Shown here piece after piece: positions 1 to 64,000 of a stretch of 64,000 nucleotides of DNA. The stretch is from Cupriavidus oxalaticus. Its GTDB lineage: Bacteria > Pseudomonadota > Gammaproteobacteria > Burkholderiales > Burkholderiaceae. The notes beneath the pieces were generated by a model, which was not told the origin of the DNA, did not search any database, and saw only the letters and a list, made by a program, of their open reading frames with translations. The stretch is taken from NCBI RefSeq assembly GCF_004768545.1, contig NZ_CP038634.1:806001-870000 (forward strand), given 5' to 3'. Both the position numbers and the translations under genes were made by a program. How positions within the stretch are numbered: the first letter of the stretch is position 1; each line of letters starts with the position of its first letter.

Positions 1-293
<293 letters not shown>

Positions 294-597
294 CTTTCCC
301 TCCCCCGGCGCCGGCAGCGCAGCGACAAGCATCGCGCGTCACGGGCCCAAATGCCTCACCCGGCGCCTTTGTGCAGGGCAGCAGCAAGCGGCGGGATGGC
401 TACACACTAGCCCATGGCGGCCGAAACGCAATTAAGTTTGCCGCAGATCAGCTTTCACACGGCATTTGCAGCTTGTATTCAAGGATTTAGGCGTTTCGCA
501 GGGCGACGCGAAAGCGCATTTTTGTTGCATTTTGTGTTGTTTATTGGCATGCTGTGGAATAACATCAAGCCTCGATCCGCGCCCCTCGAGTCCCGCC
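294..597. other. Intergenic region between the sigma-54 activator and the flavoprotein gene
   Basis: About 300 bases without a convincing gene. It is AT-richer than the flanks between 425 and 570, as expected for a divergent promoter region. I looked for a GG-N10-GC sigma-54 promoter. TGGCATG at about 545-551 has a good -24 half, but the -12 half does not fit, so no promoter is called. Confidence 0.5.
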
Positions 598-3084
598 ATG
601 CCTATCCCCCTCCCCGCCCAAACCCGCGTCGTCATCATCGGCGGCGGCATCATCGGCTGCAGCGTCGCCTACCACCTGACGAAGCTGGGCTGGAAGGATG
701 TGGTGCTGCTCGAGCAGGGCCAGCTGTCGTGCGGCACCACCTGGCACGCCGCCGGGCTGGTCGGCCAGCTGCGCTCGCAGGAAAGCATGACGAAGCTGAT
801 CCGCTACTCCACGCAGCTCTACAGCGAACTGGAAGCGGAAACCGGCCTCGGCACCGGCTGGAAACAATGCGGCTCTCTGTCCGTGGCGCGCACCGCCGAG
901 CGCATGACGCAGCTGCGCCGCACCGCGGCGGTGGCGCGCGCCTATGGCGTGGCGTGCGAGGTCATCTCCCCTTCGCAGGCCGGCGAGCTGTGGCCGGCGA
1001 TGCGTACCGACGACCTGCGCGGCGCGGTCTGGCTGCCCGGCGACGGCAAGGCCAATCCCACCGACCTGACGCAGGCGCTGGCGCGCGGCGCGCGCAGCCG
1101 CGCCGCCATCATCGCGCAGGACACGAAGATCACCGCGATCCATAGCGCCGACGGCCGCGCCACCGGCGTCAGCTGGCGCAACAAGAACGGGGACGAGGGG
1201 CGGCTGCAGGCCGAGATCGTGGTCAACTGCGCCGGCCAGTGGGCGCGGCAGGTAGGCCTGATGTGCGGCGTGACCGTGCCGCTGCATTCGGCCGAGCACT
1301 ACTACATCGTCACCGAGCGCATCGCCGGCGTGCACCCCGACCTGCCGGTGATGCGCGACCCGGACGGCTTCATCTACTTCAAGGAGGAAGTCGGCGGGCT
1401 GGTGATGGGCGGCTTCGAGCCTGACGCCAAGCCTTGGGGCATGCAGGGCATTCCCGAGCCGTTCGAGTTCCAGCTGCTGCCCGACGACTGGGACCAGTTC
1501 CAGGTCCTGATGGAAAACGCGCTGGTGCGCGTGCCCGCGCTCGAAACGGCGCAGGTCAAGCAGTTCTACAACGGCCCGGAATCCTTCACGCCGGACAACA
1601 ACTTCATCCTCGGCGAGGCGCCGGAGCTGCGCAATTTCTACGTCGGCGCGGGCTTCAACTCGATGGGCATCGCCTCCGCCGGCGGCGCCGGCATGGCGCT
1701 GGCGGAATGGATCGTGGCGGGCGAACCCACCATGGACCTGTGGCCCGTCGATATCCGCCGCTTCGCCGGCTTCAACGGCAACCAGAACTGGCTGCACGAC
1801 CGCGTCAAGGAAACGCTCGGCCTGCACTACGCGATGCCGTGGCCGAACCGTGAGCTGGAGACCGCGCGCCCGTTCCGCCGCTCGCCGCTGTACGCGCACC
1901 TGCGCGATGCCGGCGCGAGTTTCGGCAGCAAGATGGGCTGGGAGCGGCCCAACTTCTTCGCGCCGCCGGGCGCATCGCCGCGGATCGAATATGCCTTCGG
2001 CCGGCAGAACTGGCTGCCGTGGAGCGGTGCCGAGCACCGTGCCTGCCGCGAAGGCGTGGCGCTGTTCGACATGAGCTCGTTCTCCAAGTACCTGGTCAAG
2101 GGTGCCGATGCCGAAGCGGTGCTGCAGTACGTGATGAGCAACGACGTGGCGGTGCCGCCGGGGCAGGCCGTCTATACCGCGATGCTCAACCAACGCGGCA
2201 CCTATGAGTCCGACCTGACCGTGACGCGGCTGGCACACGACCAGTACCTGGTGGTGACCGGGTCGGCGCAGGCCACGCGCGACTTCAGCTATATCGAGCG
2301 GCTGATCCCCTCCGAGAAGCGCTGCGTGATCGTCGACATCACCGGCCAGTACGCGGTGCTGGCGGTGATGGGGCCACGCTCGCGCGAGCTGCTGCGGAAG
2401 GTGTCGCGCGCGGACTTCTCCAACGAAGGCTTTCCCTTCGGCAGTTCGCGCGAGATCGATCTCGGCTATGCCTCCGTGCGCGCGACCCGCCTGACCTACG
2501 TGGGCGAGCTGGGCTGGGAACTGTACGTGCCGGTGGAATTCGCCGTGGGCGTCTACGAGACCCTGCACGAAGCCGGGCGCACCCTCGGGCTCATCAATGC
2601 CGGCTACTACGCGATTGAATCGCTGCGGCTGGAAAAGGGCTACCGCGCCTGGGGCCGCGAGCTGTCGCCGTCGGTCAACCCGTTCGAGGCGGGACTGTCG
2701 TTCGCCTGCAAGCTGGCCAGCGGCATCGACTTCCGCGGCCGGCAAGCCCTGCTGCAACTGCGGCAGGCGGGCGCGCCCACGCGGCGCATGGTGGTCGTGA
2801 CGATGGATGGCGCGAGCGACGCCATGCTGTGGGGCGCAGAGGCCGTGCTGCGCACCGGCCCCGACGGCAGCGTGCGCGCAGTGGGATCGCTCAGTTCTGC
2901 CGCATTCGGCCACACGCTGGGCTGCCCGGTCGGCATGGCCTTGCTGGCGCGCGAGGATGGGCCGGCCGATGCGGCGTGGCTTGAAGCCGGCACGTACCAC
3001 GTCGACCTGGCCGGCGAACTGCTGCCCGCACGCGTACACCTGCGCGCGCCCTACGATCCGGCATCCGCGCGCCCGAAGGCTTGA
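598..3084 (+). CDS. FAD-dependent dimethylglycine/sarcosine dehydrogenase-like protein
   Basis: An 828-residue protein with the DAO, FAO_M, GcvT and GcvT_C layout of dimethylglycine and sarcosine dehydrogenases, which demethylate N-methylglycines and pass the one-carbon unit to tetrahydrofolate. The ADP-binding GGGIIG lies at residues 15-20. H50 in CGTTWHAAGL sits where these enzymes bind FAD covalently. The second half (from ~residue 430) is the aminomethyltransferase-like folate domain. The start at 598 is chosen because the flavin motif begins 15 residues later, as in the family; an in-frame start at 466 would add an unrelated leader. The exact substrate (dimethylglycine, sarcosine or another N-methyl amine) cannot be told from sequence. 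Confidence 0.85.
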   Translation: MPIPLPAQTRVVIIGGGIIGCSVAYHLTKLGWKDVVLLEQGQLSCGTTWHAAGLVGQLRSQESMTKLIRYSTQLYSELEAETGLGTGWKQCGSLSVARTAERMTQLRRTAAVARAYGVACEVISPSQAGELWPAMRTDDLRGAVWLPGDGKANPTDLTQALARGARSRAAIIAQDTKITAIHSADGRATGVSWRNKNGDEGRLQAEIVVNCAGQWARQVGLMCGVTVPLHSAEHYYIVTERIAGVHPDLPVMRDPDGFIYFKEEVGGLVMGGFEPDAKPWGMQGIPEPFEFQLLPDDWDQFQVLMENALVRVPALETAQVKQFYNGPESFTPDNNFILGEAPELRNFYVGAGFNSMGIASAGGAGMALAEWIVAGEPTMDLWPVDIRRFAGFNGNQNWLHDRVKETLGLHYAMPWPNRELETARPFRRSPLYAHLRDAGASFGSKMGWERPNFFAPPGASPRIEYAFGRQNWLPWSGAEHRACREGVALFDMSSFSKYLVKGADAEAVLQYVMSNDVAVPPGQAVYTAMLNQRGTYESDLTVTRLAHDQYLVVTGSAQATRDFSYIERLIPSEKRCVIVDITGQYAVLAVMGPRSRELLRKVSRADFSNEGFPFGSSREIDLGYASVRATRLTYVGELGWELYVPVEFAVGVYETLHEAGRTLGLINAGYYAIESLRLEKGYRAWGRELSPSVNPFEAGLSFACKLASGIDFRGRQALLQLRQAGAPTRRMVVVTMDGASDAMLWGAEAVLRTGPDGSVRAVGSLSSAAFGHTLGCPVGMALLAREDGPADAAWLEAGTYHVDLAGELLPARVHLRAPYDPASARPKA

Positions 3085-3128
3085 ACAGGGCCGGGGGAAC
3101 AAGGGCGACCTGCTGCGACGAGAATAGG

Positions 3129-3188
3129 TGTTCCAATCTGGAACAACCGCTGTCACGCGCTGGCACACCGCCGCCGGCGCGTGACACA
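3129..3188 (+). promoter_or_regulatory. Phased dyad array, candidate activator binding sites for the acoD operon
   Basis: A perfect 7-3-7 inverted repeat, TGTTCCA-ATC-TGGAACA, lies at 3129-3145. A second imperfect copy with the same layout, TGTCACG-CGC-TGGCACA, lies at 3151-3167, its centre 22 bp away. A half-site TGACACA at 3182-3188 continues the phase 21 bp further. Two-turn spacing and a position ~85-120 bp upstream of a -24/-12 promoter are what an enhancer-binding protein uses. The likely ligand is the AcoR-like protein encoded at 6415-8376 (inference). Confidence 0.7.
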
Positions 3189-3250
3189 TTCCTGGCTCAT
3201 TTCCGCGGATATTCCTCCCAATTCCCCCGCGTTTCCGTCTTATCGCGCCC

Positions 3251-3267
3251 CGGCACACCTCTTGCGA
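3251..3267 (+). promoter_or_regulatory. Sigma-54 (-24/-12) promoter of the acoD operon
   Basis: CGGCAC-ACCTC-TTGCG matches the RpoN consensus TGGCAC-N5-TTGCA at the invariant GG (3252-3253) and GC (3264-3265), separated by exactly ten bases. It lies ~70 bp upstream of the acoD start and downstream of the dyad array, in the order expected for NtrC-type activation. Confidence 0.85.
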
Positions 3268-3333
3268 TCTGCTCCCGTGCGCACGGTCCCACGCCGTGAC
3301 GACACGACACAAATCCTTCGAACGGAGCGAGAC

Positions 3334-4854
3334 ATGAACATGGCGGAAATCGCCCAGCTGGGCGTCAGCAACCCCTACAAGCAGCAGTACGAGAACTACA
3401 TCGGCGGCCAGTGGGTGCCGCCCGCCGGCGGCGAGTACTTCGAGTCGGTCACGCCGATCACCGGCAAGCCGTTCACGCGCGTGCCGCGCTCCAACCAGCA
3501 GGACGTCGATGCCGCGCTCGACGCCGCGCACGCCGCCAAGGCCGCATGGGCACGCACCTCAACCACCGAGCGCGCCAACATCCTGAACCGCATCGCCGAC
3601 CGCATCGAGGCCAACCTGACGCTGCTGGCGGTGGCCGAGACCATCGACAACGGCAAGCCCGTGCGCGAGACCACCGCCGCCGACCTGCCGCTGGCGGTCG
3701 ACCACTTCCGCTACTTTGCCGGCTGCATCCGCTCGCAGGAAGGCGGCATCTCCGAGATCGACGGCGACACTATCGCCTACCACTTCCATGAGCCGCTGGG
3801 CGTGGTCGGCCAGATCATCCCGTGGAACTTCCCGCTGCTGATGGCCACCTGGAAGCTGGCGCCGGCGCTGGCCGCCGGCAACTGCGTGGTGCTCAAGCCG
3901 GCCGAGCAGACGCCCGCGTCGATCCTGGTGCTGATGGAGGTGATCGGCGACCTGCTGCCGCCGGGCGTGGTCAACGTGATCAACGGCTTCGGGCTGGAGG
4001 CGGGCAAGCCGCTGGCGTCGAGCCCGCGCATCAGCAAGGTGGCCTTCACCGGCGAAACCACCACCGGCCGGCTGATCATGCAATACGCGTCGCAGAACCT
4101 CATCCCGGTGACGCTGGAGCTGGGCGGCAAGTCGCCCAACATCTTCTTCGAAGACGTGCTGGCCGCCGACGACGCTTACTTCGACAAGGCGCTCGAAGGC
4201 TTTGCCATGTTCGCGCTGAACCAGGGCGAGGTCTGCACCTGCCCGTCGCGCGCGCTGATCCAGGAATCGATCTACGAGCGCTTCATGGAACGCGCGCTCA
4301 AGCGCGTGGCGGCGATCCGCCAGGGCCATCCTCTCGACAAGGGCACCATGATCGGTGCGCAGGCATCGGCGGAACAGCTCGAGAAGATCCTGTCGTACAT
4401 CGACCTGGGCCGCAAGGAAGGCGCGCAGTGCCTGGCGGGCGGAGAGCGCAATGCGCTGGACGGCGACCTGGCGGGTGGCTACTACGTCAAGCCGACCGTG
4501 TTCGCGGGGCACAACAAGATGCGCATCTTCCAGGAAGAGATCTTCGGGCCGGTGGTGTCGGTCACTACCTTCAAGGATGAGGAAGAGGCGCTCGCCATCG
4601 CCAACGACACGCTCTACGGCCTCGGCGCCGGCGTGTGGACGCGTGACGGCGCGCGCGCATTCCGCATGGGCCGCGGCATCCAGGCGGGCCGCGTGTGGAC
4701 CAACTGCTACCACGCTTATCCCGCGCATGCCGCATTCGGGGGATACAAGCAGTCCGGCATCGGCCGCGAGAACCATCGCATGATGCTTGACCACTACCAG
4801 CAGACCAAGAACCTGCTGGTCAGCTACAGCCCCAACGCACTCGGGTTTTTCTGA
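3334..4854 (+). CDS. acoD: Acetaldehyde dehydrogenase AcoD (NAD+-dependent aldehyde dehydrogenase)
   Basis: This 506-residue ALDH oxidises acetaldehyde to acetate and serves acetoin and ethanol catabolism in Cupriavidus. I recognise the sequence as AcoD by memory of its N-terminus and full length. The ALDH glutamate (E262 in LELGGKSP) and nucleophilic cysteine (C301 in NQGEVC) are present, with the NAD-binding FTGETTTG motif at ~238-245. The start at 3334 follows AACGGAG at a normal distance. It heads an operon with an alcohol dehydrogenase and a DUF779 gene, behind a sigma-54 promoter. Substrate range beyond acetaldehyde is not predictable here. Confidence 0.93.
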
Positions 4855-4866
4855 CGACGCTCAAGG

Positions 4867-4936
4867 CATGGCGCAATGGCCGCCTATTGCGGCCCTGCCC
4901 GTGCCATGATCCGGTTGTGCCCCGCGGACGCGGGGC
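4867..4936 (+). other. Nested hairpins between acoD and the alcohol dehydrogenase gene
   Basis: The 115-base gap holds GGCCGC-ctatt-GCGGCC (4878-4894) inside a wider CATGGC...GCCATG pair (4867-4872 with 4903-4908). Next comes GCCCCGCG-GA-CGCGGGGC (4919-4936), just upstream of the next Shine-Dalgarno. No T-tract follows, so these are not classic terminators. They could cap the acoD message against decay or lower readthrough, giving more AcoD than alcohol dehydrogenase (inference). Confidence 0.55.
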
Positions 4937-4969
4937 CATCCCGGACAAGGAGTCATTGAAGGAGTCGAG

Positions 4970-5998
4970 ATGCCTGCAACCATGAAAGCTGCCGTGGTGC
5001 GCGAATTCGGCGCGCCGCTCACGATCGACGAAGTTCCTGTTCCCCAACCCGGCCCCGGCCAGATCCAGGTAAAGATCGAGGCCTCCGGTGTCTGCCATAC
5101 CGACCTGCACGCCGCCGACGGCGACTGGCCGGTCAAACCCACCCTGCCCTTTATCCCCGGCCACGAAGGCGTCGGCTACGTTTCCGCCGTGGGCAGCGGC
5201 GTGACCCGCGTGAAAGAAGGCGACCGCGTCGGCGTGCCCTGGCTCTACAGCGCCTGCGGCTATTGCGAACACTGCCTGCAAGGCTGGGAAACGCTGTGCG
5301 AGAAGCAGCAGAACACCGGCTATTCCGTCAACGGCGGCTACGGCGAATATGTCGTCGCCAATCCCAACTACGTGGGCCTGCTGCCCGACAAGGTCGGCTT
5401 TGTAGAGATTGCGCCGATCCTGTGCGCGGGCGTGACGGTCTACAAGGGTCTGAAGGTGACCGATACGCGGCCGGGCCAGTGGGTGGTGATTTCCGGCATC
5501 GGCGGCCTCGGCCACGTGGCCGTGCAGTACGCGCGTGCCATGGGTCTGCGCGTGGCCGCGGTCGATATCGATGACGGCAAGCTCGCGCTGGCGCGCAAGC
5601 TCGGCGCAGAAGCCACCGTCAACGCACGCACCACCGATCCCGCCGCGTGGCTGCAGAAGGAAATCGGCGGCGCGCATGGCGTGCTGGTCACCGCGGTGTC
5701 GCCGATTGCATTTTCGCAGGCGATCGGCATGGTGCGCCGCGGCGGCACCATCGCGCTCAACGGGCTGCCGCCGGGCGAGTTCGGCACGCCGATCTTCGAC
5801 GTGGTGCTCAAGGGCATCACCATCCGCGGCTCGATCGTCGGCACGCGCAGCGACCTGCAGGAATCGCTGGACTTTGCCGCGCATGGCGACGTGAAGGCGA
5901 CGGTGTCCACCGCGAAGCTCGACGACATCAACAATGTGTTCGGGCGCCTGCGCGACGGCAAGATCGAAGGCCGGGTCGTGCTGGACTTCAACGCCTGA
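4970..5998 (+). CDS. adhP: Zinc-dependent alcohol dehydrogenase (AdhP-like)
   Basis: A 342-residue medium-chain dehydrogenase that would oxidise ethanol or other primary alcohols to the aldehyde used by AcoD. Catalytic-zinc ligands C42 and the H65-E66 pair (GHEGVG) are present. The structural-zinc cysteines are C96, C99, C102 and C110 in [17 protein letters not shown]. The Rossmann motif [13 protein letters not shown] follows at ~170. The start at 4970 has AAGGAG upstream. Length and the four-cysteine lobe fit the AdhP/AdhA subgroup closely. It is the second gene of the acoD operon; the symbol is assigned by similarity only. Confidence 0.88.
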
Positions 5999-6012
5999 CG
6001 AGGAGTGGGGTC

Positions 6013-6408
6013 ATGCCGGCTTCCGCATCTGCCGTCCCGTCCGTCGCCCGCGTGGTGGCAACGCCCGCCGCGCTGGCGCTGATCGCGCAGCTGGCCGCGC
6101 GGCATGGCCCGCTGATGTTCCACCAGTCCGGCGGCTGCTGCGACGGCAGCGCGCCGATGTGCTACCCCGACGGCGAGCTGCTGGTCGGCCCGGCCGATGT
6201 CCGGCTGGGCGAGATCGGCGGCGCGCCGTTCTACATGACGCGCGCGCAGTTCGAGTACTGGCAGCACACGCGGCTGGTGATCGACGTGGTGCCGGGCGCG
6301 GGCGGGATGTTTTCGCTGGAGGGGCGGACGGGTCAGCGGTTCCTGACGCGGTCGGAGTTGTTCAGCGATGAAGAGGCGGCGTGGCTGGCGGCGCAGCCGG
6401 CTCCGTGA
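6013..6408 (+). CDS. DUF779 family protein
   Basis: A 131-residue protein of the DUF779 family, which is commonly found beside acetaldehyde and alcohol dehydrogenase genes. Three cysteines stand out in SGGCCDGSAPMC (C42, C43, C50), suggesting a metal or redox site, but no biochemical role is established that I know of. AGGAG precedes the start, and the gene begins 14 bases after the ADH stop, so it is the third gene of the operon. The operon ends 6 bases from the convergent regulator gene. Confidence 0.85.
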   Translation: MPASASAVPSVARVVATPAALALIAQLAARHGPLMFHQSGGCCDGSAPMCYPDGELLVGPADVRLGEIGGAPFYMTRAQFEYWQHTRLVIDVVPGAGGMFSLEGRTGQRFLTRSELFSDEEAAWLAAQPAP

Positions 6409-6414
6409 TGCGTC

Positions 6415-8376
6415 TCAGGTATCGCCCAGGTCTTTCAAGCGCCTGTAGATCGTGTTGCGCGACACACCCAGTTCGCGCGCAGCGTGGCTGACATTGCCCT
6501 TGTGCCGTGCCAGCGCCTCGCGGATGACCCCGACCTCCCAGCCACGCAAGTCGCGACCATGGCTTTCACGTGAGGCAGGTGCTGCCGCGGCGGTCGCGGA
6601 CGGCGCCCCTTCCACCGGCCCGCCGCACTCCTGCTCAAACCCCTCCGGCAGGTGCTCGCACCCGATCTCCGCCTCGCCCTCGGCCAGTATCGCCGCCGTG
6701 CGCAACACATTGGCGAGCTGCCGGATATTCCCCGGCCACGGATGGCTGCGCAGCGACGCCAGCACCTGCGCGCTGACCTGGACCGGTGATCCGGGCCCGG
6801 CCTCTTCCCGCTGCCGTTGCAGGATCCGCTCCACCAGCACCGGCAGGTCGCTGCGCTCGCACAGCGCCGGCAGCGTCACCACCAGTGCATTGATGCGGTA
6901 ATACAGGTCTTCGCGGAAGGTGCCGTCGGCGATCATGGCGCGCAGGTCGCGGTGGGTGGCGCAGACCACGCGCACATCGACCGGCACCGCGTGCGACGCG
7001 CCCAGCGGCGTCACCGCGCGCTCCTGCAGCACGCGCATCAGCCGCACCTGCTGCGCCAGCGGCATGTCGCCGATTTCATCGAGGAACAGCGTGCCGCCAT
7101 GCGCCTGCGCCAGCTTGCCGGCGCAGCCGCGGCGGCGCGCGCCGGTGAAGGCGCCTTCTTCATAGCCGAACAGCTCGGCTTCGATCAGCGTTTCGGGGAT
7201 GGCCGCGCAATTGACGGCGACAAAGGGACCCCTGGCGCGCGGCGAAGCGGCGTGGATGGCGCGTGCGAGCCACTCCTTGCCCGCGCCGGTGCGGCCCTGG
7301 ACCAGGATCGGGATATCGCGGCCGCTGACCTTGCGCACGCGGCGCAATACGGCCGCCACGGCGGCGTCGCCGGTGTCGAGCGCGGCCAGCGCGGGCGGCA
7401 GCGGCTCGTCCGGCAGCGGCTGGCGCACGCTGACCGGCACGGCGCGGTATTCGATGCGCGCGAACACCTGCACGCGGCTGGGCAGCGTCAGCACGTGCAG
7501 CGTTCCGGCCGCGCGCGCCTGCATCGCCATGCGCACCGGCTGGCCGAACAGCTCGGCAAAGCCTGACAGCGCCAGCGCGTGCGGCGCCAGCCCGAGCTGG
7601 AACAGCCCGCTGCGGTTGGCGGCCAGGAAGGCGCCGTCGGGCGTGAATGCCGCCATGCCCTCGAACAGCGTGCCGACGAATTCCGGCCGCGCATGGAAGC
7701 GCACCAGCACGGCTTCGGGGAAATGGTTGGCGAACAGGTGGTTCTCGATCATCTGCGCCGACATCCGCACCAGCGCCATGGTGTGGCGATGGAAGCCGCG
7801 GTGGTCGCCGCTGACGTCGAGCGCGCCCAGGATCTCGCCGGTGGGGCCGGCAATCGGCGCGCACGAGCAGGTGAGCTGGTGGTTGGCCTGCAGGAAGTGC
7901 TCGCCGGCGTGGACGATGGTGGGGCGCGCCTCGGCCAGCGCGGTGCCGATGGCGTTGGTGCCCTTGCTGGGTTCTGACCATGACACGCCCGGCGCCAGCG
8001 CCACGCGGCGGGCGCGTGCGACGAAATCGCCGTCGCCCAGGCTGTGCAGGATCACGCCGCTGCTGTCGGTCAGCAGCACCATGCTGTCGGTGTTGGCGAT
8101 CTGCGCGTGCAGGGTTTCCATCACCGGCAGCGCGTGGCGGTACAGGTCGCGGCTGGCGTCGACCAGCTCTCCCAGGGCGCGTGCGGCAAGGGCCTCGTAG
8201 CCCGGCGCGTGGCCGGCATCGAGCCCGAAGCCGGCCGAGCGCGCATGCGCGCGCGCGATCAGCGCGGCGCGATCGGTATCATCCGGATTTGCGCCTGCTT
8301 CGGCGCCGTGGCGCTGGACGCCGGAAAGCGCTAGGTCTGCGGCGGGATCTGCAGCGGGATGGGCGGCACGGTGCAT
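6415..8376 (-). CDS. acoR: AcoR-family sigma-54-dependent transcriptional activator
   Basis: A 653-residue activator with a GAF-type sensor region (~60-250), an AAA+ domain and a C-terminal Fis-type helix-turn-helix (RHKGNVSHAARELGVSRNTIYRR). Walker A GRTGAGKE and the sigma-54-contact loop GAFTGA (in YEEGAFTGARRRG) are intact, so it should drive RpoN promoters. The GAF segment (NHQLTCSCAPIAGPTGEILGALD) is the AcoR type. The start at 8376 was chosen over much longer upstream readings because family homology begins there. The acoD dyads and -24/-12 promoter are its likely target. The symbol denotes family; a second acoR elsewhere in the genome is possible. Confidence 0.85.
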   Translation of the reverse strand: MHRAAHPAADPAADLALSGVQRHGAEAGANPDDTDRAALIARAHARSAGFGLDAGHAPGYEALAARALGELVDASRDLYRHALPVMETLHAQIANTDSMVLLTDSSGVILHSLGDGDFVARARRVALAPGVSWSEPSKGTNAIGTALAEARPTIVHAGEHFLQANHQLTCSCAPIAGPTGEILGALDVSGDHRGFHRHTMALVRMSAQMIENHLFANHFPEAVLVRFHARPEFVGTLFEGMAAFTPDGAFLAANRSGLFQLGLAPHALALSGFAELFGQPVRMAMQARAAGTLHVLTLPSRVQVFARIEYRAVPVSVRQPLPDEPLPPALAALDTGDAAVAAVLRRVRKVSGRDIPILVQGRTGAGKEWLARAIHAASPRARGPFVAVNCAAIPETLIEAELFGYEEGAFTGARRRGCAGKLAQAHGGTLFLDEIGDMPLAQQVRLMRVLQERAVTPLGASHAVPVDVRVVCATHRDLRAMIADGTFREDLYYRINALVVTLPALCERSDLPVLVERILQRQREEAGPGSPVQVSAQVLASLRSHPWPGNIRQLANVLRTAAILAEGEAEIGCEHLPEGFEQECGGPVEGAPSATAAAAPASRESHGRDLRGWEVGVIREALARHKGNVSHAARELGVSRNTIYRRLKDLGDT

Positions 8377-8555
8377 GACGGCGGGTCTCCAGTGGCGGCT
8401 GGCGGCTCGCGTGGCGGCCGCTGCCTTGCCGTCCCCTTGCACACATCGTGCAGGCCGCGCAGGCGGACGCTGCGGCAGGCCGGGCGGCTGTTGTCCGGCA
8501 ACCTTATCACAGCGGACTGGCCGTGTACGGGATCCGCGCCGCCCAGGGCGCCGGG

Positions 8556-8798
8556 TCAGCGTTTTTCGTCGAGCAGGTCGTTCAGGATCTCGTCGAACGC
8601 CGCCTGGGCGTCTTCCAGCGCCTGCAGCGCCGCATCGAAGGTCTGCAGCGCGAGCTTGGATGGCTTGCCGCTGCCTTGCGGCGGATAGTGACCCTGCAGC
8701 GCGGTGAATGCCACCTGTACCTGGCGCGTGGCCGCGACCACGCGCTCCATGGCCTGCGCCTCTTCGGCGCGGAACTGCTCGTCTTTCTGCTCGCTCAT
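8556..8798 (-). CDS. Conserved-looking small hypothetical protein
   Basis: An 80-residue acidic, helical protein (starts MSEQKDEQFRAEEAQ, ends LLDEKR) with no recognised domain. GGGAG lies 8-9 bases before the ATG, and composition and third-position GC match real genes here. Heptad-like spacing of hydrophobics suggests a short coiled coil or three-helix bundle. It lies 179 bases upstream of the acoR-like gene in the same direction, so cotranscription is possible. I do not recognise the function. Confidence 0.65.
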   Translation of the reverse strand: MSEQKDEQFRAEEAQAMERVVAATRQVQVAFTALQGHYPPQGSGKPSKLALQTFDAALQALEDAQAAFDEILNDLLDEKR

Positions 8799-9004
8799 GT
8801 GGTTTGCTCCCTGGGCGCGCCGTCGGCCGGGATGCCGGTGGGGGTGGGCGCGCGTGTGCGTGTATGAGGCATATCGTACAAGAACTGCGCGGCCCGGCTT
8901 GCGCCGCGCGGCCGCGCCTGTCAAAAATGAGGTAGGCTGCGCAGCTTGGGCGGCATGGCCGGCGCCCCCCGGCGCCACGCCCGCCGCGCACCTGAAGACT
9001 TGCC

Positions 9005-9967
9005 ATGCGATTCAAGACCCGCCACGCGCTGGCCGCCGCGCTGATGACTGCCAGCGGCTTCGCCTGCTACTGGACCTACCTGACGCTGAACCAGGACCGC
9101 CTGCTGTTCGACGCGCGCCGGCGTCCGCCGCGCGACCTGCCGGACGGCATCATCGGGTATTCGCACAGGATTCCCGGCGGGGTGGTGCGTGGCTACATCT
9201 ACCAGGCGCCCGGCGACAGCGTGGGCGACCTGCTGTTCTACCTGCCCGGACGCGGCGAGGATGTGCTGGAAACGCTGCAATTCGCACGCTGGCTGCCGGC
9301 AGGCATGGCCTTCGCCACCTATGACTACCGCGGGCTGGGCCATTCCGACGGCCGTCCGTCCGAGGCAGGGGCCGTCGCCGATGCCAGCCAGTTCCTGCTG
9401 CATGTCCGGCGCGTGTTTCCCGACACCCGCGTGCACGTGGTCGGGCGCAGCCTCGGCACCGGCGTCGCGATCCAGCTGGCCGACCTGCAGGAATTCGAGA
9501 GCCTGCAGCTGATCACGCCCTACGACTCAATGCTGGAACTGGTGCGCAAGCGCTTCCCGCTGGTGCCGCTGCGGCAGCTGATGCGCCACCATTTCGATTC
9601 GATCTTGCACTGCAAAAAGGTCGTGCAGAGCACCAAGGTGCTGCTGGCGGAGTCGGACGAGGTCGTGCCGCATGCCTGCTCGGAGCGGCTGATGGCAGCA
9701 TGGCCCGGGCCGGTCGCGCTGCAGACCATGCCCGGCACGGACCACTTCACCATCATCGAACAGCAGCAGACCTGGCTGTCGCTGTTCGAGTTCGCGCGCC
9801 AGCACAGCGAGGCCCGGCTGCGCATGGCCGAAGCCGCGCCGGCGCAGCCGGAACCGGACAACGCCGCCGCTACCGCGCCGGCGCTCCATGCCGTGCCGGA
9901 CGCCATCGCCCCGCCCGCCGAGCGGGACGACGACGGCAGCCCGCTGCCGCTGGCAGCCACCCGATGA
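9005..9967 (+). CDS. Alpha/beta hydrolase, membrane-anchored
   Basis: A 320-residue hydrolase of the BEM46/ABHD13-like group. An uncleaved signal anchor or signal peptide (residues ~8-25) precedes the fold. The nucleophile elbow GRSLGTG puts the serine at S149; D218 (ESDEVVP) and H247 (GTDHFTI) complete the triad. The C-terminal ~50 residues are Ala/Pro-rich and probably disordered. Substrate is unknown; relatives act on esters or thioesters at membranes. It stands just before a penicillin-binding protein gene with 55 bases between, so an envelope role is plausible but unproven. Confidence 0.75.
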   Translation: MRFKTRHALAAALMTASGFACYWTYLTLNQDRLLFDARRRPPRDLPDGIIGYSHRIPGGVVRGYIYQAPGDSVGDLLFYLPGRGEDVLETLQFARWLPAGMAFATYDYRGLGHSDGRPSEAGAVADASQFLLHVRRVFPDTRVHVVGRSLGTGVAIQLADLQEFESLQLITPYDSMLELVRKRFPLVPLRQLMRHHFDSILHCKKVVQSTKVLLAESDEVVPHACSERLMAAWPGPVALQTMPGTDHFTIIEQQQTWLSLFEFARQHSEARLRMAEAAPAQPEPDNAAATAPALHAVPDAIAPPAERDDDGSPLPLAATR

Positions 9968-10022
9968 CCGCCCCGCCGGTTCGGCGACCCGGAGCAGGTA
10001 GCGGAGCAGGTAGAATGCGCGC

Positions 10023-12179
10023 ATGAAAAAAATCGCAGTCAAGGCAGGCGGCGCCATACTGGCGCTGGCTGCGGCCGCCAGCCTGCTCGCCGGCTTTGCC
10101 GCGGTGCTGAGCCTGCGGCAGCTTCCACCGGTCGACGCCCTGCGCGACTATCGCCCCGATGTCCCGCTGCGGATCTACACCAGCGACAACGTGCAGATCG
10201 GCGAATTCGGCAGCGAGCACCGCGAATTTATCCCCTTCGAGCAGATTCCCCCGCGCATGGTCCAGGCCCTGCTGGCGGCCGAGGACGACCAGTTCTACCA
10301 GCACGAGGGCGTCGACATCCCCGGGCTGTTCCGCGCCGCGCTGGCCAACCTCGGCCAGGGCTACGCACAGGGCGCGTCGACCATCACCATGCAGGTCGCG
10401 CGCAATTTCTACCTGTCGCGCGAGAAGACGCTGGCGCGCAAGTGGTATGAAATGCTGCTGGCATGGCGCATCGACCAGTCGCTGCCCAAGGACCGCATCC
10501 TCGAGCTGTACATGAACCAGGTCTACCTGGGCGAGCATGCCTATGGCTTCGGCAGCGCGGCGCATGCGTATTTCGGCAAGCCGCTGGCGGCGCTGTCGCT
10601 GGCCGAGAGCGCGATGCTGGCGGGGCTGCCCAAGGCGCCGTCGACCATGAACCCGGTGGCCAACCTGCCGCGCGCCAAGCGCCGCCAGGAATACGTGCTG
10701 GGCCGCATGCTGGCGCTGGGCATGATCAGCCAGGACGACTACCGCGCGGCCCGCGCCGAGCGCCTGGCCATCTCCGGCGAAACGCCGGGCAGCTTCGCCG
10801 GCCATGCCGAATACGTGGCCGAACTGGCGCGCCAGCTGGCGCGCGAGCGCTTTGGCGACGAGGCCTACACGCGCGGACTGAACGTCTACACCACGGTGTC
10901 GTCGGTGCGGCAGACGCTGGCCCACGATGCCGTGAGCGGCGGACTGCAGCGCTATGCGCGCCGCCACCGCAAGGCCGTGCCTGAGCTGGCGCAGGGGCCG
11001 CAGGCGGCGCTGGTGTCGCTCGACGCCAGTACCGGCGCGATCGAGGCGATGGTGGGTGGCGCGGACTTCGGGACCAGCCGCTTCAACCACGCCACGCAGG
11101 CGCTGCGGCAGCCGGGCTCGACCTTCAAGCCCTTCGTTTATGCCGCCGCGCTGGAACGCGGCGTGTCGCCGGGCACGGTCATCAACGATACGCCGCTGGC
11201 CAATTCGTCGCGCTGGCAGCCGACCAACGACGACGGCCGCTTTGTCGGCCCCGTCACCGTGCGCCAGGCGCTGGCCGAATCGCGCAACCTGCCGGCAATC
11301 CGCACGCTGCAGGCGATCGGCATCCCCTATGCGGTGGAGTTCGCCAGCCGCTTCGGCTTCTCGCCCAGGCGGCTGCCGCGCTACCTGCCGCTGGCGCTGG
11401 GCACCGGCACCACCTCGCCGCTGCGCCTGGCCGCGGCCTACGGCGTGTTCGCCAACGGCGGCCAGCGCGTGGAGCCCTACCTGATCGAGCGCATCACCGA
11501 CAGCGAGGGCAACGTGCTGTTTGAAGCAAGCCACACCAGCGCCAATGGCGCCGCGGCGCCGACGCGCGTGATCAGCGCGCGCAATGCCTTCGTAATGGAC
11601 AGCCTGCTGCGCAGCGTGGTCGACGAAGGCACCGGCGCGGGCGTGCGCCGCTACCTGCGCCGCGACGACGTGGCCGGCAAGACCGGCACCACCAACGAAG
11701 CCATGGACGGCTGGTTCGCCGGCTACGCCGGCGGCGTGGTCACGGTGGCGTGGATGGGCTACGACGACAACCGCAGCCTGGGCGAGCATGAGTTCGGCGC
11801 CACCACGGCGCTGCCGGTGTGGGCAGCGTACATGGAAGGGCGGCTGGCCGGCGTCCCCGAGGCGCAGCCGGATGCCCCGGCCGGCCTGGTGCGCGCGAAC
11901 AACGACTGGGTGTATGCGGAATATGCGGACGGCAGCCGTGGCATCGCCTCGCTCGGCTTCCCGCTGCCGCCGGCGGATGCGCCGGTGACGCCGGCAGCCG
12001 ATCCGGTCGTGGCGCCGGTGGCAAGCAACGCCGCCAGCCCGGCCACCCCGGCCACCCCGGCCACCCCCGCCACATCCCCGGCGCCGCCGGCCGCGGGCAC
12101 GCAGCTTCCCGCCACCGCCATGCCGGCGCCCGCCGCCGTGGCCGCGCCCGGCGTTTCCATCAGCCGGGACGGCCTGTAG
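10023..12179 (+). CDS. Class A penicillin-binding protein (transglycosylase/transpeptidase)
   Basis: A 718-residue bifunctional murein synthase. After a signal anchor (~8-32) comes the GT51 glycosyltransferase domain with catalytic E87 in EDDQFYQHEG and the GASTITMQVARN motif. The transpeptidase domain carries S366-T-F-K369 (GSTFKPF), S420-R-N422 and a KTGTT box near residue 555. The protein is shorter than classical PBP1A and ends in a proline/alanine tail with PAT repeats encoded by a ~10-12 bp DNA repeat around 12040-12070. It probably polymerises and cross-links peptidoglycan as an accessory to the main PBP1A (inference). Confidence 0.88.
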   Translation: MKKIAVKAGGAILALAAAASLLAGFAAVLSLRQLPPVDALRDYRPDVPLRIYTSDNVQIGEFGSEHREFIPFEQIPPRMVQALLAAEDDQFYQHEGVDIPGLFRAALANLGQGYAQGASTITMQVARNFYLSREKTLARKWYEMLLAWRIDQSLPKDRILELYMNQVYLGEHAYGFGSAAHAYFGKPLAALSLAESAMLAGLPKAPSTMNPVANLPRAKRRQEYVLGRMLALGMISQDDYRAARAERLAISGETPGSFAGHAEYVAELARQLARERFGDEAYTRGLNVYTTVSSVRQTLAHDAVSGGLQRYARRHRKAVPELAQGPQAALVSLDASTGAIEAMVGGADFGTSRFNHATQALRQPGSTFKPFVYAAALERGVSPGTVINDTPLANSSRWQPTNDDGRFVGPVTVRQALAESRNLPAIRTLQAIGIPYAVEFASRFGFSPRRLPRYLPLALGTGTTSPLRLAAAYGVFANGGQRVEPYLIERITDSEGNVLFEASHTSANGAAAPTRVISARNAFVMDSLLRSVVDEGTGAGVRRYLRRDDVAGKTGTTNEAMDGWFAGYAGGVVTVAWMGYDDNRSLGEHEFGATTALPVWAAYMEGRLAGVPEAQPDAPAGLVRANNDWVYAEYADGSRGIASLGFPLPPADAPVTPAADPVVAPVASNAASPATPATPATPATSPAPPAAGTQLPATAMPAPAAVAAPGVSISRDGL

Positions 12180-12224
12180 ACTCCTCGCTTTCCCGCCGCC
12201 TCACCCCACTTCGAGCCCATCCCG

Positions 12225-13478
12225 ATGTCCAGCCACAGCCCGCTGCTGATCTGGTCGGTCGCCGCGCTGACCACCGCCGGCGTCCTGTTCCGCCCCTTCC
12301 GCCTGCCCGAGGCATTCTGGGCCGCCGCCGGCGCCCTGCTGCTGTGCGCCACCGGACTGCTGGCGCTGCCCGACGCATTCGCCGCGGTCATGCGTGGCTA
12401 CGACGTCTACCTGTTCCTGGCCGGCATGATGCTGATCTCCGAACTGGCCCGCAAGACCGGCCTGTTCGACCACGTCGCCGCGCTGGCGGTGCGCCAGGCG
12501 CGCGGCTCGGCGCTGCGGCTGTTCCTGCTGGTGTATGGCTTCGGCACGCTGGTTACGGCATTCATGTCGAACGATGCCACCGCGGTGGTGCTCACGCCCG
12601 CGGTGCTGGCCGCCACGCGTGCGGCGCGCGTGCGCCATCCGCTGCCCTACCTGTACGCGTGCGCGTTCATCGCCAACGCGGCCAGCTTCGTGCTGCCGAT
12701 CTCGAATCCTGCCAACCTGGTGATCTTCGGCGAGCGCATGCCGCCGCTGGCGGGATGGCTGGCGAGCTTCGCGCTGCCGTCGCTGGCCGCGATACTGGCG
12801 ACGCTGGCCGCGCTGTGGTGGACCCAGCGCCATGCGCTGGCCGAGCCGATCGGCAGCGACGTCCCGGTGCCGCCGCTGTCGCTGCAGGCCTGGCTGACCG
12901 CGCTGGGCATCGTGCTGACCGGCATCACGCTGCTGGTGGCGTCGCTGCGCGGCAGTGAGCTGGGCTGGCCCACCTGCGCCGCGGGCGTGGCCACGCTGCT
13001 GCTGGTCTGCGCCACCCGGCGCGATCTGCTGCTGCCGGCGCTGGGCGAAGTCTCGTGGAGCGTGCTGCCGATGGTGGCCGGCCTGTTCGTGCTGGTGGCC
13101 GCGCTGGAACAGACGTCGGTGATCGGCTACCTGGCCGATGCGGTCGCGGCCGCCTCGCGCGATGGCGGTGCGCTGGCGCTGCTGGCGGTGGGCGGGCTGG
13201 TGACGCTGGCGGGCAATATCGCCAACAACCTGCCGGCGGGGCTGATCGCGGCGTCGGCGCTGTCCGCGGGCGATGCGTCGCACGCGGTCACCGGCGCGGT
13301 GCTGATCGGCATCGACCTGGGCCCGAACCTGTCGGTGACCGGCTCGCTGGCCACGCTGCTGTGGCTCACCGCGCTGCGCCGCGAGGGGCATATGGTCAGC
13401 GCCGGCCAGTTCCTGCGCCTGGGCGCGATCGTCATGCCGGCCGCGATGGTCCCGGCGCTGGCGCTGCTGCTCTGGTAG
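12225..13478 (+). CDS. ArsB/SLC13-like permease
   Basis: A 417-residue polytopic membrane protein of the ArsB/NhaD superfamily, with about 11-12 hydrophobic segments. Two inverted-topology signatures are visible: SNDATAVVLTPAV plus SNPANLVIFGE in the first half, and NIANNLPAGLI plus IGIDLGPNLSVTGSLATLLW in the second. These are the hairpin motifs of arsenite pumps. No arsR, arsC or arsH gene is near, so arsenite efflux is only one option; anion export or proton antiport are alternatives. It begins 45 bases after the PBP gene and may share its transcript. Confidence 0.75.
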   Translation: MSSHSPLLIWSVAALTTAGVLFRPFRLPEAFWAAAGALLLCATGLLALPDAFAAVMRGYDVYLFLAGMMLISELARKTGLFDHVAALAVRQARGSALRLFLLVYGFGTLVTAFMSNDATAVVLTPAVLAATRAARVRHPLPYLYACAFIANAASFVLPISNPANLVIFGERMPPLAGWLASFALPSLAAILATLAALWWTQRHALAEPIGSDVPVPPLSLQAWLTALGIVLTGITLLVASLRGSELGWPTCAAGVATLLLVCATRRDLLLPALGEVSWSVLPMVAGLFVLVAALEQTSVIGYLADAVAAASRDGGALALLAVGGLVTLAGNIANNLPAGLIAASALSAGDASHAVTGAVLIGIDLGPNLSVTGSLATLLWLTALRREGHMVSAGQFLRLGAIVMPAAMVPALALLLW

Positions 13479-14043
13479 GTGTTGCGGGGCGCCTGAACGG
13501 GTCCGGCACGCTGCCGCGCGCCTCAGCCGGTGGTGGTACGCCCGCCGGTCGGCACGCGTGCGCCCACGGCGATCGGCCGCCGCAAGCCGGGCTTGCCCGC
13601 ACGGGCCGCGCTGGCGTGATGCTCCGCCACACCCGTTTCCACCGGCGTTGCCGGCAGCGGTACCGTCACGACATGGATCAGCATCAGGCTGCTGCACGGA
13701 AAGGCGATCGGCAAGGTCACGTTGTTCCCGACAAAAAGTAAGGCCGCAACTTGCGGTACGCCCGCCATCGAGGTGGCGGGCGGCTCATGTTTGCGGACAT
13801 TATGTGCGTTTGTCGGCGTCGCGCGGGACGACGTTGAGCGTTGTCACGAACTATTCACGGAGGCACGCGGGAGTGTGCGCTATGCGGCGCGTCCGGCAGT
13901 GGGCAACGGTCCTCGGGACGCGCGGCAGCGTAGGTTGTCGGGCCACCGCATCTGCCATATAGTGAATCCGGCACACCCGCCGGCGCCCATGCCGGAACAC
14001 TCCGGGACCACTCCGGAATCCATCCGCAACCACCACGCTACCC
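13479..14043. other. 565-base gap with strong inverted repeats, no convincing gene
   Basis: The gap between the permease and folE holds CCGCA-act-TGCGG (13744-13756). It is followed by a 9-bp perfect hairpin CGCCCGCCA-tcgagg-TGGCGGGCG (13759-13782). Nearer folE is GCGCGTCC (13887-13894) pairing with GGACGCGC (13916-13923). The first pair may be transcription stops without a T-tract; the last may lie in the folE leader. An 81-residue reading on the minus strand (13523-13768) starts inside the hairpin, lacks a ribosome site and is not called. Confidence 0.5.
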
Positions 14044-14793
14044 ATGAACAGCAAGGACGCGGCACGCCGCGCGCATGATCTCCACCCGGCCGACGCGGCG
14101 GCCGGCGACCCGGCCTCCTCCGTCTCGGAGCGGATCCGCGCGCGCCTGCTGGCGGCGCAGGAACGCTACCACGCCAACGACAATATCGCCCGCTATATCG
14201 AGCCGGGCGAGCTGGAGCAGCTGCAGGCCGAGGTCCAGTCCCGCATCGAAGGCGTGCTGCGCGCACTGGTAATCGACGTCGACAACGACCACAACACGCA
14301 GGAAACCGCGCGGCGCGTGGCCAAGATGTACCTGAAGGAAATCTTCGCCGGCCGCTACGCGAAGCCCCCGGCAGTGACCGAGTTTCCCAACGTCGGCCAG
14401 CTCAACGAGCTGATGATCGTGGGCCCGCTGCGCGTGCGCAGTGCCTGCTCGCACCACTTGTGCCCGATCCTCGGCAAGCTGTGGATCGGGGTCATGCCCA
14501 ACCAGCATTCCAACCTGATCGGCCTGTCCAAGTACGCGCGGCTGGCGGAGTGGATCATGTGCCGGCCGCAGATCCAGGAAGAAGCCGTGGCGCAGGTGGC
14601 CGACCTGCTGCAGGAAAAGATGAATCCCGACGGCCTTGCCATCGTGATGGAGGCCGAGCACTTCTGCATGCACTGGCGCGGCGTGCGCGACACCGACGCC
14701 AAGATGACCAACAGCGTGATGCGCGGCTCCTTCCTGAAGGACGACAGCCTGCGGCGCGAATTCCTCACGCTGCTGAACAACAACCGCGGCTAG
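14044..14793 (+). CDS. folE: GTP cyclohydrolase I, divergent form
   Basis: A 249-residue FolE-family enzyme that would convert GTP to dihydroneopterin triphosphate. Zinc ligands fit C135 and H138 (ACSHHLCP) and C208 (HFCMHWRGV). The region IGLSKYARLAEWIMCRPQIQEE matches the family core. Differences from housekeeping FolE (CSHHLCP for CEHHLLP, CMHWRGV for CMTMRGV, QIQEEA for QIQERL) mark it as a separate subgroup. The N-terminal ~40 residues are extra and polar. The following gene encodes a BLUF photoreceptor, an unusual partnership. A second standard folE elsewhere in the genome is likely (inference). Confidence 0.85.
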   Translation: MNSKDAARRAHDLHPADAAAGDPASSVSERIRARLLAAQERYHANDNIARYIEPGELEQLQAEVQSRIEGVLRALVIDVDNDHNTQETARRVAKMYLKEIFAGRYAKPPAVTEFPNVGQLNELMIVGPLRVRSACSHHLCPILGKLWIGVMPNQHSNLIGLSKYARLAEWIMCRPQIQEEAVAQVADLLQEKMNPDGLAIVMEAEHFCMHWRGVRDTDAKMTNSVMRGSFLKDDSLRREFLTLLNNNRG

Positions 14794-14849
14794 GTGCCCC
14801 GTCTCCGCACCAGCCTCCGCCCCTTCCCCATTACGGAACCGCCACGACC

Positions 14850-15293
14850 ATGCTAGTCCGCCTGATCTATGCCAGCCGTGCCCGCCAGGCCATCGACACG
14901 GCCCTGCTCGATGCGATCCTGGCCACCAGCCTGGAACGCAACCCGCGCCACGGCATCACCGGCGTGCTGTGCCACGGCAACGGCATCTTCCTGCAGGCGC
15001 TCGAAGGCGACCGGCAGGAGGTCTCGCAGCTGTTCCAGTCGATCACGCGCGATCCGCGCCACCAGGACGTGACGCTGCTGCATTTCGAGGAGACCTGCAC
15101 GCGCGACTTTGCCGGCTGGGCCATGGGGCAGGTCAACGCGGCGCGCATCAACACCGCGACGCTGCTGAAGTTCTCGGCACACGCCGAACTCGATCCGTTC
15201 CGGACCAGCGGCGCGGCCTCGCTGGCACTGCTCAAGGAACTGATTGCCGGCGCCTCGGTAGTGTCGCGCCTGGGCGAGCGCGGCCGGCACTGA
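14850..15293 (+). CDS. BLUF-domain blue-light sensor
   Basis: A 147-residue protein that is a single BLUF domain plus a short C-terminal extension. The flavin-site residues are all present with exact family spacing: Y7, N31, Q49, W90 and M92 (gaps 24, 18, 41 and 2, as in AppA). It should bind FAD noncovalently and red-shift under blue light. With no effector domain fused, its output must pass through a protein partner; the FolE-like protein encoded 56 bases upstream is the obvious candidate (inference). Confidence 0.9.
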   Translation: MLVRLIYASRARQAIDTALLDAILATSLERNPRHGITGVLCHGNGIFLQALEGDRQEVSQLFQSITRDPRHQDVTLLHFEETCTRDFAGWAMGQVNAARINTATLLKFSAHAELDPFRTSGAASLALLKELIAGASVVSRLGERGRH

Positions 15294-15350
15294 GCCGCGC
15301 TGCCAGCGGTGTCTTGCGCCCCTCGGCGCTCTTCTCCCGGCGCTCCCGCG

Positions 15351-15602
15351 CTACGCCGCCACGCGCCCGAACAGGCCGCATTCGAGATCGCTCTCGAATT
15401 CCTCGACCCAGGCCGAACCCGGCCCGGCCTCATAGACGCTGACCGCGTCCGTGCCCAGCCGCTTCACGCTGACGCGGCGTCCCTCGCCGCCGCCCTCGTC
15501 CGTGATCTGGAACGCCTCGGTTGCAATCCCGACATGCATGCAAACCTGCGTTACCTGTTGCTGCTCGTCGGCGGGAAACTGGGAAAACGGTCTCGTGGCC
15601 AT
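15351..15602 (-). CDS. Small hypothetical protein
   Basis: An 83-residue soluble protein (starts MATRPFSQFPADEQQQ, ends GLFGRVAA) that I do not recognise. A strong GGAGG lies five bases before the ATG at 15602, and the product has normal composition with no signal peptide. It is convergent with the BLUF gene and lies downstream of the FmdB gene on the same strand. A terminator for FmdB lies between, so it probably has its own promoter. Confidence 0.65.
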   Translation of the reverse strand: MATRPFSQFPADEQQQVTQVCMHVGIATEAFQITDEGGGEGRRVSVKRLGTDAVSVYEAGPGSAWVEEFESDLECGLFGRVAA

Positions 15603-15676
15603 GGCATCCTCCGTCAAGGTTGAGATCGCCGCTTGCGCGCAGCGCGAACGCGCGTGGCGGTGCATGCGCCACGCAT

Positions 15677-15719
15677 AAAAAACCACTCGGCATCCCGCCG
15701 GCTTTGTCCGGCGGCATGC
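15677..15719 (-). terminator. Intrinsic terminator downstream of the FmdB gene
   Basis: Read on the minus strand, GCAT-G-CCGCCGG, loop ACAAAG, CCGGCGG-G-ATGC forms an 11-bp stem with one mismatch. A run of six T follows about seven bases later (15682-15677). Confidence 0.65.
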
Positions 15720-15783
15720 ACGCCAGCGCCCCGCTGCGGCCTCGCGGCGGAGCGCAAATCTCCTGGGACGTTGCTGTTACGGC

Positions 15784-15948
15784 TCAGCTCTTGCGCTGGG
15801 TCACTGCCACGAACGGGGCCGGCGCGTGCTGGACGGACTGGCTGCCGCATTTCGGGCAATTCGGATGGGCAGAGACATGTTCCGCGAGATGCTCGGTTTT
15901 CTCGAACACATGACCGCACTTCTCGCAGCGGTATTGATAGACGGGCAT
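15784..15948 (-). CDS. FmdB-family zinc-ribbon protein
   Basis: A 54-residue protein with two CxxC knuckles, CEKCG (residues 8-12) and CPKCG (residues 31-35), in the order of the FmdB/CxxC_CXXC_SSSS family. It starts MPVYQYRCEKCG like most members. GGGGGAA lies upstream of the start. These proteins are called putative regulators, but no mechanism is settled; a small zinc-binding adaptor is the safest description. Confidence 0.88.
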   Translation of the reverse strand: MPVYQYRCEKCGHVFEKTEHLAEHVSAHPNCPKCGSQSVQHAPAPFVAVTQRKS

Positions 15949-16416
15949 GGCAAATTCCCCCACGCGGCACGCGCCGCAAGCGCCACCCGGCGCGAGCCGG
16001 GCCTGCGCGGCATGATGGCCGCGGGCGCGTGTCAGGTTCATTCTAGGACAGCGTGCGCGGGCCAACGTGAAAGTTCGATGGCTGCTGCTGCCGGCGCGCC
16101 GGCATATGTCGCCGGCAATCCACTTCCTCGGTAAGGACACTGCTGCGCCATGCGTTGATGTCCCGCAAATGCCATTGCGCGCGATCCGCGGAAAAATCGC
16201 GCAGCCTTCGCGCAGTTCGCCGTCAATGCATGTGGGGTTCAGGCCGTACCCTTGTATTCCACCTGCCCGTCCGTACGACCGCAGTGACCGCGAACTAGCC
16301 GAATTGCGATTCAGGGGCGCCGGGAACATAGCCAGAATGCGGATTTTGGGTGACGCCGCGGCGCCTGCAGGGGCCCCGGCCAGGCAAGCGCCAAGAACCC
16401 GGAGGACTAGAAAACG
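15949..16416. other. Intergenic region upstream of the two-component operon
   Basis: Nearly 470 bases between divergent genes, with no coding signal on either strand that survives comparison with the neighbours. CCGGAGGACTAG just before 16417 supplies the response-regulator ribosome site. I see no clear -35/-10 pair. Confidence 0.5.
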
Positions 16417-17064
16417 ATGTACGACCGAATCATCCGTGTCGCCCTGGCGGACGACCATCCGCTGGTCATGGTCGCGCTGCAGGACTGCCTGCAGCGCACG
16501 CCCAACTTCCAGGTCACCAGCAACTGCGGCAACGGCACGGAACTGCTGGCCGCGCTCGACCGCGAGCCTGCCGACATTGCCATCACCGACTTCTGCATGG
16601 GCCGGGGCGATGCCTCGTCGGACGGCTTCAACCTGCTGAACCGGCTCGCGCGCCGCCATCCGCTGACCCGCATCGTAGTGGTCAGTGCCCAGGCCAATGC
16701 CGCCATCATCCGCCGCGCCATGAAGCTGGGCGCGCGCGCCTACGTCAGCAAGGAAGACCCGATCGATGAAGTGGTGCGGGCCTGCCTCCAGGTTGTCGCC
16801 TGCGATGGTCGCTACCACTCGCCTGCGGCGCAGGCCATCCTTGACAGCGCCGCGCTCGCCGCGGCGCCGGCGACCGAACTGACGCTGCGCGAACTGGAGG
16901 TGGTCAGGCTTTATGCGCAGGGGATCCAGCTCGCGGACATCGCCGGCAAGCTCGGGCGCTCGGTCAGCACCATTTCCAGCCAGAAGACTGTTGCCATGCG
17001 CAAGCTCGGGGTGCAGACCAACACCGGCCTGATCCGCTACGCGTATGAAAACGGCCTTATCTGA
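16417..17064 (+). CDS. NarL/LuxR-type response regulator
   Basis: A 215-residue regulator with an N-terminal receiver (DDH at 12-14, phospho-acceptor D58 in ITDFCMG, YVSK at ~105) and a C-terminal LuxR helix-turn-helix (LTLRELEVVRLYAQG and SVSTISSQKTVAMRKLG). The SSQKT recognition-helix wording is that of the RcsB/BvgA branch, which fits its tripartite partner kinase encoded 26 bases downstream. Targets are not visible in the window. Confidence 0.9.
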   Translation: MYDRIIRVALADDHPLVMVALQDCLQRTPNFQVTSNCGNGTELLAALDREPADIAITDFCMGRGDASSDGFNLLNRLARRHPLTRIVVVSAQANAAIIRRAMKLGARAYVSKEDPIDEVVRACLQVVACDGRYHSPAAQAILDSAALAAAPATELTLRELEVVRLYAQGIQLADIAGKLGRSVSTISSQKTVAMRKLGVQTNTGLIRYAYENGLI

Positions 17065-17090
17065 ACCCCTGGCAACGTAGACCCGCGCCG

Positions 17091-20534
<3,444 letters not shown>

Positions 20535-20670
20535 GCGTTGCGCGCGGGACGCCTACCACAATTCGCGGATTTGCGAGGACCGCGACGCCGGACGATAATG
20601 GGCGAGGCCGCGCCAGCGGCCAGCCATCCGGGTCTTCATGCGGTTTTTCCGCGGCCCGGCATTGTCTCCA

Positions 20671-22074
20671 ATGTCTTTCCCGATGCAGCCAGAACAAGGC
20701 CTCCCCCAGCCGCAACGCACCTGGGCGATCCTCACCGTTTTCTTTGGCCTGATCATGGCCGTGCTCGATGGCTCGATCGCTAACATCGCCCTGCCCTCCA
20801 TCTCGCGCGAACTGCACGCGGAGCCGTCGAGCACCATCTGGGTCGTCAACGCGTACCAGCTCACGGTGACCGTGTGCCTGCTGCCGCTGTCGTCGCTGGG
20901 CGACATCCTCGGCTACAAGCGTGTGTACCGTGCCGGGCTCGCAACCTTCCTGGTCGGCTCGCTGCTGTGCGCGCTCTCGGTCAACCTGCCGATGCTGGTG
21001 GCGGCGCGCGTGCTGCAGGGCATCGGCGGCGCCGGCATCATGAGCGTCAATACCGCGCTGGTGCGCTTTATCTACCCGCCCACGAAGCTGGGCCGCGGCA
21101 TCGGGCTGAACGCGCTGGTGGTGGGCGTGACCATTGCGGTGGCGCCTTCGCTGGGGGCGATCATCCTGGCGGTAGCCAGCTGGCAGTGGCTGTTCGCGGT
21201 GAACGTGCCGGTGGCCATCCTGGCGCTGGTGCTGAGCCGGCGCGCGCTGCCGGCAACGCCGCCGCAGCCGCGCGAGTTCGACTATCCCAGCGCGCTGCTG
21301 TCGGCACTGGTGTTCGGGCTGTTTATCCTGGGCGTGGACGGGCTCGGCCATGCAGCCTGGCGCGCGGCCGGCGTCGCGGGGCTTGCCGCGGCGATCGTGC
21401 TGGGATGGCTGCTGGTGCGGCGCCAGCGCGGCCGCGCCGCGCCGCTGGTGCCGGTGGACCTGTTTGCCAGCCGGGCCTTCGCGCTGGCGGTGGGCACCTC
21501 GTTCTGCTCGTTCATGACGCAGATGCTGTCCTTCGTGGCGCTGCCCTTCTACCTCGAATACCAGCTTGGCCGCTCGCTGCAGGAGACCGGGCTGCTGATC
21601 ACGCCGTGGCCGACGATGGTGGCGGTGATGGCGGCGCTGTCGGGGCGGCTGTCGGACCGCTACCCGGCCAGCATCCTCGCCGGCCTCGGGCTGGCCATGC
21701 TGGCCGGCGGGCTGGTAGGGCTGGCAACGCTGGGAGCGGATGCAAGCAGCCTCGACATAGCGTGGCGCATGGCGCTGTGCGGTATGGGCTTCGGCTTCTT
21801 CCAGTCACCTAACAACCGCGCCATGATCGGCGCCACGCCGCCGGCACGCAGCGGCGGCGCCAGCGGCGCGCAGGCGACCACGCGGCTGCTGGGCCAGACC
21901 ACCGGCACGGCGCTGGTGGCACTGCTGTTCAGCCTGGCGCCGGACGGCGCCGCGCGCATCGCGCTGTATGTGGCGGCGGCGGTCGCAACCGTCGGCGCCC
22001 TCATCAGCCTGAGCCGGCTGCGCGATCCCAGCGGCGAAGGCAATGCGCAGGCGGCGGCGGAGCCGGACGCCTGA
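20671..22074 (+). CDS. MFS drug exporter, DHA2 (14-TMS) family
   Basis: A 467-residue transporter. Signatures include AVLDGSIANIALPSI in the first helix, GDILGYKRVYRAG after helix 2, and LQGIGGAGIM. The antiporter motif C region is replaced by NALVVGVTIAVAPSLGAIIL. About 14 hydrophobic segments fit EmrB/QacA relatives. The start is uncertain: ATGs at 20638, 20671 and 20683 are in frame and none has a good ribosome site; 20671 is chosen because the hydrophobic region begins soon after. Substrate is unknown. Confidence 0.8.
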   Translation: MSFPMQPEQGLPQPQRTWAILTVFFGLIMAVLDGSIANIALPSISRELHAEPSSTIWVVNAYQLTVTVCLLPLSSLGDILGYKRVYRAGLATFLVGSLLCALSVNLPMLVAARVLQGIGGAGIMSVNTALVRFIYPPTKLGRGIGLNALVVGVTIAVAPSLGAIILAVASWQWLFAVNVPVAILALVLSRRALPATPPQPREFDYPSALLSALVFGLFILGVDGLGHAAWRAAGVAGLAAAIVLGWLLVRRQRGRAAPLVPVDLFASRAFALAVGTSFCSFMTQMLSFVALPFYLEYQLGRSLQETGLLITPWPTMVAVMAALSGRLSDRYPASILAGLGLAMLAGGLVGLATLGADASSLDIAWRMALCGMGFGFFQSPNNRAMIGATPPARSGGASGAQATTRLLGQTTGTALVALLFSLAPDGAARIALYVAAAVATVGALISLSRLRDPSGEGNAQAAAEPDA

Positions 22075-22097
22075 AGCGGGCCGCCGGGCCCGCGCGC

Positions 22098-22910
22098 TTA
22101 CACCGCGATGCCGCCGAACTCCTGCATCACCTTGTCATGCAGGCGCCGCATGCCGCGCAGCCAGCGGTCGTAGTCCTGGCCCTTGCGGCGGTAGTACTCC
22201 AGCACTTCCGGGTGCGGCAGGATCAGGAAGCGCTCGTGGGCCACGCCTTCCAGGGTCGCCGCGGCCACGTGCTCGGCGGTAACCGAGCCCTCCTGCAGGA
22301 AGCCCTTGCGCTCACCGTTCTCGCCGAACAGCATATTGGTCTGCACGCCCTGCGGGCAGATGCAGCTGACCTTGATGCCGCGGTCGCCATAGGTGATCGA
22401 CAGCCATTCGGCAAACCCGATCGCCGCGTGCTTGGTCACCGCGTAGGGGGCTGAGCCGATCTGCGACAGCAGCCCTGCCGCCGATACCGTATTGACGAAA
22501 TAGCCGTCGCCGCGCTCGAGCATCTGCGGCAGCACCGCGCGCGCCGCGTGGATATGCGCCATCACGTTGATTTCCCAGATGCGCTGCCATTCGTCGGCAC
22601 CCGCGTCGAGGCCCTTGCGCAGGATGATGCCGGCGTTGGAGCAGAACACATCGACCTGTCCGAAGCGGCGCGTGGCCTCGTCGGCCAGTGCCTGCACCGC
22701 GGCGGCATCGGCAACGTCCACCGCTTGCGCGAACACCTGGCACGACGGCACTGCCTGCTGGACTTCGCCGGCGACCTTGGCGGCGCCGGCCTCGTTCAGG
22801 TCGGCCACGGCCACGCCACGTGCACCGGCCTGGGCAAACGCCAGCGCCAGCGCGCGGCCAATGCCGGTGGCCGCGCCGGTCACCACTACGGTCTTGTTAC
22901 GTATGTCCAT
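22098..22910 (-). CDS. Short-chain dehydrogenase/reductase
   Basis: A 270-residue classical SDR. The cofactor motif TGAATGIG is at residues 11-18, NAG at ~92 and the catalytic YAVTK at ~157. D42 in VADLN suggests NAD(H) preference. The C-terminus is longer than usual and ends HDKVMQEFGGIAV. GGAG lies before the start. It follows an IclR regulator by 45 bases in the same direction, so it is probably that regulator's operon partner. The substrate is not deducible. Confidence 0.85.
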   Translation of the reverse strand: MDIRNKTVVVTGAATGIGRALALAFAQAGARGVAVADLNEAGAAKVAGEVQQAVPSCQVFAQAVDVADAAAVQALADEATRRFGQVDVFCSNAGIILRKGLDAGADEWQRIWEINVMAHIHAARAVLPQMLERGDGYFVNTVSAAGLLSQIGSAPYAVTKHAAIGFAEWLSITYGDRGIKVSCICPQGVQTNMLFGENGERKGFLQEGSVTAEHVAAATLEGVAHERFLILPHPEVLEYYRRKGQDYDRWLRGMRRLHDKVMQEFGGIAV

Positions 22911-22955
22911 GCGCTATCTCCTCATCGATCCTTGTTGATATGGTCTGCCACCGCG

Positions 22956-23888
22956 TCATTCGTTGGCGGCTCGCTGGCCGGCGGGACATGCGCCCGCCTC
23001 GGGCCCATCCGCTGGCAGGCGCATCGAAGCGCGCGCGCCGCCGGGCTGCCACAGGCGCGCCTGCAACGTCTCGGCCAGGTCGCGGATGCGCGGGCCGAGA
23101 TTGCCTTCCAGGATCTCCGGCGACAGCCGTGCCGCGGAGCCGCCGATATTCATCGCCAGCACTTCGCTGCTGCCCGCGAGCCGCAGCGGCGCCGCGGCGC
23201 CGCTGACGGTGCGGTCCCATTCCGCGTGCGCCACGCAGAAGCCGCGGCGGGCGTAGTCGTGCAGCGCGCGCTCGATGCCGCTGCGCATGGCAGCCCAGCG
23301 CGCGCCGTAGTGGCGCGCCAGCTCGGCCAGTGCCGCTTCGCGCTGGCCGGGGTCGAGCCCTGCCAGCCAGGCGCGCCCGATCGCCGAGGTGGCCATCGGC
23401 AGGCGCGCACCCGGCGCCAGCCGGATCACCAGCGCGCCGCGCGGCTGGCAGCTTTCCAGGTAGACCATGGCGTGCCGGTCCGGCATCGCCAGCGCCACGG
23501 TGCAGTCGGTGGCAAAGGACAGCGACTGCATCAGCGGCTGCGCGATCTCGCGGATGCCCGCGCCCGCGATGTAGCGATGGCCGAGCACCATCGCGCCCTG
23601 CCCCAGCCGGTATTTCTCCGTGCCCTCGATATAGGTCAGGTAGCCGAGCGTGGCGAGCGTGTAAGTCAGCCGCGACACGGTCGGCCGCGGGATGCCGGTG
23701 CGGCGCGACAATTCGGCATTGCCGAGGTAATCGTCCTGCGGCCCGAAGGCCCGCAGCAGTTCCATGCCGCGCGCCAGCGCCGTGACGAAATTGCGGTCCT
23801 CGCAACCGGAGTTCGCCTGCGCGTCGACCGGCGCAAGCGCGTGGGCGGCATCGGGCGGCGGAGTCGGGATGGTGGTGGAGCGCTTCAT
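22956..23888 (-). CDS. IclR-family transcriptional regulator
   Basis: A 310-residue regulator with an N-terminal winged helix (MELLRAFGPQDDYLGNAELSRRTGIPRPTVSRLTYTLATLGYL at ~48-90) and the C-terminal IclR effector domain (from ~120; ATSAIGRAWLAG). The start at 23888 (MKRSTTIPT) gives the usual ~40-residue leader. A longer reading to 24050 would add low-complexity sequence. It probably controls the downstream SDR gene. Confidence 0.88.
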   Translation of the reverse strand: MKRSTTIPTPPPDAAHALAPVDAQANSGCEDRNFVTALARGMELLRAFGPQDDYLGNAELSRRTGIPRPTVSRLTYTLATLGYLTYIEGTEKYRLGQGAMVLGHRYIAGAGIREIAQPLMQSLSFATDCTVALAMPDRHAMVYLESCQPRGALVIRLAPGARLPMATSAIGRAWLAGLDPGQREAALAELARHYGARWAAMRSGIERALHDYARRGFCVAHAEWDRTVSGAAAPLRLAGSSEVLAMNIGGSAARLSPEILEGNLGPRIRDLAETLQARLWQPGGARASMRLPADGPEAGACPAGQRAANE

Positions 23889-24074
23889 CGGGCAGGCGGC
23901 TACGGCGTGCGGCAACGGCAAAGGACTCTTGATAGCAGTTCCCGGCCGAAGCTGGCATCGGTATGTAGCGAAATCATGTGCGCGAGAGACGGCGTTCATG
24001 GGCACGAATCCGCACGTTCGCGCGACCATTGCCGTTGACCGCGGGAGCAAAAGCCTGCCGAGCCGCCGGACAAA

Positions 24075-25103
24075 CTAGGACCGCGCCAACACCAGCATGC
24101 CGTAGAACAGCATGGCCAGGAACAGCGTTTCCAGGACCATCAGCGCCACGGGCTTCCACCCTACGGACAGAATGTCCTTGAGGTGAGTCTTCATGCCGAT
24201 TGCGACCATGGCCATGACCAGGCACCACTGCGACGCGAACTGCCCCGCCTTAACCAGTCCCGCAGGCAGCCAGCCGGTGCTGTTGATCGCCACCAGTACC
24301 GCAAACGCCACGGCAAACCACGGCAGCAGCGGCGGACGCGGCCCCTTTCCGGCTTCTCCCTGCGCCCGCTGATGCCGCTGCGACAACCACGCGGCCAGCG
24401 CGATCACCGGCAGCAGCATGGCCACCCGCATCAGCTTGACCAGCGTGGCCGCATCGCCGGCTTCGTGCGAGATGCTGTAACCGGCCCCAACCACCTGGGC
24501 CACGTCATGGATGGTCCCGCCGATAAAGGCTCCGGCCTGCAGGGAAGGCAAGGCCAGCAGTTGCGCGATCATCGGATACACCACCATCGCCATCGTCGAC
24601 AGCGCGCTGACGGAGATCACCGTGAACAGCGTCGCGCGCTCCTTTAGCGGATGCTGGGGCATGGCCGCCGACAGGGCCAACGCCGCGGAAGCCCCGCAGA
24701 TTGCCACGGCGCCGCCGGTGAGCAAGCCGAAGAAGGTCTGGAATCCCATCAACCGGGCCAGCACGATGCCGCACAGTATGGTCAGCGCCACCGCCAGTAT
24801 GACCATGGCAACCGAGTGCCAACCCAGTGCCGCCACCTGCGACGCCGTGATGCGCAACCCCAGCAAGGCCACGCCCAGCCGAAGCACCTGCTTGGCGCTG
24901 AAGTCGATGCCTGCGGCGCCGGAGGATTCCCGGGACAGGAAGTTCAGCGCCATGCCTAACAGCAGGGCGAACAGCATTACCGGCGCCTGGTAATGCGCGG
25001 CGAGCGACATGGCTGCCACGGTTACCACCGCGCTGATGACCATGCCGGGCAGGTAGCCGCGGAAGGTGCCCAGCCAGCCCGGATTCAGAAATCTTTCGGA
25101 CAT
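24075..25103 (-). CDS. YeiH-family putative sulfate exporter
   Basis: A 342-residue membrane protein of the YeiH/PF03601 family with about ten hydrophobic helices. Family motifs include LRLGVALLGLRIT, GGAVAICGASAALALSA and GAFIGGTIHDVAQVVGAGY. GGAGAG precedes the start. Members are annotated as conserved or putative sulfate exporters and often sit next to a LysR regulator; none is beside this copy. It starts 187 bases from the IclR gene and is probably a separate unit. Confidence 0.82.
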   Translation of the reverse strand: MSERFLNPGWLGTFRGYLPGMVISAVVTVAAMSLAAHYQAPVMLFALLLGMALNFLSRESSGAAGIDFSAKQVLRLGVALLGLRITASQVAALGWHSVAMVILAVALTILCGIVLARLMGFQTFFGLLTGGAVAICGASAALALSAAMPQHPLKERATLFTVISVSALSTMAMVVYPMIAQLLALPSLQAGAFIGGTIHDVAQVVGAGYSISHEAGDAATLVKLMRVAMLLPVIALAAWLSQRHQRAQGEAGKGPRPPLLPWFAVAFAVLVAINSTGWLPAGLVKAGQFASQWCLVMAMVAIGMKTHLKDILSVGWKPVALMVLETLFLAMLFYGMLVLARS

Positions 25104-25562
25104 GAATGTCTCTCCGATGTCCGCCATCGCTGCAAACCGGAAAACGCACGCGGACACACTCTGCAATTTCCCATCCGGCAAGCATGGTGCAGCGAACCGG
25201 TTTCCGCCATGCAAAGGATGCCAGCGGCTTTGCATTACATGCCACCGTTACTGGTGAGCGTTCCCTGCAGCACCTCGCTTCGGGCTGATGGCGGCGCAGA
25301 TGCCGAAGGTACCGCAGGCTGCCGCCATACCTCCGGGTGTAATTTCCGCACCATGCGCCGCTATCGTCGGTGTGGATCTTTGCCTACAGTAGATGCGGCG
25401 GCAGTTGGCGAGTGCCGGCGGCGCCGCCTTCGCCGTCAGGTCGCGCCCCCGGGATGCCTGCCCGCCCGGGAGCCGCAGGCTCGATGCTGTCGCACCCGGC
25501 ACGGGGGGCGGGGGCTTCGTCGCAGACCTTCGCCGCGGGCAGTTGCAGCCGGGTGCAAGCCA
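25104..25562. other. Intergenic region, GC-rich, no gene found
   Basis: This 459-base divergent region holds small GC palindromes (for example GGCGGCGCCGCC near 25422) but no supported reading frame. It must contain the promoters for the YeiH gene (left) and the VIT-like gene (right). The GTG start of the latter is uncertain, so the coding region may begin somewhat earlier. Confidence 0.45.
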
Positions 25563-26240
25563 GTGTTGACTACTTCCCTCGACCCCCACGCCGCCGAAGT
25601 GCGGCCGCGCCTGCTCGATACCGTCGACCGCGTATGCGAGATGTGCTTCGGCCTGTTCATGGCCCTGACCTTCGTTGGCGCGGTGTCGGCCGTCGGCGCG
25701 CCGGCGGATGCCCCACGCACGATGTTCTTCACTGCGCTGGGCTGCAACCTGGCCTGGGGGCTGGCCGATGCCGTGATGTACCTGGTGCGCACGCTGACCG
25801 AGCGCGGACGCAGGCTGTCGCTGGTCAAGGCGGTTCGCAATGCCGGCGACCCGGGCGACGCCATCGCGCGCCTGCGTGATGCGCTTTCGCCCGCCTTGCG
25901 CACGCTGGTCGACGATGCCGAGCTGGAAGCGATGCGGGGCCGCATCGCCCGCACCGTCGATCTGCCCGCGCGCCCGGCGTTGGGCACACAGGATCTGCTG
26001 GCAGCTGCCGGGATCTTCCTGCTGGTCGTGCTTGCCACCTTCCCGGTGGCCCTGCCGTTTATCGTGTTTGCGGACGTCTCCACGGCGCTGCTGGTATCGC
26101 GCGTGCTGACCATCCTGATGCTGTTCGGGGCCGGCATCGCGCTTGGGCGCTATGCCGGCTTCGGCGGATGGATAGCGGGTGCGGCGATGACGCTGGTCGG
26201 CGTTGCACTGACCGTGGCCATCATCGCGCTTGGAGGCTGA
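25563..26240 (+). CDS. VIT1/CCC1-like integral membrane protein
   Basis: A ~225-residue membrane protein with five probable helices. The first pair, FGLFMALTFVGAVSAV and MFFTALGCNLAWGLADAVMYLV, resembles the amphipathic first half of VIT1/CCC1 iron/manganese transporters. A soluble helical stretch (~75-130) follows, then three C-terminal helices. Fold membership is a judgement from these motifs; metal transport is not proven. The start is uncertain: GTG at 25563 is used because no ATG with a ribosome site lies near the homologous part. The stop codon overlaps the ribosome site of the next gene, indicating coupling. Confidence 0.6.
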   Translation: MLTTSLDPHAAEVRPRLLDTVDRVCEMCFGLFMALTFVGAVSAVGAPADAPRTMFFTALGCNLAWGLADAVMYLVRTLTERGRRLSLVKAVRNAGDPGDAIARLRDALSPALRTLVDDAELEAMRGRIARTVDLPARPALGTQDLLAAAGIFLLVVLATFPVALPFIVFADVSTALLVSRVLTILMLFGAGIALGRYAGFGGWIAGAAMTLVGVALTVAIIALGG

Positions 26241-26242
26241 CC

Positions 26243-26935
26243 ATGGAGGCCGGGGGTATGGCTGCACCACCCGCAACACGACCCGCAACACGACCCGCAA
26301 CACGACTGGCCGCACGCTGGCTGGTGCTGGCCGCGGCAACCGCGCCGCTGCCCTTGCATGCCGCCGAAGACAGCGTCGCGCCCGCGACCGCGGAGGCGCC
26401 GGCGTGGAGCGGCGGAGTCTCGGCTTACCTCAATCTGCCGCGCGGCAGCGAAGCCTATGTCACGGGCATCGCCATCGCCAAGCGCGGCGCCTTGCACCTG
26501 GAGGCGCGCAGCAACTACGAAGGCATGGATGCGTACTCGTTCTTCGTCGGCTACAACCTTGGCTGGGGTGACGCCTTGCGGCTGGATTTCACGCCGATCC
26601 TGGGTGTGGTCACCGGCAGCACGCACAGCGTCGTGGGCGGGTTCGAGGCCACGCTGACCGGCCGCTATGCCGATGCCTATATCGAGTTCGAGTACGTGCC
26701 GGACGCCGAGCCGTCCGGGTACGCCTATGCATGGAGCGAGCTAGCCTGGCGCCCTCGGGACTGGCTGCGGCTGGGCCTGGCGGCCCAGCGCACGCGTGTG
26801 CCTGACAATGGCCGCAATTTGCAGCGCGGCGTGTTTGCGCAAGTGAAGGGCAAGCATGTCTCCGGTGCGGTCTACTGGTTCAACCCCGCCGCGCACGACC
26901 AGATCGCCGTGGTCTCGATCGGGCTGAGCTTCTGA
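26243..26935 (+). CDS. Secreted, probably outer-membrane, protein of unknown function
   Basis: A 230-residue protein with a signal peptide ending around PLPLHAAED and a body made of alternating hydrophobic/polar strands with a terminal aromatic (IGLSF), typical of a small beta-barrel. GGAGG eight bases before ATG overlaps the stop of the VIT-like gene, so the pair is co-translated. The N-terminus carries three exact ATRP-encoding repeats ahead of the signal peptide. The next in-frame ATG (MAAPP) does not avoid them. I do not recognise a named family. Confidence 0.7.
   Translation: MEAGGMAAPPATRPATRPATRLAARWLVLAAATAPLPLHAAEDSVAPATAEAPAWSGGVSAYLNLPRGSEAYVTGIAIAKRGALHLEARSNYEGMDAYSFFVGYNLGWGDALRLDFTPILGVVTGSTHSVVGGFEATLTGRYADAYIEFEYVPDAEPSGYAYAWSELAWRPRDWLRLGLAAQRTRVPDNGRNLQRGVFAQVKGKHVSGAVYWFNPAAHDQIAVVSIGLSF
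26270..26305 (+). repeat. Three tandem copies of a 12-bp unit inside the signal-peptide region
   Basis: CCCGCAACACGA is repeated exactly three times, in frame, giving (P/ATR) repeats. Slippage here would add or remove four residues without breaking the frame. Confidence 0.85.
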
Positions 26936-26995
26936 CGCTGGCGAGCGCAGCACGTACGTTTGAGTACGGTTTGATCCGGATGCGCGCGCTTGGAC

Positions 26996-27595
26996 TTACA
27001 GCGCAAGCGTCACCACGCGCAGCGTGGCATCGTCCGGACAGGCCATGTCGGCAAAGCCAAATTGCCTGGCCAGTCGCCGCATGCCGGTATTCGACGACAA
27101 GACATAGCCTTCCATGCTCCGATAGCCGCGGCTCCGGGCAATGTCGATCAGGGTGCCCAGCAGCCGGCTGGCCAGCCCAAGCCTGTGCCAGTCATCGGCG
27201 ACCGTTACCGCGAACTCGCAGGTATCGCTGCCCGGTGCCGCAGCGTAGCGCGCGCCACCCACGATGGACGACGCCTTGCCTTCCGTGGCAAGCGCCACCA
27301 GCGCAAACTCGCGCTCGACCGAGGGGTGCGTCGCATGTTCGAGCATCGCTTCCGGCAGCTGCTGCATGGCAGCCATGAATCTGGCGTAGCGCGCATCGGC
27401 CGACAGCCTGTTGAATGCCGCCAGCAGCCCGACCTTGTCGTCTTCGGTTATCTCCCGCACAAGCACTTGCCGTCCATCGCGCAGCGGCACGTTGAAGGGC
27501 ACGAAGCTTGTCGCTGCAGGCTTGTCTTGCATGGCAACGTTGTGGGTGGAAAAGAAAGCGGGTTCGCTGGACGGCAGCTCCGAATTGCCATGCAT
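26996..27595 (-). CDS. GNAT-family N-acetyltransferase
   Basis: A 199-residue acetyltransferase. The acetyl-CoA loop region is DDWHRLGLASRLLGTLIDIARSRGY, followed by EGYVLSSNTGMRRLARQFGFADM. The sequence resembles the free-standing GNAT domain related to protein lysine acetyltransferases of the Pat type (inference). The start at 27595 is chosen because its ATG overlaps the stop of the preceding small gene (TGATG), a translational-coupling arrangement; an internal ATG at 27532 has no ribosome site. Closeness to pta-ackA hints at acetyl-phosphate/acetyl-CoA physiology. Confidence 0.8.
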   Translation of the reverse strand: MHGNSELPSSEPAFFSTHNVAMQDKPAATSFVPFNVPLRDGRQVLVREITEDDKVGLLAAFNRLSADARYARFMAAMQQLPEAMLEHATHPSVEREFALVALATEGKASSIVGGARYAAAPGSDTCEFAVTVADDWHRLGLASRLLGTLIDIARSRGYRSMEGYVLSSNTGMRRLARQFGFADMACPDDATLRVVTLAL

Positions 27596-27861
27596 CAATA
27601 CTTGATGTCCCTGGCTGTCTCGCGGCCTTGCTGCTTTGTCTGCCGCTTGTCCTGCCGGCAACCGGCATTGCTTTGCTGGTCCGCGGCACGACAGTCTTGC
27701 TTGGTCTGCCTGGAGTCCTGACGTGTTTCCTGGCGAACGTCACGACCGGCACGGCGCTGTTGCGCTTGCTCGGTCGCCCATGCAACGCTGGCAAACGCAA
27801 CATTGGCAAGGACCAGCGATGCCGCCAGGGAAGCCAGCCGCAGCGGGTAGGAATGGAACAT
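27595..27861 (-). CDS. Small secreted Arg/Gln/Asp-rich protein
   Basis: An 88-residue protein with a clear signal peptide (residues 1-30, ending FASVAWATEQ). The mature part is highly charged, rich in R, Q, D and K, and built from a loose RQxxRQD-type repeat with two cysteines. A perfect AGGAGG lies five bases before ATG. The stop overlaps the GNAT start. Function is unknown; the periplasmic, intrinsically disordered look suggests a stress or envelope protein. Confidence 0.75.
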   Translation of the reverse strand: MFHSYPLRLASLAASLVLANVAFASVAWATEQAQQRRAGRDVRQETRQDSRQTKQDCRAADQQSNAGCRQDKRQTKQQGRETARDIKY

Positions 27862-27954
27862 GGCGCCTCCTTGATGGATCGGCCTTGTGTCGTCAATCCA
27901 CTTTAGTTTCCGCAGGAGAGCTTGGCTAGCTGGCGCGGTCTGGCATCGCCCCCG

Positions 27955-29157
27955 TCATCCGTCCGACCGGCGTGCGGGCACTGCGAGGACCTCCCTGGTA
28001 TGCCTGGCAATCATCAGTTCCTCGTTGGTCGGGATGACCCAGACCGGAACCTTTCCGGACGCCGGGCTGATGCGCGGTCCGTCGCCCGCGTTCGCCGCGG
28101 CATCTACGCTCACGCCGAGCCATGCCGCGAGCTGGCATACGCGCTCGCGGATCGGCGCAGCATGCTCGCCGATGCCTGCGGTGAACACCAGCGCGTCCAG
28201 CCCCTGCGCGGCGGCGGCCAGCGAGCCAAGCTCCCGGGCGATGCGGTAGGTGTACAACTCGACGGCAAAGCGGGCCTGCGCATCGTCGCTGGCGAGCAGC
28301 GCGCGCATGTCGCTCGACAAGCCGGAGACGCCAAGCAGGCCGGACTTGCGGTAAATCAGGTCCTCGATGGCGTGGGCATCCATGCCGAGTTCGCTGATCA
28401 GGTACAGGATCACGCCCGGATCGAGGCTGCCGCAGCGTGTGCCCATCGGCAGCCCGTCCACCGCGGTAAAACCCATGGTGCTGGCCACGCTGCGCCCTCC
28501 GACCAGCGCGCACATGCTGCTGCCGTTGCCGAGGTGTGCCACAACCGTGCGGCCCGCGGCGGCGCGCGCATCGACACTCGGCAGGACGCTTGCGATGTAC
28601 TCGTAGGACAGCCCGTGAAAGCCGTAGCGCCTGACGCCCCTGTCGGTAATCTCCGCCGGCAACGCGAAGGCCTGTGCCACTTCCGGCTGCGCCCGGTGGA
28701 AGGCGGTATCGAAGCAGGCGACCTGCGGCAGTTCCGGACGCCGCTCGGCGAGGATGCGGATCGGCTTGAGGTTGTGGGGCTGGTGCAAGGGGGCAAGCGG
28801 GCAAAGCGTATCCAGCTCGGCCAGCAGCGCATCGGTCACCCTGGCCGGCTGGGTGAAGCGCACGCCGCCATGCACCACCCGGTGCCCCACCGCGCTCAGC
28901 GCATGCCCTTCGCCGTGGCTGCGCAGGAAGTCCGCCAGGAAGGCGATGGCACCCTCGTGCCCGAGCTCGGTGCCGGCCTCCCAGCGCTTTGCCTCGATCT
29001 CGGCCCCTGCCGCGTCGGTGGCGCGGAATGCCGGCGCCGTATAGAGGCCTTCGAGGCTGCCGCGCAAGACAAGTCTCAGGGCATCGTCATGGGTATCGTA
29101 GGCGCAGTACTTGATGCTCGACGAACCCGCATTCAGGACCAGGATCAGTTCGGCCAT
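27955..29157 (-). CDS. ackA: Acetate kinase
   Basis: A 400-residue kinase that interconverts acetyl phosphate plus ADP with acetate plus ATP. Family motifs are complete: NAGSSSIK at residues 9-16, GHRVVHGG, FDTAFH, GFHGLSYEY, HLGNGSS and FTAGIGEH. Length is the family norm. It starts four bases after the phosphotransacetylase stop and is the last gene of a DUF3141-pta-ackA operon. Confidence 0.95.
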   Translation of the reverse strand: MAELILVLNAGSSSIKYCAYDTHDDALRLVLRGSLEGLYTAPAFRATDAAGAEIEAKRWEAGTELGHEGAIAFLADFLRSHGEGHALSAVGHRVVHGGVRFTQPARVTDALLAELDTLCPLAPLHQPHNLKPIRILAERRPELPQVACFDTAFHRAQPEVAQAFALPAEITDRGVRRYGFHGLSYEYIASVLPSVDARAAAGRTVVAHLGNGSSMCALVGGRSVASTMGFTAVDGLPMGTRCGSLDPGVILYLISELGMDAHAIEDLIYRKSGLLGVSGLSSDMRALLASDDAQARFAVELYTYRIARELGSLAAAAQGLDALVFTAGIGEHAAPIRERVCQLAAWLGVSVDAAANAGDGPRISPASGKVPVWVIPTNEELMIARHTREVLAVPARRSDG

Positions 29158-29161
29158 GGCA

Positions 29162-30124
29162 TCACCCCGCCACCTGGCCGGACTCGCGGCGCGCCCTGGC
29201 CACCAGCGCGGCCACCGCGCACGACGCCAGCCGGGTCGTGACGGAGTCGGCGCGGCTGGTCAGGATGATGGGCACGCGCGCGCCCAGCACGATGCCCGCG
29301 GCGTCGGCGCCGGCCAGGAAGGTCAGGCTCTTGGCCAGCATGTTGCCGGCGTCCAGGTCCGGCACCAGCAGCACATTGGCGCGCCCGGCCACCGGTGAGT
29401 CGATCTTCTTGATCCGCGCGGCATCCAGGTTGATGGCGTTGTCCAGGGCGAGCGGCCCGTCGACGACGGCACCGGTGATCTGGTGGCGGTCGACCATCTT
29501 GCATAACGCGGCCGCATCCAGCGTGGACGGCACCTTGGGGTTGACCGTCTCCATGGCCGAAAGAATCGCCACGCGCACCTCCTCGACCCGCAAGGCATGG
29601 GCCAGGTCGATCGCGTTCTGCAGGATGTCGGCCTTCTCGGCCAGCGTGGGGGCGATGTTGACGGCCGCGTCGGTGACGATCAGCGCGTCCTCGTGCCCGG
29701 GCACGTCCATCACAAAGCAGTGGCTGATACGCCGCGCGGTGCGCAAGCCGGTGTCGCCCTTGACCACGGCTCCCATCAGCTCGTCGGTGTGCAGGCTGCC
29801 CTTCATCAGGGCCTCGGCCTTGCTCTCGCGCACCAGCTGCACGGCGGCAGCCGCCGCCGCATGGCTGTGCGCGGCATCGACGATCGGGTACTCGCGGATG
29901 TCGATGCCGGCTTCACGGGCGGCGTCCTCGATGCGGGCGCGCGGGCCGACCAGGATCGGCGCGATCAGACCCAGCCGGGCGGCCTCCACGGCGCCTTCCA
30001 GCGAAGACTTGTCGCACGGATGCGCCACTGCGGTCGGCGTGGGCGGCATGGTCTTGCAGTAGTCGATCAGACGCTGGTACTTCTCATGCTTGGCATTCAC
30101 GGTTTGCTCCTGCGTCGGGTTCAT
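29162..30124 (-). CDS. pta: Phosphate acetyl/butyryltransferase
   Basis: A 320-residue PTA_PTB enzyme that exchanges acyl-CoA and acyl phosphate. Motifs include ALMKGSLHTDELMGAVV, MDVPGHEDALIVTDAAVNIAP, DGPLALDNAI and LLVPDLDAGNMLAKSL. It lacks the MaoC domain of the fused versions. A GTG at 30154 would extend it by ten residues; ATG at 30124 is preferred. Substrate length (acetyl versus butyryl) is unresolved, and a PHA-type partner upstream leaves butyryl plausible. Confidence 0.88.
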   Translation of the reverse strand: MNPTQEQTVNAKHEKYQRLIDYCKTMPPTPTAVAHPCDKSSLEGAVEAARLGLIAPILVGPRARIEDAAREAGIDIREYPIVDAAHSHAAAAAAVQLVRESKAEALMKGSLHTDELMGAVVKGDTGLRTARRISHCFVMDVPGHEDALIVTDAAVNIAPTLAEKADILQNAIDLAHALRVEEVRVAILSAMETVNPKVPSTLDAAALCKMVDRHQITGAVVDGPLALDNAINLDAARIKKIDSPVAGRANVLLVPDLDAGNMLAKSLTFLAGADAAGIVLGARVPIILTSRADSVTTRLASCAVAALVARARRESGQVAG

Positions 30125-30160
30125 CGGTTTCAGTCGCCTGCGATGCAGCTCCACGGCGCG

Positions 30161-32482
30161 CTAGGAAGCGCGCTTGATCGGAACGGCCGCGCCGCGCGCG
30201 CGTTCTGGCCGGCTGCCGAGCACGGTGCGGATCCGCTCAAGCATTGCCGCCTGCTCGTCGGTGGGCGTGGCGCCAAGCACGCGCTCATCGGTACGCAGTT
30301 TGTCCGCCAGCGCCTGCAGCCGCTGGCGGTCGGCCTGATGCCTGAGCAAGGCGGGCAGCGTCGCGAGCGCCTCCTCGGGCGCGTAGCGCGTGATCAGTTC
30401 CTGCCGGCCGCGGATCTTGCGCCAGGCGTCCGGCTCCAGTTCCGGTAGCAGATCCGCATAGTCCGTGACCAGTTCCTTGCGCAACTCCAGCCTGGACAGC
30501 GGCAGGGGCTCGCCCTTGCGGCTCAGCAGGCAGGCCAGCCGGGCGATGGCTTCGGCGTACCCGCCTTGCCCGGCCGCGGCTAGCGCCGCCTTGACTTCCG
30601 GCAGCTCCCGCGGGTCGGTCGCCGCCGGTGTGCCCGCGTGCGCATCGGGCTCGCTCCTTGGCTGGAACGGGAACAGGTTGGCATACACATTGAAGAAGGT
30701 GTACTCGGTCATCGCATCGCGCACGGCGCGGTATGCGTCCAGTCCGGCGCTGAGCAATTCCGCGCCTGCCTGTTCCTGCCGCCGCAGCGGATGGTCCGGT
30801 TCCAGCGCCTGCCGGTTGGCCTTGATCGCCTCGGCGGCAGGCTTCAGCCATGCCATCCACGGGTTCAGGTCCGAGAACAGCCAGTTCTGCATGCGCAGCG
30901 GATGGAATTCGCGCAGCACCCGCGCTGTCATCTCGTTGGACACCGCCTGGACATAAGGCTGCGCAAACAGCTCGTAGGCGCGCTGCGTAAAGTCCGACAG
31001 GTTGGCGACGGTCTGGAATGGCCGCTCGTCGACGCGCTCAAAGCGGTTGAGCCGGCTGGCGATGTCCTCGAGCGAATGCTCCTCGAACTCGACCTCGTAC
31101 TCCACGCCATCGCTGCCCTTGCGCTCATGGATGACCATGCCGTAGAGCCCCGGCGGCAGCAGTTCGATACTCTTGAGCACCGAGACGATCTGCGCGTGCT
31201 CCTTCTGCGCCACCTTGCCGGAAACGAAGATGCCGAGATGGCCGACGCTCCGGTGCATCATGCCAACGATCACCTGGCCGCGGCTCTTGATCTCCTCGGT
31301 ACTGCCGTAGATGTCCACCACCCAGTTGAATGCCTGCTGCGGCGGAGTGATGTTGTCGCCCATCGACGCAAACAGCACGATGGGCGAGCGGATTTCGCGC
31401 AGGTCGAACGCCTTGCCGCCGGCGTTCTTGACGTCACCGCTCCAGAGCTTGTTGCCGACGAACAGATTGCGCGTGATCCATTCGATCTCCTCGCGGTTCA
31501 TCAGGTAGTAGCCGCCCCACCAGCGTTCGAACTCCAGGAAGCGCGGCGGCTCGGTATCGGCCTTCCGGTACAGGTTGTAGTACTTGTCCCAGAGACTGTT
31601 GGCAGGATTCAGGTTCTCGAAATTCTGGACCAGCCAGGCGCCATCGAACTTGCCGTTGCCAAGGTCCGCCGTGAACGAGGCCAGCCAGGTGCCGCCAAGG
31701 AGCCCGCCGGAATAGCGCATCGGGTTGTCGCCTTCGCCCTCGCTCCAGGCACCGCTCCAGTACGACATCGGCGCGCCGTTGATGACGATCGGCCCGGTGT
31801 CGTCGGGATCCGAGGCGCCCAGCATCATCGCGGCCCAGCCCCCCTGGCAATTGCCGATGATGGCCGGCTTGGGGCTGTCCGGATGCAGCGCGCGCACCTT
31901 CCTGATGAACTGCTGCTCGGCCTCGCACACATCCAGCAGGGTCTGTCCCGGCTCGGGATCGCGGAAGAAGATGACGAAATACACGGGATGGCCGGCACGC
32001 ATCGCCACGCCGACCTGCGAGTCGTCCTTGAAGCCGCCGATGCCCGGCCCATGGCCGGCGCGCGGATCAATGATGACGTAGGGCCGGCGGCTGTCATCGA
32101 TCGTCACGCCATCGGGCGCCGTTATCTTCAGCAGCGCATAGTTGACGGGCCGCTCGAACTGGCGCCCGTCCATGATGGTCTCGTAGCCGAAATGCAGGAC
32201 CGGCTTGAGGCCCTGCATGGTATTTTCGACAAAGTTGTTGCCCCGTTGCCTGAGCGTGTCCCAGAACAGGATGGCACGCTGCATGCTGTCGACGGCATAG
32301 GCATAGCCGCCCATCGGATCCATGTCGGCCATCGGCGTGGACGGAGCGCTCCCCGGAGCTCCAACGGCTTGCTGCACGCGGCCGCTATAGGCCTCCTGCG
32401 CATTCTTCAGACGCTTTTGCAGCACCATGCCGGTCTTGAGGCCAACTTCACGCGCGTGAACCAGTTGCTTTGCTGCATCCAT
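30161..32482 (-). CDS. DUF3141 protein, PhaC-like alpha/beta hydrolase
   Basis: A 773-residue protein. Residues ~90-430 form an alpha/beta hydrolase core with a cysteine nucleophile box GNCQGG (C212), an acid D376 (ASMGDNITPP) and H415 (HRSVGHLGIF). The order and spacing match the C-D-H triad of polyhydroxyalkanoate synthases. The C-terminal third is helical and unique to DUF3141. GGAG lies before ATG at 32482. It is the first gene of the pta-ackA operon, 36 bases upstream. Acyl-transfer chemistry on CoA or PHA-related substrates is inferred; no activity is established that I know of. Confidence 0.85.
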   Translation of the reverse strand: MDAAKQLVHAREVGLKTGMVLQKRLKNAQEAYSGRVQQAVGAPGSAPSTPMADMDPMGGYAYAVDSMQRAILFWDTLRQRGNNFVENTMQGLKPVLHFGYETIMDGRQFERPVNYALLKITAPDGVTIDDSRRPYVIIDPRAGHGPGIGGFKDDSQVGVAMRAGHPVYFVIFFRDPEPGQTLLDVCEAEQQFIRKVRALHPDSPKPAIIGNCQGGWAAMMLGASDPDDTGPIVINGAPMSYWSGAWSEGEGDNPMRYSGGLLGGTWLASFTADLGNGKFDGAWLVQNFENLNPANSLWDKYYNLYRKADTEPPRFLEFERWWGGYYLMNREEIEWITRNLFVGNKLWSGDVKNAGGKAFDLREIRSPIVLFASMGDNITPPQQAFNWVVDIYGSTEEIKSRGQVIVGMMHRSVGHLGIFVSGKVAQKEHAQIVSVLKSIELLPPGLYGMVIHERKGSDGVEYEVEFEEHSLEDIASRLNRFERVDERPFQTVANLSDFTQRAYELFAQPYVQAVSNEMTARVLREFHPLRMQNWLFSDLNPWMAWLKPAAEAIKANRQALEPDHPLRRQEQAGAELLSAGLDAYRAVRDAMTEYTFFNVYANLFPFQPRSEPDAHAGTPAATDPRELPEVKAALAAAGQGGYAEAIARLACLLSRKGEPLPLSRLELRKELVTDYADLLPELEPDAWRKIRGRQELITRYAPEEALATLPALLRHQADRQRLQALADKLRTDERVLGATPTDEQAAMLERIRTVLGSRPERARGAAVPIKRAS

Positions 32483-32584
32483 GCCGTTCTCCACCAGACA
32501 TTCTGTGACAGGGAGGCCAGGGGGCGGGGGTCGGTCCACCGTGGCGGTACGCCCCGACCGCCCCGACCGCGGACGCCAGGAAAC

Positions 32585-32605
32585 GGCCCGCATGACCGGC
32601 GGGCC
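32585..32605 (-). terminator. Possible weak terminator after the two-repeat periplasmic protein gene
   Basis: GGCCCGC-atgaccg-GCGGGCC is a perfect 7-bp hairpin in the 156-base gap. On the minus strand only a short GTTTCC follows, so it is a weak candidate. Confidence 0.4.
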
Positions 32606-32638
32606 TGTCCTGGAGCAATTCGGTGCTTTTCGGTACTG

Positions 32639-33226
32639 CTACTTGGCTGCGGCCGGTTGCACGGACACAGCAATGGCCTCGGTATAGACCGCTTCGACCC
32701 GGTCACCCTTCTTGATGCCCTTGAGACGTTCCGGATCCTCGACCAGCAGGTCCACGGTGCGTCCCTTCGGCCCCTTCAGGGTGACGGTCTTGGCGCTGGT
32801 ATTGACCGCCACAACGTCGGCGGTCACGGTCACTTCGCGGCCGACTGTGCCGCCCGGCTTGGCGCCCGGCGCCGCACGGTCCGAGATCTCGCGCTCGGTC
32901 ATGGCAAGCGGCCCCTTACCCTTCTTGAGGCTCATGGTCAGGGCTTCCTTGTACTCGATCGCGACGGTATCGCCGACCTTGAGCTGCTCGAAGTTCCGCG
33001 CCTCCGGCCCCACCACCAGATCCGTGACCTTGCCGTCGGCGGATTTCAGCGAGACCGTTCGCGTCGGCGCATCGATCTTGACGATCGTGGCATTGAGCTT
33101 CGCCGTGCCGGTCGCGGTCGCCTGTCCGGGCGACTGCGTGACATCCACGCGGGTTTCGGGCTGCGCCCAGACAGAAGCGGTCGCCGCGACCATGACCGCC
33201 GCAGCCAGTAGAGTCATTCGTTTCAT
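32639..33226 (-). CDS. Periplasmic protein with two tandem OB-like repeats
   Basis: A 195-residue exported protein; the signal peptide ends at VWAQPE. The mature protein contains the same ~65-residue module twice. The first copy has TIVKIDAPTRTVSLKSADG then LKVGDTVAIEY. The second has DVVAVNTSAKTVTLKGPKG then IKKGDRVEAVY. Each looks like a five-stranded OB-type barrel. AGGGGAT precedes the ATG. No family name comes to mind beyond hypothetical periplasmic proteins of Burkholderiales. Confidence 0.75.
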   Translation of the reverse strand: MKRMTLLAAAVMVAATASVWAQPETRVDVTQSPGQATATGTAKLNATIVKIDAPTRTVSLKSADGKVTDLVVGPEARNFEQLKVGDTVAIEYKEALTMSLKKGKGPLAMTEREISDRAAPGAKPGGTVGREVTVTADVVAVNTSAKTVTLKGPKGRTVDLLVEDPERLKGIKKGDRVEAVYTEAIAVSVQPAAAK

Positions 33227-33647
33227 GCTATCCCCTCTGATCAGACTTGCCTTGCGCCCATCCGGGCTTCCTATGCCGCCTTTCGCCTCGGTTGAAGCGC
33301 TCACTCACTACCAGGGCGGAAATCCTGTGACTGTTGGAGAACATGCCGTGGAGGCGCCTCGCAACCTGTACTTGCAGCTTGACAGGGCGTCACTGTCCGG
33401 CCCGGGATCCCGCCCGAAGGCGTGCCCGTCGTGGGTGACGATGAAAAGGCTTTTGATGCGGGTATCCGTGGATAATGTCGCTCCGAACTCTAACGTCAGT
33501 CGTGGTCGCAACTGAACTGAATCTTTTCGGAAGACGACATGAGAAAAATTTCGGTCACGGGCGGCCGGATGCATGAACACTCCTGCGCTGCGTGCGCTAT
33601 GCTGAACTGGCGCGGCGCGTGCCCCGCCGCCTCCCAGGAGAACGATC
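33227..33647. other. Divergent intergenic region without a recognised gene
   Basis: About 420 bases separate the divergent periplasmic-protein and lipoprotein genes. No reading frame here has a ribosome site or family resemblance. It presumably carries both promoters. Confidence 0.45.
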
Positions 33648-34169
33648 ATGGGTTATCGCCTCCCCACCTGCGTGGCCGCCGCCGTGGCGAGCCTGGTGCT
33701 GGGCGCCTGCGCCTCCCTCCAGCCCCTCCAGACGGCAGAACGCATGCTCGGCGCTCCGCAGAATGCCGTGCGCGATACGTTCGGCACTCCCACCGAAACC
33801 TACCAGCTCGCCGACGGCACCACCCGCTGGATCTATTCGAAGCAGCCGCTCGGCTTCGAGGTCTACGCGGCAGACTTTGACGGAAACGGCAAGCTGACAA
33901 GGTTCAGGCAGATGCTCACCGAGAAGGAAATCTACGAAGCGCGCCCGGGCGTCTGGACCAAGCAGGATATTGCCGAGCGCTTTGGCCATCCGCGCGAGCC
34001 CATCCAGTTCTACCCGCTGATGAAGCGGGAAGCCTGGTCCTACCGGCTCTACGCAGGTGCCTACATGCCGGCACATTTCAGCGCCTACTTTGACGAACGC
34101 GGCGTTCTCGACCGGACCATGATCATCCTCGACGCGATCGGCGGCGACGCGCGCGACAGCAGCAAATAG
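33648..34169 (+). CDS. Lipoprotein, SmpA/OmlA-like
   Basis: A 173-residue protein with lipobox LVLGAC at residues 17-22, so it should be acylated on C22. The mature part has two BamE/SmpA-like motifs, AVRDTFGTPTETYQLADGTTRWIY and DIAERFGHPREPIQFYPLMKREAWSYRLY, suggesting a duplicated small outer-membrane-lipoprotein fold. GGAG precedes the start. It is probably an envelope protein of unknown role. Confidence 0.78.
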   Translation: MGYRLPTCVAAAVASLVLGACASLQPLQTAERMLGAPQNAVRDTFGTPTETYQLADGTTRWIYSKQPLGFEVYAADFDGNGKLTRFRQMLTEKEIYEARPGVWTKQDIAERFGHPREPIQFYPLMKREAWSYRLYAGAYMPAHFSAYFDERGVLDRTMIILDAIGGDARDSSK

Positions 34170-34276
34170 GCCGGCCGCGGGCAGGCCGCCTGCGCGCAGG
34201 CCCATGGCGTCGCACCACACTCGCCGATGACAATTGCGCCGGACAGGTCGGGGCGCGGCCTGTCCGGTTCCGCATG

Positions 34277-34960
34277 TCAGCCATCGACGAACGAGACGAA
34301 CTCGTCCAGCTCCAGCTTGCAAAGCTCCATGTTGTTTTCGGGGATGCTGTTGTCCGCATAGCCGAGTGACATCCCGGCCACGACCATCTCCCCGTCGGGA
34401 ATGGCGAGTCCTTCACGAAGCACCGGCGATTGCAGCGACCAGATCTGCTGCGGGCAGGTGTCCAGCCCCCGCGCGCGAGCGGCCAGCATGAGGTTCTGCA
34501 GGAAACAGCCGTAGCAGATGAAGCTGGCCCATTCCAGGCGCCGGTCCATGGTGAAGATCAGTCCCACTGGCGCATCGAAGAACCGGAACTGCCGTTCGAC
34601 GTCGCGCCGGCGCCCGGCGATATCGCTCCTGTGCACGCCCTGCGCATCGCCCAGCATCCCGCGAAACGTGTTGAAGCGCGACGCAAATGGCGCCGGCAAT
34701 TCCTTTGGGAAGAAAGGGTAATCGGGCACCAGTCCCTCGGGATCGGCGCGATACGCCTCGACCGCGGCACCGGCGATTTTCTCGCGCGCCTTTCCGGTCA
34801 GCACATAGCAGCGCCAGGGCTGCGTGTTGCTCGAACTCGGCGCGTATTTCGCGACCGACAGGATGTCCCTGACAGTCTCCATCGGCACCGGCCGGTCAAG
34901 GAAGCCGCGCTTGCTGTGGCGTCCGCGGATCAGCGCTTCCGTCATCTGCATTGTCTCCAT
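34277..34960 (-). CDS. FMN-dependent nitroreductase
   Basis: A 227-residue nitroreductase of the NfsB/NfnB fold, with RHSKRGFLDRPVP and SVAKYAPSSSNTQPW near the N-terminus and GMSLGYAD near the C-terminus. It could reduce nitro groups or quinones using NAD(P)H. GGAG is 8 bases before the ATG at 34960; the ATG at 34966 is too close to it. It is divergent from the dioxygenase-containing operon across 257 bases and is plausibly co-regulated with it. Confidence 0.85.
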   Translation of the reverse strand: METMQMTEALIRGRHSKRGFLDRPVPMETVRDILSVAKYAPSSSNTQPWRCYVLTGKAREKIAGAAVEAYRADPEGLVPDYPFFPKELPAPFASRFNTFRGMLGDAQGVHRSDIAGRRRDVERQFRFFDAPVGLIFTMDRRLEWASFICYGCFLQNLMLAARARGLDTCPQQIWSLQSPVLREGLAIPDGEMVVAGMSLGYADNSIPENNMELCKLELDEFVSFVDG

Positions 34961-35217
34961 CTTCATGTCTCCGTTCTTGTGGTGGGGGTCGCTACGGTGG
35001 AAAAGATCATAGACACGTCCCCTGCCTTGTGAAGATGGCAATGCTTGAATGCTTCGTTCGGCAGCAGCGAACGACGGCGCGCGACCGCGCAGGCCCGGCG
35101 TCCAAATTCCTGAACGCTTCGTTCCCCGATCCCGCGCGCACGCGCGCACGCGATTCGCCTATCTTCCTACACGGGATCGGAGCCCCGATCGCATATGAAA
35201 ACATGGGGAGACGTGGA

Positions 35218-36354
35218 ATGAACCAGTTGAAATGCCTGCCGCAGGAAGAGATTGCCTGGGGACACGACGTGCTGAAGACCGTCGCTGCCTCCATGGAGAA
35301 CTACGGCATCCGCCGTCCGATCACGTTCACGGTCGAATTCCTTGAGGCATTGAACCGCGAGCACCTGCAGCCTGTCATCGGCGACGGCGTGGGCACCTTC
35401 ACCGGCCTGCCGCCGCATGTGCCCGATTTCGCCGTACGCGACGGGCTGCGTGCCTGCATCGAGGCCGATGCGGCATCGATCATCGCCCTCGGCGGCGGCT
35501 CCGTGCTCGACGCCGCAAAGGCAGTCTCGTACCAGCATTTCCAGCAGACGGGCCGCTACCTGCCGATTGCGGCGATTCCGACGACCTTGTCGGGCTCGGA
35601 GTTCTCCCACTACTTCGGCGTGACGGAAACGGACGGCCCGCAGAAGTTCAAGCGCAGCTATGCGGTGCGCGAAACGACACCGCGGCTGGTGGTGCTCGAT
35701 CCCCGCATGATCGTCGACACGCCACGCATGCTGCTGCTGAGTTCGGCCATCAAGGGGATCGACCATGCGGTGGAAGGCATGCGCCGGGTCGACGTGGATC
35801 ACCCTCACGCCATCCTGGCCGCCAGGGGCGTGGAGCGCTTCCTTGCCGTGCTGGAGAAGTGGCCGCGCAAGCTCGAAACGCGCGAGGCCATCGCGGGCGG
35901 CCTCGTGTCGACCGACGACCTGCTGCAGCTTCAGCTCGCCGCGTGGCAGTGCTACTTCTATCCCGCTTCGGTCATCTACGGCCTGAGCCATCGCATCGGC
36001 CACATCCTCGGCGGGACCTTCGGGGTACCGCACAGCGTGACTTCGTGCATTGCGCTGGCGCCCGTCATCCGCGCCTGCGCCGGCGCCTATGGCCGCAAGC
36101 TCGAGATCTTCGCCACGGAACGCGGCAGCCGCCCGCCCGCCGCATTTCTCGCCGACCGCATCGAGGCAGCCGTGGATGCATTGCAATTGCCCAGCCGGCT
36201 CCGCGACCTCGATTTCGATCGGGCTAAGCTTCCCGAGATCGCGGCCCTGCTCAGGCAGAACTATCCTTCCGAAGTCGGCGACCTTGGCGACCTTGGCGAC
36301 CTTGGCGACAATGCCGGCACCAGGCTGGATGCGCTGCTGGAGAGCCTGTGGTAA
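35218..36354 (+). CDS. Iron-containing alcohol dehydrogenase / maleylacetate-reductase-like
   Basis: A 378-residue group III dehydrogenase. GGGSVLDAAKA (~100), IPTTLSGSEFS (~127) and metal ligands in AIKGIDHAVEG and SHRIGHILGGTFGVPHS are in place. The wording VRETTPRLVVLDPRM and the HILGGTFGVPH segment lean to maleylacetate reductases, which reduce maleylacetate to 3-oxoadipate. The C-terminus has an added GDLGDLGDLGD stretch from a 9-bp tandem repeat (~36277-36309). GGGGAG lies upstream. The stop overlaps the next start (TAATG). It is the first gene of a four-gene operon. Confidence 0.82.
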   Translation: MNQLKCLPQEEIAWGHDVLKTVAASMENYGIRRPITFTVEFLEALNREHLQPVIGDGVGTFTGLPPHVPDFAVRDGLRACIEADAASIIALGGGSVLDAAKAVSYQHFQQTGRYLPIAAIPTTLSGSEFSHYFGVTETDGPQKFKRSYAVRETTPRLVVLDPRMIVDTPRMLLLSSAIKGIDHAVEGMRRVDVDHPHAILAARGVERFLAVLEKWPRKLETREAIAGGLVSTDDLLQLQLAAWQCYFYPASVIYGLSHRIGHILGGTFGVPHSVTSCIALAPVIRACAGAYGRKLEIFATERGSRPPAAFLADRIEAAVDALQLPSRLRDLDFDRAKLPEIAALLRQNYPSEVGDLGDLGDLGDNAGTRLDALLESLW

Positions 36355-37775
36355 TGACCGGCCAGCCATCCTACAGCTTCCCGCATCCCGCGGGCCTGCG
36401 CCACGCGCTTGCGGCCCTGGCCAGCCGGCGGATCACGGCGACGGGCCTGACCGAAGAGGCGCTCCTCCGCGCGCAAGCCAGCAAGCAATCGCTCAACGCG
36501 TTCGCCGCCATTGACCAGGACCGCGCGCTGCAGGCCGCGGCGGAGAGCGACCGCCGCTACGGCGAAGGCAGCCAGCGTCCGCTGGAAGGGCTGCCCATCG
36601 CCATCAAGGACCTGATCGACACGAAGGGCATCGAAACACTGTATGGATCTGCCGCCTACCGCGGCAATGTTCCCGCTGCCGATGCCGACATCGTGAAGAC
36701 ACTGACCGGATGCGGCGCCATCGTCATCGGCAAGACCACCACCCACGAATTTGCGTGGGGCGTGACGACCGCCAGCCCGAGCTTCGGCGACACCCTGAAT
36801 CCCCTCGACCATTCCCGCATTCCCGGCGGCTCCAGCGGCGGCGCCGCGGCGGCGATCGCGCATGGCGCGGTCATGGCGGGCGTGGGCACCGATACCGGCG
36901 GCTCGGCCCGTATCCCGGCCGCGCTGTGCGGTGTCGTCGGCTTCAAGCCGACGCTCGGCACGCTGTCCACGCGCGGCGTGTTTCCGCTGGCGGCCACCTG
37001 CGACCACGTCGGCCTGCTGGGCGGACAGGTCGATGACGTGCTGGTGCTCGCCGATGCCGCTGGCATCGACATCCGCCGCAGCGATGCCACGCCTTCCGCC
37101 CGCCTCGGCATCGTCAGGCAGATCGCGCCGGTGCCGCTGAGTCCTGAGGTCGCCAGCGCATTCGACGAGGCGGTGGAACAACTGGCGCAGCGATTCAGCT
37201 GCGTCGACCTCGGCGAGACCCGCCGGTTCGACGCCATGTTCGATATGGTGTTCGATGCCTTTGCGGCCATCGTTCTTATCGAGGGCGGAATCGAGCATTT
37301 CCGACGCCACGACTGGGATCGCATCGCCACGCACTACAACCCGGAAACGGTCGACAGACTCAGGCGTGCACAGGCCATGGACCTGCGCGCCTATGCGTCG
37401 GCCCACCAGTCGAGGCGGCATTTCACGGCCCGGCTGCATGAAGCGATGTCGACACTCGACTATCTCGTGCTGCCGACCTGCCCCTGCACCGCCCCGCCCC
37501 GCGATGCCGGCACGGTCGACATCGGCAACTGGACCGGCACCGTCCGCGAGGCCCTGATGACCTACACCGCGCCGTTCAACGTCGCGGGATTTCCCGCCAT
37601 CTCGATTCCGCTGCCGTCCCGCGTCGGCGGCCTTCCAGCCGCATTGCAGGTCGTCGGCAGGCCCGGCGGCGACGGCGCGCTGCTGCAGGTCGCGCAGCAG
37701 ATCGAGTCGATGCTGGGGACCGTCTCCGTTGCACAAGACTTGCCTGACCACACCACCACGAGGAGACCAGAATGA
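36354..37775 (+). CDS. Amidase-signature hydrolase
   Basis: A 473-residue GatA-like amidase. The Ser-cisSer-Lys triad is complete: K in PIAIKDLID, serines in PGGSSGGAAAAIA and in GTDTGGSARIPAALCG. It should hydrolyse an amide, possibly an N-formyl or aryl amide made upstream in the pathway (inference). Start and stop overlap both neighbours (TAATG and ATGA), so it is translated together with the dehydrogenase and the haem dioxygenase. Confidence 0.87.
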   Translation: MTGQPSYSFPHPAGLRHALAALASRRITATGLTEEALLRAQASKQSLNAFAAIDQDRALQAAAESDRRYGEGSQRPLEGLPIAIKDLIDTKGIETLYGSAAYRGNVPAADADIVKTLTGCGAIVIGKTTTHEFAWGVTTASPSFGDTLNPLDHSRIPGGSSGGAAAAIAHGAVMAGVGTDTGGSARIPAALCGVVGFKPTLGTLSTRGVFPLAATCDHVGLLGGQVDDVLVLADAAGIDIRRSDATPSARLGIVRQIAPVPLSPEVASAFDEAVEQLAQRFSCVDLGETRRFDAMFDMVFDAFAAIVLIEGGIEHFRRHDWDRIATHYNPETVDRLRRAQAMDLRAYASAHQSRRHFTARLHEAMSTLDYLVLPTCPCTAPPRDAGTVDIGNWTGTVREALMTYTAPFNVAGFPAISIPLPSRVGGLPAALQVVGRPGGDGALLQVAQQIESMLGTVSVAQDLPDHTTTRRPE

Positions 37776-38680
37776 AAGATTCCGTCAAGCCCGCATCCCG
37801 GGCACCGGCAGAAACGCCAGCCGGGCGCACGCCATACAGTGACTGGTTGCAGACAGACGTGCTCCACTCGCTGCAGCACCCGGTCAGCGATCATCCCGGC
37901 GAGCACGCCTGGATCGTATCGGCGCAGGTGTCCGAGCTCTACTGGATGCTGATCATCAGGGAAATCCAGGCCGCGCAGGCGCAATTGCGTGCCGATGACC
38001 TGGCCGGCGCATGCCGCACGCTGCGGCGCGTGGTTGCCCACCACGAGCCGCTCAATGCCACCTGGCGCTCCATCGCGTGGATGACGCCGGTCGACCTGCT
38101 GGCCATCCTGTCCTGCGTCGGGCCGAAGTTTGGCAAGGACACCGCACTGCAGGGCTGGACGTTCCGGCAGATGGTCTACCTGCTCGGCATCAAGCAGGGG
38201 GAGCACCTGCAGCACTTCCTGCCGCAGCCCCGGCGCTGGGAGCAGCTCAGCAAGGCGCTGGCAGAGCCGAGCCTGTATGACGACGTGCTCGCCCACCTGA
38301 GCCGCAAGGGCTTCGCCGTGCCGGCGCTGGCACTCGACCGCGATTTCAGCGTGCCCTACGCGCCGGACAAGGCGGTCGAAAACGTCTGGCGCGACGTCTA
38401 CGCCGACCCGGACCAGCACCGCGAACTGCAGCAACTCGGCGAGACGCTGGCCGATATTGCGGAGGGATTCTCCGCATGGAAGCACCTGCACCTGATGGCC
38501 ACGCGCCGGACCTTCGGCGCCCGGCCGGCCTACTTCGGCACCGAGGGCATTGCCTGGCTGCTGCCGACCATGAACGAGATCCCGTTCCCTGAACTCTGGT
38601 CCGCGCGCGGCTTCATCGGCGATCCGCCCGCGGTGTGTCCGCACGCGCGCGGACAGGCCGGCGCCCGGGCTGCGGAGTGA
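37772..38680 (+). CDS. Tryptophan 2,3-dioxygenase-like haem protein
   Basis: A 302-residue member of the TDO superfamily, with WIVSAQVSELYW (~47-58), FRQMVYLLG (131-139) and WKHLHLMATRRTFG (236-249) aligning to the TDO core. The proximal haem ligand fits H240. The carboxylate-binding arginine fits R132. The distal histidine position of TDO is A51. This suggests an oxygenase on an indole-like or other electron-rich ring rather than a standard KynA, and there is no kynurenine-pathway gene next to it. The start overlaps the amidase stop (ATGA). Confidence 0.72.
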   Translation: MKDSVKPASRAPAETPAGRTPYSDWLQTDVLHSLQHPVSDHPGEHAWIVSAQVSELYWMLIIREIQAAQAQLRADDLAGACRTLRRVVAHHEPLNATWRSIAWMTPVDLLAILSCVGPKFGKDTALQGWTFRQMVYLLGIKQGEHLQHFLPQPRRWEQLSKALAEPSLYDDVLAHLSRKGFAVPALALDRDFSVPYAPDKAVENVWRDVYADPDQHRELQQLGETLADIAEGFSAWKHLHLMATRRTFGARPAYFGTEGIAWLLPTMNEIPFPELWSARGFIGDPPAVCPHARGQAGARAAE

Positions 38681-38709
38681 CGTGACTAACCATCAGCTGG
38701 AAGAAACCC

Positions 38710-39756
38710 ATGCGCAATGACTTGTTGAGAAACCTGGCAGCCGGTGCCCGCGCTGCCATCGCCGATCCTGCGCGGATCTCCATCGTGGGAAGCGATGCAA
38801 ACCCGCGCTTTGAGCTGTTCCACGCGGCCAGTTCGCTGTGCTCGCAGAAGGTCCGCACGGTGCTGTCCGAGAAGCAGTTGCCATACCGGTCGAACGACAT
38901 GATGATCCTGAGTTCGATGGGTCCGGACGGCGTCGTTCCCGCGGAGCACTATCACCCGCCCTATGTACGCCTGCGGCTGATGGCCGGACTGGAAATCGGG
39001 CGGGAGTTCGTCAGCGGCTATAGCGGGCGCCCTTCCGTGGATACCGACGGCTTCGATCCGTGCGCGGTGCCATTGCTCGTCGACTACGAAGCCTCCCGCG
39101 TGATCGCGGATTCCCGGCGGATCTGCTGCTATCTCGACGCGGTATCGCGCGCGCCCGTCCAGCTCTTGCCGGACGATGACCAGGCGCGTGCCGCGGTGAT
39201 GCGCCAGGTGGGCATCGTCGACCAGATGCCGAACGGCGCCCTGCTATATGGCTTTCATCCCGACGCCGACGGGCGGCCAGACGCGCTCAAGACGGTCATG
39301 GAAACGGTCTACGACCACAAGATCGCAGCGCTCGAGGCCATGCTGGCCGGCAATGGCGACGACGCTGAACTCGTTGCCGCCTATCGCGCCAAGCTCGCGA
39401 AGGAGCGCGGCGGCCGGGCGGTCCGCCGCGATGCCGCATTCCAGCGTGCCGCGCACCATCACGTCGAAGGCGTGTTGAAGGAGCTGGACCGCACGCTGGG
39501 GGCCGCACCGGCCCTGTATGTTGCGGGACACGCGTTCTCCCTTGGAGATGTGCTGTGGGGTGTCAACCTGGTGCGGCTGACGTACCTGGGGCTCGCGCCG
39601 ATGTGGCACGACCTGCCCAACGTTGCCCGCTATGTCGAAACCCTGGTCAAGCGGCCTTCGCTCTGCAGGGAGGCGGTCCGCGCCACGATCGACTCGCTGC
39701 CGCCATCGCGACAGATGGATGCCTTGGGAACCTGCATGGAGACGGCGCCGGCCTGA
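38710..39756 (+). CDS. Glutathione S-transferase-like protein (PcpC/LinD type)
   Basis: A 348-residue protein with an N-terminal thioredoxin-like GST domain (ASSLCSQKVRTVLSEK, residues 39-54) and a long helical C-terminal domain. C44 in SLCSQKVR corresponds to the active cysteine of tetrachlorohydroquinone reductive dehalogenase (SICSMKTR in PcpC, from memory). The length is close to LinD. This suggests glutathione-dependent removal of a halogen or other leaving group from a hydroquinone. It lies 29 bases after the dioxygenase and is followed by a strong terminator. Confidence 0.72.
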   Translation: MRNDLLRNLAAGARAAIADPARISIVGSDANPRFELFHAASSLCSQKVRTVLSEKQLPYRSNDMMILSSMGPDGVVPAEHYHPPYVRLRLMAGLEIGREFVSGYSGRPSVDTDGFDPCAVPLLVDYEASRVIADSRRICCYLDAVSRAPVQLLPDDDQARAAVMRQVGIVDQMPNGALLYGFHPDADGRPDALKTVMETVYDHKIAALEAMLAGNGDDAELVAAYRAKLAKERGGRAVRRDAAFQRAAHHHVEGVLKELDRTLGAAPALYVAGHAFSLGDVLWGVNLVRLTYLGLAPMWHDLPNVARYVETLVKRPSLCREAVRATIDSLPPSRQMDALGTCMETAPA

Positions 39757-39799
39757 GCGGTAGCCAGCTTGTCATCGGGCTGTGCCGATGAAGCAATCG

Positions 39800-39829
39800 G
39801 GCGGAGACTCCGAGTCTCCGCCTTTTTTT
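39800..39829 (+). terminator. Intrinsic terminator of the Fe-ADH/amidase/dioxygenase/GST operon
   Basis: GGCGGAGACT-CCG-AGTCTCCGCC forms a perfect 10-bp stem with a 3-base loop, followed by seven T. This is the clearest intrinsic terminator in the window. It also separates the convergent flavodoxin gene. Confidence 0.95.
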
Positions 39830-39847
39830 ACGATCAGGCTTTTACTT

Positions 39848-40495
39848 TCAGGCTGCCACGGGCTCCGGCTGGACGTGCAGGGCACGGGCGACAGTCGTCA
39901 CCCTGCGGCCCTGGTACCGTGCAACGTCGAGGTGATCGTCGTCGGGCTTCACGGTGTCACGGTGCGAGACGTGCGTCGCGCCGTAGGGGGTGCCGGCCTT
40001 GAACATCGCCGCGTCGGCATAGCCCAGCGGCACGATGATCAGGCCCAGGTGGGCCATGGGCGTGTAGGCCGCCAGCAGCGTGGCTTCATTGCCGCCGTGG
40101 CGCGAGGACGTCGTGCCGAACACCGAGCCCACCTTGCCATTGAGCTTGCCCGCGAACCACAGGCCGCCGAGCCCGTCGATATAGGCCTTGAGTTCGGTCG
40201 AGATGGTCCCGAACCGCGTCGGCGTGCCGAACACGATGGCGTCGGCCCACTCGGCATCGGCTTCGGTCGGCGCGTCGTATTTCGCGTTCATCTCCGTGGC
40301 GTTCTCGAGCCAGCCCGGCGCCTGCCGCATGACGTCGGGGCCGACGACCTCCCGCGCGCGCCGCATGCGGACTTCGGCGCCGGTATCGAGGGCCCCCTCG
40401 GCGACAGCCTTGGCCAGCATCTCGGTGGAGCTGTTGCGTGAATAGAAAACGATCAGTACCTTTGGCTTGCGCATATCGATCCCCGGCAACGTCAT
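39848..40495 (-). CDS. WrbA-like NAD(P)H:quinone oxidoreductase
   Basis: A 215-residue flavodoxin-like enzyme with FYSRNSSTEMLAKAVAEGA for FMN phosphate binding, FGTPTRFGTISTELKAYIDGLGGLW and FGTTSSRHGGNEATLLAAYTPMAHLGLIIVPLGY, typical of WrbA. It would reduce quinones to hydroquinones by two electrons, keeping the ring-cleavage substrate reduced. The start overlaps the stop of the dioxygenase gene (ATGA), so the two are made together. Confidence 0.87.
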   Translation of the reverse strand: MTLPGIDMRKPKVLIVFYSRNSSTEMLAKAVAEGALDTGAEVRMRRAREVVGPDVMRQAPGWLENATEMNAKYDAPTEADAEWADAIVFGTPTRFGTISTELKAYIDGLGGLWFAGKLNGKVGSVFGTTSSRHGGNEATLLAAYTPMAHLGLIIVPLGYADAAMFKAGTPYGATHVSHRDTVKPDDDHLDVARYQGRRVTTVARALHVQPEPVAA

Positions 40496-41442
40496 GCGGA
40501 AATGGGCTCGAGCCGGCCCAGCAGCTCATCCTTGCGATCCACCAGCCAGGGCGGAAGCTGGAACTCCTCGCCAAAATGGCCGGGCTCTTCATCGATCGCG
40601 AAGCCGATGTCGGTGGTCGTGGCCTCGAACATCACGCCGCCGGGCATCTTGAAGTACATCGAGCGGAAATAGTTGCGGTGCACCGATTCGGAGGTGTCGA
40701 TGTAGCCCAGCGCAAACAGCTTCTCCTTCAGGATCGCCTGCTGTTCGACGTTGTCCACGGCGAACGCCACATGGTGGATCGTACCCTCGCCGTAGATCGA
40801 CGAGCCCTGGTGCCGGTCCGGCTCATGCTGGAACTCGACGACCGTGCCCGGGCCGCCGGTGTACGTCTCGAAGCGGTAGTAGGGTCCCGACTGGCCAACG
40901 TGGCGGAAGCCGATCGCTTCGCTCATGAAGCGGATCGATTCGGCGACATCGCGCAGCGACAGCGTGATGCTGTGCACGCCGCGGATGGCATGGGCCTCGG
41001 GGATATCGCTGGCCACGCAGGCCGGACGCGGGTCCAGATCCGTTTCGACGAGATCGAACTCGATGCCGCACGGATGCTGGAACCGCTGGCGGCGCTCGCC
41101 GAAGCGCTCGACGATCTCGCTGTCATACGGCACGTTCATGGCATCGAAGCGGCTGCGCCAGAACTCGAGCGAGCCCGTGGGCACCGAGTAGTTGATGACC
41201 CGCACCTGGCCCGATCCCTGGCGCGCCATGACCCCGCGCTGGCGGAACGGGAACGACGTCACCAGGGTCCCCGGATCGCCATTCGCGTTGCCGTAGTAGA
41301 GGTGGTAGATGGGATCTTCGCCGTCGAGAAGCACGGTCTTCTTCACGAGGCTCTGCCCGAGCAGCTTGACGTAGAAGTCCACATCCTCCTGCGCGTGCCG
41401 CACGCCGGCGGTCAGGTGATGAAATCCCTTGAGCATTGTCAT
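40492..41442 (-). CDS. LinE/PcpA/MhqO-type hydroquinone ring-cleavage dioxygenase
   Basis: A 316-residue two-domain vicinal-oxygen-chelate dioxygenase. Likely Fe(II) ligands are H157 (GVHSIT), H223 or H224 (TIHHVAF) and E273 (VMFEATT), with spacing like PcpA. The N-terminal block FYVKLLGQSLVKKTVLLDG and IYHLYYGNANGDPGTL is close to LinE. It should cleave (substituted) hydroquinone between a hydroxylated carbon and its neighbour, giving an acyl halide/maleylacetate or hydroxymuconic semialdehyde. AGAGGA precedes ATG at 41442. It is divergent from a LysR gene. Confidence 0.85.
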   Translation of the reverse strand: MTMLKGFHHLTAGVRHAQEDVDFYVKLLGQSLVKKTVLLDGEDPIYHLYYGNANGDPGTLVTSFPFRQRGVMARQGSGQVRVINYSVPTGSLEFWRSRFDAMNVPYDSEIVERFGERRQRFQHPCGIEFDLVETDLDPRPACVASDIPEAHAIRGVHSITLSLRDVAESIRFMSEAIGFRHVGQSGPYYRFETYTGGPGTVVEFQHEPDRHQGSSIYGEGTIHHVAFAVDNVEQQAILKEKLFALGYIDTSESVHRNYFRSMYFKMPGGVMFEATTTDIGFAIDEEPGHFGEEFQLPPWLVDRKDELLGRLEPISA

Positions 41443-41718
41443 TGTCCTCTCCAGTTTGAAATAAGCATGTAGAAACAGCGCAGAGCCGCTCCTGCGCAAC
41501 AGCTTATGTCGCCGGATTCCGCTTGGGCAGCCGTCACGGGTTGTACGCAGGGTTCGGCAAACTTGGACAATGGCGCCCGGTGCGGCGCGGTGCGCCCGGT
41601 GGGCACCAAGGCTTGCCCGGATGGCAGTGGGCGCCGGCGCTGGAGTATGATCGGGCGTCACCCACTCGCCCCCTCAGCAAACCCGCCGGCATTGGAATGG
41701 CCGGCGAATCCCCATGCC

Positions 41719-42630
41719 ATGCTCGATCTGAAGGACGTCTATTACTTCGTGCAGGTGGTCGACCGCGGCGGATTCACCGCGGCCGGCGAGGCGCTCCGGC
41801 TTCCGAAGTCCACGCTGAGCCACCGCGTCAAGGAACTGGAAGCCTCGCTGGGCGTGCGGCTCATCAACCGGACCTCGCGCCAGTTCGCGATGACGGAAGT
41901 GGGCCAGGAGTTCTACCAGTACGCCATGGCGCTGATGCGCAGTGCCGAGCTTGCCGAAGAAGCCATGCGCCAGCGGCTGGCGGAGCCGAGTGGCGTGATC
42001 CGCGTGACGGTGGCTGTGGACATCGCCCAGTTCGCGCTGCGCCACGTGCTTCCGACCTTCCTCTCCGACCACCCCAAGGTGAGAATCGACGAAACCGCCA
42101 CGGACAGGATCGTGGACATCGTCGGCGAGGGCTTCGACCTGGCGATCCGCGGTCATGTCGGCCAGCTGCAGGACTCCAACCTGGTCCAGCATCCGCTGGC
42201 CAGGACGCCGTGGTATCTCTTCGCCGGGCCCGACTATCTCGAACGGACGTCGGTGCCGACGCAGCCCGAGGAACTGGCGTCTCACTCTATCATCGCCATG
42301 GCGGGCAAGGGCGCGTCGCAATGGCAATTGCAGGGGCCGGACAAGCGCGTGGCCACCGTGCCGTTTGAACCGAGGTTCCTGAGCAACAGCCTGATCTCGC
42401 TGAAAGAAGCGGCGTGCGCGAACGTCGGCATCACCGCGCTGCCGGTGTACGCCTGCCAGGCCGAGCTGAAGGCGGGCGGGCTGCGGCAGATACTGCCGGA
42501 ATGGATCGCCGCGGACGCCCGTATCACCGCCCTCATTCCCTATCGCACGGGCCTGCTGCCGGCGGTCCGCACACTGGTGGACTATCTCGCCGTGGTGCTG
42601 CCGGAGGTGACGGCGTTCGACCGGCACTGA
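41719..42630 (+). CDS. LysR-type regulator of the hydroquinone dioxygenase locus
   Basis: A 303-residue LysR protein with its helix-turn-helix in VDRGGFTAAGEALRLPKSTLSHRVKELEASLGVRLINRTSR. The remainder is the substrate-binding domain. The start at 41719 puts the motif at the family-normal distance. It is divergent from the LinE-like/WrbA pair and probably activates that pair, and maybe the opposite operon, with a pathway intermediate as coinducer. Confidence 0.88.
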   Translation: MLDLKDVYYFVQVVDRGGFTAAGEALRLPKSTLSHRVKELEASLGVRLINRTSRQFAMTEVGQEFYQYAMALMRSAELAEEAMRQRLAEPSGVIRVTVAVDIAQFALRHVLPTFLSDHPKVRIDETATDRIVDIVGEGFDLAIRGHVGQLQDSNLVQHPLARTPWYLFAGPDYLERTSVPTQPEELASHSIIAMAGKGASQWQLQGPDKRVATVPFEPRFLSNSLISLKEAACANVGITALPVYACQAELKAGGLRQILPEWIAADARITALIPYRTGLLPAVRTLVDYLAVVLPEVTAFDRH

Positions 42631-42699
42631 GCCCGCCCGGAACGCAGCAACGCCGCAACGCCGAACGCCGGAACGCTAGCCGGCGGCGCGCTCCGACTT

Positions 42700-42897
42700 C
42701 TTCGCCAGCTCCAGGCACGCTCAAACCGCTCGAACAGGAAATCGATGAAGACGCGCAGCTTCGCGGGCTGGTGGCGGCGGCATTGGTATGCCACGTTTAT
42801 CGTCAGCCTGGGAAGCTGCCGGTCCGCCAGCACCGCCACCGGCCGGCCGGCCACGATGTCTTCGTAGATGATGTGCCTCACCCACGCCGCGTGCCGC
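42700..42897 (-). pseudogene. Remnant of a LysR-type regulator (C-terminal end)
   Basis: Only the last ~60 residues remain in frame: HAAWVRHIIYEDIVAGRP, then VAVLADRQLP and AKLRVFIDFLFERFERAW, the usual end of a LysR substrate-binding domain. No N-terminus or start exists upstream; the reading enters unrelated remnant sequence at 42898. It is probably dead. Confidence 0.6.
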
Positions 42898-43197
42898 GAG
42901 ACTATCGCGCCGCGGTGATTCGCGCTCGAATTCGCGGATCACCAGGTTGCCAAGGATGGCATCCCTTCCCGCTTCGATCAGGCGATCGACGTCACTCTCG
43001 GGCAGGCGAAGCCTCGTCGGCAGCTCGTTCAGACTTGCAGCACGCTCCTTGTCGAGGGACTCAAACGAGATCCGCGTGACCAAGAATTCCACTTCGTTGC
43101 AACGCCAGCCTGGGCGGCGTGCGGCGATCTCCTGCAGCCGGGAATTCGGCATCCCGCACCGATACGCCACGAGGTCGTCGCGCCACTGCTGCATCAT
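42898..43197 (-). pseudogene. Remnant of a patatin-like phospholipase gene (C-terminal part)
   Basis: On the minus strand the reading gives HQMMQQWRDDLVAYRCGMP, VEFLVTRISFESLDKE, SLNELPTRLRLPESDVDRL and IEAGRDAILGNLVIREFERE. The LNxLPTxxxLPxxxVDxLIxAG pattern is typical near the end of patatin-like proteins. Neither start nor full domain is present. Its 46-base end (42898-42943) occurs again at 46692-46737. Confidence 0.5.
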
Positions 43198-43252
43198 TTG
43201 ATGGATGGGCGATCCGGCCAGCATGCCGTCCGGCGCCACGATAGTGGTCAGG
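43198..43252 (-). pseudogene. Nitrilase gene fragment with an internal deletion
   Basis: Two blocks match the intact nitrilase at 46817-47830. Block 43198-43218 matches 46871-46891 with one mismatch, and 43219-43252 is identical to 47066-47099. The 174 bases between these blocks in the nitrilase are missing here. The translated remnant reads LTTIVAPDGML. Confidence 0.8.
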
Positions 43253-43402
43253 TATTCGAGCCGTTCAACTGCTCGCACGTCGGCTGTGCATCGGACTGCG
43301 GACATCGACCATCTAGCGCGTTCAAAGCCTCGTTGCGCTCCTGTGATGACGGAGCCAGAACGACAATCGCGAGGTCAAGCGGCACCACCCGATAAACGAG
43401 CG

Positions 43403-43957
43403 TTAGTCCAGAGCCGCCCGAGTTTCACGAAGAATCTCTTCTGACAGTTCAGGATCATCCACCGCCCGAGCCAGAATGAGCGCGCCGACGATGCTTGAAA
43501 GGGTATGAATCGCATCGCGACGAGCATTCTTCTTTTTTGTCTTTGCACCAGGCTCAGTGAAGCCTTTGAGCATACCCTCGACATGCTGTGTGAAGGCCGG
43601 TTGAGCCGCAGGTTCACGCGCAATCTCGCCAGCCAATCCTGCCATCATGCATCCGTTGCCTCTGTCGTCGCGGTGTTGCTCGGTGAGATATCCGTCAACG
43701 TATTGAGCCCGCTGCTCACCGCGAGCCCCGCGTTCTCTCATGGACGCGAGCGCTTTGGCCGATGTGTCTTCGATACTCTTCGCGATCAGATCCTCTTTTG
43801 ACTCGAAGTGATTGTAGAAGGCGCCATGTGTAAGGCCGGTCGCCTTCATGATCTCGCTGAGGCTGACTCCGGAAAATCCGTGTTCGCGAAACAAAATGGA
43901 TGCCTGTTCCAGGATCCGGGCATGCTTCTCTGCCGTCTCTTCTGGCGGGTAACGCAT
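43403..43957 (-). CDS. TetR-family repressor
   Basis: A 184-residue regulator with the TetR helix-turn-helix at residues ~12-55 (ILEQASILFREHGFSGVSLSEIM then GLTHGAFYNHFESKEDLI). The ligand domain resembles TetR_C regulators of NmrA/oxidoreductase genes. GGAGG precedes ATG at 43957. It is divergent from the NmrA-like reductase gene and separated from it by palindromic operator candidates. Codon use is less GC-biased than in most neighbours. Confidence 0.9.
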   Translation of the reverse strand: MRYPPEETAEKHARILEQASILFREHGFSGVSLSEIMKATGLTHGAFYNHFESKEDLIAKSIEDTSAKALASMRERGARGEQRAQYVDGYLTEQHRDDRGNGCMMAGLAGEIAREPAAQPAFTQHVEGMLKGFTEPGAKTKKKNARRDAIHTLSSIVGALILARAVDDPELSEEILRETRAALD

Positions 43958-44005
43958 TGCGTCCTCCGAAAACTGCGAAAAAATTAGTTGACGGCAAACA
44001 GTATA

Positions 44006-44106
44006 ACCATCATGCTTGGCAAACGGAAGCATGATGGTCATCATGTTTGACGGGTCGCATTTCAAGCGACCCCGGGCACGTGCGCGCCCCCTAACATGAT
44101 GATCAT
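44006..44106. promoter_or_regulatory. Operator cluster between tetR-like and NmrA-like genes
   Basis: ACCATCATGCTT (44006-44017) pairs perfectly with AAGCATGATGGT (44027-44038). The right arm also belongs to CATGATG-GT-CATCATG (44030-44045). A third dyad ATGAT-G-ATCAT lies at 44096-44106. The shared ATGATG/CATCAT half-sites suggest several binding sites for one dimeric repressor, probably the TetR protein, controlling both directions. Confidence 0.75.
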
Positions 44107-44172
44107 ACTGCTTAGTCTTGCGGACACGGCGCACAAGCTTTGGCCGCGCTTCCTTAGTCTCCGGAGATCCAT

Positions 44173-45036
44173 ATGAAGAAGTTTCTCGTTACAGGTTCCA
44201 CTGGCGTTACAGGCACTCCTACCGTTCGCCTCCTGCTCGAAAACGGCCACAAGGTGATGGCTTTCGTTCGTCGTGAAGACGTCCGTTCCGAGGCGATGAA
44301 GGAACTGGGCGCGGAAATCGTGACCGGCGATATGCTGAAGATCGAAGATGTCCGTCGTGCGATGAAGGGTGTTGATGGAGTCTACTTCTGCTATCCACTG
44401 ACACAAGGCGCGGTAGAAGCTACGGCGATCCTCGCCCAGGCTGCAACCGAGCACAGTGTGAAGCAGATCGTGTACATGTCGCACCGACAGTCGCGCCCGC
44501 ACGCGCGCAGCCCGGCAACGATGAGTCACTGGCTTTCCGAGCAGATCCTCGACCGCTCGGGCATTCCGACAGCACATCTTCGCGTCAATTTCTTCGCCGA
44601 ATGGATCTTGTACACAGCCGCTGAGATTCGCGCCGGCCGCTATCTGACGCCGTTCGATCCGGAGAGCCGCTTCGTGCCCATCGCCGCTGTCGATATCGCA
44701 CGAGTGGTTGGAAAGATTCTTGAGAATCCCGAGGCGTTCGGTAGGACGATCATTCCGGTCACAGGCTCGGTCGAAGTCAGCCACATCGAACTCACGGGCA
44801 TTCTCGCGAGGACGCTCGGAAAGGAGATTCGCTTCGAGCAGGTGTCGCCGGACGAGTTCGTAAAGGCCATTGGCCTGGACGGCGATCCTTCCTTTGCTGC
44901 CCATTTCAAGGCGGTCAAGGTCGATCAGCAGGAGCAATTGCTTGCCGGTGTCGACAAGAGCGCGGCGGAGATCGTCGGTCAGCCGCTGACGACGCCCGAA
45001 CAGTTCATCGAAGAGCATCGCCATCTCTTGGCGTAA
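44173..45036 (+). CDS. NmrA-like NAD(P)-binding oxidoreductase
   Basis: A 287-residue atypical SDR with Rossmann motif TGSTGVTG at residues 7-14 and the NmrA-type pattern VDGVYFCYPL, RVNFFAEW and VAAVDIARV (here IAAVDIARV). The classical YxxxK is absent, as usual in NmrA-like redox sensors and quinone/azo reductases. It is divergent from the TetR gene. GC at third positions is visibly lower than in genes to the left, suggesting more recent acquisition with its repressor. Confidence 0.85.
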   Translation: MKKFLVTGSTGVTGTPTVRLLLENGHKVMAFVRREDVRSEAMKELGAEIVTGDMLKIEDVRRAMKGVDGVYFCYPLTQGAVEATAILAQAATEHSVKQIVYMSHRQSRPHARSPATMSHWLSEQILDRSGIPTAHLRVNFFAEWILYTAAEIRAGRYLTPFDPESRFVPIAAVDIARVVGKILENPEAFGRTIIPVTGSVEVSHIELTGILARTLGKEIRFEQVSPDEFVKAIGLDGDPSFAAHFKAVKVDQQEQLLAGVDKSAAEIVGQPLTTPEQFIEEHRHLLA

Positions 45037-45072
45037 ATGTCACCGCCGAGTCGCTAGTTGCCCCTGGCGCAT

Positions 45073-45094
45073 GCGCACCCCTGGGCGGGTGCGC
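45073..45094 (+). terminator. Hairpin after the NmrA-like gene
   Basis: GCGCACCC-ctgggc-GGGTGCGC is a perfect 8-bp stem 37 bases after the stop codon. No T-run follows, so termination strength is doubtful. Confidence 0.45.
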
Positions 45095-45271
45095 CGACGT
45101 CGGAGACCGGCCACTCAGAGTCGTTCGGCAGAACCGCTTTCTGACTCGAATGCGCCTCCGGGAAGCCATCTCCCATCGCCATTCACGAAAGTAGGAGATT
45201 GGCTGACATCGCTGTGAGCTTCCCTGACCTACTACTGAAGCACCATGACACAACGAAGTTCGGAGACAGCA

Positions 45272-45535
45272 ATGAGAAAGCTAGCCTTCCTTGCCGCCCT
45301 TTCGTTAGCCGTTGCAGCTTGGGCGCAGGGCGGTCGCTACGGTTCCCCTCCAACACCCGGGACTGACACTGGCCGGCGCGCGGAGCCGTCTGTGCAGGCA
45401 GCCAGCGGTGTCTCTGGCGAGCGCGCAAAAACGAACGGCAAGGCTGACCGCGATATGGGGCGTGCCGCCGGCCAGGGCGCGTCCGCGGCAGCAACGCCTG
45501 GCCACCCCGCGTCGTCGCCCAGGAGTCGGCCTTGA
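45272..45535 (+). CDS. Small exported hypothetical protein
   Basis: An 87-residue protein with a standard signal peptide (MRKLAFLAALSLAVAAWAQG) and a short, Gly/Ala/Ser-rich, probably disordered mature part. CGGAG lies six bases before ATG at 45272; an upstream in-frame ATG at 45245 lacks one. I do not recognise a family. Confidence 0.6.
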   Translation: MRKLAFLAALSLAVAAWAQGGRYGSPPTPGTDTGRRAEPSVQAASGVSGERAKTNGKADRDMGRAAGQGASAAATPGHPASSPRSRP

Positions 45536-45626
45536 TGCCCTGTTGGCGGCACTCGAGCTGGCCTCGTTGCGCCGAAATGCAGTGCGCTGGATATCCTTGA
45601 CTACAAGGGCGCAAGGGCACAAAGGC

Positions 45627-46658
45627 TCAAGGGGGGCCGTCGAAGGCATCAAAGCGTATATCGGGCGCGTCGGTATTATGCCGCGACGGCACCACCCTCC
45701 CGAAACGCACGGAACGCGCCTGTAGCGCGGTAGTTTCGGCCACGGAGGTGTGGTGCGCGCGGCCGGCGGCATCACGCCACTCGACACGGCTTATATCGGC
45801 GTTGTCGTCGGCAACATACATCGAGCGCAGCATTGCGAAGCCTGACATGTCAGCCGCCGCGGACTTGTTGGAGGATCGATAGCTCGGCTCGAATGTCACA
45901 TCGAGCGCGGTGCGCTCGCGGCTCACTTCGATCAATCGCACGCTGGCCTCGCCGCCTGCGATGAAGCGCAGTCGAATGGTTCGCCCCTTGGGGTCGATAT
46001 CGATATCGGCGATCTCCACAACGGGTCTGCCAGCCTCCGTTATCGGGCCAATCAGAAACGATGAGCCGTATGAATTGCTGCTAGCGGGTGCTGCCGGCAA
46101 TGGCTTGGCCCGCCAGTACCCGTCGGGGGGGTACAACACCAGCACTTGCGTCTCGCGCAATTTTCCAGCGTGCGAGTGCTTTACATAAAACTGCAGCAGA
46201 TGGAACTCCTGATACACGCTGCCCCACACCGCCACTGGCACAGACCGTGTCCGCCAGAACGTCTCGTAGGTATTGCCTTCGATGGCGAGATCAGGCCCGT
46301 CGTAGATTCGCACCTTACGTGGCTCGAAGCGACGGCCCGGATCCGCGCGGGGCGAATTTTCGCCGAAGTCGCAGTTGGAGAAGTCCGGCGGCGGATAACG
46401 GAGCTCGCGAACCTTGCCGAGATATGGCGGATGTAGCGCCTCTACGCGGAAACGCTGGATTGCCGGCGAACTCAGTACGAACGAGACGTTGTCCTCCTCG
46501 GTGCATTGGGTCGGCGCGGTGAAGTTCCGCACCTCGATGGTCACGGGTGCGGCGCTTGCTGATCGGGGAGCGCCAGGAACCAGCGAATAGACAGCCGCGA
46601 TTACGGCGGCAAAAAGATTGGCTTGCCATGACCTGGGGAATCCGTCGGATTTTGACAT
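45627..46658 (-). CDS. Exported hypothetical protein
   Basis: A 343-residue protein with a signal peptide (cleavage near ASAAPVTIEV) and a beta-rich mature part. Four cysteines occur early or are absent later (C in PTQCTEED and SNCDFGEN), suggesting one disulfide. Aromatic-rich blocks such as VWGSVYQEFHLLQFYVKHSHAG and LVLYPPDGYW look like a lectin- or carbohydrate-binding-type sandwich, but I cannot name a family. The start has no good ribosome site. It is convergent with the small exported protein gene. Confidence 0.65.
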   Translation of the reverse strand: MSKSDGFPRSWQANLFAAVIAAVYSLVPGAPRSASAAPVTIEVRNFTAPTQCTEEDNVSFVLSSPAIQRFRVEALHPPYLGKVRELRYPPPDFSNCDFGENSPRADPGRRFEPRKVRIYDGPDLAIEGNTYETFWRTRSVPVAVWGSVYQEFHLLQFYVKHSHAGKLRETQVLVLYPPDGYWRAKPLPAAPASSNSYGSSFLIGPITEAGRPVVEIADIDIDPKGRTIRLRFIAGGEASVRLIEVSRERTALDVTFEPSYRSSNKSAAADMSGFAMLRSMYVADDNADISRVEWRDAAGRAHHTSVAETTALQARSVRFGRVVPSRHNTDAPDIRFDAFDGPP

Positions 46659-46691
46659 GTAAGCATCGTAGGCGTTGGCGCAGGCTGCAAT

Positions 46692-46737
46692 GAGACTATC
46701 GCGCCGTGGTCATTGGCGCTCGAATTCGCGGATCACC
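46692..46737. repeat. 46-bp copy of sequence at 42898-42943
   Basis: The two segments agree at 43 of 46 bases. Here the copy stands alone between the exported-protein gene and the nitrilase, as an orphan scrap of the patatin-like remnant. Confidence 0.85.
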
Positions 46738-46816
46738 GCGTATCTCCATGGCGCACGACCTCCGGATGACGCATGAGCAGCTTCGGAGAACGCGGCGTAT
46801 TCGAGTGGATACCTCT

Positions 46817-47830
46817 CTATGCGGTCAGTGTAGGACTGGGTGCTACTGTGGCGTGCAGGTCTCCCGGCTCTTGATGGACGGGCGATCCGGCATGCGCGGC
46901 GCGCTCGTGCAGGTGGGCGGTATCCGTGCGGTCGATCATGAGACTAAGCAACTCTGGTCTGTTGTAGTGTCCCGCCGAGTCCATCAATACCTTGCGCCGG
47001 TCGATCAAAGAGAAATCAAGATCGGCGACGACCTCACCCTCACCCGAGCGGATAGGTTCGCCCAACAGCATGCCGTCCGGCGCCACGATAGTGGTCAGGC
47101 AACCGCCGGAAATCGGCTCGATGTCGCACCCCGTATCCCTAATGATTTGCGCCTGCTGGTCAGGGTCCAGCCACGCTGTTGCGTTCACGACGAAGCAGCC
47201 GGACTCAAGCGCATGCTGCCGGATATTGATTTCCATCCTTTTGGCAAACCCTTCGCCGAAGGCTGACCCCGGATACATGGCCGAATGGATCTGCTCGCCG
47301 TCGGCGATCATCGCGTAGCGCGCGAGCGGATTGTTGTGCTCAAAGCATGCGAGCTGGCCGATTCGTCCGACCTTGCTGTCGACCGCGCGAAGGCCCGATC
47401 CGTCGCCCTGCCCCCAGATCATGCGTTCGAAATAGGTGGGCGTGATCTTGCGGCGGCGCTGGATCAGGGTCCCGTCCGCGTCGAAGAGCAACTGCGTGTT
47501 GTAGATGGTGCCTCCGTCACGCTCATTTACACCAATGGACACCACCATGCCGGCTTTGCGGGCCGCCTCGGCGATCGCGTGGGTGGCCGGGGACGGCACC
47601 GTCACGGACTGCTCGAGCAACCTGAGATGCTCATTTCCGGCAAGAAGCTGAAGGCCCGTCTGGACCGCTGAAAAATACGGGTAGTACGGCACCACGGTTT
47701 CCGGAAACGTGGCGAACTGCACCCCCTTCTCACCAAGCTCCCGGATCTTCCGCACGACTTTATCCACGGTTGCCTCACGGCTGTAAAGCACGGGGCTGAT
47801 CTGGACTGCTGCTGCTTTGATGACTGTCAT
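46817..47830 (-). CDS. Nitrilase
   Basis: A 337-residue C-N hydrolase that should convert a nitrile to carboxylic acid and ammonia. The catalytic triad is E44 (FPETVVPYYP), K128 (RRRKITPTYFER) and C162 (GQLACFEHNNPLARYA). The CFEHNNPLARYAMIADGEQIH wording is that of true nitrilases rather than amidases. The start at 47830 is 12 residues before the fold; a weak AAGGAA lies upstream. A C-terminal amidase remnant lies just upstream on the same strand, and a truncated second copy lies at 43.2 kb. Confidence 0.88.
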   Translation of the reverse strand: MTVIKAAAVQISPVLYSREATVDKVVRKIRELGEKGVQFATFPETVVPYYPYFSAVQTGLQLLAGNEHLRLLEQSVTVPSPATHAIAEAARKAGMVVSIGVNERDGGTIYNTQLLFDADGTLIQRRRKITPTYFERMIWGQGDGSGLRAVDSKVGRIGQLACFEHNNPLARYAMIADGEQIHSAMYPGSAFGEGFAKRMEINIRQHALESGCFVVNATAWLDPDQQAQIIRDTGCDIEPISGGCLTTIVAPDGMLLGEPIRSGEGEVVADLDFSLIDRRKVLMDSAGHYNRPELLSLMIDRTDTAHLHERAAHAGSPVHQEPGDLHATVAPSPTLTA

Positions 47831-47943
47831 TTGAAAAATTTCCTTTGAATGGGACGCGGCATCGTAGTGCCGCATCGAAGTTGGATAGGTGTATCCAGTG
47901 CCGAGCGTCGATGTGGCTGCCTCCGGCTCACGGTGGGTCCGTC

Positions 47944-48118
47944 TCAGAACCCGCTGGGTCCGGGCAGGCGACCAAGGACTTGTTCGACTCGGCGCGACAA
48001 GGCAAGCAGCTCACGGCCAGCTGCCGCATCGAGCTCGAGCCCGAGTGGAAGGCCTTCAGAGTTCAGTGCCATCGGGATGCTGATACCCGGCGGTCCGAAG
48101 CAATTGGATGGCTTTGAC
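47944..48118 (-). pseudogene. C-terminal remnant of an amidase-signature gene
   Basis: The last ~57 codons of an amidase are readable on the minus strand: FGPPGISIPMALNSEGLPLG, LELDAAAGRELLALSRRVEQ, then VLGRLPGPSGF and stop. The PGISIP...GLPLGLEL pattern is the end of amidase-signature enzymes. Nothing upstream continues it; the AraC-type gene starts 62 bases away. It stands 114 bases upstream of the nitrilase start, on the same strand. Confidence 0.75.
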
Positions 48119-48180
48119 AGATACAGGATAGGGGCCTAGGCTTTAGCTCAAATGACCAACTTCCCTCCTTTTAGGCCAAC

Positions 48181-49140
48181 ATGAAACGCGTCGGACTCGT
48201 GGTGTTCCCCGGCTTCCAGATCCTCGACATCGTGCCGGTCTCCGTGTTCGAGCTGGCTAACGCTGCTGCACCCAGGGCGGCTTATGACATCCATGTCGTC
48301 TCCGAATCTGGCGGTGCGGTGAAGAGCTCGATGGGCACGGCCGTCCAGACCGTTGCGCTGGATCCGAACATCTATGACACAATCATCATGGCCGGCGCGA
48401 CCACGCCTCAGCCGTCATCGCCCAGGCTCCGAAAGCTGCTCGCGCGTGCTCTCGAGCCCACCCGGCGCATGGCCGGCATTTGCACCGGCGCCTTCGTCCT
48501 GGCCGAGGCCGGCATCCTGGAGGGCCGGCGGGTGACAACGCATTGGGCACATGCGCGTGAGCTTCAGCGGCGCTATCCGTCGATCCGGGTCGAAGAGGAT
48601 CGGATCTTCATACGCGACGGCACCATCTGGACCTCGGCCGGCATGACCGCCTGCATCGACCTCGCGCTGGCGCTGGTGGAGGGCGACCTGGGCAGCGACG
48701 TGTCGAGAGCAGTCGCAAGACAGCTGGTCGTACACCATCGGCGCTCGGGTGGGCAGTCGCAGTTCTCGACACTGTCGGAGCTGGAATCCAGGTCCGATCG
48801 CATCCAGGCGGCACTGACCTACGCCAAGAACCACCTGCGCGAAGACCTGTCGGTGGAGCGGCTCGCCCATGCCGTCCACATGAGCCCACGCCACTTCAGC
48901 CGAGAGTTCCGCTTGAACACCGGTCAACCTCCTGCGCGCGCCGTCGAGCGGCTGCGCGCGGAAACGGCTCGCATTCTTGTCGAGGCGGATCGGCTCACCA
49001 TCGAGCGCATCGCGAGTGAAACCGGCTTCTCCGATCCGGAGCGAATGAGGCGGGCGTTCCTGCGCGTCTTCGGCCAACCGCCTCAGGCGTTGAAGCGGGC
49101 GGCCCGCTCGCGGCTTGCAGCGGATTCGGCTCAGCTCTAG
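48181..49140 (+). CDS. AraC-family regulator with DJ-1/PfpI-type amidotransferase domain (FtrA/GlxA-like)
   Basis: A 319-residue protein. Residues 1-170 form a DJ-1/PfpI-like domain with the elbow AGICTGAFVLAEAGILEGRRVTTHW. The C-terminal ~100 residues are an AraC helix-turn-helix pair (LSVERLAHAVHMSPRHFSREF and TIERIASETGFSDPERMRRAF). Members sense small metabolites, for example arginine, carnitine or nicotinate derivatives. It is divergent from the nitrilase, which it may control. The stop is followed by tandem stop repeats. Confidence 0.88.
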   Translation: MKRVGLVVFPGFQILDIVPVSVFELANAAAPRAAYDIHVVSESGGAVKSSMGTAVQTVALDPNIYDTIIMAGATTPQPSSPRLRKLLARALEPTRRMAGICTGAFVLAEAGILEGRRVTTHWAHARELQRRYPSIRVEEDRIFIRDGTIWTSAGMTACIDLALALVEGDLGSDVSRAVARQLVVHHRRSGGQSQFSTLSELESRSDRIQAALTYAKNHLREDLSVERLAHAVHMSPRHFSREFRLNTGQPPARAVERLRAETARILVEADRLTIERIASETGFSDPERMRRAFLRVFGQPPQALKRAARSRLAADSAQL

Positions 49141-49161
49141 TGCTAGTGCTAGTGCTAGTGC
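49138..49161 (+). repeat. Four tandem TAGTGC units beginning at a stop codon
   Basis: The AraC-type gene ends in TAG, which is the first base triplet of (TAGTGC)x4. In frame this gives four stop codons separated by Cys codons. It is a slippage-type microsatellite. Confidence 0.9.
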
Positions 49162-49222
49162 GCTTTCGCGCCCTCAGGCACGGTGAACGCCAGTGTCACT
49201 ATCTGTCCGGGGAACACGCTGC

Positions 49223-49315
49223 TTAAAGAATCTCGAACAGCACGTTGACGTTGCCGCGAAGGGAGCGCGAGTATGGGCAGGTCTGGTGAGCGGTTTCCAC
49301 CAACTGCCTTTTCAC
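49223..49315 (-). pseudogene. C-terminal remnant of an OsmC/Ohr-type peroxidase gene
   Basis: On the minus strand the reading gives VKRQLVETAHQTCPYSRSLR then GNVNVLFEIL and stop. LVxxAHxxCPYSxxxRGN is the resolving-cysteine motif of Ohr/OsmC proteins. The first ~110 residues, including the peroxidatic cysteine, are missing, so it is not functional. Confidence 0.75.
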
Positions 49316-49351
49316 AGAGCCCAAATGAGAACGCGCGGGAGATTCACAAAT

Positions 49352-50809
49352 CTACAAATCCCCGCCAACCCTCGTATCGGTGCGCTTGCCGGTCTGGTCG
49401 TGCCAGCCGCCGCCCAGGGCCTTGTACAGGTTGACTTCACTGGAGAGTTGTTCGAGCCGGGCTTCGATCAGCAATTGTTGCGCGTTGTAAAGCGAGCGCT
49501 GCGCGTCCAGCACGGCAAGGTAACTGTCGACACCCGTGCGGTAGCGCCGGTCGGCCAGGCCATAGGCGTCCTGGGCAGCTTCCACGAAGCGGACCTGGGC
49601 CTGGAGCTGGCTGGTGTAGGTGCCCCGCGCCGCCAGCCCGTCGGCCACCTCGCGGAAGGCGGTCTGCACCGTTCGCTCGTACTGGGCGACGTTGACGTCC
49701 TTCTGGATGGTGGCGTAGTCCAGACTGGCCCGCAGGCTGCCGGCGGTAAACAGCGGCAGATTGATGCGCGGCTGGAACAACCACGTGCCGGAGCCGGCCC
49801 CGAACAGGCCGGAAAGCTGGCTGCTGGCGGTGCCCGCCGATGCGGTCAGGCTGATGCTGGGGAAGAACGCCGCCCGCGCGGCGCCGATATCGGCGTTGGC
49901 GGAGCGCAGCCGGTGCTCGGCCGCGAGCACGTCCGGACGGTTTTGCAGCAGGTCTGAGGGCAGCCCGGCCGGCACATCGGCGAACAGCTTCTGCTCCAGC
50001 GGCAGGCCTTCCGGCAGGTCCGCTGGCAGGTTCGTGCCGAGCAGCAGCACCAGCGCATTCTCATCCTGGGCAACCAGCCGGGTGTAACGCGCAAGGCTCG
50101 CACGGGCGGTTTCCACGGCGGTCTGCGCCTGGCGCAGGTCCAGCCGGGAAGCGATCCCTTCCTCGTAACTGCGCCGGGTCAGGCCATAGCTGCGCTCATA
50201 GTTGGCCAGGGTTTCCCGGGTCAGCCGCAGCAGGGTTTCATCGGCGCGCTGGGTCAGGTAGGCGCTGGCAACGCCCGCCACCAGCGAGATCTGCGCACTG
50301 CGGCGTACCTCTTCGCTGGCGAAATACTGTTCGAGCGCGGCTTCGCTGAGGCTGCGCAGGCGGCCGAACAGGTCGATCTCCCACGCCGTGGTGCCCAGCG
50401 ACACGCCGTACTGGCTGCTGATCAGGCGCTGTCCGGTGGCGGACAGGTCGGCGGGAATGCGCTGGCGCGTGCCCTGTGCGGCCGCGCCGATGGCGGGAAA
50501 CAGGTCGGCGCGCTGGATGCGGTACTGTGCCCCGAACGCCTCCACGTTAAGGACGGCCACGCGCAGGTCACGGTTGTTCTCCAGCGCCAGTTCGATGAGA
50601 CGGCGCAGGCGCGCATCGGCGAAGAATTCGCGCCAGCCCAGCTCGACCGCGGGCACCTGGCCGGCTTCGGCGGCGGCATCGGCGGGCAGGTAGGCCGGGC
50701 CCTGCGGGTACGCTGCCGCCACCGGCGAGGCCGGGCGCTCATACGTGGGAATCAGGCTGCAGCCGGCCAGCATGGCCATGGCGGCAGCGCAAGACAAGGT
50801 CTTCTTCAT
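49352..50809 (-). CDS. RND efflux outer-membrane lipoprotein (OprM/TtgC type)
   Basis: A 485-residue OMF protein. The lipobox LAGC puts the acylated cysteine at residue 17 ([16 protein letters not shown]). The body carries the two TolC-like repeats typical of NodT-family factors: [24 protein letters not shown], and later [34 protein letters not shown]. It forms the outer-membrane exit duct. The start overlaps the RND gene stop (ATGA); it is the last gene of the operon. Confidence 0.92.
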
Positions 50810-53800
50810 TCGAGCGCGCCTTTTTCCACGGAGGCGCCATGCGGCTGCGGCCTGCGCTTGCGTCCGAACATGGAGGTGACAGCAACAAAGAACAGCGGCA
50901 CCCAGAAGATCGCCAGCACCGTGGCAGTGATCATGCCGCCGATCACGCCGGTGCCGATGGCGTGCTGGCTGCCGGCACCGGCCCCGGTCGACACGGCCAG
51001 CGGGAACACGCCGAGCATGAAGGCCAGCGAAGTCATCACGATGGGGCGCAGGCGCAAGCGGCACGCCTCCACGGCGGCCTCGACCAGCCCCTTGCCCTGC
51101 TCGTACTCGCTCTTGGCGAATTCCACGATCAGGATGGCGTTCTTGGCTGAAAGGCCGATGGTGGTCAGCAGGCCCACCTGGAAGAAAACGTCATTCGACA
51201 AGCCGCGCCCCAGCGTGGCAAGCAGTGCGCCGATCACGCCGAGCGGCACCACCAGCATCACCGAGAACGGGATCGACCAGCTTTCGTACAGCGCAGCCAG
51301 GCACAGGAACACCACCAGCAGCGAGAGCGCATAGAGCGCCGGAGCCTGCGAGCCCGACAGCCGTTCCTCGTAGGACAGGCCAGTCCAGGCATAACCCACG
51401 CCTGGCGGCATCTGCTTCATGATCTCCTCGATCGCGCTCATGGCCTCGCCGGAACTGCGCCCCGGCGCAGGCTCGCCGAGCACTTCCACCGCGGCCACGC
51501 CGTTGTAGCGCTGCAGCTTGGGCGAGCCATAGCCCCACTTGCCGTCGGCAAAGGCTGAGAACGGCACCATTTCGCCCTTGTCATTGCGTACAAACCATTT
51601 GTCGATATCGTTCGGGTTCATGCGGGAATCCGGGCGGCCCTGCACGTAGACGCGCTTGACCCGGCCGCGGTCGATAAAATCGTTGACGTAGCTGGAACCC
51701 CAGGCGATCGACACCGTGCTGTTGATGTCAGCCAGCGAAACGCCGAACGCGCGCGCCTTCTCGTCGTCGATCACCAACTGGTACTGCGGCTGGTCATTCA
51801 GGCCATTGGGACGCACGCGCTGCAGCACCGGGCTTTGCGCGGCCAGCGCCAGGAACTTGTCACGCGCGTTCATCAGCGCCACGTGGCCAATGCCGGCCTG
51901 GTCCTGCAGGTAGAGGTCAAAACCGGTGGCATTGCCCAGCTCCTGCACCGCGGGCGGGGCGAACGCGAACGACATCGAATCGCGAAAACTCATGAACTTG
52001 CGCTGTGCGCGCGCGGCCAGGTCGAATACGCTGGTGCTGTCCCCGCTGCGCTGCGCCCATGGCTTGAGCAGAATGAATGCCAGGCCCGAGTTCTGGCCGC
52101 GGCCGGCAAAGTTGAAGCCGTTGACGGTAAACAGCGATGCCACCACGCCGCCCTCTTCCTTGAGCAGGTACTCGCGCATCTGGTCGAGCACCTTCTGCGT
52201 GCGCTCGGCGGTGGCGCCGGCAGGCGTCTGCACCTGGGCGTACAGCACGCCCTGGTCTTCTTCGGGCAGGAATGAAGTGGGGATGCGCGTGAACAGGAAG
52301 CCCATCACCACCAGGATGGCCACGTAGATCAGCAGGAACGGCAGGCGGCGCTTCAGGATGCCCGACACGCTGCGTTCGTAGCGCTGGGTGGTCGCGCTGA
52401 ACCTGCGGTTGAACCAGCCAAAGAAGCCGCCCTTGTTCTCGCCATGATCGCCCTTTTCGATGGGCTGGAGCATGGTGGCGCACAGGGCCGGCGTCAGGAT
52501 CAGCGCGACCAGCACCGACAGCACCATGGACGAGACAATGGTGATGGAGAACTGCCGGTAGATCACGCCGGTCGAACCGCCGAAGAACGCCATCGGCAGG
52601 AACACCGCCGAGAGCACCATGGCAATGCCCACCAGCGCGCCCTGGATCTGGCCCATCGAGCGCCGCGCGGCCTCCCTGGGCGGCAGGCCTTCCTCGGCCA
52701 TCACGCGTTCGACGTTCTCGACCACGACGATGGCGTCATCCACCAGCAGCCCGATGGCCAGCACCATGCCGAACATGGTCAGCGTGTTGATGGTGTAGCC
52801 GAACGCCGCCAGCACGCCAAAGGTGCCCAGCAGCACCACCGGCACGGCGATGGTGGGAATCAGCGTGGCGCGCACGTTCTGCAGGAACAGGTACATCACC
52901 AGGAACACCAGCACGATGGCTTCCATCAGCGTCTTCACCACTTCCTGGATGGAGCCTGCGATTACCGGCGAGGTGTCATACGGAAAGACCACCTTCATCC
53001 CGGGCGGGAAGAACGGCTCCAGGCCATCCAGCGTCGTGCGGATGGCGCGCACGGTTTCCAGCGCGTTGGCCCCCGCGGCCAGCCGCACGGCAATGCCCGA
53101 GGCCGCCTGGCCGTTGTATTGGGCGTTGATGTTGTAGTCCTGCCCGCCCAGGCCCACCTCGGCCACGTCCTTCAGGCGTACCTGGGAGCCGTCCGGATTG
53201 ACCTTGAGCAGGATGTTGCCGAACTGCTCGCTGGTCTGCAGCCGGGTCTTGCCGATCACGCTTGCGTTGAGCTGCTGGCCCCGCACCGCCGGCAGGCCGC
53301 CCAGCTGGCCCGAGGCCACCTGAACGTTCTGCGCCCTGATCGCGTTGCTCACGTCCAGCGGCGTGAGCTGGAAGCTATTGAGCCGGGCCGGGTCAATCCA
53401 TACCCGCATGGCATACTGCGCGCCGAACACCTGGAAGTCGCCCACGCCGTAGGTGCGCGACAGCGGGTCCTGAAGGCTCGAGACAATGTAGTTCGACAGG
53501 TCTTCGCGCGTCACCTTGGGATCAGTGGAAATCAGGCCCACGATGACCAGGAAGTTGCGCACCGACTTGGTCACGCGGATGCCTTGCTGCTGCACTTCCT
53601 GCGGCAGCAGAGGCTGCGCCAGCGCCAGCTTGTTCTGCACCTGCACCTGGGCAATATCCGGATTGGTGCCCTGCTCGAAGGTCACCGTGATCGTCATGTT
53701 GCCGTCGGCGTTGCTTTCGGAGGAGATATAGCGCAGGCGGTCCAGGCCGTTGAGCTGTTGCTCGATCACCTGCACCACGGTGTCCTGCACCGTCTCGGCG

Positions 53801-53958
53801 GAGGCGCCGGGGTAGTTGACCGAGATGGCGATGGTGGGCGGCGCGATGGCCGGATACTGGCTGATGGGCAGCGCACGGATCGACAGCACGCCGGCCAGCA
53901 TGATGACCAGCGCGATCACCCACGCAAAGATGGGCCGGTCGATAAAGAAGTTGGACAT
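50806..53958 (-). CDS. RND multidrug efflux transporter (HAE1 family, AcrB/MexB-like)
   Basis: A 1050-residue inner-membrane pump with 12 helices and two large periplasmic loops. The proton-relay DD pair is in [17 protein letters not shown], and [29 protein letters not shown] follows. The C-terminal half has [21 protein letters not shown]. Length and wording match MexB/TtgB/AcrB hydrophobic-drug pumps. GGGAG precedes ATG at 53958. It is the middle gene of the three-gene efflux operon. Confidence 0.95.
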
Positions 53959-53985
53959 GGCTACTCCCTCGCCCGGGCGGTGCGC

Positions 53986-55146
53986 TCAGCGCTTGGCTGC
54001 GGATGGGGCCGATGGTGCGGATGCACCCGCCACCGGCGCACCCGCCCCGCTCCCGGCCTGGGCTACGCGCACTTTTGCCCCGGGCCGCACGAACTGCAGG
54101 CCCTCCACGATGACGCGGTCGCCGGCACCGAGGCCGTCGGACACCAGCCACTTGTCGCCAACGGCGCGCTCGGTGCGGATCTGGCGCAGTTCCACCTCGT
54201 CCCTGGCATTGACCACCAGCGCCGTCGCCTGGCCCTTGAGATCGCGCGTCACGCCCTGCTGCGGCACGAGCAGCGCATCGGTCTTGACGCCTTCACTCAG
54301 GCGGGCATGGACAAACATGCCCGGCAGCAGCTCATGGCGCGGGTTGGGAAACACCGCGCGCAGCGTCACCGAGCCGGTGCCCTGGTCCACGGCCACTTCA
54401 GAGAACTCCAGGCGGCCGGTTTCGGGATAGCGGGTACCGTCTTCGAGCACCAGGCTGACCTGGGCCGCGTTGGTGCCGGCACTCTGCAGCGCACCATTGG
54501 CCAGTTCGCGCCGCAGCCGCAGCAGCGACGAAGAGGCCTGGGTCACGTCGACGTAGATCGGGTCGAGCTGCTGCACCACTGACAGCGCGGTAGCCTGGCC
54601 GTTGGTCACCAACGCACCCTCGGTCACATTCGAGCGTCCGATGCGGCCGGAGATCGGCGCCAGCACCCTGGTATAGCGCAGGTTGATTTCTGCGCGGTCC
54701 ACCGCTGCCTGCGCCTGCAGCCAGGCAGCCCTGGCCTCGTCATACTGCTGCTTGCTGACCGCCTCGTCACCGACCAGGCGCCCGTAGCGCTCCGCCAGCA
54801 GGCGGGCGGATTCCAGCGTCGCCCTCGCGCTCTTGTAGGTGGCCTCGTAGGTAGATGCGTCGATCTGGTAGAGCTGCTGGCCCTGCGTGACGTCGCTGCC
54901 TTCCTTGAACAGGCGGCGCAAGATGATGCCATCCACTTGCGGCCTGACCTCGGCAATGCGGAACGCCGTGGTGCGCCCCGGCAGCTGGGTATCCAGCGTC
55001 AGTTGCTCGGTCTTGAGCGTGACCACGCTCACTTGCGGTGGCGGCGGGCCCGCGGCCTCCTTCTTGTTGCCGCATCCGGCAAGCATTGATATGGCGATGG
55101 CCAGTGTGACCGGAACCCGGGCGCTGCAGCCGCGTGATCGTTGCAT
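53986..55146 (-). CDS. RND efflux membrane-fusion lipoprotein (MexA/TtgA/AcrA-like)
   Basis: A 386-residue periplasmic adaptor. The lipobox MLAGC puts the acylated cysteine at ~25. A barrel-sandwich segment (VRPQVDGIILRRLFKEGSDVTQGQQLYQIDASTYEA), a helical hairpin and YTRVLAPISGRIGRSNVTEGALV follow. The Ala/Pro/Ser tail is disordered. It begins the efflux operon, 27 bases before the pump gene. No repressor gene is divergent from it, unlike most mexR/ttgR-type systems. Confidence 0.93.
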   Translation of the reverse strand: MQRSRGCSARVPVTLAIAISMLAGCGNKKEAAGPPPPQVSVVTLKTEQLTLDTQLPGRTTAFRIAEVRPQVDGIILRRLFKEGSDVTQGQQLYQIDASTYEATYKSARATLESARLLAERYGRLVGDEAVSKQQYDEARAAWLQAQAAVDRAEINLRYTRVLAPISGRIGRSNVTEGALVTNGQATALSVVQQLDPIYVDVTQASSSLLRLRRELANGALQSAGTNAAQVSLVLEDGTRYPETGRLEFSEVAVDQGTGSVTLRAVFPNPRHELLPGMFVHARLSEGVKTDALLVPQQGVTRDLKGQATALVVNARDEVELRQIRTERAVGDKWLVSDGLGAGDRVIVEGLQFVRPGAKVRVAQAGSGAGAPVAGASAPSAPSAAKR

Positions 55147-55306
55147 TGCGATGTCCCGCTAGGAATGAAGCCGAGTCTGTCGCTGGCGAACCGGTTAGCC
55201 GGCGAAGAGTTCCAGGTGACGCAAACGCCATGCCCGCAATTGGTCCAGCGGCAGCGTCGGTTGCTGGCGTAGCCAACGAAGTCTAGCGCGACTCGAAGAA
55301 TTGGTT

Positions 55307-55323
55307 CGGCCGATTATCGGCCG
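55307..55323. promoter_or_regulatory. 17-bp perfect palindrome upstream of the efflux operon
   Basis: CGGCCGAT-T-ATCGGCCG lies 160 bases upstream of the membrane-fusion gene start. It could be a repressor site for the operon, or a hairpin ending the truncated DsbA-like gene. Both are inferences. Confidence 0.5.
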
Positions 55324-55332
55324 CTCGTATTT

Positions 55333-55626
55333 TCAATCACTTACGCGGTGGCCTGACAGATGATGGGCCTGGTCGTAACGGGACCGATCCCGCAAACGGC
55401 CAAGCCCTTTGAACTGGGACATTTGTGAGAGCCCCTTACCGCAGAAATCCTCCGGCAACGGGGGCGCAGCAGGCGGCCGGAGCATCAAGGCACGCGCGGT
55501 GAGCTCAACTGGCATGACCTGTGCCAGACGCTGAACGCGTAGTGTCGTCAAATAGCAGAAGGGGCAAAGAAAATCGGTCCAGATATCGATTTTCAACGGA
55601 CGCTGGCCCTTGGAAATGGCATTCAT
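55333..55626 (-). pseudogene. Truncated DsbA/FrnE-like thioredoxin-fold gene
   Basis: The first ~70 residues are a DsbA-family start (LKIDIWTDFLCPFCYLTTLRV, with a CPFC active site, then VELTARALMLRPPA). The reading then leaves the family and stops after 97 residues, where ~200-230 are expected. AAGGGAA precedes ATG at 55626, so a short peptide could still be made. The helical insertion domain is missing. Confidence 0.7.
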
Positions 55627-55692
55627 GATGTTCCCTTTGTCGTGGGCGACGTTAAGCGCGATAGAACCGGAGCTCACGGAGAATTGCTCGCT

Positions 55693-55716
55693 TCAGTCAC
55701 GGAACATGTGCGTGGC
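55693..55716 (-). pseudogene. Eight-codon tail of an AhpD-like gene
   Basis: ATHMFRD and stop are readable here, matching the ATHLFRD end of the intact AhpD-like protein at 56426, including the flanking bases. It is a leftover of a second copy, in the gap between the DsbA-like remnant and the DUF417 gene. Confidence 0.55.
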
Positions 55717-55726
55717 ATGTATTACG

Positions 55727-56218
55727 TCAGGATTGCTCCGCCTGCCAACGTGCCAGCGCCGTGCGCAGCAGGGAAGCCGACGCTGCCAGCAGCACGAGGT
55801 CCTTCAGCAGGAACTGGCCGATCGGCGCGGAGATCGCCGGAAACCCGCCGGCAGTCGGCTCGGCAACGCCGGGGGTGGTGACAAAGAACGTCAGCGTGAT
55901 GGCGTACGTCGCGCATGACATGGCTGCACCCAGTACCGCCACCCTGTGATGGAATGCGCCGACGGCCAGTGTCACCGCGGTGGACAGTTCCATCACGCCA
56001 ATGACAGCGCTGGCGCCACGTACACCGAATGCGTCGATAAGCCAGGCCATGAAGGGGCTATTCGCGATGAACGGCGCAATGCCCTGCGCTTCATAGCCGG
56101 TGAACTTCATCCCGCCGAACCAGAGAAAGACGACAACCAGCGACCAGCGCAGCAACGCCTCGTGGTTGTTGGTGGCTTCGCTGGTGCGCGTTGTGGCGAC
56201 GGATGTGATGGGTTGCAT
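55727..56218 (-). CDS. DUF417 (RclC/YkgB-like) membrane protein
   Basis: A 163-residue inner-membrane protein with four helices and the family core LVVVFLWFGGMKFTGYEAQGIAPFIANSPFM, then GVMELSTAVTLAVGA. The family includes RclC of the reactive-chlorine response. GAGGAG five bases before ATG is an excellent ribosome site. It stands upstream of the AhpD tail/DsbA remnants and downstream of the AhpD-like gene, an oxidative-stress grouping. Confidence 0.87.
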   Translation of the reverse strand: MQPITSVATTRTSEATNNHEALLRWSLVVVFLWFGGMKFTGYEAQGIAPFIANSPFMAWLIDAFGVRGASAVIGVMELSTAVTLAVGAFHHRVAVLGAAMSCATYAITLTFFVTTPGVAEPTAGGFPAISAPIGQFLLKDLVLLAASASLLRTALARWQAEQS

Positions 56219-56400
56219 ATTTACTCCTCAACGGATAGGTGGTGTGGTGGAGGAGCACGCCCCGGTGGCGCAGACCTCCTTTCCTGTCATTGCGAGGACG
56301 CGCATGCGCGCGTTCCGGCGGCCGGCTCCAGCTGTGCCGGAGCCTGCGATTCAAAAAAACCTTTGTCCCAGGGACGTATCAGGCGCGTCCCTTACGTGGA

Positions 56401-56436
56401 TTCAGTCGTGGGTTTAGTCGTGGGTTCAGTCGCGGA
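56401..56436 (-). repeat. Three near-identical 12-bp units at the AhpD-like gene end
   Basis: TTCAGTCGTGGG, TTTAGTCGTGGG and TTCAGTCGCGGA stand in tandem. On the minus strand each contains the final Asp codon plus a stop (TGA, TAA, TGA), so the coding end has been triplicated. Confidence 0.8.
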
Positions 56437-56743
56437 ACAGGTGCGTGGCATGCGTGACTGCACCGCCCGCCCGGATTGCAGCGGCCACGAGCGCGGCTTC
56501 CGCAAGTTGCGCATTGGTAGCGCCGGCATCGTGGGCGGCCTTGGTATGCAGGGCGATGCAATACGGGCACTGCGTCGTCAGCGCCACGGCCACCGCAATA
56601 ATCTGTTTCTGCTGCACCGAAAGCGCGCCATCTGCAAAAGCTGCATGGTCAAATGCACGGAAGCTCTTCATCGCTTCAGGAGCGTTTTCGTCCAGCTTCT
56701 TCAAACGGGCAAGATCCTTCATATCGAACATCGAAAACTCCAT
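56426..56743 (-). CDS. AhpD-like carboxymuconolactone-decarboxylase-family protein
   Basis: A 105-residue protein with the alkylhydroperoxidase pattern: E in DGALSVQQKQIIAVAVAL region, then CPYC at ~60 followed by IALHTKAAHDAGAT. The CxxC and downstream histidine are those of AhpD-type peroxidases. The ATG at 56743 has no strong ribosome site; MFDMKDL a few codons later is an alternative. It lies 207 bases upstream of the DUF417 start on the same strand. Confidence 0.87.
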   Translation of the reverse strand: MEFSMFDMKDLARLKKLDENAPEAMKSFRAFDHAAFADGALSVQQKQIIAVAVALTTQCPYCIALHTKAAHDAGATNAQLAEAALVAAAIRAGGAVTHATHLFRD

Positions 56744-56894
56744 CAAGGTTGGGATTGGAGTAGGTATGATAGGAAGGGCAAGGTTCCACTTGGTCTTAGT
56801 TTGGTTTCAATTCGTCCAATGATGGCATCCGCCCCTTCCGCACATCGTGTGCTCGAACATTTCCTTGCCACGCTCGGCATTGGCCTCACGCACA

Positions 56895-57323
56895 TCACAC
56901 GGGGCAACATCCGCGATGGGTTGAGGCGTGCGTTTCGAAGCATGCGAGACGGCAAGCCTCCACTACTGCCTGGACGGGCGATAGCACGAGCAGCGTAGAT
57001 GTGCCATGTGACAGGACGCGTCCGTCCATTGCCAGCACGCGAGCTTCCGCAGTGATGATTTGACGGCACTGGCTGGCAACGCGGCCTTCGGCGCGGACCC
57101 TGCCCGTGTCAGGCTTGATCGGTCTGGAGAAACTGCCCTTTGTCTCGACAGTGGTGTAACCAACGCCGGCGGGAAGAAGGGAGTTGGCCGCACAGCCAGT
57201 GGCGCTGTCAATGAGCGTCAGGGGCCATCCGCCGTGCACCGAGCCCATTGGATTGAGCAGCCGTGACGACGGCTCGCCTTCGAACGCGGCGAATCCGTCG
57301 CGCTTGCTGGCGCTTAGAATCAC
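56895..57323 (-). pseudogene. PaaI-type hotdog thioesterase, 5-prime truncated
   Basis: From FEGEPSSRLLNPMGSVHGGW onward the reading is a good PaaI-like thioesterase (HGG active site, GYTTVETKGSFSRPI, GRVRAEGRV, HGTSTLLVL). The ~40 residues expected before FEGEP are absent. Instead the frame enters sequence that on the other strand encodes a MarR regulator. A start at 57323 exists but would make a chimera. Probably inactive or poorly folded. Confidence 0.7.
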
Positions 57324-57678
57324 AGCGGCGTTGGATGAGGCGCTGGCGCCGTCTGGCCTGACCAGTACTCAATTTGGATTGATGTGCCTGATTGCGTCGG
57401 CAACAGACGACACGCTGGCCGCATTGGCGCAACGGGCCGGGTTGAATCAATCGACCATGTCAAGGAACGCGGATCAACTTGTCGGCACGGGGATGGTGGA
57501 AGTTGTCATGGCGGAAGCCGGTCGCCGCCGCCGCGCGGTTTGGCTGACAGAGGCGTGCGCCTTGACATTGCAACAGGCTCTCGCGCTGTGGCAGCCAGCG
57601 CACCGCGCGTTGCTTCGGAAGCTGGGTTTAGAGGCGCACAACATCGTGGGCGCCGTCGCAGCAAGGCTGGAGGAGTAG
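57300..57678 (+). pseudogene. MarR-family regulator, 5-prime truncated
   Basis: From LALRITAALDEALAPSGLTS onward this is a MarR protein: TLAALAQRAGLNQSTMSRNADQLVGTGMVE is the winged helix, and RRRAVWLTEACALTLQQALALW is the wing and dimer helix. The first helix and a start codon are lost. An in-frame ATG at 57184 would fuse it to antisense-thioesterase sequence. It shares its break point with the thioesterase remnant. Confidence 0.68.
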
Positions 57679-57805
57679 CGTCGAGCCCTGCCTCGCCTCG
57701 GCGGCCTGGCACAGGCTTAGCTGACGCCCAGAGTCACCGCTGACTCATTGGTGCGCCTGGTCCACGACGGACGCGCATGATACCGGCTGCCACGTTGCGC
57801 CCGGC

Positions 57806-58207
57806 CTATTTGGCCGGTGCCACCAGCGGTGCGCCCTTCTTCACGATGTAGGTCGCCAGTTCCGATGCCGTGCCGCTGCCGACATTGCGCGCCGAGTGGG
57901 GCGTACCGGCGGGAATGAACAGGGATTCACCGGTCTTGAGCGTGACAGGCGGATTGTTGCCGAGCTGGTACTCCAGCGTCCCCTGCAGCACGTACGCAAT
58001 CTCCTCGCCTGGATGGGAATGCATTGGCGCGAACGCGCCGGGATCGAGGTCAACGCGGACCTGTACCCCCTCGCGACCCGGCACGCTGAGATCGTGCTGA
58101 ACGAGATCGGTGCGATGGACGCCTGCCATCTGAGCTTGCGCCGTCTGCAGCAACAAGCCGCTGCCGACGAAGAGCATGGCCGCAGCCATCATTCGGGTCG
58201 ATTTCAT
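57806..58207 (-). CDS. Exported cupin-domain protein
   Basis: A 133-residue protein with a signal peptide (ends LQTAQAQMAG) and a single cupin barrel. Metal-binding motif 1 is HSHPGEEIAYVLQGTLEY and motif 2 is GESLFIPAGTPHSARNVG. AGGAG precedes ATG at 58207. Periplasmic small cupins of this kind are often induced by oxidants. The substrate is unknown. Confidence 0.87.
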   Translation of the reverse strand: MKSTRMMAAAMLFVGSGLLLQTAQAQMAGVHRTDLVQHDLSVPGREGVQVRVDLDPGAFAPMHSHPGEEIAYVLQGTLEYQLGNNPPVTLKTGESLFIPAGTPHSARNVGSGTASELATYIVKKGAPLVAPAK

Positions 58208-58594
58208 CTGCTGACTCCTGTGTCCTGATTGACATTAACGATGAGATTGCATTTCGCCCAGGGGATGGGCGACGACGTGCAGGCAACGTGCGGTCCTGGC
58301 AGCAAGCCATGTGGTCCGGGAACCCCCAATGCAAACCCGCACCAATCCCCTGCACATGGCACATTGAAAGATGGCCATGTATCTGGCCTGTGTCTGCGCA
58401 CGTTTGCCAATGTATCTTCATGTAATCAGGACTCGGATGGATACCTCCGCACACAAAGCCAAGCCACGACGTCGTGCCGCGGCTCCGTACTTTCAAGCAC
58501 CGTCCCATCAAGGACGACCTGGGTTGACCTGGGGACGCTGTCCCCGTCGCCTGGCCTGGGGTGACCGCGACTGGCTCCGTGCGAGGCGTTCCCA
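58208..58594. other. Intergenic region, nothing recognised
   Basis: Nearly 390 bases of lower-GC sequence between two minus-strand genes. Readings on both strands are short and unlike any family I know. It presumably holds the cupin promoter. Confidence 0.45.
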
Positions 58595-58609
58595 TCATCG
58601 GAACGCCTC
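58583..58609 (-). terminator. Hairpin overlapping the pstS stop codon
   Basis: GAGGCGTTCC-catcatc-GGAACGCCTC is a perfect 10-bp stem whose loop contains the pstS stop codon. There is no T-tract. It could block 3-prime exonucleases or slow ribosomes at the stop. Confidence 0.5.
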
Positions 58610-59638
58610 CTTCCAGTACGCTTCAACATGCCTGACCACGCCGGCCGGAAGCGCGACATAATGCTCGGCCGCGGCGTCTGCCTGCCCCTCCGACAGCGCC
58701 CACCGGAAGAACGCGATTGCGTCGTTGGTCTCGGCAGCGTTGCCGTTCGCCTTGGAAATCAGGACGAATACGACCCCGGTGATAGGCCAGGCCTGAGGGC
58801 CCGAAGCATCTGTCAGCACCTGATAGAAATCCGCCTTCGGATTCCACTCTGCCGCGGTCACCGCCGCGCTGAAGGTTTCGCGCGATGGCTGCACATAGAT
58901 GCCGTCCCGGTTCTTGACGGCGGCATAGGCGAGCTTGCGCTGCAATGCGTAGGTCAGCTCGACATAGCCAATGGAGCCCTTCACATTGCGAATGTAGGTT
59001 GCAACGCCATCGTTGCCATTTGCCCCGACGCCGACGGGCCATTTCACCGTCGTTCCGGCGCCCACGCGTTCTCCCCATTGCGGGCTGACCTTGGTGAGGT
59101 AATCCGTCCAGTTGAAGGTGGTCCCCGAACTGTCGTTGCGATGGACGACCACGATCTTCAGGTCCGGCAGCGCCAGGCCAGGGTTTTCCGCGGCAATCGC
59201 CCGGTCATTCCAGTTGACGATCCTTCCCTGGTAGATATCCGTCAGCAACGCGCCGGTCATGCGCAGCTGCCCCGGGCCAACACCATCCAGGTTGAGCACC
59301 GGGACAACGCCACCGACCACGATCGGAAACTGCACCAGGCCCGCCGCGCGCAGATCCTCGGGCTTGAGCGACATGTCGGTGGCGCCGAAGGTCACCCGGG
59401 CAGCGCGAATCTGGCGAATCCCGTTTCCCGAGCCCGTGGGTTGATAGTTAACCTGATGGCCGGTTCGGGCGTAGTACGTTGCCGCCCATTTGGACATCAA
59501 GGGATAAACAAAGGTGGAACCCGCGCCGGTGATATCGCCGGCGCGTGCCAGTAAAACGGTGCCGAGCAGGAGCAACAGAATCGCAACTTGGCGGATCGCT
59601 GGCAGAATCCGCAATCCGCAATCTGGCGCTGGCTTCAT
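58595..59638 (-). CDS. pstS: Phosphate ABC transporter substrate-binding protein PstS
   Basis: A 347-residue periplasmic phosphate-binding protein. After a signal peptide (ends VLLARAGD) the ITGAGSTFVYPLMSKWAATY, TGSGNGIRQI, FGATDMSL and HRNDSSGTTFNWTDYL segments supply the phosphate-binding residues. GGGAG precedes ATG at 59638. No pstC, pstA, pstB or phoU gene follows, so it is an orphan; a second pst operon elsewhere is expected. It may feed that permease or act as a stand-alone scavenging or adhesion protein. Confidence 0.92.
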   Translation of the reverse strand: MKPAPDCGLRILPAIRQVAILLLLLGTVLLARAGDITGAGSTFVYPLMSKWAATYYARTGHQVNYQPTGSGNGIRQIRAARVTFGATDMSLKPEDLRAAGLVQFPIVVGGVVPVLNLDGVGPGQLRMTGALLTDIYQGRIVNWNDRAIAAENPGLALPDLKIVVVHRNDSSGTTFNWTDYLTKVSPQWGERVGAGTTVKWPVGVGANGNDGVATYIRNVKGSIGYVELTYALQRKLAYAAVKNRDGIYVQPSRETFSAAVTAAEWNPKADFYQVLTDASGPQAWPITGVVFVLISKANGNAAETNDAIAFFRWALSEGQADAAAEHYVALPAGVVRHVEAYWKEAFR

Positions 59639-59822
59639 GATTGTTCTCCCGCTTCTTCGCCCACGTTTCTGTGCTTGCGCAATTCAGGCTAGCAGATGGC
59701 GAGAGACATGACGACAGTAGTCGTGACACCCTGCGGGAAAAAAAAGCGACTCACTCCATGGACCGTTGCCCGCCAGACGGTGGCAAGCAGTCCATTTATC
59801 TCTGCCCCAAAATTGTTTGTGA

Positions 59823-59840
59823 CTGTCATGTTTCTGACAT
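59823..59840. promoter_or_regulatory. Candidate Pho box upstream of orphan pstS
   Basis: CTGTCAT-GTTT-CTGACAT is a 7-4-7 direct repeat differing from the PhoB consensus (CTGTCAT-N4-CTGTCAT) at one base of the two heptamers. It lies 185 bases upstream of the pstS start. The site is nearly palindromic, so PhoB could act toward pstS. Confidence 0.6.
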
Positions 59841-59965
59841 CAGTTGCCAGTGCGCCGACGCATCGACATTGGATCTGCGCAATGGCAGATGAAATCGCCA
59901 ATGGCGGGCATTTCGCGGCATGGGAGCGATATGGTTGAACACGTAGCGGATGAACGGCAATGGCG

Positions 59966-60751
59966 TCAGTCGAAACGTGATACCGCGGTAGGCTCGCCCG
60001 CCGGCAATATGTCGCCATGGACCAGGGCGACAGCGTCGGCTCCGGCCGGGAAGCGCAGCTGCCCGGACCGGTCATTTGCCGCCCGCCACACGGCTTCGGC
60101 CACATCGGATGCTTTGGTCGCCCTGGCAGGCTGCGCGAATCCGGCCAGCACGGACATCGCATACGCGCCGTACGCTTCGGGGATCATGCCGGCCATGCGC
60201 GGCCCTGCGTTTTCCGTGAAGCGGGTGTCCGGGCAATAGCCGGGCTCGACCAGCTTGGCGCGGATGCCGAACTCGCCAAGTTCATGGGCCAGCGAAGCGG
60301 TGAAACCTTCGATGGCGGTTTTGCTCGCGGTATAAGCGGCCACGAGCGGCATCGGCGCCAGCGTCGCGCTCGAGGTCACGTTGACGATCACGCCGGCACG
60401 GCGCTCCCGGAAACGCGGCAGCATGGCCTGCGTCAGGGCCATCACACCGAAGGTATTGGTTTCGAATACCTCGCGCACCGTCGTCATCGGCGTCGCCTCG
60501 AAGGCGCCGAACAGGCCCACGCCGGCATTGTTGACGAGCACGTCGATGGGCCCGCACACGGCCAGCGCGGCGTCGATGCTTTCGGCACGGGTCACGTCAA
60601 GCGCCAGCAGGCGCAGGCGCTCCGACCGGGGCAACAGGTCTTCACGCGGCGAGCGCATGGTTGCGATGACGTGCCAACCCTGGGACAGGAAATGGTGCGC
60701 GGTGGCAAGGCCGTAGCCGGACGAGCAGCCGGTGATCAGGACGGTCTTCAT
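59966..60751 (-). CDS. Short-chain dehydrogenase
   Basis: A 261-residue classical SDR: TGCSSGYG cofactor motif at residues 7-14, NNAGVG at ~77, catalytic YTASK at ~145. The group resembles SDRs annotated as oxidoreductases acting on ketones or steroids; the substrate is unknown. AGGAG precedes ATG at 60751. It is divergent from an AraC regulator, probably its controller, across 102 bases. Confidence 0.87.
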   Translation of the reverse strand: MKTVLITGCSSGYGLATAHHFLSQGWHVIATMRSPREDLLPRSERLRLLALDVTRAESIDAALAVCGPIDVLVNNAGVGLFGAFEATPMTTVREVFETNTFGVMALTQAMLPRFRERRAGVIVNVTSSATLAPMPLVAAYTASKTAIEGFTASLAHELGEFGIRAKLVEPGYCPDTRFTENAGPRMAGMIPEAYGAYAMSVLAGFAQPARATKASDVAEAVWRAANDRSGQLRFPAGADAVALVHGDILPAGEPTAVSRFD

Positions 60752-60853
60752 GGTGTTGCTCCTTGTTCGATTGCGATGGCATAACGATAGGGAAGCCTGG
60801 CCGGACCATCTATAATCAGACGTCCATATAACTTTCGCATTCGTCCAGACATC

Positions 60854-61762
60854 ATGGATCCGCTGTCTGAAGTGATCGCACTGCTCCGGCCGCGTACGGT
60901 GTTTTCCAAGGGCATCAGCGGTGCGGGCCGGTGGAGCGTGCGCTACACGGCGTTCGGCCACCCCAGCTTCTGCGCCGTGCTGGAGGGCGGTTGCGTGCTC
61001 GGCGTCGACGGCCAGCAACCCGTCACGCTGCAGGCCGGCGATTTCGTGCTGCTGCCTGCGACGCCCGGCTTCACCATGTCAGGCGCCGAGCCGGCGACGC
61101 CGGTGCTGATCGACCCGACGGCGCTCCCGGAGCCCACGGAGGACATGCGCCACGGCACGCCTGACGGGCCACCGGACTTGCGCATGCTGGGCGGCTACTT
61201 CCTGTTCGACTCGCCCGATGCCGCGTTGCTGGTGTCGCTGCTGCCCGGCATGGTCCATATCCGCGACGCAGAGCACCTGTCGGTGCTGGTGCGACTCGTC
61301 GGCAGGGAAGCGTCGGCGCAACGCCCGGGGCACAGCCTGGTGCTGACGCGCCTGGTGGAGATCCTCCTGGTCGAGGCGTTGCGCTGCGCGCCCGGTGACG
61401 CCGCGCCGGCCGGCCTGCTCCGCGGGCTCGCCGACGAACGGCTCGCGGTGGCGCTGAACCACATGCACGCTGACCCCGCGTACACATGGACGGTGGCGGA
61501 ACTGGCCGCGAAGGCAGCGCTCTCCCGCTCGGGATTCTTTGAGCGGTTCACGCGGGCGGTCGGCCTGCCGCCCATGGAATACCTGGTTGCCTGGCGCATG
61601 GCGCTGGCAAAGGACATGCTGCGCAGGCAAGACGTTGCGCTTGCGCAGGTCGCCGAACGGGTCGGCTATGGATCCGCCAGCGCCTTCAGCACGGCGTTCA
61701 GCCGACACGTCGGACAGTCGCCGAGCCAGTTCGCACGGCAATCCACGCAGGCGGCGGCCTGA
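60854..61762 (+). CDS. AraC-family regulator (cupin_6 type)
   Basis: A 302-residue regulator. The N-terminal cupin ligand domain contains GHPSFCAVLEGGCVLGVDG and LQAGDFVLLPATPGF. The C-terminal tandem helix-turn-helix is WTVAELAAKAALSRSGFFERF and ALAQVAERVGYGSASAFSTAF. It is divergent from the SDR gene, the usual arrangement for this subfamily, and convergent with the FMN reductase operon. Confidence 0.9.
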   Translation: MDPLSEVIALLRPRTVFSKGISGAGRWSVRYTAFGHPSFCAVLEGGCVLGVDGQQPVTLQAGDFVLLPATPGFTMSGAEPATPVLIDPTALPEPTEDMRHGTPDGPPDLRMLGGYFLFDSPDAALLVSLLPGMVHIRDAEHLSVLVRLVGREASAQRPGHSLVLTRLVEILLVEALRCAPGDAAPAGLLRGLADERLAVALNHMHADPAYTWTVAELAAKAALSRSGFFERFTRAVGLPPMEYLVAWRMALAKDMLRRQDVALAQVAERVGYGSASAFSTAFSRHVGQSPSQFARQSTQAAA

Positions 61763-61793
61763 CGACTTTGGTGCGCCAGGGCCGCCGCGGTCG

Positions 61794-62378
61794 CTATCCC
61801 TTGTTCGACAGCCGCCCGGCGGTGCGGCTCAGCGCCACGCCAACCTGGATGACCGCCTTTTCCGCCCCCTTGTCCCGGAGGCCGGTCTCGCCTTCGAAGG
61901 CCTCGTGCGCCGTGCCCAGCGCGAATGCGTCGGGAATGACCACTACGCCCAGCTTGTCGAGCACGGTGCGCAGCGCCAGCTGCGAGCGCAGGCCGCCCAG
62001 CGGCCCCGGCGACGCCGAAAGCAGCGCGGCGGCCTTGCCGGCCAGCAGCGCGACGCCGGAGGTGCCGTCCTCCTGGGGCCGGCTGACCCAGTCCAAGGCG
62101 TTCTTCAGCATTGCCGTGTAGCCGCCGTTGTACTCCGGCGTGGCAATCAGCAACGCATCGTGGCCGGCGAATTCGCGCTGCAGGCGGCGCGCTTCGGCCG
62201 GCACGCCCTGCTCCGCCTCGTCATCGCCGTCGTAGAGCGGCAGCGCATAGTCCGCCAGCCGGATGGATGTCACCACCGCGCCCGCGTCGCGCGCGCCATA
62301 CGCCGCGATGTCGAGCAGCTTCTGGTTAAGCGAGCCGCGACGCGAACTTCCGCTTACTGCAAGGATCCTGATACTCAC
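61794..62378 (-). CDS. NAD(P)H-dependent FMN reductase
   Basis: A 194-residue flavodoxin-fold reductase. SGSSRRGSLNQKLL binds FMN phosphate; PEYNGGYTAMLKNALDWVSRP is the family signature. A GTG start at 62378 is chosen because CGGAG stands seven bases upstream; a TTG at 62396 is in frame but lacks a site. It is the last gene of an operon with a PnbB-like lyase and ACMSD, so reduction of a nitroaromatic or flavin supply to an oxygenase is likely (inference). Confidence 0.85.
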   Translation of the reverse strand: MSIRILAVSGSSRRGSLNQKLLDIAAYGARDAGAVVTSIRLADYALPLYDGDDEAEQGVPAEARRLQREFAGHDALLIATPEYNGGYTAMLKNALDWVSRPQEDGTSGVALLAGKAAALLSASPGPLGGLRSQLALRTVLDKLGVVVIPDAFALGTAHEAFEGETGLRDKGAEKAVIQVGVALSRTAGRLSNKG

Positions 62379-62405
62379 TCGAATGCTCCGGAGCAAAGGT
62401 TGAAG

Positions 62406-62927
62406 TCATGCGGCGGGCGCCGCGCGGTACTCGATCTCGCCGCCAGGCAGGAAATACATCATCAGCGCCTTGCCCGTGACCGTCGGGAAGTGCTCGCTCA
62501 TCGGCGGGAACACGCGCCAGCCCGCGCCATGCCCGCAGAACTGCGCGCCCGGTTCAAGCGGGACGATCATGTTGATCTCGCCCCGGGTGTGGCAGTGGTA
62601 CTGGCCCATAACGTCGCGCAACAGCCCGCTTTCCACGCTCATGCCGGCAGTTTCCGGCGAGGGCTCGGCGATCCTGCCGCGCCGGTAGGTGGCACCCTCG
62701 ATCTCGACATAGCCCGCCCAGCCCTCCTCCACGCCGAGCTGCAGCAGGCGGCACAGCTCCTGGTAAGGGCGAGTACCCGCGCCATATTCGCGGTTCAGAT
62801 AGGCCTCGAGGTCCTGATCGAGCGGGCGCGAGCGAATCTCGTCGCACAGCTGACGCACCCATTGCAGCAACTCTTCCTTGTGCGGACCGTGCGGCAGCAT
62901 CTGGCGCTCCTTCTCTGAATCCATCAT
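62406..62927 (-). CDS. DUF4863/PnbB-family protein (hydroxylaminobenzoate lyase/mutase-like)
   Basis: A 173-residue protein of the family holding 4-hydroxylaminobenzoate lyase (PnbB) and, as I recall, 2-hydroxylaminobenzoate mutase (NbaB). Helical N-terminus ([20 protein letters not shown]) and a cupin-like C-terminus with [20 protein letters not shown] and EHFPTV are visible. Those histidines and glutamate may bind metal. The start overlaps the ACMSD stop (ATGA). It would convert a hydroxylamino aromatic acid to a hydroxylated product. Confidence 0.75.
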
Positions 62928-63946
62928 TCGTCTCCGCTGCCGTCGGCAGGCAAGTTGAAGAACCTGGCGGCATTGCCGCCGAGGATAAGGCGCCTGGCCC
63001 GCTCGCCCAGGTGCGGGTGATTCTCCACCAGGGCCCCGATCTTCTGCTCGCCAAGCGGATAGGGATAGTCCGAGCCGAGCAGGACCCGTTCCTCGCCCAT
63101 CACGTCCACAAGCAGGCGCAGCGCGCCTGCGTCGAATACCGCGCTGTCCACCGAGAACCGGTCCACGTACGACGACGGCAGGTTCGGACAGTCTTCGCGC
63201 ACGATATCCCGATGCAGCCAGGCGTTGTCGACCCGCCCGAGCAGGAAGGCGAAGCTGCCGCCGCCATGCGCGAAGCACAGCTTGAGCGAGCGCGGGATAC
63301 GCTCGAACGCGCCGGACAGGATAAGCGAGAGGATGCCCAGCTGGGTCTCGGCCGGCATGGCCACGAGCCAGGGCAGCATCCACCGCTTCATGCGCCCGTC
63401 GGTCATCATGTCCCACGGATGGACCAGCACGGGAATGCCTTCCTGCGCGCAATGGCAGAGAAAGCGGACCAGCGCTTCGTCATCGAGGTCCCGCGAACCG
63501 ACGTGGTTGCCGATCTGCACGCCGCGATGCCCGGCCGCGACGGCACGCGAAGCTTCGCGGCAAGCGAGCTCGATATCCTGCAGCGGCACCTGCGCCAGGG
63601 CCATCAGCCGGTCCGGCGCCACCGAGCAGAGCTCCAGCGCCTTGTCGTTCATCCGTTGGGCCCACTGCAGCGCCGCCGGGGCGTCGTAGCGGTAGCCGAA
63701 CATCACCGGCGTCGCGCACATCAGCTGCGCGTCGATGCCCTGTTCGTCCATCTGTTCAAGGCGCCGCACCGGGTCCCACAGGGGCCGGCTCACCGGCCGG
63801 AAGGGCCGCCCGTCCAGCATGATCATGCCGGACTCGCCATCCTCCGCCACGGCAAGCCACGGCACGCCGGGCTGGTCGGCGCGCTCCGCCTCTTCCCGCG
63901 AGATCGTGGGGAAGAAGTGGGCGTGCATGTCGATTCGCAATGTCAT
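62924..63946 (-). CDS. ACMSD-type amidohydrolase (2-amino-3-carboxymuconate-6-semialdehyde decarboxylase)
   Basis: A 340-residue metal-dependent decarboxylase. Zinc ligands fit HAHFFP (H8, H10), a histidine in LVHPWDMM, another in KLCFAHGGG, and the aspartate in [12 protein letters not shown]. This wording and length match ACMSD/NbaD of the 3-hydroxyanthranilate branch. It removes CO2 from the ring-cleavage product so it becomes 2-aminomuconate semialdehyde instead of closing to quinolinate. It is translated with the PnbB-like gene. Confidence 0.87.
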
Positions 63947-63952
63947 AGCTTG

Positions 63953-64000
63953 CTATGCCTCTTCCAGGTTCTGCGCTACCGTCTGCCCCACGGTCAGGCA
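63953..64000 (-). CDS. C-terminal end of an unidentified protein (runs off window)
   Basis: Fifteen codons (CLTVGQTVAQNLEEA) and a TAG stop are visible, six bases upstream of the ACMSD start and on the same strand. It is therefore probably an upstream member of the same operon. Too short to identify. Confidence 0.5.
   Translation of the reverse strand, partial: CLTVGQTVAQNLEEA

Follow-up and report, generated by a model that had tools for sequence, protein, structure and literature searches.

The eight genes between positions 34,277 and 42,630 of the window (the whole 64,000-nucleotide stretch of Cupriavidus oxalaticus DNA that was analysed) form, as judged from sequence and gene content, what is very probably an mnp-type cluster for the reductive catabolism of 3-nitrophenol-like compounds (probability roughly 0.88). 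The cluster itself is of an already known type for nitrophenol breakdown. The useful remainder beyond it is a subfamily of proteins that are annotated as tryptophan 2,3-dioxygenase (TDO), lack the tryptophan residues and occur in nitrophenol-type clusters. Conservation and selection at the sequence level mark its member in the window, the TDO-like protein, as a conserved, selected companion of the mnp pathway, and this protein may, as a tentative reading, act on a nitrogen-bearing phenol.

Organization of the locus

An earlier note on this DNA had described eight open reading frames with overlaps and a terminator, all of which were recovered in the window using the ORF list, Pfam and NCBIfam; start codons were chosen by us and families were assigned by Pfam and NCBIfam. 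On the left, the gene for an MnpA-type nitroreductase (34277..34966, minus strand, 229 aa; PF00881, 2e-31) diverges from an operon that begins with an Fe-ADH family gene, encoding an MnpF-type maleylacetate reductase (35218..36354, plus strand, 378 aa; PF00465, 3.9e-22). This gene is joined through a TAATG overlap to that of an MnpE-type amidase-signature amidase (36354..37775, plus strand, 473 aa; PF01425, 9.7e-93), which in turn overlaps through ATGA the gene for the TDO-like protein, a predicted TDO-fold haem protein (37772..38680, plus strand, 302 aa; PF03301, 8.3e-30). An MnpD/LinD-like GST-fold protein, a putative reductive dehalogenase (38710..39756, plus strand, 348 aa; GST_N_2, 3.6e-08), is encoded next, and between the converging units lies an intrinsic terminator (39799..39823, plus strand; an 11-bp stem, then a T run), support for which comes solely from stem quality and position, because scans gave 3 sites against 3.9 expected in shuffles. 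The opposing unit encodes the NAD(P)H:quinone oxidoreductase WrbA (39848..40495, minus strand, 215 aa; NF002999, 181.5 bits, exceeding the cut-off of 141), coupled by another ATGA overlap to an MnpC-type (LinE/PcpA-like) aminohydroquinone ring-cleaving dioxygenase (40492..41442, minus strand, 316 aa; PcpA 4huz, E 2.2e-72), from which the gene for an MnpR-type LysR regulator diverges (41719..42630, plus strand, 303 aa; PF00126 and PF03466). A comparison of the window's two divergent intergenic regions, nitroreductase/Fe-ADH and dioxygenase/LysR, detected no common motif, just 8-base matches and one GCGC dyad.

The gene set is very probably that of the mnp pathway

The mnp route is the reductive 3-nitrophenol/2-chloro-5-nitrophenol pathway of Cupriavidus JMP134 and CNP-8, and its cluster resembles that of the window in bringing together a nitroreductase (MnpA in CNP-8), a LinE-like dioxygenase (MnpC), a LinD-like GST (MnpD), an amidase (MnpE), a maleylacetate reductase (MnpF) and a LysR protein (MnpR) (PMC5604080). 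In the available part of that account, experiments in CNP-8 showed that MnpA carries out nitroreduction and is needed for growth and that MnpC cleaves hydroquinone and chlorohydroquinone; the remaining steps are proposals of its authors, and no role is given to WrbA or TDO-like genes (PMC5604080). The earlier note knew of no pathway described with these genes, a claim that does not hold, and the conserved synteny in a characterised pathway that it had named as speaking against its reading is found in the mnp pathway. Two other suggestions were borne out: the lower set follows hydroquinone-dioxygenase/maleylacetate logic, for which MnpC is the appropriate reference, and the two opposing units go together, given that mnpA, mnpC and mnpD are strongly induced by the same substrates in CNP-8, according to the part of the report at hand (PMC5604080).

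The lower set is also similar to the lin and pcp lower pathways (LinD, LinE and LinF; PcpA), which combine a GST dehalogenase, a hydroquinone 1,2-dioxygenase, a maleylacetate reductase and a LysR regulator. To our knowledge, however, those pathways have no amidase, nitroreductase or TDO-like gene, and by family no upper Lin or Pcp enzymes are among the eight genes of the window.

All eight genes are carried by plasmid p2 of C. pinatubonensis HN-2, in an order that differs from that of the window, with WrbA-dioxygenase-nitroreductase on one strand and LysR-FeADH-amidase-TDO-GST on the other. The window proteins are 79% (nitroreductase), 80% (ring-cleaving dioxygenase), 75% (LysR) and 74% (GST, from the same gene set) identical to their HN-2 counterparts, while the dioxygenase is 42% identical to LinE. 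In HN-2 the GST is the fifth gene from the nitroreductase, and in JMP134 the GST that its authors linked to 2-chloro-5-nitrophenol, Reut_C5979, and the nitroreductase Reut_C5984 have numbers five apart (PMC2842291). The link to JMP134 and CNP-8 is drawn from the list of genes published for them, from HN-2 as a strain conspecific with JMP134 and from this gene-number match; MnpC was not traceable through source annotation names.

Among the individual proteins, the dioxygenase has His9, His224 and Glu273 (positions counted by hand) aligned with His11, His227 and Glu276 of PcpA (4huz), which we take to be metal ligands. An MhqO-type role in quinone detoxification was ruled out as its identity (247 bits for PcpA versus 177 for MhqO). 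The amidase has GGSSGG and GTDTGGS motifs, presumably the amidase signature, and lies within the window cluster together with the GST, the LysR protein and the maleylacetate-reductase-type Fe-ADH, which resembles solved maleylacetate reductases just distantly and belongs to a gene set matching that of MnpF.

With roles carried over from CNP-8 by analogy, the nitroreductase would convert ArNO2 to hydroxylaminophenol, which would then become aminohydroquinone; the GST would strip halogen where present, the LinE-like dioxygenase would split the C-OH/C-NH2 bond to give an amide, the amidase would free ammonia from it, and the Fe-ADH would reduce maleylacetate. The LysR protein would control both units and, in a proposal of our own, WrbA probably holds quinone (imine) by-products reduced. 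On this analogy the ring-cleavage amide is the most likely substrate of the amidase, so that of the formyl or amide release attributed to it by the earlier note the amide part fits and the formyl part does not; as MnpC is proposed to yield an amide already, no formamidase has to be invoked.

The formation of aminohydroquinone is allotted elsewhere to MnpB, presumably a glutamine-synthetase-like protein. The source genome has two PF00120 genes, at most candidates for MnpB, one of them of 471 aa and GlnA-like in size. In the published pathway, as far as the available part describes it, hydroxylaminophenol is converted to aminohydroquinone by MnpB, unlinked in CNP-8 (PMC5604080). That pathway has no need of an enzyme such as the TDO-like protein, which speaks against a pathway role for the latter.

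A TDO fold without tryptophan recognition

The TDO-like protein is, by its predicted fold and its residues, a TDO-fold enzyme with a haem-ligating His and not a tryptophan dioxygenase, having neither the distal His nor the contacts for tryptophan. It shares the fold and the proximal haem His with KynA, XcTDO and CmTDO, this His being kept in all 130 aligned members, whereas the distal His, Tyr113/Arg117 and the GTGG loop of those enzymes are replaced. The distal His (His55) occurs in 0 of the 130 members (Val in 99, Ala in 22, Cys in 7, Gly and Met in 1 each); the carboxylate contacts Tyr113 and Arg117 are Leu in 127 and 125, respectively, and the amine contact Thr254 is Tyr in 129, the tryptophan-contact roles of Tyr113 and Thr254 being assumed here. 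With these contacts gone, tryptophan was rejected as a substrate, and so was every other alpha-amino acid that would bind in the manner of TDO. The window protein scores 237.3 bits with TIGR03036, under the curated NCBIfam cut-off of 390.7, a branch with 100/100 support separates TDO-like proteins from three canonical TDOs, and the predicted model (pLDDT 77) has 2nox as its best structure match (TM 0.74 by query, 0.86 by target).

At E 0.001 the subfamily comprises 242 proteins, and the analysis drew on the 120 of them that were listed; its members are called tryptophan 2,3-dioxygenase (family protein) wherever sources name them. It adjoins nitrophenol-type gene sets in Cupriavidus, Paraburkholderia, Variovorax, Pseudomonas, Massilia and rhizobia; no report of a TDO-like gene in mnp clusters was found in listings of the open-licence PMC literature. 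The predicted TDO/IDO fold and the conserved ligand His, with the haem itself putative, make the protein a candidate member of the HDAO superfamily (which includes MarE, PrnB, TyrH and SfmD). In the available parts of the reports, these four are haem aromatic oxygenases with a His ligand whose chemistry goes beyond the cleavage of tryptophan; they are natural-product enzymes, none being mentioned there in a catabolic nitrophenol cluster (PMC12312684, PMC11791213). If the TDO-like protein is catalytic, the haem aromatic oxygenases would be extended by a catabolic branch acting on a new type of substrate, and the published mnp pathway would have a haem step still to be allotted.

The earlier note had supposed that the TDO-like protein opens an indole-like N-heterocycle or an aryl amine, that the amidase removes formyl and that the product enters the hydroquinone route. 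The predicted fold and a gene logic of TDO followed by amidase would suit this, and among the lost pocket residues are the ones that contact tryptophan's amino-acid moiety, so that plain indole could still fit. Nevertheless, we consider it quite unlikely, given that the upper enzyme encoded alongside is a nitroreductase, that the amidase, dioxygenase, GST and Fe-ADH have mnp roles already, and that the distal His is absent from all 130 aligned members. In the accessible part of the MarE report, this His contacts the indole nitrogen, as in CmTDO (PMC11904535).

Co-occurrence with the mnp genes

Among 60 genomes of the genus, TDO-like, MnpC-like and MnpF-like genes were found in one identical set of 24, a count that leaves out G417 (a TDO fragment of 142 residues) and G401 (a 42% dioxygenase paralogue) and keeps G440, with partial matches (TDO-like residues 10-250, MnpC-like 1-199). 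MnpC-like and TDO-like genes likewise shared the same 12 of 259 genomes in a family draw, both counts being of related genomes, and in order-level draws (399 genomes, E 1e-90) the source genome was the sole match. When the neighbourhood was sought more widely, as the earlier note had proposed, all eight genes lay within about 20 kb, in several arrangements, in 34 of 56 loci, which is more than chance would give; the loci were selected by the TDO-like protein, matches below 44% identity or 55% coverage were dropped, a gene was scored present anywhere in the stretch examined, and for L011, L013 and L016-L018 the amidase and GST scored come from a second pair of these genes. Because of the 24 shared genomes and the 34 complete loci, the TDO-like protein looks like a real pathway part. 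Stops fall inside the TDO-like matches of nine loci, all in the last 11 aligned columns. Gene order is fluid, and in some loci the TDO-like and GST genes lie many kilobases from the rest.

Such fluidity and distance would be expected if co-location were accidental and the TDO-like gene a passenger. This idea is already largely refuted and very improbable, considering the shared genomes, the 53 of 56 loci in genomes with an MnpF match (the other three being two Acidobacteriota and one Pseudonocardia), purifying selection on the TDO-like gene (dN/dS 0.09-0.27 against 14 loci), and the state of G417, which has no MnpC- or MnpF-like match and keeps just a TDO fragment of about 140 residues.

The loci also bear on whether the TDO-like protein could be a second, amide-forming ring-cleaving dioxygenase on aminohydroquinone or aminophenol, with the amidase taking its product by analogy with TDO and formamidase. 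TDO cleaves a C=C bond next to nitrogen, the amidase overlaps the TDO-like gene in the window and lies directly upstream of it on the same strand, less than 250 bases away, in 26 of 57 loci including the window, and in two Acidobacteriota loci the TDO-like gene adjoins one for an isochorismatase-family hydrolase (L047 by Pfam; the L062 protein is 95% identical). A VOC dioxygenase is nonetheless present in 44 of 45 loci with Fe-ADH and amidase (MnpC-like in 38 and of a different double-VOC type in 6); the one locus without it, L014, stops at a contig end. Moreover, Rhizobium WYJ-E13 has VOC, Fe-ADH and amidase genes and no TDO-like gene in the 25 kb read, so that the lower pathway can apparently do without it, and a second ring-cleaving role appears doubtful.

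Among plasmids (best 40 of 62 matches listed), a full-length TDO-like gene (at least 54%) was present in the 16 records with nitroreductase plus Fe-ADH and amidase, 9 of them from one species; it was absent from the 1 record with Fe-ADH and amidase without nitroreductase and from the 3 with nitroreductase alone. This tally leaves out rows at or below 37% identity and the C. necator N-1 fragment. Since reactive hydroxylamino and quinone species arise along the pathway, tracking of the nitroreductase on plasmids with the lower pathway could also mean that the TDO-like protein is not a pathway enzyme and is instead a protective haem protein, for instance against NO, nitroso or hydroxylamine species; such species could form equally in the three records with nitroreductase alone, and we regard protection as improbable.

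The reading that we prefer, somewhat short of even odds, is that the TDO-like protein would carry out a haem-dependent step on a nitrogen-bearing phenol between nitroreduction and ring cleavage. The plasmid pattern hints weakly at a step joining the nitroreductase and the lower pathway, namely hydroxylaminophenol or aminophenol to aminohydroquinone, with the TDO-like protein forming the latter. That it should be a dedicated aminohydroquinone former, either a haem-dependent hydroxylaminophenol mutase or an aminophenol oxygenase, with MnpB then a side activity, seems unlikely. A mutase would perform N-O heterolysis and move the OH onto the ring within a hydrophobic haem pocket that has a His ligand, and aminohydroquinone formation would add a new reaction to the TDO/HDAO superfamily.

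Plasmid pCNB of Comamonas testosteroni CNB-1, which is outside the Fe-ADH (E 1e-60), amidase (E 1e-90) and TDO-like (at least 54%) matches listed, encodes a nitroreductase 72% identical to that of the window and also carries cnbZ, encoding 2-amino-5-chloromuconate deaminase.

Gene content and identity of the cluster

Reading of the ORFs bore out the positions (34277-42630) and gene overlaps that the earlier note had claimed for the eight genes, and the terminator it had noted after the GST gene lies between the converging units. The cluster, in a genome of 7.97 Mb (window at G000:C1:806001-870000), encodes a nitroreductase (NR), an iron-containing alcohol dehydrogenase (Fe-ADH), an amidase-signature amidase, a protein of the Trp_dioxygenase fold (TDO-like; 37772-38680, plus strand), a GST-fold protein, WrbA, a double-VOC dioxygenase and a LysR regulator. 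The dioxygenase has PcpA as its nearest match among solved structures and is 42% identical to LinE.

We assign the locus, with a probability of roughly 0.88, to the mnp type, known from Cupriavidus sp. CNP-8, where it serves 2-chloro-5-nitrophenol and 3-nitrophenol. There, MnpR is a LysR regulator, MnpA a nitroreductase, MnpC a LinE-like aminohydroquinone dioxygenase (42% to LinE), MnpD a GST (40% to LinD), MnpE an amidase and MnpF a maleylacetate reductase, while MnpB, a hydroxylaminophenol mutase, is encoded on a contig other than that of the mnp cluster (PMC5604080). The proposed MnpC reaction is cleavage of aminohydroquinone between C1 and C2 to give an amide (PMC5604080), which would account for the amidase in the cluster. 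In CNP-8, 2-chloro-5-nitrophenol raises the expression of mnpA, mnpB, mnpC and mnpD 38- to 518-fold, and knockout of mnpA abolishes use of both nitrophenols (PMC5604080). Co-regulation of the cluster units may be supposed from these expression data for homologous genes; a search of the window's two divergent promoter regions for a shared motif found none.

The main text of the CNP-8 paper (PMC5604080) contains no word starting with "tryptophan". Plasmid p2 of C. pinatubonensis HN-2, which belongs to the same species as JMP134, carries the same eight genes as the window; its TDO-like gene lies between those for amidase and GST, and the GST is the fifth gene counting from the nitroreductase. In JMP134, Reut_C5979 encodes a GST with a probable part in 2-chloro-5-nitrophenol dechlorination, and Reut_C5984 a nitroreductase (PMC2842291). 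Since these gene numbers are likewise five apart, the TDO-like protein of JMP134 is predicted to be Reut_C5980.

The TDO-like putative haem protein

Judged by its residues, the TDO-like protein is not a tryptophan dioxygenase. An alignment of 130 members (the window protein, the 120 homologues listed of 242 and nine locus copies) with XcTDO and CmTDO showed the proximal His kept in all 130 and distal His55 in none, being replaced by Val (99), Ala (22), Cys (7), Gly (1) or Met (1). Tyr113 is replaced by Leu in 127 members, Arg117 by Leu in 125 and Thr254 by Tyr in 129; in TDO, Tyr113 contacts the carboxylate and Thr254 the amine of tryptophan. All five residues are present in a TDO that the same genome also encodes, 34% identical to the TDO-like protein. 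For MarE and TDO, the function of the distal His and that of the arginine (Arg118 of MarE) have been described (PMC11904535), and the GTGGS loop is described in PMC12312684. In a tree of 38 TDO-like and three canonical TDO sequences, the family stands apart with support of 100/100, long branches meeting at the separating branch. The AlphaFold model (29 sequences; pLDDT 77, pTM 0.77) has CmTDO (2nox) as its best structural match.

Co-occurrence with the pathway

The TDO-like gene belongs with the mnp-type pathway. Among 56 loci, a set found through the TDO-like gene itself, the stretch read contains NR in 48, Fe-ADH in 46, amidase in 45, GST in 44, WrbA in 40, the MnpC-like gene in 40 and LysR in 48, and all eight genes in 34; the set remains together even though gene order varies among Cupriavidus, Variovorax and Pseudomonas. 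Seven of the ten loci without a nearby Fe-ADH have an MnpF match elsewhere in the genome (L023 being checked via L012, the same record), so that 53 of the 56 lie in genomes with such a match.

At E 1e-70, the TDO-like, MnpC-like and MnpF-like genes occur in the identical 24 of 60 genomes of the genus (in G440 the first two matches are partial only). The remaining 36 lack all three, G417 holding a TDO fragment and G401 a dioxygenase paralogue of 42% identity. In the family draw, MnpC-like and TDO-like genes were found in the same 12 of 259 genomes, all of the own genus; the genomes behind both counts are related, and the counts are not independent events. Against 14 loci, dN/dS of the TDO-like gene was 0.09-0.27, and that of the other seven genes 0.06 to 0.60.

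The three loci in genomes without an MnpF match are L047 and L062 (Acidobacteriota) and L063 (Pseudonocardia). In the Acidobacteriota loci the TDO-like gene is flanked by genes for an isochorismatase-family hydrolase and a PQQ-type dehydrogenase, families assigned by Pfam at L047, to which the L062 proteins are 95-96% identical.

Possible role of the TDO-like protein

In alphaproteobacteria a different double-VOC protein replaces MnpC beside Fe-ADH and amidase, with TDO-like and NR genes retained (six of 56 loci: L044, L049-L052 and L064), which argues that the ring-cleaving enzyme is exchangeable and that the TDO-like protein is not its substitute. The replacement protein, of about 387 aa, matches MnpC at no more than 25-36%, across short stretches, and lies at L044:1947-3110, L049:13791-14957, L051:3884-5050, L064:6304-7470, L118:6971-8134 and L119:10807-11961.

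A survey of 72,556 plasmid records (NR and Fe-ADH at E 1e-60, amidase at E 1e-90, TDO-like counted only if full-length and at 54% or more) found NR in 19, Fe-ADH and amidase in the same 17 and TDO-like in 16, exactly those with NR plus Fe-ADH and amidase. Rhizobium WYJ-E13 carries VOC, Fe-ADH and amidase but lacks both NR and TDO-like, and NR occurs unaccompanied by Fe-ADH, amidase or TDO-like matches in Comamonas CNB-1, Rhizobium BG6 and R. grahamii. This pattern fits a TDO-like step between nitroreduction and ring cleavage, and is suggestive only, because nine of the 16 records are Sinorhizobium medicae and the collection excludes main chromosomes.

We tentatively place the TDO-like protein at this junction, a placement somewhat short of even odds. 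The narrower reading of it as a hydroxylaminophenol mutase or aminophenol oxygenase is less probable still. The conversion at this junction, of hydroxylaminophenol to aminohydroquinone, is assigned to the unlinked MnpB, of about 52 kDa, which is 99% identical between CNP-8 and JMP134 (mnpA 93%, mnpC 94%); mnpB mRNA rose in CNP-8 and JMP134 MnpB is cited as active (PMC5604080), which argues against need for another mutase. A housekeeping MnpB with side activity would leave room for a dedicated enzyme. MnpB presumably resembles glutamine synthetase, and the GlnA-like protein of the own genome has 471 aa. In PrnB, a relative, a substrate amine ligates the haem (PMC11791213), a precedent for a nitrogen ligand in this fold.

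Mobility and variant loci

In G436 and G423 the pair of genes that borders the cluster on its left is adjacent but without it, the mnp genes being on a different contig in G436 and about 98 kb away in G423, which indicates relocation of either cluster or flank. G408 alone among the rows listed has the whole left flank immediately before the cluster. An mnp-type set is found on the symbiotic plasmid pSymA of S. medicae (L090 and L118: WrbA, VOC, Fe-ADH, amidase, NR, LysR, TDO-like and GST-like), a location that suggests a natural substrate in rhizobia.

Seven loci (L011, L013, L014, L016-L018 and L091) have no amidase between Fe-ADH and an unbroken TDO-like gene, and the GST that follows is partial or gone; an amidase-GST pair with its own LysR, about 73-78% to those of the window, lies nearby. 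Two Variovorax loci have a second, shorter and divergent (48-54%) TDO-like copy directly after Fe-ADH (L026:15650-16315 and L033:16346-17095). Plasmid pBB1 of C. necator N-1 has a TDO-like remnant of 138 residues (L120:7602-8015), and the other cluster genes were not found in the 15 kb read there; G417, whose fragment has an identical position, is probably this strain. C. necator A5-1 (L012/L023/G682) has two mnp-type sets, in the second of which TDO-like and GST genes lie about 0.2 Mb from Fe-ADH, amidase, LysR and dioxygenase.

Right of the cluster in the window, two direct repeats, of 46 bp at 93% (42898-42943 and 46692-46737) and of 34 bp exact (43219-43252 and 47066-47099), each with its copies separated by about 3.8 kb, enclose a stretch of lower GC content (0.58-0.64 per kb) containing a TetR gene and, by eye, a NAD-binding-like ORF. 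The ORF at 42721-43305 and a nitrilase-like ORF at 46817-47875 have a 16-residue scrap in common, with 14 residues identical.
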